Assembly: GCA_947442825.1 (NCBI GenBank)
Contig: CANEWU010000008.1
Location: forward strand, 1-32,712
Direction: 5' to 3'
Source of the DNA: Synechococcaceae cyanobacterium
GTDB taxonomy: Bacteria; Cyanobacteriota; Cyanobacteriia; PCC-6307; Cyanobiaceae
DNA: 32,712 bases
Both the position numbers and the translations under genes were made by a program. Below are positions 1 to 32,712 of this stretch, one piece after another. Position 1 is the first letter of the stretch. The number at the start of each line of letters is the position of its first letter. The notes beneath the pieces are model-generated. The model saw only the letters and a program-made list of their open reading frames with translations. It was not told the origin of the DNA and did not search any database.

Positions 1-44
1 CAGAAGGGGCAGGCGCACCAGGTGTAGATCTCTACCTTCGCCAT
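1..44 (-). CDS. grxC: Glutaredoxin, 5' end only (runs off the left edge)
   Basis: Reverse complement of 1-44 reads ATG GCG AAG GTA GAG ATC TAC ACC TGG TGC GCC TGC CCC TTC TG = MAKVEIYTWCACPFC, the GrxC N-terminus with the CPFC active site. Confidence 0.8.
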   Translation of the reverse strand, partial: MAKVEIYTWCACPF

Positions 45-176
45 CAACGGGGTGGAACTGCCGGCACGCTATCGGCCGGCCGACCCGGCTGGCGAATTTT
101 CCTGTGGTGGGCCCACCACGGGGGCGGCGCAAACGCAGCGGAAGCGGCACCATCGGGACGTTGCGCACCCCTGCCG

Positions 177-569
177 ATGGATTCCGAGCCGCGGCCGATC
201 CGGGCGGATCAGTTGGCCCTTCTGCACCACGATGACGAGGCCTGCCCGGGGCCCTGGCGCGTGCGGCGCAAGCTGCCCCACCTGCTACCCGTGCCCTCGG
301 CCCTCGACCGGGTGGACTCTGTGGTGGTGTCGGCCCTGGTGGGCCAGGGCGATCTGCTCGATGACCTGGCGACCCTCACCGCCGAAGCGGTGCGCCAGCT
401 TCCCTGGTCGGACACCGGGCCCGATGCCTCGGTGGTGCGGGGGATCGCCGCCCGGGTGGCCGCTGGCCTGGCGGTGGCGCTGATGGAGTCGGATCTGGCG
501 GAGCGCATCGCGGCGCAGCTGGAGGAGCGCTCCGCCTTCGCGGAGGGCTGGCGCGCCTGCCCGGAGTGA
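177..569 (+). CDS. Hypothetical protein (130 aa)
   Basis: Open frame MDSEPRPIRADQLALLHHDDEACPGPW... with soluble protein-like composition; divergent from grxC. No family recognised. Confidence 0.5.
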   Translation: MDSEPRPIRADQLALLHHDDEACPGPWRVRRKLPHLLPVPSALDRVDSVVVSALVGQGDLLDDLATLTAEAVRQLPWSDTGPDASVVRGIAARVAAGLAVALMESDLAERIAAQLEERSAFAEGWRACPE

Positions 570-582
570 GGCTGAGGCGGGA

Positions 583-2670
583 TCAGGCGGGAGGAGGGCC
601 GGGGGGAGGGCCGGGAGGAGGCCCGGCGGGGGGAAGGCCGGCGGTCACCTCCCCGAATCGGCGGCAAACCACCTGGTTGCGGCCAGCGTTCTTGGCCTCG
701 TAGAGGCATTCATCGGCGAGCTGCTGCAACGCCTCGGGCTTGCAGGCCTGGCCCGAGGCCGCTTCCCACACCGCCGCTCCGATGCTGACCGTGAGCGGAT
801 GGGTGTGGCCGAGGCGAGCATGGGTGATTGGCACAGCAGCCACACAGGCCCGCAGCCGCTCCGCGAGCACCAGGGCCTGGGGGGCATCGATGTCCTGCAG
901 GATCACCGCGAACTCCTCCCCCCCCAGACGAGCGAGGAAATCACGCTCCTGGCGCAGCTGATGGGTGAGGATCGCGGCGAGCTGCCGCAGGCACTGGTCG
1001 CCGTGGGCATGGCCATACGTGTCGTTGACCTCCTTGAAGCGGTCGATGTCGAGCAACAGCAGGGCCATGTCGCGGTTGGCGACGCGCGCGGCGGCAATGT
1101 TCCCCTTTAAGAAAGAATCAAAACTGCGGCGATTGGCCAGCTGGGTGAGGGGATCGAGCAGGGCGAGCCGCTTGGCTCGCTCGCTCTCGAAGCTGTGGAA
1201 CAGCAGACTCAGCAGGGCGCTGAGCGATTCGATGCGCTGGATCTGGTCATCGTTGAAGCGGCTTGCGCCCTGCAGGGCGATCGTGAGCACCGGCACGGAG
1301 ACGCCCCGCGATTCGAGCCGGATGCCGAGGTAATCGGTGGCGCCCCGCTCCTGGAGCGTGCGCAGAAATGGGAAGCCAGGGGATTCGCTATCCAATCGGC
1401 GCCGCAGCATGCCGGCGGAGGTGGCGAGGTAATGCAGCGGGCTGGCCAGGTGCTCGGGCTGCTCGAGGAAATCGCGGCCCATGCACAGGGTCTCCACCTC
1501 CCCGGGTTTGTGGGAATACCAGATGTACTGAAAGCAGTCGACATCGTCTCTATCCGGCAGGAAGGCCAGGGAGAGGCGCTGGGTATCGAGGCCCCAGCTG
1601 CGCAGCTCGTTGACGAACAGCAGCACAAACTCCTCAAAGCTGCGCAGGCCAGCCCAGTTCTCCAGAATGGACCTCTCCAGGGACAGCGCGGCGCGGCGTT
1701 CGTTGGGGACCTGCGGATCAGACGGGACGGGAGTGTCGCGCAGGGGGGCCAGCAGCAACCGCACCCCCTCGGCATCAGCCCAGGGGGAACGGATCAGGAA
1801 CAGCGGCAGCGCGTCGGGATGAATGGGGCGGGAGATCAGGGGCCCCTGCAAGGCATCAGCGCCAAGCCGGATCGCGGTCACCAGGTCGCGGTACTCGGTG
1901 ACGCCCTCCGTCCCCACCACCTTGCCGAGGGAGTGGGCGCTGCTGAGGAAGGCCCCAAGGAAGCGCTGGAGGCGGAACGAGCCATGCAGATCGCGCACCA
2001 GCTCGGGGTGGAGCTTGATGGCGTCGTACCACCCCTCGGCAATGTTGCGCAGGCCGCTCACCGCCGATCCGAAGCGGTCGACGCAGACCCGCACCCCCAG
2101 CTCCCGATGGATCCGCTCCGCAACGGTGGTGGCGGGGCTGACGCCATCCAGCCTCTGGCTGACGGCCATCTCGCTGATCTCGATGGCGTAGCCGCGGTGA
2201 TCGACGCCCTGGCGACGGAGCTGAAGCAGCATCTCCTGCAGGGCCTGGGGGCCCGCCAGCGATTCGGCGTTGAGGTTGAAGGCGACGTGATCGAGCCGGG
2301 CCGCGGTGGCGGGATCGCGAGCCAGGGTTTCCTGCAGCTCGGGGAGGCCCTGGATCACGAGCTGGTCGAGATGGGGGGCAACGCCTAATCGGCGGGCCAG
2401 GGCGTAGAGCTGGAGGCTGTCGAGCGTGCGCAGCCGTGGCGTGCGGGCGCGGGGCATCACCTCCAGCGCGAACTGGCCGGGGTTGGCCACCAGCAGGATC
2501 GGCTGGACGAGCAGCTCCAGATCCCGTGGCCGCAGCCGGCGCAGTTCTTCGGCCAGGGCCGGCTCCACCGTGGGGCGTTGGGGGCGCCAGCGGCCGAGCC
2601 GGAAGCCCGCTGCCAGAGCGATCAGCGGCAACCCGAGAATGAGGAGGAGCTGGAGGGCCTCGCGGGTCAT
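583..2670 (-). CDS. Degenerate EAL domain + cyclase-type GAF-like sensor + GGEEF diguanylate cyclase, Pro-rich C-terminus
   Basis: N-terminal TM (LLLILGLPLIALAAGF); EAL-like block (NLNAESL, EISEMAVSQ, DRFGSA, TEGVTE); middle block like class III cyclase N-terminal sensors (SPLHYLATSAGMLRRRLD...GATDYLGIRLESRG...FNDDQIQRIESLSALLSLLF); DPLTQLANRRSFD...DIDRFKEVNDTYGHAHGD...RLGGEEF; tail GPPPGPPPGPPPA. Confidence 0.85.
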   Translation of the reverse strand: MTREALQLLLILGLPLIALAAGFRLGRWRPQRPTVEPALAEELRRLRPRDLELLVQPILLVANPGQFALEVMPRARTPRLRTLDSLQLYALARRLGVAPHLDQLVIQGLPELQETLARDPATAARLDHVAFNLNAESLAGPQALQEMLLQLRRQGVDHRGYAIEISEMAVSQRLDGVSPATTVAERIHRELGVRVCVDRFGSAVSGLRNIAEGWYDAIKLHPELVRDLHGSFRLQRFLGAFLSSAHSLGKVVGTEGVTEYRDLVTAIRLGADALQGPLISRPIHPDALPLFLIRSPWADAEGVRLLLAPLRDTPVPSDPQVPNERRAALSLERSILENWAGLRSFEEFVLLFVNELRSWGLDTQRLSLAFLPDRDDVDCFQYIWYSHKPGEVETLCMGRDFLEQPEHLASPLHYLATSAGMLRRRLDSESPGFPFLRTLQERGATDYLGIRLESRGVSVPVLTIALQGASRFNDDQIQRIESLSALLSLLFHSFESERAKRLALLDPLTQLANRRSFDSFLKGNIAAARVANRDMALLLLDIDRFKEVNDTYGHAHGDQCLRQLAAILTHQLRQERDFLARLGGEEFAVILQDIDAPQALVLAERLRACVAAVPITHARLGHTHPLTVSIGAAVWEAASGQACKPEALQQLADECLYEAKNAGRNQVVCRRFGEVTAGLPPAGPPPGPPPGPPPA

Positions 2671-2794
2671 CCGGCGGGGTGGCGATGGGGGCGGCGAAGC
2701 CCGGGGAGGCCCTCTTTAGGACTGGGGTGCCCTGGGGACCATAAGCAATTGAACCCTACAGAGTTCGCCCAGGCTTCTGGATACTGATCGCCCC

Positions 2795-4177
2795 TTACCC
2801 CCCCAAATGGGGGAGGGCCGCCTGCGCCGCGGCGTGGCCCGCCTCGATCGCCCCTTCGAAATAGCCGGGCCAGCGACTCGCCACCTCGGTGCCGGCCCAG
2901 AGCACCGGCCCCACCGGCTCCCGCAGCGCCGTACCCACCGATGTCCAGGCGCCTGGCACCAGATAGGACGTAAACGCCCCGGTGGTCCAGGGTTCGGCGT
3001 TCCAGTCCTGAATGATCAGCTCCTCCGGTGTGGCGGCGGCCTCGCCCCAGAAGGCCACCAGATCGGCCAGGATCGCCGCCCGACGCTGCTCGGGCGCCAG
3101 CCGACGGACCCGGGCGCCCGCCACGAAGGCCGCCAGAACCCCGGGCCGGCCCGAGGGGGGGGAGCTGTCGGCCGTGAGTTCTACGCAGGGCAGATCGCCG
3201 ATCGCCAGGCCGCTCCAGCCTTTCGCACGCCACCAGGCCGTGGGGTAGACCGCCAGCACCTTGAGCATGGAACCCATGGGCGCCCGCTGGGCCAGGGCAG
3301 AGAAGGAGGGCGGCAGGGGGGGCTCAAAGCGCAGCCGCTCCCGCAACGCCGGCGGCAGGGCCACGATCACCAGGGAAGCGGCGTGGCGGCTGCCGTCCGC
3401 GCTGTGCACCACCACCCCGGCGGGACCATGCTCAATCGCCACCGCCGGCTGCTCCAGGCGCACCGCCTCCCCCAGATCGGCGGCCAGCAGGGGTGGGATC
3501 GCCCCGGCCCCCTCCGCCAGCAACCACGCCTCCGGGGTTTCGATCTGGGGGGCGACCGCCTGGGTCCAGGCCAGGTGGAGGATCGAGGCTTCGCCGGGCT
3601 CGTAGCCGCCACTGCCCCCCACGCGGGTATGCCATTCGGCCACGTAGCGGGCCATGGGGGGGGCGCCCTGCCGATCCAGCCAACTGGCCACGGTCTCGGC
3701 ATCGAGCGCGGCGGCGCCGGGGGTGCGCCACGGCCGGAGCGGGTCCACCGTTGCCGCCAGGGCCAGCAGCTTTTGGTGCAGGGCGAGCGCTGCCGCCACC
3801 TCCGCCTCGGGCAGGTCGAGAGCCTCGGGGCGAAAGAAGAGCAGGCTGCGCTGGAAGTCGGCCTCGAGCTCCGCCTCCTGCCGACGCCCCTGCCAGTGCA
3901 GCACGCTGGCGCCGTCGTAGTGGCTGGGGAAGCGGTGCAGGCCCAGCTCCTCGCTCAGGGCCTGGAAACGGTGGTGGGTGGCGCCGCCCCACTGGCCCCC
4001 GAGCTCCACCCGCGCCCCGCCAAGGGTGGCGGCCGACACCATGCGCCCCCCTACCCGATCGCGGGCCTCCAGCACGGTCACCCGGCGACCGCGGCGGCGC
4101 AGCTCGCGGGCAGCCACCAGCCCCGAGAGGCCGGCGCCCACCACCACCACATCCACCGGGGGAGGGCTAGCGGTCAT
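2795..4177 (-). CDS. FAD-dependent amine oxidase (monoamine oxidase-like)
   Basis: MTASPPPVDVVVVGAGLSGLVAARELRRRGRRVTVLEARDRVGGRM (Rossmann GxGxxG and GG motif); C-terminal VLWAGTEVASRWPGYFEGAIEAGHAAA. The ORF track extends to 4303, but the ATG at 4177 fits the dinucleotide-fold start. Confidence 0.85.
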   Translation of the reverse strand: MTASPPPVDVVVVGAGLSGLVAARELRRRGRRVTVLEARDRVGGRMVSAATLGGARVELGGQWGGATHHRFQALSEELGLHRFPSHYDGASVLHWQGRRQEAELEADFQRSLLFFRPEALDLPEAEVAAALALHQKLLALAATVDPLRPWRTPGAAALDAETVASWLDRQGAPPMARYVAEWHTRVGGSGGYEPGEASILHLAWTQAVAPQIETPEAWLLAEGAGAIPPLLAADLGEAVRLEQPAVAIEHGPAGVVVHSADGSRHAASLVIVALPPALRERLRFEPPLPPSFSALAQRAPMGSMLKVLAVYPTAWWRAKGWSGLAIGDLPCVELTADSSPPSGRPGVLAAFVAGARVRRLAPEQRRAAILADLVAFWGEAAATPEELIIQDWNAEPWTTGAFTSYLVPGAWTSVGTALREPVGPVLWAGTEVASRWPGYFEGAIEAGHAAAQAALPHLGG

Positions 4178-4193
4178 CGGCGGCCGCTCCCGT

Positions 4194-4942
4194 TCATGGC
4201 TGCGCCTGCCGGCGCGACTCGCGCTGCATCCAGCTGATCCAGTCGGCGGAGATGCCCTTGGGACAGACCGCCTCGCACTCCAGATGGCCGCTGCAGCCGC
4301 CAAACCCCTCGGCCTCCATCGCGGCCCGCATCTTCTGCAGGCGGCGGGAGCGTTCCGGTTGCCCCTGGGGCAGCTGGGCCAGGTGGGCGATCTTGGCGGC
4401 GGTGAACAGGCTGGCGGAGGCGTTGGGGCAGCTGGCCACGCAGGCGCCGCAACCGATGCAGGTGGCGGTATCGAACGCGCGGGCGGCCTGGTCGCGGCCG
4501 ATCAGGATGGCGTTGGCCTCAGGGGCACTGCCGGCGTTGACCGAGCAGTAGCCGCCGGCTTCGATGATGCGGTCGAGGGCGGAGCGATCCACCGCCAGGT
4601 CTTGCAGGGGCGGAAAGGCGCGGGCGCGGAAGGGTTCCAAGGTGAGGGTGGCTCCGTCGGCGAAGGCGCGCAGGTAAAGCTGGCAGACCGTGGTGAGGGC
4701 TGAGGGGCCGTGGGCCTGGCCGTTCACCAGAAAGCCGCAGGCGCCGCAGATGCCCTCGCGGCAATCGTGGTCGAAGCCCACCGGCCGTTGGCCGGCGGTG
4801 ATCAACCGCTCGTTGAGCCCATCGAGGGCCTCCAGCAGCGACAGATCGGTGGACACCCCCTCGAGCCGGTGGGTTTCGAAGGCGCCGGGGTCCCCGGGGC
4901 CGGGCTGCCGCCAGATGCGCAAGGTGAGGGAAAGGGTGCGGC

Positions 4943-4946
<4 letters not shown>
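4194..4946 (-). CDS. sdhB: Succinate dehydrogenase/fumarate reductase iron-sulfur subunit
   Basis: [19 protein letters not shown]...; [2Fe-2S] [10 protein letters not shown]...C and two Cys clusters [12 protein letters not shown] and [16 protein letters not shown]. Start at 4946, overlapping the sdhA stop (ATGA). Confidence 0.9.
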
Positions 4947-6852
<1,906 letters not shown>

Positions 6853-6853
<1 letters not shown>

Positions 6854-7530
6854 CAGGCAGCCCCCCGCAGCGCCAGGGCCAGGGGCAGCAGGGCGAAACC
6901 ACCGCCCAGGAGCAGGGCCAGCCCCCGGCCGGCGAGGCGGATGGCCCGGCCGTTGTCCGGCTCCAGCAGGCCGAGGCCGCGGTGGGCGCTCTCCACCCCA
7001 TGCAGCAGATGCAGGCCCACCGCCAGCCCCGCAGCGCCGTAGAGGGCCAGGGAGAGGGGGCTGGCCAGCACCGCCGCCAGCGTCGCCAGCTCGGCGCCGG
7101 CTGGGGGCCGCGGCCAGCGCAGCTGGGCCAGGTGCACCCCCAGAAACAGCAGCAGCAAAGCACCGCTCAGGGGCAGCCAGCGCCCGGCGCGCGCCACCAG
7201 GGCGTCGATCGGGCCACTGCGGCGGCTGGTGCGGGTGCCGGCCAGCGGCCCGCGGGCCAGGGCGTTGCGGCGGGCCCGCCCCAGGCTGAGGAGCGGGTGC
7301 AGCAGCAGGGCGACCGCCAGGGCGATCTCCAGGGGCGGCAGCCAGGGCTGGCGGTGCAGCAGGGCCGCCCAGGCCTCGAAGGCGCCAGGGGCCAGCAGGG
7401 CCAGCGAGACCCCCGCCAGGTGCAGCACCAGGAACAGCACCAGCAACAGGCCGCTGAGGGGGATCAGGGCGTCCAGGGGTGCGCGGGCAGGGTCCCCCCG
7501 ACGATGGCACCGGAGCCCGGCAGCTGACAA
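6853..7530 (-). CDS. sdhC: Succinate dehydrogenase cytochrome b subunit (about 5 TM)
   Basis: Hydrophobic helices with candidate haem His ([39 protein letters not shown]). Stop overlaps the sdhA start (TGATG). First gene of the sdhCAB set. Confidence 0.8.
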
Positions 7531-7616
7531 CGGCCGCGGCCGCGGCGGCGGCCGGCTTCTGGCTCTGTGCTGCCGGCTTCTGCCTCCATAACGTGAGATC
7601 CCCCCGGTCGCCCGCC

Positions 7617-8885
7617 GTGCGCCTCTCGCGCCCCTCCACCTATTTCTGTGCCTTCCTCACCCTGCTCAACGACCGGCTGGGGGAAAGCATTGTCTTTCCG
7701 CTGTTGCCCTTCCTGCTGGCCGGGATCAGCCGCGACGCCCGCACCCTGGGCCTGCTCACCGGCACCTACGCCCTCTCCCAGTTCGCCTTCACGCCGCTGA
7801 TCGGCGCCCTGAGCGACCGCTACGGGCGCCGGCCCGTGATCGCCATCTGCGTGGCGGGCTCGGTGCTGGGCCTGAGCCTGTTCGCCCTGACGATCAGCCT
7901 GCCCTGGTGTTCGCGCTTCCCGGTGGCCAACGCCGAGGGCTGGCCCCTGGCCCTTTTGTTCGTGGCGCGGATCATCGACGGCGTTAGCGGCGGCACGGCG
8001 GCCACCGCCACCGCCGTGCTGGCGGACATCTCCCCACCCGAGAAGCGGGCCCGCGCCTTCGGGCTGGTGGGCGTGGCGTTCGGGCTGGGCTTCGTCCTCG
8101 GCCCCTTCCTCGGGGGTGTGCTGGCGGAACGGAACCTGAGCCTGCCGGTGTTGGTGGCGGTGGCGGTCGCGGTGCTCAATCTGGTGCTGGTCCTGGCCCT
8201 GTTGCCCGAGACCCTGCCCCCCCAGTCGCGGCTGCCGATGCCCCGCAAACGGGAGCTGCAGCCCTTCCACCAGCTGGGGCGCGTCTTCAGCAACCCCCGC
8301 ATCCGCCGCCTGGCGGCCGCCTTCTTTTTGTTCTTCCTGGCCTTCAGCGCCTTCACGGGCGTTCTGGTGCTGTTTCTGCAGCAGACCTTCGGCTGGGGCC
8401 CGGGCCTCACCTCCACCGCCTTTCTGGTGGTGGGGGTGGTAGCGATGGTGGTGCAGGGGGGGCTGATCGGTCCGCTGGTGAAGCGATTCGGGGAGCAACG
8501 GCTCACAGCCGCGGGCATCGGCTTCGTGATCGCCGGCTGCCTGCTGATCCCCCTGGCCACCGCCGCGACGGCACGGGCCCAGGTGTTCAGCGCGGTGGCC
8601 CTGCTGGCGGCGGGCACCGGCCTGGTCACCCCTTGCCTGCGCAGCCTGGTGTCGCGCCGGCTGGCCGACAGCGGCCAGGGGGCGGCCCTGGGCAGCCTGC
8701 AGGGGCTGCAGAGCCTCGGCAGCTTCCTCGGACCACCCCTGGCCGGGCTGGCCTACGAGGGCGTGGGGCGCACCAGCCCCTTCTGGCTGGCGATCCTGTT
8801 GCTGGCCGGGGTGATGACGCTGATCAGCGGGGGCGCCACCCCACCAGGGACCCCTGAAAACAGCGAAAATAATTTCACAGGCTGA
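7617..8885 (+). CDS. MFS transporter (TetA-like drug/H+ antiporter family)
   Basis: GTG start at 7617 (or GTG 7593). [68 protein letters not shown]. Confidence 0.8.
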
Positions 8886-8890
8886 ATACT

Positions 8891-9094
8891 GTGAGCCGAT
8901 CGCCCCTCCCGCCCGCGTCCGACGGCGGCCTTCGCAGCCCCACTGCGATCGCCGCCGTTGGGGCCATGGGGGTGCTGCTTTCCGCCGCCCTGTTGTGGTT
9001 CTGGCAGGAGCGGCTCCAACCCGTGGAGGTGGCGGTAGGGGCGGAGGAACCGGTGGTCAACGGCGCGGTGATCGCCCCCGCGGCCGCCCGATGA
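8891..9094 (+). CDS. Small single-TM hypothetical protein (67 aa)
   Basis: GTG start; one TM (AIAAVGAMGVLLSAALLWFW). Stop overlaps the ATG of the downstream histidine kinase (ATGA at 9091). Confidence 0.6.
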   Translation: MSRSPLPPASDGGLRSPTAIAAVGAMGVLLSAALLWFWQERLQPVEVAVGAEEPVVNGAVIAPAAAR

Positions 9095-10908
9095 AGCACC
9101 CGCGCCCTGGGAAGGGTTCAGCACCCACCAGCTTCTGGCGCTTCAGCCTGCAGCACGAATGGATGGCCGGGGCCACCGCCGCCGCGCTGGTCCTCGCCGC
9201 CGGCGCCCTCACCCTGGAAACGCTCCGCAACCGCTCGATCGCCCTCCAGCGGGTCGAGGCCAACCGGGTGGAACACCATCTGCACGTGCACCTGAAGGAA
9301 GCCCTCGAGCAGCTCGACTTTTTTCTGAAGCGGCCCGCCCAGGACTGGCGGGAGGGGAGCCTGGTGCTGCTGCCCGCCTTCTCCGACCTCTACGAACTGG
9401 GGGGCCAGAACGAGGTGCTTCAGGTGCTCAAGGCCTCCGCCGACAGCCGGGTGTTTCCAGGCTTCTCCTTCGAGGGCACCCCGATCGGCCCCTATCTGCG
9501 TCAGAGAGAAGTGCCGCAACCCGACGGCACCACTTCGGTGATCCGCGGGCTGGAGGACGAACGGGCGAGTCTGTATGTGCACCGCCACGTACAGGGCCGG
9601 GCCCTGCTGGCCCGCATCGAACTGGGTTACGTCCGTGGCTTTCTGCAGCGCTACAGCGCCTTTTCAGGCTCCCCCACCCTGCTGGTGAGCCGCGATGGCT
9701 TCGTGATGCTCTCCGGGGCCGAGGAACTGCAGATCTCGAGCCTCGACCTGCGCACAGACGCCGCCCGGAGCGGCAAGCCCGAGCCGCTGATGGCTGGCAA
9801 CCGCCTCTGGCGGCCGGTGATCTCCGAGGGGCAGGCGTTGGGGGTGAAGATCGTCACCCTGCTGCCGGAGGACCATCTCGCCCCCTTCGAGCAAGTGTTG
9901 CTGAGCGCAGGGGGGGTCGTGCTCCTGCTCAGTTCGCTGGTGTTCTTCTGGAAAAACCGCCGACTGCGGCGGGAGCTGTTCACACCGGTGGGGCGCTTCG
10001 TCGAGCAGATCGAAGCCCAGGAGGAGAGGCTGCGCCTGGGGCTCCCCCCCTTGCCCAGCGCCTCCCCCGGCAGCGCAGGCTCCAGCCGCTTCGAAGAGCT
10101 GGCGGCGTTGCAGGGGAGCTTCGAGCGGCTGATCGAGGCGTTGGCCGCCCGCGATCGCTCCCTCGGGGAGGCCCGCCGACGGGAGCAGGTCCAGGAGGAA
10201 CAGCAGCGGCGCGAGCTGCGCAGCAAGCTCCACAGCAGCCTGATGGCCGCCACCATCGCCCACGAGATCAACCTGCCCCTGAGCACGATTCGCATGCTTT
10301 GCCACCAGGCCAGCGAGCAGCTGCTCCACGGCAAGGCCCCCCTCGACATCGAGGCCCTGGTGAACGATCTCAGTGCGCAGAGCCAGCAGGTGAGCGGCGT
10401 GATCGAGAAGATGCGCATGCTGTTGCGCAACGTGCAGAGCGAAGCGCACCCCACCGATCCGGTGGCGGTGCTGCAGGGCGCCTGCCTGGCGGTCAAGCCA
10501 CTGCTGCGGCGGGATCGGGTGGAGCTGGAGGTGCGCGGGCTGGAGCCGCCGTTGGCCCTGCTGCTGCAGGGGGACGCCGTGCCGCTGCAGATGGCGGTGA
10601 GCAATCTGCTGCGCAACGGTATCGAAGCGGCGGCCGAACGCCCCCCCGGCCAGCGCCACGTGCGGCTGGGGCTCGAACGCGAACCAGGCGGGGTGGTGGT
10701 GGAGGTGGCCGACAGCGGCTCCGGCTTCCGGTTCGATCCCGAGGGCGACACCGTGTTGCACAGCGATAAGCCGGGGGGCAGCGGCCTGGGGCTGTTCGTG
10801 GTGCGGACCACCGTGGCCAACCACCGCGGTCGGCTCAGTTTCGGGCGTTGCCGGGAGCTGGGCGGGGCGCGGGTGCGCCTGCACCTGCCCTTGGAGGGGC
10901 AACCATGA
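9091..10908 (+). CDS. Membrane-bound sensor histidine kinase (HPK4-like)
   Basis: Two TMs flanking a periplasmic sensor region; H-box AATIAHEINLPLSTIRML; N-box SNLLRNGIEAA; G-boxes DSGSGF and GGSGLGLFVVRTTV. Confidence 0.88.
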   Translation: MKHPRPGKGSAPTSFWRFSLQHEWMAGATAAALVLAAGALTLETLRNRSIALQRVEANRVEHHLHVHLKEALEQLDFFLKRPAQDWREGSLVLLPAFSDLYELGGQNEVLQVLKASADSRVFPGFSFEGTPIGPYLRQREVPQPDGTTSVIRGLEDERASLYVHRHVQGRALLARIELGYVRGFLQRYSAFSGSPTLLVSRDGFVMLSGAEELQISSLDLRTDAARSGKPEPLMAGNRLWRPVISEGQALGVKIVTLLPEDHLAPFEQVLLSAGGVVLLLSSLVFFWKNRRLRRELFTPVGRFVEQIEAQEERLRLGLPPLPSASPGSAGSSRFEELAALQGSFERLIEALAARDRSLGEARRREQVQEEQQRRELRSKLHSSLMAATIAHEINLPLSTIRMLCHQASEQLLHGKAPLDIEALVNDLSAQSQQVSGVIEKMRMLLRNVQSEAHPTDPVAVLQGACLAVKPLLRRDRVELEVRGLEPPLALLLQGDAVPLQMAVSNLLRNGIEAAAERPPGQRHVRLGLEREPGGVVVEVADSGSGFRFDPEGDTVLHSDKPGGSGLGLFVVRTTVANHRGRLSFGRCRELGGARVRLHLPLEGQP

Positions 10909-11498
10909 ACGTCGCCCCAACCACACCAGCCCTGACCTGCGTGGTGGTGGAAGACCAGCGGATGTTCCTGCAGATGCTGGTGGTGATGCTGCGTTCTCTC
11001 CCCGGCCTGGAGGTGGTGGCCACGGCCACCACGGCGGCGGAGGGGATCGAGGCCTGCGAGGAGCTGGCACCTGACCTGCTCCTCCTCGATCTGACCCTGC
11101 CGGATGAGAACGGCCTGGCGGTGGCGCTGGCGCTGGGGCGCATCAACCCGGACGCCCGGCTGATCGTGCTCTCGGCTGCCGCCAGCAGCTTCGTCTGCGA
11201 CAGCGCCCTGCAACCGATGCTGCACGCCGTGGTCGACAAGATCGACGCCTGCGAGGCCCTCACCACTGAGATCGGCGAGCTGCTGGGGGAGCGGCTCGAC
11301 GAGCCGGCTCCGCTCACGGCCCGGGAGGAGGAGGTGCTGCGACTGATCGGCCAGGGGTTCAGCAATGGCCAGATTGCCGAACGCCTCACCCTCTCGGTGC
11401 ACACGGTGGGAACGCACCGGCGCAACATCAGCGGCAAGCTGGGGCTGCGGGGGGCCGAGCTGGTCCGCCATGCCACCCTTTGGCAAATACGGAGCTGA
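10905..11498 (+). CDS. NarL/LuxR-type response regulator
   Basis: Receiver VVVEDQ...LLLLDLTLPDENG...VVDKID; HTH LTAREEEVLRLIGQGFSNGQIAERLTLSVHTVGTHRRNISGKLG. Start overlaps the kinase stop (ATGA at 10905). Confidence 0.9.
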   Translation: MNVAPTTPALTCVVVEDQRMFLQMLVVMLRSLPGLEVVATATTAAEGIEACEELAPDLLLLDLTLPDENGLAVALALGRINPDARLIVLSAAASSFVCDSALQPMLHAVVDKIDACEALTTEIGELLGERLDEPAPLTAREEEVLRLIGQGFSNGQIAERLTLSVHTVGTHRRNISGKLGLRGAELVRHATLWQIRS

Positions 11499-11499
11499 C

Positions 11500-11529
11500 G
11501 CCAGCCCTGTCGCCGGGACGACAGGTGGC
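11500..11529. terminator. Putative hairpin terminator between response regulator and ppk
   Basis: CCTGTCG(11506-11512)-ccggga-CGACAGG(11519-11525), extendable by GCCA/TGGC across a 2-nt bulge; no U-tract. Confidence 0.35.
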
Positions 11530-11574
11530 CATTGCTACGTTTGGTTCCCTGATTTCAGCGTTCGCGCACGAGCT

Positions 11575-13770
11575 ATGAGCAACGGATCCACAACCGACGG
11601 ATCCAGGAGCAGCGGGGGCTCGGGCGGCGCGGCCGGCGAACCCCGGCCGGCGCTGGCGCCCGAGCTTTACATCAATCGCGAGCTGAGCTGGCTTGCCTTC
11701 AACCACCGCGTGCTGGCCCAGGCGCTCAACGAATACACGCCGCTACTAGAGCAAGCGAAGTTCAGCGCCATTTTCAGCAACAATCTCGATGAATTCTTCA
11801 TGGTGCGGGTGGCCTCGCTCAAGTCGCAGCTGGAGGCCGGGGTCACCAGCCGCAGCGACGACGGCCTCACGCCGCTGGAGCAGCTGGAGGCGATCCAGGA
11901 GCGGCTGCGCCCCCTGCTGGAACTGCAACAGCAGCACTACCGCTATTCACTCAAAAGCCACCTGGCCGAATACGGGGTGTATCTGCTTGATTACCAGCGG
12001 CTCAACAAGCGGCAGAAAAGCTGGGCGGATGAAACCTTCCGCACCTCGATCTTCCCGGTGCTGACGCCGCTGGCGGTGGATCCGTCCCACCCCTTCCCGT
12101 TCATGAGCAATCTCAGCCTGAACGTGGCGGCTCTGATCCGCGACCCCGACACCGGCCAGCAGCAATTCGCGCGGGTGAAGGTGCCGCAGAAAACCCTGCC
12201 GCGCTTCGTGCCGATCCCTTCCGAGCTATGCGAGTGCCATCCCCGGCCCGTGTTCTTGGCGGTGCCACTGGAGCAGCTCGTGGCCTTCAACCTGCAACTG
12301 CTCTTCCCGGGCATGGTGATCGAGGGGCATTACTTCTTCCGCGTCACCCGCGACGCCGACCTGGAACTGCGCGACCTGGAGGCCGACGACCTGATGGAGG
12401 CCCTGCAGGAGGGGCTGCGCAAGCGGCGCCTGGGGGGGGAGGTAGTGCGGCTGGAGGTGGCCGACGAAATGCCGGAGGAGGTGGTGCAGCTGCTGATGGA
12501 GGGCCTGGAGGTGGAGCCCGAAGACCTCTACCGCATCAATGGTCCGCTGGGCCTCGACGACCTGATGAGCCTGCTGGCGATCCCGCTGCCCGAGCTCAAG
12601 GATCCCCCCTGGAAGGGGCGTACGGCGCCCGCCCTGGCACGGGCACAGAAGAGCCAGCTCGAAGATGGTTCGATCAAGGAGGAGGAATTTGAGAGCATTT
12701 TCCGGGTGCTGAGGCATCGCGATGTGCTGCTACACCACCCCTACGACCTGTTCACCACCTCGGTGGAGGAGTTTCTCAACCAGGCGGCGGATGACCCGGC
12801 GGTGCTGGCCATCAAGATGACCCTTTACCGCACCTCCAAGGATTCGCCGGTGGTGGGGGCATTGATCCGCGCCGCCGAAAACGGCAAGCAGGTGATGGCA
12901 CTTGTAGAACTCAAGGCCCGCTTCGATGAGGACAACAACATCCAGTGGGCTCGCCAACTGGAGCGCTCCGGCGTACACGTGGTGTACGGCGTACTCGGCC
13001 TCAAGACCCACACCAAAGTGACGCTTGTTGTACGGCGCGAGAAGGAGAAGCTGCGCAGCTATATGCACATCGGCACGGGCAACTACAACTCCCGCACATC
13101 CAGTCTCTACACCGACCTTGGCATTCTCACCGCCCGTGAGGAGTTCGGCCAAGACCTGGTGGAGCTGTTCAATTACCTCACCGGCTTCTCCAAGCAGCAG
13201 AGCTTCCGCAAGCTTCTGGTGGCGCCTGTCACCCTGCGCAAGGGCATGGAGTCCCTGATCCGCCGCGAGATCGGCCATGCCCAGGCGGGCCTGGGCGGCC
13301 ACATCCGCGCCAAAATGAACGCCTTGGTGGATCCGGCGATCATCGCGCTGCTTTATGAGGCCTCTCAGGCCGGCGTGCGCATCGAGCTGGTGATCCGCGG
13401 CATGTGTTCGGTGCGACCCGGCCTGCCTGGGGTGAGCGAGAACATCTCGGTTCTGAGTGTGATCGGAAGATTCCTCGAGCACTCGCGTTTGTTCTGGTTT
13501 GCCAACGGCGGCGAGGCGGAGGTGTATCTCGGCAGCGCCGACTGGATGCCGCGGAACCTGGATCGCCGTGTCGAAGCCGTGACGCCGGTGGAGGACCAAA
13601 CCCTGCGCCGCCAGCTGGAGAAACTGATGCTTCTCTATCTCGAGGACACCACAGCCTGGGTGATGCACAGCGATGGGCAGTTCAGCCAGCGGCAGCCCGA
13701 GGGGGAGCAGAACTCATCACAAGCGGTGCTGATGGAGCGCTGGCGCGGCGGGCTGGGCAACGAGGCGTAG
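11575..13770 (+). CDS. ppk: Polyphosphate kinase 1
   Basis: YINRELSWLAFNHRVLAQA, FSNNLDEFFMVRVA, PFPFMSNLSLN, HHPYDLF, IKMTLYRTS, KARFDEDNNIQWARQLERSGVHVVYG, HIGTGNYN. ATG at 11575 follows the ORF-track start at 11365. Confidence 0.95.
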   Translation: MSNGSTTDGSRSSGGSGGAAGEPRPALAPELYINRELSWLAFNHRVLAQALNEYTPLLEQAKFSAIFSNNLDEFFMVRVASLKSQLEAGVTSRSDDGLTPLEQLEAIQERLRPLLELQQQHYRYSLKSHLAEYGVYLLDYQRLNKRQKSWADETFRTSIFPVLTPLAVDPSHPFPFMSNLSLNVAALIRDPDTGQQQFARVKVPQKTLPRFVPIPSELCECHPRPVFLAVPLEQLVAFNLQLLFPGMVIEGHYFFRVTRDADLELRDLEADDLMEALQEGLRKRRLGGEVVRLEVADEMPEEVVQLLMEGLEVEPEDLYRINGPLGLDDLMSLLAIPLPELKDPPWKGRTAPALARAQKSQLEDGSIKEEEFESIFRVLRHRDVLLHHPYDLFTTSVEEFLNQAADDPAVLAIKMTLYRTSKDSPVVGALIRAAENGKQVMALVELKARFDEDNNIQWARQLERSGVHVVYGVLGLKTHTKVTLVVRREKEKLRSYMHIGTGNYNSRTSSLYTDLGILTAREEFGQDLVELFNYLTGFSKQQSFRKLLVAPVTLRKGMESLIRREIGHAQAGLGGHIRAKMNALVDPAIIALLYEASQAGVRIELVIRGMCSVRPGLPGVSENISVLSVIGRFLEHSRLFWFANGGEAEVYLGSADWMPRNLDRRVEAVTPVEDQTLRRQLEKLMLLYLEDTTAWVMHSDGQFSQRQPEGEQNSSQAVLMERWRGGLGNEA

Positions 13771-13852
13771 CCCGTCACAACCGCCAGGTAGCCACCACCA
13801 CAGAAGGACAGATTGACGAGCGGCGGTACAGGAAATCTTCGTTTTCCTGACG

Positions 13853-13881
13853 TTGACCGGGCTGCTTCAGTGCTAACGTCC
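13853..13881 (+). promoter_or_regulatory. Candidate extended -10 promoter for the sigma factor gene
   Basis: TTGACC ... 15 nt ... TAACGT preceded by TGC (extended -10 type TGnTAACGT). Confidence 0.3.
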
Positions 13882-13906
13882 GGCCAAATTCAATCGGAGG
13901 CCTGGG

Positions 13907-14923
13907 GTGATGGGGACACCTCTGCATTCCGCTCCCACCGGGAAGGGCCCTGTCCCTCCACCCGGCGGTGAGCCCAGGGCGGCACGTCCTAGCCGCGCAC
14001 TGACGGCGGCGCAGCGTGCTGCTGCCCGAAGCAGCGGACGCGTCAGCGCCGATTCGATCGGTTGGTATTTGAGCACCATCGGCCGTGTGCCGCTGCTCAC
14101 CCCAGCCGAAGAAATCGAACTGGCCCACCACGTGCAGTGCGGCAAACGTCTGCTGGAGATTCCAGTGGAGGAGCGCACGCCCAAGCAGAATCGACTGATC
14201 CGCATGGGCCAACGCGCCCGCGACCGCATGATGGCGGCCAATCTTCGCCTGGTGGTGAGCGTGGCCAAAAAGTACCAAAACCAGGGCCTGGAGCTGCTGG
14301 ATCTGGTGCAAGAGGGGGCGATCGGCCTGGAGCGCGCGGTCGACAAATTTGACCCGGCGATGGGCTACAAATTTTCCACTTATGCCTACTGGTGGATCCG
14401 TCAGGGGATGACCCGGGCGATTGACAACAGCGCCCGCACGATCCGCCTGCCGATCCACATCAGCGAGAAACTCTCCAAGATGCGGCGGGTCAGCCGCGAG
14501 CTCTCCCATCGCCTCGGCCGCCAGCCGAATCGCCTCGAGCTGGCCCATGGGCTCGGCATGGCTCCGGAGGAGCTGGAGGAATTGATCTCCCAGAGCGCTC
14601 CCTGCGCCTCCCTCGACGCCCATGCCCGCGGCGAGGAGGATCGCAGCACCCTCGGGGAACTGATCGCCGACCCGGCAAGCGGCGAACATTTCGACTCGAT
14701 GGACCGCCATCTGCAGAAGGAGCACCTCGGCACCTGGCTGGCCCAGCTCAACGAGCGGGAGCAGAAGATCCTCAAGCTGCGCTTCGGCCTGGAGGGCACC
14801 GAGCCCCTCACCCTCGCCGAAATCGGCCGCCAGATCAACGTCTCGCGGGAACGGGTGCGACAGCTGGAGGCGAAGGCGATCATGAAACTGCGGCTGATGA
14901 GCTCCCTCCAGAACGCCGCTTGA
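13907..14923 (+). CDS. RNA polymerase sigma-70 factor, RpoD-like (group 2 type)
   Basis: IGWYLSTIGRVPLLTPAEEIELA; NLRLVVSVAKKYQNQGLELLDLVQEGAIGLERAVDKFDPAMGYKFSTYAYWWIRQGMTRAI; LTLAEIGRQINVSRERVRQLEAKAIMKLR. Confidence 0.93.
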   Translation: MMGTPLHSAPTGKGPVPPPGGEPRAARPSRALTAAQRAAARSSGRVSADSIGWYLSTIGRVPLLTPAEEIELAHHVQCGKRLLEIPVEERTPKQNRLIRMGQRARDRMMAANLRLVVSVAKKYQNQGLELLDLVQEGAIGLERAVDKFDPAMGYKFSTYAYWWIRQGMTRAIDNSARTIRLPIHISEKLSKMRRVSRELSHRLGRQPNRLELAHGLGMAPEELEELISQSAPCASLDAHARGEEDRSTLGELIADPASGEHFDSMDRHLQKEHLGTWLAQLNEREQKILKLRFGLEGTEPLTLAEIGRQINVSRERVRQLEAKAIMKLRLMSSLQNAA

Positions 14924-15582
14924 TCCCCCAGCTTCTCGGCATGGCCGCCGTCGGCGGCTGGCTCGCCCTGCTCGGCGCCCTGGCCCTGGCGGTGCGGGCC
15001 CGCTGGCCGCAGGAGCGGGAGTGGAGCCGCAAGCTGGTGCACATCGGCGCCGGCGCCGTGCTGCCGATCGCCTGGGCGGCGGGGATCGAGCGGGCGATCG
15101 CCGTGCCCTCTGCGGCGCTGGTGACCCTGCTGGCCCTACTCAACCACCGCCGGCGGGTGCTGCCGGCGATTGAAGACATCGACCGCCCGAGCTACGGCAC
15201 GGTGGGCTATGGCGCGTCGATCACTCTGCTGCTCTGGTTCGGCTGGCCCCACCAGGCAGCCGCGGTGTGCGCCGGTGTGCTGGTGATGGCGCTGGGGGAT
15301 GGCCTGGCGGGGCTGATCGGCCCGATGCGAGAGAGCCCCACCTGGGTGGTGCTGGGACAGCGCCGCTCCCTGCTCGGCACGGGGGTGATGGCCCTGGCCA
15401 GCCTGGCGGCCCTGGCGGGGTTGGCGGCGTTCTGCCGGGCCCAGGGATTGCCGGCACCCTCAGCGGGCAGCCTGGCGGCGATCGCCGCGGGCGCGATGCT
15501 GCTGGAGCAGGTTGCGTTGGGCGGGCTCGACAACCTCACGGTGCCCCTGGCCGTAGCCGCCCTGTGGCAGCGGCTGGCCTGA
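14920..15582 (+). CDS. Phytol/dolichol kinase-like integral membrane protein (CTP-transferase fold)
   Basis: RKLVHIGAGAVLPIAWA, RPSYGTVGYGASI, VMALGDGLAGLIGP, GQRRSLLGTGVM. TTG start overlaps the sigma-factor stop; alternative ATG at 14941. Confidence 0.75.
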   Translation: MIPQLLGMAAVGGWLALLGALALAVRARWPQEREWSRKLVHIGAGAVLPIAWAAGIERAIAVPSAALVTLLALLNHRRRVLPAIEDIDRPSYGTVGYGASITLLLWFGWPHQAAAVCAGVLVMALGDGLAGLIGPMRESPTWVVLGQRRSLLGTGVMALASLAALAGLAAFCRAQGLPAPSAGSLAAIAAGAMLLEQVALGGLDNLTVPLAVAALWQRLA

Positions 15583-15608
15583 AGAGCCTGAAGCCCTGAA
15601 GGAGCCGA

Positions 15609-15971
15609 TCAGACCCGCAGCAGCGACTCGCAGCGCCGGCTCCAGTCGCTCTGGGTGCCGAGGCCGGCCACCAGGCGGCGATCGGCGGGCTCATCACGCA
15701 GGCACAGCTGCCACTGGCGGATCTGGTCAGCCCGCTCCATCCACACATCGAGAACGGTGCGCTGAATGGCCTCGAGATCCCAGCTGCGCTGGCGGGCGGT
15801 GTCGAGGGCCCAGCCCAGGAGCTCATCGAGGGTGAAGGGACGAAAGCCGGCGAAGGCAGGGCCGTGCGGGCCGGCGGGACCTTCGTCGCGCTCACCACTG
15901 GCACTGTGCTGCTCGAGATAGAAGAGCTGCAGGGGGTCTGATAAACCACACAACTGGACCAGATAGGTCAT
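15609..15971 (-). CDS. Conserved-type hypothetical protein (~120-126 aa)
   Basis: MTYLVQLCGLSDPLQLFYLEQHSASG...FRPFTLDELLGWALDTARQRSWDLEAIQRTVLDVWMERAD; the ORF extends to 15989 with an upstream Met. No family named. Confidence 0.65.
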   Translation of the reverse strand: MTYLVQLCGLSDPLQLFYLEQHSASGERDEGPAGPHGPAFAGFRPFTLDELLGWALDTARQRSWDLEAIQRTVLDVWMERADQIRQWQLCLRDEPADRRLVAGLGTQSDWSRRCESLLRV

Positions 15972-16085
15972 GGCCGGGACCTTCTCCAACCGGAAGGAAG
16001 CCCAGAGTAGTCAGCAGCAGCCTGGCAACTGTTCAGGGGGAACACATCGCCCCGATCCGCCACAATGCGTGGTTTCGTTGACAAT

Positions 16086-16112
16086 CTGGCACTCTCACTT
16101 CACGAGTGCCAG
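16086..16112. promoter_or_regulatory. CIRCE-like operator (HrcA site)
   Basis: Perfect inverted repeat CTGGCACTC-TCACTTCAC-GAGTGCCAG: 9-bp arms and N9 spacer, containing the GCACTC-N9-GAGTGC core of CIRCE (TTAGCACTC-N9-GAGTGCTAA). Confidence 0.65.
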
Positions 16113-16130
16113 CTATGCGTCACCCCCGCC

Positions 16131-17204
16131 CTACACCGCCGCCAGCTCGCGGGACCGGGCCGTGCGCACCGCTTCTGCCAGCTCGTCCAGCAGGCCGAGG
16201 GTGGTGGGCAGGTCGAGGCAGGCGTCGGTGATGCTCTGGCCGTAGGTGAGCGAGGAGAGGTCGGCGGGGATCTTCTGACTGCCAGCCACCAGATGGCTCT
16301 CGATCATCACGCCCATCACCTGGCGCGAGCCGCCGGACACCTGGGCGGTGATGGAGCGCAGCACGTCCGCCTGGCGGCGGTAGTCCTTGTTGGAATTGCC
16401 GTGGCTGCAATCCACCATCAGCCGCGGTGGCAGACCGTCCTGCGCCAGCTGGGCGGAGGCGGCCTCGATCGCCTCGGGCTCGTAATTGGGGCCGCCCTTG
16501 CCTCCCCGCAACACCAGGTGGCCATCCGGGTTGCCGGTGGTGCTCACGATCGCCGCGTGGCCTTCGGCGTTGATGCCCAGAAAATGATGGGGCCGGGCCG
16601 CGGCCTCCATGGCGTTGATCGCGGTGGCGGCGCTGCCGTCGGTGCCGTTCTTGAAGCCGATCGGCATCGACAGGCCGGAGGCCATCTCACGGTGGGTCTG
16701 GCTTTCGGTGGTGCGGGCACCGATCGCGGTCCAGCTGATCAGATCGGCGATGTACTGGGGCACCACCGGATCAAGCAGTTCGGTGGCGGCGGGCAGGTTG
16801 CGTTCGGCCAGATGCAGCAGCAGGGCCCGGGCCCGCCGCAGACCGGTGTTGATGTCGTAGCTGCCGTCGAGGTGGGGGTCGTTGATCAGCCCTTTCCAAC
16901 CCACCGTGGTGCGGGGCTTCTCGAAATACACGCGCATCACCACCTCCAGATCCTCGCGATGGCGGTGATGGGCGGCAGCGATCGCGTCGGCGTATTCGCG
17001 GGCGGCGTCGACGTCATGCACGGAGCACGGACCCACGATCACCAGCAGACGGGTATCGCCGGCGTGCAGGATCGCCTTGATCCGCTCGCGGGCCTGCTGC
17101 ACGGTGCGTGCGGCGGCTTCGCTGATCGGCAGCTCCCGGTGCAGCGCCGCCGGGGGCACCAGCGGCCGGGTCTCCACCACGTGGAGGTCGGAGGTGGGGA
17201 TCAT
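16131..17204 (-). CDS. aroG: 3-deoxy-7-phosphoheptulonate (DAHP) synthase, class I
   Basis: LLVIVGPCSVHDVDAAREYADAI, MRVYFEKPRTTVGWKGLINDPHLDGSYDINTGLR, ARTTESQTHREMASGLSMPIGFKNGTDG, YGQSITDACL. Confidence 0.94.
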   Translation of the reverse strand: MIPTSDLHVVETRPLVPPAALHRELPISEAAARTVQQARERIKAILHAGDTRLLVIVGPCSVHDVDAAREYADAIAAAHHRHREDLEVVMRVYFEKPRTTVGWKGLINDPHLDGSYDINTGLRRARALLLHLAERNLPAATELLDPVVPQYIADLISWTAIGARTTESQTHREMASGLSMPIGFKNGTDGSAATAINAMEAAARPHHFLGINAEGHAAIVSTTGNPDGHLVLRGGKGGPNYEPEAIEAASAQLAQDGLPPRLMVDCSHGNSNKDYRRQADVLRSITAQVSGGSRQVMGVMIESHLVAGSQKIPADLSSLTYGQSITDACLDLPTTLGLLDELAEAVRTARSRELAAV

Positions 17205-17258
17205 GGACCGGCGGCGCGAAACGACAGCAGACGAACCAGCCTAGGAGCGCCCAGCCCT

Positions 17259-18059
17259 TCAGAAGGGGATCGGCATCTCCGCGTCGGCGGGACGCGGGGC
17301 GCAGCTCGCCACCCGCTGGGCCACCACCGGGCCGATCACCACGATCGCCGGCGAGCCGAAGCCCTCCTGCCGCGCCCGTTCGGGCAATTCCGCCAGGGGG
17401 GCCAACAGCAACCGCTGCCCCACCACCGTGCCCTGCTGGATCACCGCCGTGGGGGTGTGGGCGGCCAGGCCACCGGCCTGCAGCTCGGCGCAGATCGCCG
17501 CCAGGTTGTGCAGACCCATGTAGATCACCAGGCTGTCGCTGCTGCGGGCCAGGCCCCGCCAGTCGACCCCGGGGCGAGCCTTGTCGATCTCCTCATGGCC
17601 GGTCACGAACGTGACACTGGAGCCAGCCCGGCGATGGGTGACCGGGATGCCTGCGTAGGCCGGCGCCGCGATGCCCGCCGTGACCCCCGGCACCACCTCC
17701 ACGGGGATCCCGCGGGCCGCGAGATGGGCCGCCTCCTCGCCGCCGCGGCCGAACAGGAACGGGTCACCGCCCTTGAGGCGCACGATCGTGCGATGGCGCC
17801 CGGCCAGCGCCACCAGCACGGCGTTGGTGCTGACCTGGGGAACCGAATGGTGGCCGCGTCGCTTGCCGACGAAGTGGCGCTCGCACTGGGGCGGCACCAG
17901 ATCGAGCAGGGCGCCTGGCACCAGGGAGTCGTACACGAGGGCATCGCAGCTGCGCAGCAGCCGGTGGGCCCGCAGGGTGAGGAGCTCGGGATCGCCCGGG
18001 CCAGCGCCCACCAGATACACGGTGCCAAGCCCGTCAGGGCCCGAAAGGGAATCGCTCAT
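17259..18059 (-). CDS. cobA: Uroporphyrinogen-III C-methyltransferase
   Basis: VYLVGAGPGDPELLTLRAHRLLRSCDALVYDSLV, RLKGGDPFLFGRGGEEA, VVPGVTAGIAAPAYAGIPVTHR, YMGLHNL. Confidence 0.94.
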   Translation of the reverse strand: MSDSLSGPDGLGTVYLVGAGPGDPELLTLRAHRLLRSCDALVYDSLVPGALLDLVPPQCERHFVGKRRGHHSVPQVSTNAVLVALAGRHRTIVRLKGGDPFLFGRGGEEAAHLAARGIPVEVVPGVTAGIAAPAYAGIPVTHRRAGSSVTFVTGHEEIDKARPGVDWRGLARSSDSLVIYMGLHNLAAICAELQAGGLAAHTPTAVIQQGTVVGQRLLLAPLAELPERARQEGFGSPAIVVIGPVVAQRVASCAPRPADAEMPIPF

Positions 18060-19399
18060 GGCAGGGCCTCCAGGGCCGCCAACAGCGCCTGGCGCACCTG
18101 CGGGCGTGCCAGGAGCGGGGCGGCAGCGGCGGCGCCGAGCCGGGGGGTGAGCGCCTCGGTGAGGCGGTTGGCCGCCAGGGCCAGGGGCAGGACGGGGCCG
18201 CGGATTGCCAGGGCCAACTCCTCGGGATCGGCCGAACTGTATGGAGCGGCCTGGCAGGGCGCGGCACAGCGGCGCTCCAGATGGCGCAGGTAACGGAGGG
18301 GCAGCGCCCCCTCCAGGGGGTGATGGAGCAACAGCGGTCGCTCAGCCGCTGCCGCCGCGGGCGCCGCCGCCGCCAGGCTGTCCACCTCCTGGGCGAGGGC
18401 TGTCTGCCAGCAGGGCCAGGCCCCCAGGAAGGGCCAGCGGCGCACCGGCCCGTGGCGGCGCAGGTCGTTCACCAGCGGCGGCAGGTCCTGACGGGCATGC
18501 CCCCCCGGCAGCAGCAGGAGCGGGACCACCCCCAGTGGCCTCGCTCCCTGCGGCGGCGGCAGCGGGGCCGGATCGGTGAGCGCACGCAGCGCCACCGGCG
18601 CACCACGGCGGCGCTCCAGCTCCGCCGCCAGCTCCTGCAGCTCCTGCGGCACCAGCCCCCCGGAGCGGCCATGCACCACCAGCAGCAGTGGGGCGGCGGG
18701 GAGGGAGACCAGCCGCCGCTCCAGGCGCTCCGCCAACGCCGGCGCCAGGGCCCGCTGCCGCAGGGGCACCAGGGCGCGGCGCGCATCTGGCAGGCGCACC
18801 AGGGCATCGACGGCGACGGCCGCCAGGGTGGGATCCAGATCGGCCACCAGCGTGACCAGGACCTGGCGCAGGGGGGCCAGGGGCCAGGCGCTCAAGCCCA
18901 GGCACAGGCCCTCAAGCGCCGCCCGGCGCACGGGGGTGGGTTCGGGGCCGAGGGCTACGGCCGCCAGCAGGGGGAAATCGGCGGGATCGCGCTGGTGGCC
19001 CAGAAGCGGCCACAGCACCGCCTGACGCGGCGCCGGGGGGGCGGAGGCGAGGGCCTGGCGGAGCAGGGAGGCCACCAGGGGCTGACGGCGCCGCAGCACC
19101 AGGGCCGGCAGCTGGGGATCGGCCGCGGGCGCAGCGAGCCACCAGCGCAGCAGGCGCGCCTCGGCCGGAGCGTCGAGCCGCGGGGTGAGGGCGGCCAGCA
19201 GGTCGGGGAGGGGTTCGAGGCCACCGCCCTCGATCGCCGCCAACCAGGGCTCCAGGGGCATGGGATCCGGGCCCTTCAGGCGCTGCAGGAAGGCCCAGCG
19301 CTCCGGGGAGCCGGGTTCGGGAAGGGCGGCCGGATCCGGGGGCGGGTCGGGGCCAGGGCTGGGGGCCACGCGCGGGAGGAACCGGGGGGAGATCAGCAT
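18056..19399 (-). CDS. N-terminal HEAT-like/alpha-solenoid region + C-terminal CbiX/SirB-like sirohydrochlorin chelatase domain
   Basis: Leu/Ala-rich helical repeats over about the first 260 aa; then LLLVVHGRSGG and VVPLLLLPGGHARQDLPPLVNDL, matching the two CbiX His-containing motifs. Stop overlaps the cobA start (ATGA). Confidence 0.7.
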   Translation of the reverse strand: MLISPRFLPRVAPSPGPDPPPDPAALPEPGSPERWAFLQRLKGPDPMPLEPWLAAIEGGGLEPLPDLLAALTPRLDAPAEARLLRWWLAAPAADPQLPALVLRRRQPLVASLLRQALASAPPAPRQAVLWPLLGHQRDPADFPLLAAVALGPEPTPVRRAALEGLCLGLSAWPLAPLRQVLVTLVADLDPTLAAVAVDALVRLPDARRALVPLRQRALAPALAERLERRLVSLPAAPLLLVVHGRSGGLVPQELQELAAELERRRGAPVALRALTDPAPLPPPQGARPLGVVPLLLLPGGHARQDLPPLVNDLRRHGPVRRWPFLGAWPCWQTALAQEVDSLAAAAPAAAAAERPLLLHHPLEGALPLRYLRHLERRCAAPCQAAPYSSADPEELALAIRGPVLPLALAANRLTEALTPRLGAAAAAPLLARPQVRQALLAALEALP

Positions 19400-19414
19400 G
19401 GCAAGGCCCGGAGG

Positions 19415-20998
19415 TCAGGAAGCGGAGCCGCGGCGCGTGGCCCCGAACCTTTCCACGAGCAACGCCTCCAGCACGTCGGGCAATTCGCTGAGGGGCACCC
19501 CCTTCTCCTGCAGCTCCGCCAGCCGCGGCTCGGCCCCCATCGAGCCGCCCACGTAGATCTTGGCCGCCTCCACCATCACGCCGTCCTGGCGGGCCTTGGC
19601 GCCCATCAGTCCGATCTGGCCCAGGTAGGGCTGGCCGCAGGCATTGGGGCAGCCGGTCCAGTGGGTGCGCACGGCATGGGGCAGCTCCAGGCGCCGCTCC
19701 AGCTCCTCCACCACCGCCTGGGCGGTGCTCTTGGTAGGGATCAGGGCGAAACTGCAGTAGTGGTTGCCGGTGCAGCTCACCGCCTCCGCCAGCAGCGGTC
19801 CGGGCTCCAGCGGAAAGCGCTGCAGCAGCGGCTCGGCCCGCAGGGCCTCCAGCCGCTGCTCGGGCACATCGACGAGCAAGACGTTCTGGCTTTCGCTCAG
19901 GCGCAGCTCGCCGCTGCCGTAGGCGCTGGCCAGCCGGGCCAGCTCGGCCATGGCGGCGGCATCAAGGCGTCCCATCGGCACATTCAGGCCCAGCCAGCAG
20001 AGGCCGGGCTGCTTCTGGCGGTGCACACCGCAGACATCGCGGGGCGCGCGGTTCACCAGATGGCTGCCGTCGTGGGGAACCGCGACGGCGGCCTCCCCCT
20101 CCAACTCGCGCCAGCACTGCAGCACCTGCTCGCGGTAGGTCTCCAGCCCGAGGGCCTCCACCAGGTACATCACCCGGCTGCGGTTGCGGGCGCCGCGGTC
20201 GCCCGCCGCCTCGTAGTGGCGCAGCAGCGCCAGGGTGAAGCCCGCCAGCTGCTCCGGCCGCAGCCACAACCCCAGGGGGATCGCCAGCTCGTTGCGCTGG
20301 GCCGAGAAGAAGCCGCCCACCATCACGGTGAAACCGAGCTGGTCGCCGTGCATTGCCGGCAGGAAGGCCAGGTCGTTGTGCAGCAGGAAGCTGTCGGGGG
20401 CACCGCCGACGGCGACGTTGAACTTGCGGGGCAGGTTGCGCGGCCCCCCCTCCCCGAGCAGGCGCTCCTGGATCGCTTGCACCAGCGGGCGGGTGTCGAG
20501 GAATTCCTCCGGATCGAGGCCGGCGAGGGGGTTGGCGGTGATGTTGCGGGGGTTGTCGTGGCCCGACTGGTGGCTGGTGAGCCCCACGGCTGCGATCTGC
20601 GTGAGCAGCGGGGCCATGTCCTCCAGCAGCAGGCCGCGCAGCTGCAGGTTCTGGCGGGTGGTGATGTCGGCGCTGCCGTGCTCGCCGCAGCGATCCACCG
20701 CCTCGGCCAGCACCGCGAGCTGATCGGCCCGAATCACCCCGCCGGGCAGCCGCAGCCGCACCATGAAGCGGCCGGGGGTCACCGGACGGAAGAAGATCCC
20801 CAGCCACTTGAGGTGGATCGTGAGGGTCGCTTCGTCGAGCTGGTCCCAGCCGGCGGCGGCGAGCTCGGCCAGGCGGGGCTCGAGATCCAGGCCGCACAGC
20901 TGGGCCTTGGCGCTCTCCACTTTGCTGAGGGGAGGGGAGGCGGCATCGCTGGTGGGGCCGGCGGGAGACGCAACGGACCCGTCCGGACGGGAGGTCAT
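19415..20998 (-). CDS. nirA: Ferredoxin-nitrite reductase
   Basis: LKWLGIFFRPVTPGRFMVRLRLPGG; SADITTRQNLQLRGL; HTHWTGCPNACGQP-type siroheme/4Fe-4S motif (RTHWTGCPNACGQPYLGQIGLMG); CTGNHYCSFA. Start ATG at 20998. Confidence 0.9.
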   Translation of the reverse strand: MTSRPDGSVASPAGPTSDAASPPLSKVESAKAQLCGLDLEPRLAELAAAGWDQLDEATLTIHLKWLGIFFRPVTPGRFMVRLRLPGGVIRADQLAVLAEAVDRCGEHGSADITTRQNLQLRGLLLEDMAPLLTQIAAVGLTSHQSGHDNPRNITANPLAGLDPEEFLDTRPLVQAIQERLLGEGGPRNLPRKFNVAVGGAPDSFLLHNDLAFLPAMHGDQLGFTVMVGGFFSAQRNELAIPLGLWLRPEQLAGFTLALLRHYEAAGDRGARNRSRVMYLVEALGLETYREQVLQCWRELEGEAAVAVPHDGSHLVNRAPRDVCGVHRQKQPGLCWLGLNVPMGRLDAAAMAELARLASAYGSGELRLSESQNVLLVDVPEQRLEALRAEPLLQRFPLEPGPLLAEAVSCTGNHYCSFALIPTKSTAQAVVEELERRLELPHAVRTHWTGCPNACGQPYLGQIGLMGAKARQDGVMVEAAKIYVGGSMGAEPRLAELQEKGVPLSELPDVLEALLVERFGATRRGSAS

Positions 20999-21113
20999 GG
21001 GGAGAGCGAGGAAGGGGCGGCCCGCGAAACGCGGCAAAAACTCCTGACCCTTCCCTCCCAGGGAGGTGCGGGGACCGGGACGGCCAGGGGCGGCCACACT
21101 GCTCTCACCCATA

Positions 21114-21156
21114 ATTTGAGCATCTGGCCCCAGCGCGAACCTGTTGCCACCGCTAC
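21114..21156 (-). promoter_or_regulatory. Candidate NtcA-type promoter for nirA
   Basis: Minus strand GTAGCGGTGGCAAC (GTA-N8-AAC, 5/6 match to GTA-N8-TAC; 21143-21156), then 23 nt, then TCAAAT (21114-21119) at the expected -10 position. Confidence 0.4.
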
Positions 21157-21179
21157 CAAATGCCAGCGCGCCCGCGGCG

Positions 21180-22247
21180 ATGGGGCTGCCGGACCGGCGC
21201 CACCAGCGGCTCCAGGAGCTTGGACCGGCGCGGGCGCGCTTCCGGGAGCTGCTCGGCAAGGTGGGCAGCGGCGAGCACACCAGCACCGGCCTGAGTCGGG
21301 AAGAGGCGCGCGAGTCGATCGAGCTGATGCTGGGCCACGGGGTCGACGAGGCGCAGGTGGGGGCATTCTTGATCGCCCACCGCATCCGCCGCCCCTCCCC
21401 CGAGGAACTCACCGGCATGCTCGATGCATACCGGGCCCTGGGGCCGAGCCTGGAGACACCGGGGCGGCGCGCCCTCTGTTTCGGGGTGCCCTACGACGGG
21501 CGTAGTCGCACGGCGCCGCTGTTGCCCCTGCTGGCCCTGAGCCTGGCCGCCGAGGGACTGCCCGTGGTGCTGCACGGCGGCGATCCGATGCCCGTGAAGT
21601 ACGGCGTCACCCTGGCGGAGCTGTTTGCAGCGCTCGGGATCGAATGGCGCGGCCTGTCGCTGGCGGCGCTGCAGCAGCGGCTCGATCGCCACGGGCTAGC
21701 CCTGGCCCACCAGCCCGACCACTTCCCGGCCGCCGAGCGGCTGGTGGCGATCCGGGACGCGATCGGCAAGCGGCCGCCGGTGGCGAGCCTGGAGCTGCTC
21801 TGGACCCCCCACCGCGGGGAACGCCTGCTGGTGAGCGGCTTTGTGCATCCCCCCACCGAGGCGCGGGCCTGGGAGGCGCTCGGGGCGGCCGGCGAGAGGG
21901 ATCTGCTGACGGTGAAGGGGCTGGAGGGCTCCACGGATCTGCCCACCACCCGCGCCGGCATCACCGCCCGCGTGCGCGAGGGAGCGGTGGAGCGGATCCT
22001 GCTTCACCCCCGCGACCACGGCATCACCGCCCCCGAGGAGCCCTGGACCAGCCTGGAAACGTGGCGGCAGGACGCCCTGGCGGCCCTCTGTGGTGAGGGG
22101 CCGTTGGCGGAGGCCCTGGGCTGGAATCTGGCGGCCTACCTCTGCTTCGCGGGCCGGGTCGCCAGCCTGGCGGAGGGGCTGGAGCGGGCGCAGGCGCTGC
22201 TGCTGGCCCGCAGCGGCGAACGGCTGCGCGCGGAGCTGGCCGGATGA
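21180..22247 (+). CDS. Anthranilate phosphoribosyltransferase-family (TrpD-like) protein
   Basis: GLSREEARESIELMLGHGVDEAQVGAFLIAHRIRRPSPEELTGMLDAYRAL; PLLPLLALSLAAEGLPVVLHGGDPMPVKYGVTLAELFAALGI; FHPA-like FPAAERLVAIRDAIGKRPPVASLE. Start taken at ATG 21180. Confidence 0.8.
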   Translation: MGLPDRRHQRLQELGPARARFRELLGKVGSGEHTSTGLSREEARESIELMLGHGVDEAQVGAFLIAHRIRRPSPEELTGMLDAYRALGPSLETPGRRALCFGVPYDGRSRTAPLLPLLALSLAAEGLPVVLHGGDPMPVKYGVTLAELFAALGIEWRGLSLAALQQRLDRHGLALAHQPDHFPAAERLVAIRDAIGKRPPVASLELLWTPHRGERLLVSGFVHPPTEARAWEALGAAGERDLLTVKGLEGSTDLPTTRAGITARVREGAVERILLHPRDHGITAPEEPWTSLETWRQDALAALCGEGPLAEALGWNLAAYLCFAGRVASLAEGLERAQALLLARSGERLRAELAG

Positions 22248-22263
22248 GCACCGAGATGCACAC

Positions 22264-22758
22264 ATGAACAGCCAGGAGCCCCGCTGCCGCCGCGTCTTCG
22301 CCTTCGAGGCCGACTTCGCCGGCGATCTGCGCTGCCTGCCGATGGCGGTGCGCCGCAAGCTCGACCTGGCGGGGGTGAAGCTGAAACTGCTGCAGTGGCA
22401 CGGCCTCGAAGAGGAGGAGCGGCGGCGGCTGCTGGCCTGGGACGACGACGACAGCGCGGTGGCAGCGTTGCGGGAGTGGCTGCTGGCCCGCAGCGCCACC
22501 CTGCCGGATGGGCCGGCGCGAGCCCTCGAGCCGCCCGCCGATCCGGAGTGGCGCAGCAGCGCCGCCTGGCCGGAGGCGGTGCTTCGTTCGTGTGCGCAGC
22601 TGGGGTTGACGCCACAGCCAGACCGTTGGCGCACGTTGGACGAACTGGAGCGATTCGCTTTGCTGAAGCTCAGCCACCCCGGCCACGAACACCGCAACCT
22701 GCCCCGGGCCCTGGCCGAGTTCGGGGCGCTGGCCGATCCTCTACCGGAGCATCGGTAA
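22264..22758 (+). CDS. narM: Nitrate reductase-associated protein NarM
   Basis: FAFEADFAGDLRCLPMAVRRKLDLAGVKLKLLQWHGLEEEERRRLL, recalled NarM signature; adjacent to nirA/nrt genes. Confidence 0.85.
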   Translation: MNSQEPRCRRVFAFEADFAGDLRCLPMAVRRKLDLAGVKLKLLQWHGLEEEERRRLLAWDDDDSAVAALREWLLARSATLPDGPARALEPPADPEWRSSAAWPEAVLRSCAQLGLTPQPDRWRTLDELERFALLKLSHPGHEHRNLPRALAEFGALADPLPEHR

Positions 22759-22798
22759 CAACCGCCACAGTGGATTGGATCGGCAGGGTGGTTAGTTA
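22755..22798 (+). promoter_or_regulatory. Candidate NtcA-type promoter for nrtA
   Basis: GTAACAACCGCCAC (GTA-N8-CAC; GT-N10-AC retained) at 22755-22768, then 23-24 nt, then TTAGTTA (22792-22798). Confidence 0.35.
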
Positions 22799-22801
22799 TG
22801 G

Positions 22802-22869
22802 GCGTCGGTCAGCCTGACGCGCCGGCTTCATTACTTCCAACCGGCGCACTTCGTTGCGAAGCCCGGTTG
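22802..22869 (+). other. Structured nrtA leader with mutually exclusive stems
   Basis: GCGTC/GACGC (22802-22806/22816-22820); GCGCCGG/CCGGCGC (22819-22825/22841-22847); CAACCGG/CCGGTTG (22838-22844/22863-22869) enclosing CTTCG-ttg-CGAAG (22849-22861). The second and third share 22841-22844. Confidence 0.4.
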
Positions 22870-22976
22870 CTCGGCCGCACGCTCTCACCCGCGACCAACC
22901 ACCCTTTCACCCGCGTCGAGCGCCATGCTCCGCAGCGGCGGCGGCGTCGCGCACGTACATCCTGATTTCCTCCCCC

Positions 22977-24281
22977 ATGGCGTCCACCTCCCGTCGCAGA
23001 TTCCTGATCACCGCCGCCGGCAGCGCCGTTGGCACCGCCTTTCTGGCCGCCTGCGGCGGTCGCGGCCCCTCCGGCGGCGACACCGCCACGGCCCCGGCCG
23101 GTGGCGGCGGCGACACCGAGGTGAAGGGCGCCACCCTGGGCTTCATCGCGCTAACGGACAGCGCTCCACTGATCATCGCCAAGGAGAAGGGCCTGTTCGC
23201 CAAGCACGGCATGCCCGACACGAAGGTGGTGAAGCAGACCTCCTGGGCCGTCACCCGCGACAACCTGGAGCTCGGCAGCGAGCGGGGCGGCATCGACGGC
23301 GCCCACATCCTCTCGCCGATGCCCCTGCTGCTCACCGCGGGCACGATCAGCAAGAGCAAGCAGCCGGTGCCGATGTACACCCTGGCGCGGCTCAACCTGC
23401 AGGGCCAGGCCTTCAGCGCCTCGAAGGATCTGCTCGATGAAAAGCTGACGATCGATAACAGGGAAGGCCTGGCCAATGCCAGCAAGGGCCTGGGCCGCAC
23501 CCTGAAGGCGGCGGTCACCTTCCCCGGCGGCAACCACGACCTCTGGATGCGCTACTGGCTGTCGGCCAACGGCCTCGACCCCAACAAAGATGCCGACCTG
23601 GTGGTGGTGCCGCCGCCGCAGATGGTGGCAAACATGCAGACCGGCACGATGGATCTGTTCTGCGTGGGTGAACCGTGGAACCAGCGGCTGGTGAACAAGA
23701 AGCTCGGCTATACCGCGGCCCAAACCGGTGAATTCTGGAACAAGCACCCCGAGAAGGCCTTCTCGATGCGCGCCGACTGGGTGGACAAGAACCCCAAGGC
23801 GGCCAAGGCCCTGCTGATGGCCGTGCAGGAAGCCCAGATCTGGTGCCAGGACCCGGCCAATCTCGATGAGATGTGCGAGATCCTCTCCAAAGACAAGTAC
23901 ATCAAAGCCGCGGTGGCTGATCTCAAGCCCCGCCTGGCCGGCGTGGTCGACTACGGCGACGGCCGCAAGGTGACCGACAGCCCCCACAGGATGCTGTTCT
24001 GGGACAGCAACGCCTCCTTCCCCTTCAAGAGCCACGACCAATGGTTTGTGGTGGAAGACATGCGCTGGGGCTACCTGCCCGCCGACACCGACATCGACGC
24101 CCTGGTGAACAAGGTGAACCGCGCCGATCTCTGGAAGGAGGCGGCCAAGGCGATCGGCCGCAGCCAGGACATCCCCGCCAGCGATTCCCGCGGCAAGGAA
24201 ACCTTTTTCGATGGTGTCGTGTTTGATCCCGCCAATCCCAAGGCCTACCTCGACGGTCTGAAGATCAAGGCGATGCGCTGA
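22977..24281 (+). CDS. nrtA: Nitrate ABC transporter substrate-binding lipoprotein
   Basis: MASTSRRRFLITAAGSAVGTAFLAACGG (Tat-like RR plus lipobox LAAC); CmpA/NrtA family motifs VTFPGGNHDLWMRYWLSANGLDP, FCVGEPWNQRLV; start ATG at 22977. Confidence 0.92.
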   Translation: MASTSRRRFLITAAGSAVGTAFLAACGGRGPSGGDTATAPAGGGGDTEVKGATLGFIALTDSAPLIIAKEKGLFAKHGMPDTKVVKQTSWAVTRDNLELGSERGGIDGAHILSPMPLLLTAGTISKSKQPVPMYTLARLNLQGQAFSASKDLLDEKLTIDNREGLANASKGLGRTLKAAVTFPGGNHDLWMRYWLSANGLDPNKDADLVVVPPPQMVANMQTGTMDLFCVGEPWNQRLVNKKLGYTAAQTGEFWNKHPEKAFSMRADWVDKNPKAAKALLMAVQEAQIWCQDPANLDEMCEILSKDKYIKAAVADLKPRLAGVVDYGDGRKVTDSPHRMLFWDSNASFPFKSHDQWFVVEDMRWGYLPADTDIDALVNKVNRADLWKEAAKAIGRSQDIPASDSRGKETFFDGVVFDPANPKAYLDGLKIKAMR

Positions 24282-24324
24282 GGTCCAGCCCCGCCCCGCG
24301 CCCCCACCGTCCCACCGTTTCCCG

Positions 24325-25167
24325 ATGACCCCCTCCTCCCCCGCCGCGGCCCCGCGGCGTGCCGATCGCCCGCGCCGGTGGCTGCCGGCGCTGCGGGCCT
24401 CGCTGCCCTATCTGGTCTGCATCGGCGGCTTCCTGCTGCTGTGGCAGCTGCTCTCGCTGATCCTCGGAACGGCACGGCTGCCGGGGCCGATCAACGTGAT
24501 CGTCGACACCTGGGACCCTTACATCACCCAGCCCTTTTTCGATGAGGGCGGCACGAGCAAGGGCCTGGGCTGGCAGATCCTGCTGTCGCTGCAAAGGGTG
24601 GCCCTGGGCTACGGGCTGGCGGCGCTGGTGGGGATCGGCATCGGCGGCCTGCTGGGGCTGAACCGCTTCATTGGCAAGGGCCTCGATCCGGTGATCCAGG
24701 TGTTGCGCACCGTGCCACCCCTGGCCTGGTTCCCGATCTCGCTGATGGTGTTCCAGGACGCCAGCACTTCGGCGATCTTCGTGATCTTCATCACCGCGAT
24801 CTGGCCGATCATCATCAACACCGCCGTCGGCATCCGCGAGATCCCGCAGGACTACACAAACGTGGCCCGCGTGCTGCGGCTGCGCAAGGGCGAATACATC
24901 CGCAATGTGGTGATTCCGGCCACGGTGCCCTACGTCTTCACCGGCCTGCGCATCGCCGTGGGCCTGGCCTGGCTGGCGATCGTGGCGGCGGAGATGCTGA
25001 AGGCCGATGGCGGCATCGGCTACTTCATCTGGGACGCCTACAACGCCGGCGGCGACGGCAGCTCCAGCCAGATCATCCTGGCAATCGTCTACGTGGGCCT
25101 GGTGGGCCTGGCCCTCGACCGCCTGGTGGCCTGGGCGGGCCGGCGCGTGGCACGGGGGTCCAACTGA
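24325..25167 (+). CDS. nrtB: Nitrate ABC transporter permease
   Basis: LPGPINVI, VLRTVPPLAWFPISLMVFQD, EYIRNVVIPATVPYVFTGLRIAVGLAWLAIVAAEML. Confidence 0.92.
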   Translation: MTPSSPAAAPRRADRPRRWLPALRASLPYLVCIGGFLLLWQLLSLILGTARLPGPINVIVDTWDPYITQPFFDEGGTSKGLGWQILLSLQRVALGYGLAALVGIGIGGLLGLNRFIGKGLDPVIQVLRTVPPLAWFPISLMVFQDASTSAIFVIFITAIWPIIINTAVGIREIPQDYTNVARVLRLRKGEYIRNVVIPATVPYVFTGLRIAVGLAWLAIVAAEMLKADGGIGYFIWDAYNAGGDGSSSQIILAIVYVGLVGLALDRLVAWAGRRVARGSN

Positions 25168-25168
25168 G

Positions 25169-27139
25169 ATGGTCTCCTTCCTCACCGTCGACGACGTCAC
25201 GCAGATCTTTCCGCTGGCCGATGGCGGCCGCTATGTGGCCCTCAAGGACATCGACCTGGAGATCCGCGAGGGCGAATTCGTCTCGCTGATCGGCCATTCA
25301 GGCTGCGGCAAGAGCACCCTGCTGAACCTGCTGGCGGGCCTGGCGCAGGCCAGCCATGGCGGCATCCTGATCGATGGGCGGGAGGTGACCGAGCCGGGGC
25401 CCGACCGGATGGTGGTGTTCCAGAACTATTCGCTGCTGCCCTGGCAGACCGTGCGCCAGAACGTGGCGCTGGCGGTGAACCGGGTGATGGGCCAGCTCAG
25501 CGCGGCCGAGCGGCGCGAGATCGTGGAGCGCAACCTGGCGATGGTGGGGCTGGCGGCCGCCGCCGAGAAGTTTCCCGCGGAGCTCTCGGGCGGCATGAAG
25601 CAGCGGGTGGCGATCGCCCGCGCCCTGGCGATCCGCCCGCGGTTGCTGCTGCTCGATGAGCCCTTCGGCGCCCTCGATGCGCTGACGCGCGGCAATCTGC
25701 AGGAGCAGCTGATGCGCATCTGCCAGGAGGCTGGCGTCACCACCGTGATGGTGACCCACGACGTCGATGAGGCCCTGCTGCTCTCCGACCGGGTGGTGAT
25801 GATGACCAACGGTCCGGAGGCGGGCATCGGCCAGATCCTGACGGTGCCATTCGCGCGGCCCCGCCAGCGGTTGGCGGTGATGGAGAACCCCGACTACTAC
25901 CGCCTGCGCAGCGAGCTGATCGGATTCCTGCAACAGCAGCGCCGCCTGCGCCAGCGCCGCGCCGCAACCGCCCCGGCCACGACCGCCCCCACCACGGTGC
26001 GGCTCGGCTACCTGCCCGGCCTCGACATCGCCCCCCTGGCGATGGCACTGGATCGCCACCTGTTCGATCAGGAGCGGGTAACGGTGATCCCGGTGCCGTT
26101 CGCCAACTGGGAGCGGCTGGAGGAACGGCTGCGGGAGGGCGACCTGCAGGCGGCGATCACCTCCGCCTCCACGCCGCTGGCCCTCGCCCTTGGCCTCAAC
26201 GGCAGCAGCCCCTGGCCGGCGATCACGCCGATGACGGTGAGCCGCAACGGCAACGCGTTCTGCCTGGCCCGCCGCTTCCGGGAAGCTGGTGTGCGCAGCC
26301 GGGCCGACCTGGCGAGCTGGTTGCGGCAGCAGAGCGAACCGCTGCACATCGCCATCTCCCAGCAGCACGGCATTCCCGAACTACTGCTGCGCCATTGGCT
26401 GGCCGGGGGCGGCATCGACCTGGAGCGAGAGGTGCGCTTCACGGTGATGTCGCCGATGACGATGGTGGGGGCGCTGCGGGGCGAGCAGATCGATGGCTTC
26501 CTGGCCGGGCGCTACCGCGTGGCCCTGGCGGTGGAGGAGCGGTTCGCCACGGTGATGGCCACCGACCTGGACATCTGGAGCGGCCATCCGGAGAAGGTGC
26601 TCACCTGCCACGAGGGCTGGGCGGAGCGCCATCCGCAGGCGCTGACGGCCCTGGGGGCGGGCCTGATGCGGGGGGCCGAACCCTGCGACGACGGCAGCCG
26701 GCGCGAGGAGCTCACCACCCTGCTGAGCCAGCCCCAGTGGCTGGGCACCCAGGCGGCGGTGGCCCTGCGCACCCAGTTCGCCGATGAGGATGGCAGCGGC
26801 ACGCGCTTGCCCTACAACCGCTACCACGCCGACCGGGCGCACGTGCCGAACCGGGCGGAGGGGTCGTGGCTGCTGAGTCAGTTCAGCCGGTGGGGGTGGT
26901 GTGCGTTCCCCACCAACCGGGTAGAGCTGCTGAGCCAGGTGTACCGGCCCGATCTGTGCGAGCGGTCCCTGGAGCAGGCGGGCTTCCCCGCCCTGCGCGC
27001 CGACCGGCGGCCCTTCACCTTGGCCGATGGCATCGCCTTCAACCAGGACAACCCGCTGGGCTACCTGCGGGAGCTGGGGGTGGCGGAACCGCCGCAGGCG
27101 CCCGCCGTGCTTGCCGAGTCTGCCGTTCCCGTTCACTGA
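25169..27139 (+). CDS. nrtC: Nitrate ABC transporter ATPase fused to NrtA-like substrate-binding domain
   Basis: Walker A GHSGCGKSTL, signature LSGGMKQRVAIARALA, Walker B LLLLDEPFG; C-terminal NrtA-like domain (VRLGYLPGLDIAPLAMAL...). Start ATG at 25169. Confidence 0.93.
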   Translation: MVSFLTVDDVTQIFPLADGGRYVALKDIDLEIREGEFVSLIGHSGCGKSTLLNLLAGLAQASHGGILIDGREVTEPGPDRMVVFQNYSLLPWQTVRQNVALAVNRVMGQLSAAERREIVERNLAMVGLAAAAEKFPAELSGGMKQRVAIARALAIRPRLLLLDEPFGALDALTRGNLQEQLMRICQEAGVTTVMVTHDVDEALLLSDRVVMMTNGPEAGIGQILTVPFARPRQRLAVMENPDYYRLRSELIGFLQQQRRLRQRRAATAPATTAPTTVRLGYLPGLDIAPLAMALDRHLFDQERVTVIPVPFANWERLEERLREGDLQAAITSASTPLALALGLNGSSPWPAITPMTVSRNGNAFCLARRFREAGVRSRADLASWLRQQSEPLHIAISQQHGIPELLLRHWLAGGGIDLEREVRFTVMSPMTMVGALRGEQIDGFLAGRYRVALAVEERFATVMATDLDIWSGHPEKVLTCHEGWAERHPQALTALGAGLMRGAEPCDDGSRREELTTLLSQPQWLGTQAAVALRTQFADEDGSGTRLPYNRYHADRAHVPNRAEGSWLLSQFSRWGWCAFPTNRVELLSQVYRPDLCERSLEQAGFPALRADRRPFTLADGIAFNQDNPLGYLRELGVAEPPQAPAVLAESAVPVH

Positions 27140-27146
27140 TCCATCG

Positions 27147-27971
27147 ATGGCCCCCTCCGTGATGCCCCAGCCCACCACCGCGACGGCACCGTTCCTGGAA
27201 TTCCGCAATGTGGGCCAGGTGTTCCAAACCCGCCGCGGCCCGTTTGAGGCGCTGCGCGACATCGATCTGACCGTGACGCGGGGCGAATTCGTCTGCGTGA
27301 TCGGCCACTCCGGCTGCGGCAAGAGCACGCTGCTCAACATGGTGTCGGGCTTCCTGGTGCCCAGCAGCGGCCACGTCACCCTGGACAACCGCCCGATCGA
27401 GGGGCCCGGCCCTGACCGGATGGTGGTGTTCCAGAACTACTCGCTGCTGCCCTGGCTGACGGTGCGCCAAAACGTGGCGCTGGCAGTGAAGGCGGCGCGG
27501 GCGGAGCTCAACCCGGCGAGCCGCAGCCAGGTGGTGGACCACCACCTGGAAATGGTGCACCTGCTGGATGCGGCCGACAAACGGCCCGGACAGATCTCGG
27601 GCGGCATGAAGCAGCGGGTGGCGATCGCCCGCGCCCTGGCGGTGAACCCGGCGGTGCTGGTGCTCGATGAACCCTTCGGCGCCCTCGATGCGATCACCAA
27701 GGAGGAACTGCAAGAGGAGCTGCTGGCGATCTGGCGCGAGCAGCGACCCACGGTGCTGATGATCACCCACGACATCGACGAGGCCCTGTTTCTAGCCGAC
27801 CGGGTGGTGATGATGACCAACGGCCCCTCCGCCACGATCGGCGAAATCCTGACAATTCCCTTCGAGCGGCCCCGCAGCTACGAACAGATCCAGGCCGATC
27901 CGCGCTACAGCGCCTTACGAAACGAAGCGATGGACTTCCTGTATCGGCGGCATGCGCATGAGGTGGATTGA
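27147..27971 (+). CDS. nrtD: Nitrate ABC transporter ATPase
   Basis: GHSGCGKSTLLNMVSGFL, ISGGMKQRVAIARALA, VLVLDEPFGALDAITKEELQEEL. Start ATG at 27147. Confidence 0.92.
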   Translation: MAPSVMPQPTTATAPFLEFRNVGQVFQTRRGPFEALRDIDLTVTRGEFVCVIGHSGCGKSTLLNMVSGFLVPSSGHVTLDNRPIEGPGPDRMVVFQNYSLLPWLTVRQNVALAVKAARAELNPASRSQVVDHHLEMVHLLDAADKRPGQISGGMKQRVAIARALAVNPAVLVLDEPFGALDAITKEELQEELLAIWREQRPTVLMITHDIDEALFLADRVVMMTNGPSATIGEILTIPFERPRSYEQIQADPRYSALRNEAMDFLYRRHAHEVD

Positions 27972-27996
27972 GCAGCAGGTTCCGTTCCAGCGGCGC

Positions 27997-28104
27997 CTAC
28001 GAGGGCACTACCTCCCCCATCTTCGAGAGAAACTTCTCCCGTTTGGTCTGCTTCTTGACCGTGGTGAGCTCGTAATCCGATAAGCCGAGCTGCGTGCCAC
28101 TCAT
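27997..28104 (-). pseudogene. IS5-family transposase N-terminal remnant (35 aa then stop)
   Basis: Reverse complement reads MSGTQLGLSDYELTTVKKQTKREKFLSKMGEVVPS*, resembling the start of IS5-type transposases (MSxxQLGFSDYELxxxKKxTKREKFLxEMxxVVPW). Confidence 0.65.
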
Positions 28105-28296
28105 CACCCCAGTCCTGGCGAGCGATTACGCCACCATCGTCGCGCAGGTGGCTTGGCTTTTCCATGGCATCCTGAATGCGCACAGAATTCGGCTATGATG
28201 GAGCATATTCGCAGCTTCACACATTAATCCATCAAAGCCAGGCCCAAAAGCGACAAGACCTTAACCGTTCCAGAAAAACTATTTCAGAGATTACCC

Positions 28297-30162
28297 ATGG
28301 CAAGCACACTCGTTCGCAACAGCAATGGCATCGAAGAAGAGCTGGATTTTCGCAAAGAAGTAATTTATTTCATCATTGTTGATCGCTTTCTAGATGGCTG
28401 CAGCGATCACGATAAAGGCACTAAAGCCGAATTATTTGACCGAAGCCGCAGTCACTGGGGCAAATACTGGGGCGGAGACCTCAAAGGCATCATCGAAAAG
28501 GCTGATTATTTACAATCCCTTGGTGTAACAGCCCTTTGGATCTCGCCCCTGTTCGAGCAAGTGGAAGCCCTTAGGGGGGAATACACGGCCATGCATGGCT
28601 ATTGGACCAAGGATTTTAAACGGATTAACCCACGCTTCATCCCCTATGGCGAGTCGAACTCACTCAAGCAATCGGCAACACTCAAGGAATTGGTCGACAC
28701 CCTTCACGCCAAAGGCCTAAAGGTTATTCTCGATATTGTCTGCAACCATAGCTCCCCGGATATCAGCGGGAGCAAGGGCGTGGTAACCGATGACGGAGAG
28801 CCCTTGGCAGATTTCAACAATGACCACAACAATTTCTACTATCACTTTCCAGAAATCACAGACTGGGACGACGAATTCCAATTGATTCATGGCGAGATGG
28901 CGGGCCTTGCCACATTCAATGAAAAGAATGTTGCCTATCGCACGTACATCAAAAGTGCCATGAAACAATGGCTGGACGCCGGATTCGATGCTTTCAGGGT
29001 GGACACTCTTAAGCACATGCCGTTGTGGTTTTGGCAAGAGTTTGTGACAGATATCAAAAAGCATGCACCGTCTACCTTCCTCTTTGGTGAATACGGATTT
29101 GGTAAGCCATGGGACGAAAGGTCGGTCGCCTATGCGAACCAATCGGGCATGTCGATCCTCGACTTCGGGCTCTGCGATGGCATTCGGTTTGCTTTTTCCG
29201 GCAGCCAGCCAGGTGGCTTTTATAATGTTCAGAAAGTGCTGGAATACGACAGCACCTATCACCGGGCCAATGAGCTTGTCACCTTCATTGACAACCATGA
29301 CATGCCCCGGTTCCTCTCAATCACCGATGGCTACAACCTGGAGCTGGCCACCTGCTTGCTGATGACCCTTAGGGGCATCCCCTGCATTTTCTATGGAACT
29401 GAGCAATACCTGGTCAACAACACCAATGGTGGGCAGGACCCCTACAACCGTCCAATGATGGAGAGCTGGGATCTCTCCAAAAAGATGGTGAGTATTATCC
29501 AAACTCTCAGTGCTCTGCGCAGGTCTAATCCAGCCATTGCCTACGGCTCCCATGCCACGAAGTACCTCAGCAATGATATTTTTGGTTTCACACGAAAGTA
29601 TCGCGATTCTCGCTGCTTCACGTTGATCAACCAAGGTCCTGAAGCCACCATCACCGTTGAAAACACTGAACTGCCCGATGGCAGTCATCAATGCATCCTC
29701 AGTGGTGAGCGCATTGATGTGGTGGCAGGCCGCATCAGCAATCTCCGCCTGCCTTCCAAGGCCGCCATTGTGCTGAGTGTGGTCGGGGCTCCCGTTGTTG
29801 GCAAAACAGTGGTGGCGTTCCAAGTGAATGGCTATGCCACAAATCCCGGAGAAGTTCTTGCCGTAACCGGCGATGCTCCAGAACTAGGCGCTTGGGATTT
29901 CAACCGTGCTTATGTGCTTGAGTATGTCAACGCCAACACCTGGTTCGCCGAAGTACCGTTCGAGGTGGCCGAAGGTGGCGCAAGCCTACGCTATAAGTTC
30001 ATGGTTCTCAAAACAACCGGCCAGGGACTGCGTCATGGCGAAGATCTCGATCCGGGCTTGCAGCCCATTCCAGAATCACTCACTAGTCGCCACTGCCTGA
30101 TGCCAGATAATGGCCGACTGAAGGTGGAATGCCTCTGGAACTCCCTGGAGATTGCACTCTGA
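28297..30162 (+). CDS. GH13 alpha-amylase/CGTase-like enzyme with C-terminal CBM20 starch-binding domain
   Basis: DRFLDG...; region I DIVCNH; region II GFDAFRVDTLKHM; FLFGEYGFG acid/base; region IV FIDNHDM; C-terminal VAFQVNGYATNPGEVLAVTGDAPELGAWD...WFAEVPF...LRYKFMV (CBM20). Confidence 0.9.
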   Translation: MASTLVRNSNGIEEELDFRKEVIYFIIVDRFLDGCSDHDKGTKAELFDRSRSHWGKYWGGDLKGIIEKADYLQSLGVTALWISPLFEQVEALRGEYTAMHGYWTKDFKRINPRFIPYGESNSLKQSATLKELVDTLHAKGLKVILDIVCNHSSPDISGSKGVVTDDGEPLADFNNDHNNFYYHFPEITDWDDEFQLIHGEMAGLATFNEKNVAYRTYIKSAMKQWLDAGFDAFRVDTLKHMPLWFWQEFVTDIKKHAPSTFLFGEYGFGKPWDERSVAYANQSGMSILDFGLCDGIRFAFSGSQPGGFYNVQKVLEYDSTYHRANELVTFIDNHDMPRFLSITDGYNLELATCLLMTLRGIPCIFYGTEQYLVNNTNGGQDPYNRPMMESWDLSKKMVSIIQTLSALRRSNPAIAYGSHATKYLSNDIFGFTRKYRDSRCFTLINQGPEATITVENTELPDGSHQCILSGERIDVVAGRISNLRLPSKAAIVLSVVGAPVVGKTVVAFQVNGYATNPGEVLAVTGDAPELGAWDFNRAYVLEYVNANTWFAEVPFEVAEGGASLRYKFMVLKTTGQGLRHGEDLDPGLQPIPESLTSRHCLMPDNGRLKVECLWNSLEIAL

Positions 30163-30187
30163 GCAAGGGTCCAAGGCCCCTCACGAA

Positions 30188-30226
30188 AGCCCCGCTGTCG
30201 ATGGCAGATGCCTGCCTGCAGGGGCT
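30188..30226. terminator. Putative hairpin terminator between convergent genes
   Basis: AGCCCC...GGGGCT outer stem with inner GGCAG-atgc-CTGCC; no U-tract. Confidence 0.3.
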
Positions 30227-30296
30227 GGCATCAAAGATCCCCATGCTGCTGCGGTCAAAAGTTGTGGAAGATGCTCGACGCCGGGAATTGAAATGG

Positions 30297-31315
30297 CTAC
30301 GGCGTGGCTGCTGGTGATTCTTCCTGTTCCTCATCCTTGCCCCATCCCAGGATCATGCCAGCCACAGGAATGGCCAGGAACACTCCAAGCAGACCCGCCA
30401 GACGCTCGCCCACGAAAAGCGCAAAGAACAGCACTACCGGCTGGATCTCAAGGGCCCGTCCCATCACCCGCGGATGGATCAGATTGTCCTGAATTTGTTG
30501 AAGAGTCACCGAGGCGATCACCACCTGCAGGGCGAGCCACTGGCCCTGGGAAAGGAACACCAAGGTGGCAGCTACGATCACCCCGAGGGTGGCACCGATG
30601 CCTGGGATGGCATCCAGCACGCCCACCACAATGGCAAGCACCAAGGAGAACTTAACACCCAGCACAGCGAAGACCAAGAGACTGGCCAGGCTCAGAAAGA
30701 TCATCAGCGTGATCTGTCCACGCAGAAAGCCGAGCACATTTTCTGAACGCTGCGATCAAAGCGGCCGCGCACGTCAATCGGCAACAGACGCAAAAGCTGC
30801 CTCCAGGTGGCGCCATTGTCGAGGAGCATGTAGACCACGATCACCACCAGAAAAATACTGGCGAAGACGCTGGAAAAGGCTCCACCGACCATCCCGAGAC
30901 CCGTGCCAAGACTGGTGCGCAGCAGCTCAATCAGCTGCGACAGCTCAATCGTTTTCAGAAAACTATGAAAGGGAAGATCCGGACGCTGAAAGGCCAGAAC
31001 CAGATCATTCAGCAGACTACTTCCTTGGTTGACCAGCTGGAGACCAAGAACCTTCACGAACAGGCTCACCACACCGATGGCCCCGAGCATGGTGAGCAGG
31101 ATCGCCAGGCTTTTGCCGCAACCCAGGCGCACCAACCGGCGCACTGGGAAGTCGAGCAGCACGGCAAGCATCGCCGCAGCGATGAACAGGGTGAGCACAG
31201 CCTGGAAATAGTCGATCAGCTTCACCACACCCCAGCCACTGGCGAGTAGCAACAGGAAGCGCAGCAGGGCCGAGTTGCTCAGCCGCTGCCAAATGGGAGC
31301 GTTGAAATCGTTCAT
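30297..31315 (-). pseudogene. AI-2E family (PerM/YdiK-like) transporter, split by a frameshift
   Basis: N-terminal piece MNDFNAPIWQRL...FDRSVQK and C-terminal piece NVLGFLRGQITLMIFL...GVLDAIPGIGATLG... lie in different frames. Adding one A to the A4 run at 30739-30742 gives SVQKNVLGFLRGQITL. Confidence 0.75.
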
Positions 31316-31800
31316 GAAAGTTGCCGGCGAGCGGCGCTGGTGGCAGCCATGGGTCTGAACAGAGTAGGCCAATCCACAAGATTCACTCAACGGAGACTGC
31401 GGTGGCCAAGGACTGGGGCCACACCACAAGCCGGAAGAGAACAGTCGCGAAAGGCGGCCAGCTCTCTTTATATGGCAAAAGATCTACAATGGGAAAACGG
31501 GGCTCGCTTTGTATTGCCCTGTCACATTACAGGCAAAGAGATGCCGGCTCGAGGAGTGACTACCCAAGGAAAGAGAGGTTGATTGGGCAAGCTTCCTCGT
31601 ATTTGATGCCAATATTACTGCAGGGGTGGAGGTTCTCATTGAACTTGAAACTTACACCACCCTCCAACATCCCCCTCGAATAGTCAGGCCGTCATCAACT
31701 CTCTGCTTCGCCACTCCATGCTCCCTGCTAGCCACTCAGGGAAGCGATTAGGTATCACAGAAAGCCAGCCACACCACCAGCGTTGCGGTCGGGGCCCTAC

Positions 31801-31830
31801 TGTGTAGACTCTTCACAGAGGAGTCACACA
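31801..31830 (+). promoter_or_regulatory. Palindromic operator candidate over the vapB RBS and start codon
   Basis: TGTGT-a-GACTC-ttcacagag-GAGTC-ACACA with vapB ATG at 31830; possible promoter TTGCGG (31783) - N16 - TAGACT (31805). Confidence 0.4.
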
Positions 31831-32033
31831 TGGCCACGAACCTTGCTCTCGACCAGGAGCTGCTCGATCGAGCCTTCCGCGTCAGTGGAGAGCCGACCAA
31901 GAAAGCCGCCGTCACCCGAGCCCTTCAGGAGTTCATCGCCCGGAGAGAACAGCGGCGGGTCGCAGAGCTTTTTGGACAGCTTGAGTGGGACACTTCATTC
32001 GATTACAAGGCTGAACGGGCTCGCAAGCAGTGA
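31830..32033 (+). CDS. vapB: VapB-type antitoxin
   Basis: MATNLALDQELLDRAFRVSGEPTKKAAVTRALQEFIARRE: short VapB-like DNA-binding antitoxin immediately upstream of a PIN toxin. Confidence 0.85.
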   Translation: MATNLALDQELLDRAFRVSGEPTKKAAVTRALQEFIARREQRRVAELFGQLEWDTSFDYKAERARKQ

Positions 32034-32437
32034 GTCTTCTTGTTGACACGAGCGTCTGGTCACTGGCTCTGCGCCGTGATGTTGAGCAATCCGCACCCGA
32101 GGTAGTGGCCCTCCGCCACGCACTTCTGGGGACAGATCAGGTCTTCACGACAGGACTGGTCCTCCAGGAACTGCTGCAAGGTTTTGCTGGGCCGAAGGAC
32201 CGAGCCCAGCTGGTCGATCGCCTCTCAGCGCTCGCCTTCCTCCAGCCAGTTAAGGAAGATCACATCGAAGCAGCAGAAGTCCGAAACTCCTGCCGTCGTT
32301 GCGGCGTGCAAGTTGGCACCATTGACGCCCTACTTATCCAGCTCTGTCGCAGAAACGATCTGACCCTGTTGACGACGGACCAAGACTTTCACGCAGCCGC
32401 CAAGCACGTTGAGTTCAGGTTGTGGAGCACAAGCTGA
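32030..32437 (+). CDS. vapC: VapC-type PIN-domain ribonuclease toxin
   Basis: VDTSVWSLALR, TTGLVLQELLQGF, GTIDALLIQLCRRNDLTLLTTDQDF: PIN acidic residues present; GTG start overlaps the vapB stop. Confidence 0.88.
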   Translation: MSLLVDTSVWSLALRRDVEQSAPEVVALRHALLGTDQVFTTGLVLQELLQGFAGPKDRAQLVDRLSALAFLQPVKEDHIEAAEVRNSCRRCGVQVGTIDALLIQLCRRNDLTLLTTDQDFHAAAKHVEFRLWSTS

Positions 32438-32601
32438 TGGTTATCCCTGTAGCGCCCCAGCTCCGCCGCTAGTCGCCCCTCTCACGATCGTTGGGTGCCA
32501 CGACTGCCAAGGGTTGCCTCTTTCCATCTGCGCGAATAACAAGCATGACCAAGGCAGTCGATCCCGACTGGTGCATCAGGAAGAACATATGTTTATCGGA
32601 C

Positions 32602-32699
32602 CCGTGAACCACAGCTACAGCATGGAGCTCGCAGACCAAAGTCTATGCAGCAACAGGGTTTCCGGCCACCTCTGCAGCTGCTCTTTCTGTGGTTCACGG
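32602..32699. repeat. 13-bp perfect inverted repeat bounding ~98 bp
   Basis: CCGTGAACCACAG (32602-32614) and CTGTGGTTCACGG (32687-32699). Confidence 0.55.
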
Positions 32700-32712
32700 A
32701 AAGGAACGGCCG

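Follow-up and report, generated by a model that had tools for sequence, protein, structure and literature searches.

What might a perfect CIRCE repeat control when its neighbours are the 3′ end of an aroG-like gene and a gene for a 120-aa protein, here called X? Regulons under CIRCE have few members, almost always chaperone genes. The repeat lies in a stretch of 32,712 nucleotides (the window, the whole of the DNA analysed) from a Cyanobiaceae genome of 2.5 Mb in 209 contigs. A sequence-only reading had called it an orphan CIRCE-like operator and a possible new HrcA target, and had proposed as checks that the genome should encode hrcA and that relatives should keep the repeat. The neighbours had been placed correctly in that reading; the aroG-like gene ends at 16131 and the 120-aa frame has its ATG at 15971, both on the minus strand. 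HrcA acts as a repressor and relies on GroEL for its activity (PMC7760821).

Table: Features of the X locus, in window coordinates.
Feature	Coordinates	Strand	Basis
Gene X, 120-aa conserved cyanobacterial protein, inferred HrcA target	15609..15971	minus	Frame kept in 37/121 family genomes and 60 outside
-10 element TACTCT (TANNNT), 20 nt downstream of the palindrome; inferred start ~15997	16004..16009	minus	Spacing constancy
Palindrome TGTTC-N5-GAACA, centre ~-40; inferred regulator site	16030..16044	minus	Alignment conservation; paired with the -10, all but exclusive to X in Cyanobium-like genomes
CIRCE operator CTGGCACTC-N9-GAGTGCCAG, centre ~-102 from the inferred gene X start	16086..16112	.	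Exact match; position shared by 68/73 relatives
aroG-like DAHP synthase, upstream neighbour, outside the unit	16131..17204	minus	Pfam PF00793 (DAHP_synth_1), E=6e-88

The repeat is a perfect inverted repeat with arms complementary at 9/9 positions (in full CTGGCACTCTCACTTCACGAGTGCCAG, including the N9 spacer), and it has the makeup that defines CIRCE, a 9-bp inverted repeat with a GCACTC/GAGTGC core and a 9-bp spacer. The exact core and N9 spacing claimed earlier are thus confirmed. Scanning the window with up to three mismatches allowed returned this site as the sole match (shuffled sequences yield 0.05), and an Rfam scan of the window gave no matches. In the whole genome, exact GCACTC-N9-GAGTGC cores number two, against about 0.15 expected by chance; the other, CTGGCACTC-N9-GAGTGCCAA, is found on contig C56 upstream of groES-groEL. 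The check for hrcA turned out positive, the gene being encoded in the same genome (PF01628, E=8.6e-28, G000 C22:3478-4122). Among genomes at least 90% complete, the CIRCE core is present in 26 of the 29 with hrcA and in 0/5 without it (Fisher p=0.0002). The family was scanned for the exact core and the sites were classified in the loci fetched; there, a full-consensus CIRCE is confined to groESL and X, save perhaps for L094, and the remaining exact-core sites are devoid of CIRCE-like outer arms. L094 itself carries a full-looking CIRCE, TTGGCACTC-N9-GAGTGCTGA, and neither groESL nor X was matched nearby. We also note a second groEL copy (L040, G000 C7:16429-17931), which has a Gly/Met-rich tail and no CIRCE.

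The repeat is indeed kept in relatives. Across 73 named public-genome loci, from Cyanobium, Synechococcus sp. WH 5701, Vulcanococcus and others, a CIRCE precedes X in 68, always 112-145 bp before the start codon, and in the family sample X is preceded, in about 25 of 30 loci, by a CIRCE whose core has no more than one mismatch. Within the 68 loci, the GCACTC...GAGTGC core is near-invariant (each of its 12 positions agrees in 56-68 of them), the N9 spacer drifts freely, and the outer three arm pairs vary mostly symmetrically. Since the element precedes the same gene in nearly all relatives, the label “orphan” is misleading, and the sequence evidence makes 16086-16112 very probably a true CIRCE operator. 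Three loci (L016, L146 and L154) have lost the CIRCE and retain the X promoter block described below.

Outside the family, a CIRCE-like site scoring at least 16/18 precedes 12 of 58 X relatives (one perfect), and one scoring at least 15 precedes 16 of the 58; in a shuffle control of 5800 windows none scored 16 or more and about two reached 15. These matches belong to families f2, f20, f23 (all eight sampled) and f29, and several families retain X without a clear CIRCE. The recurrence of such sites before X in several outside families suggests that the link between HrcA and X is either old or of more than one origin. In families f16 and f25, altered CIRCE-like repeats of the TTAGCAGTC-N9-..ACTGCTTA type lie upstream of X (L244, L277, L278 and L239), and may reflect a changed HrcA specificity.

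Starting about 19 bp past the stop codon of aroG, the repeat could fold on RNA into a 9-bp stem, and both features would also suit a terminator or 3′-end hairpin of aroG. The earlier reading had judged a plain terminator the weaker explanation and had seen no U-tract, and both points are borne out. Only one of the 68 relatives has four consecutive Ts in the 10 nt after the repeat, leaving 67 without a U-tract. Moreover, in two genomes of another genus (L085 and L090) a perfect CIRCE precedes X and aroG was not found alongside; that the CIRCE stays with X where the upstream neighbour differs argues against an aroG terminator. The bases themselves are conserved beyond what pairing alone would explain, the site recurs before X in other families, and the helical phasing described below indicates a function at the level of DNA. 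A hairpin serving aroG is consequently very improbable. As an intrinsic terminator in particular, the repeat was rejected: a G+C-rich stem with a U-tract was not found, nor does the repeat stay with aroG. In L085 and L090, the neighbour of X is a small gene, apparently divergent, whose product begins MPLINVRTS and looks tautomerase-like by eye. A chance repeat devoid of function, for its part, has next to no probability. One 12-base core is expected about 0.15 times in a genome of this size, but this one recurs at the same place in 68/73 named relatives and in other families. In sum, conservation with X, the presence of hrcA and independence from aroG support the new HrcA target suggested earlier, and it is highly likely that the repeat acts as a functional CIRCE, a predicted HrcA operator controlling X.

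For X itself, a profile search across the class found relatives in 65 of 195 genomes. In an aligned sample, those outside the family share 23-32% identity with the window's protein, and residues G9, L14, F17, L48, D49, W64, W77, W87 and L91 are invariant. Pfam and NCBIfam searches with X and its relatives assigned no family, the weak matches being due to chance, and a sequence search of solved structures with X returned one chance match, a designed protein. The AlphaFold model (36 sequences) has a pLDDT of 52, and only the helices at 48-92 are moderately confident. The conservation of CIRCE before X across many cyanobacteria nevertheless marks the protein as a likely, and likely overlooked, part of the cyanobacterial heat-shock response. 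Predicted control tied to that of groESL in many cyanobacteria provides a first functional lead for the family; from this putative co-regulation, one might guess that X is a GroEL co-factor, a GroEL client or a heat-protection factor.

Conservation points to a separate promoter for X, composed of the palindrome and the -10 element listed in the table. In 81 of 83 distinct loci, TANNNT follows the palindrome after exactly 20 nt, and in Cyanobium-like genomes the pair is essentially confined to X. A search of these genomes for a palindrome regulon gave matches only at X, so that no known regulator could be named; perhaps X itself binds the palindrome. The layout at groESL is different. In the family, the groESL -10 (TARGTT) runs into the left arm of the CIRCE, where the arm reads TTG in 38/38 cases, and the CIRCE overlaps its promoter. 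In Synechocystis, the mapped transcription start of groES lies inside the CIRCE loop (PMC2662882). In contrast, the CIRCE of X has no conserved fused -10, its left arm varies freely, and about 80-112 bp separate it from the inferred start downstream. Also at groESL, a block GGTCA[A/C]CCGCACAG is kept about 40-50 bp upstream of the CIRCE (L039, L041-L096, family), possibly as the site of another heat regulator.

The distance from the start of the CIRCE to the start of the palindrome falls into discrete classes: 46-49 bp (67 loci), 58 (6), 60 (3), 68-70 (5) and 77-78 (2). Pattern scans of 398 genomes, with all spacings of 39-100 allowed, found only 47-49, 58, 68, 77 and 78. The aroG tree requires at least six changes of spacing class. 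A period of 10.5 bp fits these changes with p ~0.001 (six events) or 0.004 (five events, conservative) when events are treated as independent, and seven events with a free period give p 0.002; all of these values are somewhat flattering because testing came after the period and the grouping had been spotted in those very data. The inferred CIRCE centres at X lie at about -82, -92, -102 (the window) and -112. CIRCE and promoter thus appear to be spaced in helical phase, through few independent changes, and if this phasing is genuine, the factor bound at the CIRCE must always lie on one and the same helical face with respect to the promoter complex. The phased spacing also yields a testable claim, namely that a distant promoter is within reach of HrcA.

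We therefore propose the following scheme, in which we infer that HrcA binds at X, which way it regulates, how contact is made and that heat induces the gene. X would be transcribed from its own promoter, with the palindrome near -40 and the TANNNT -10. An HrcA dimer located upstream would, at normal temperature, occupy a constant face of the helix relative to this promoter and lower its activity, the probable means being contact with RNA polymerase or with another regulator that sits on the palindrome. Once unfolded proteins occupy GroEL, HrcA would be released and X would rise together with groESL. Simple steric repression does not fit, because the site is at about -82 to -112 and not over the start. 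Retention of the promoter at the three loci without CIRCE suits a negative input. As for phased action of HrcA with a partner, the sequence comparisons leave it with roughly an even chance.

Spacings that step by about 10.5 bp ahead of a conserved promoter, and centres that resemble phased class I activator positions, would also be seen if HrcA at the CIRCE helped to activate X instead of repressing it. We think this unlikely, since HrcA is known mainly as a repressor and the promoters that have lost the CIRCE retain both palindrome and -10. Alternatively, the CIRCE might cover a second, upstream promoter of X, as it does at groESL, with the downstream promoter independent of HrcA. Such a layout would match the -10 fused to the groESL CIRCE in the same family, as well as the TA-rich bases found just before the left arm at some X loci, the window included (CATAGCTGG). 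However, no conserved -10 stands ahead of the X CIRCE, its left arm is free where groESL holds to TTG, and the phasing with the downstream promoter would be left unexplained, which makes a second promoter of this kind rather improbable. We thus favor repression by HrcA from the upstream site.

To our knowledge, HrcA acting in partnership with a second regulator, from an upstream site in helical phase, has not been described before. Among the papers searched, none was found to report an HrcA target of such kind in cyanobacteria, and a search for the motif of the stress regulator Rre1 and for Cyanobium heat transcriptomes gave no usable result. What is new at this locus is the conservation of CIRCE with X across cyanobacteria and a geometry unlike that of the usual CIRCE; the earlier reading had anticipated neither the reach into other families nor the placement in phase upstream of a separate promoter. 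We tentatively advance a broader reading, whose probability falls a little short of one half: X would be a core member of the HrcA regulon, conserved but so far overlooked, and a new small-protein family, controlled in Cyanobiaceae by a phased upstream HrcA and a dedicated second regulator, perhaps X.

The arrangement at X can be compared with three known systems. At class I activator promoters (CRP-type), an upstream operator can be placed only at intervals of about 10.5 bp, and the operator spacings at X appear to follow the same rule; unlike there, the protein expected at X, HrcA, is a repressor. With the cyanobacterial CIRCE/HrcA-groESL system (PMC2662882, PMC7760821), the locus shares an identical core, the N9 spacing, the type of arm and the presence of hrcA in the genome, and the arm CTGGCACTC is common to the X site and the groESL site of the window's own genome. 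It differs in its target, a non-chaperonin protein of about 113-120 aa, and in the placement of the site upstream of a separate promoter rather than over the start. In Campylobacter jejuni, HrcA and HspR repress cooperatively from sites 27 and 11 bp apart and are in direct contact (PMC7464140). Similarly, the predicted HrcA site at X is near the candidate site of a second regulator, at a spacing that fits cooperative binding; unlike in C. jejuni, the second site is the TGTTC-N5-GAACA palindrome and the spacing steps by helical turns, an arrangement that we infer from sequence.
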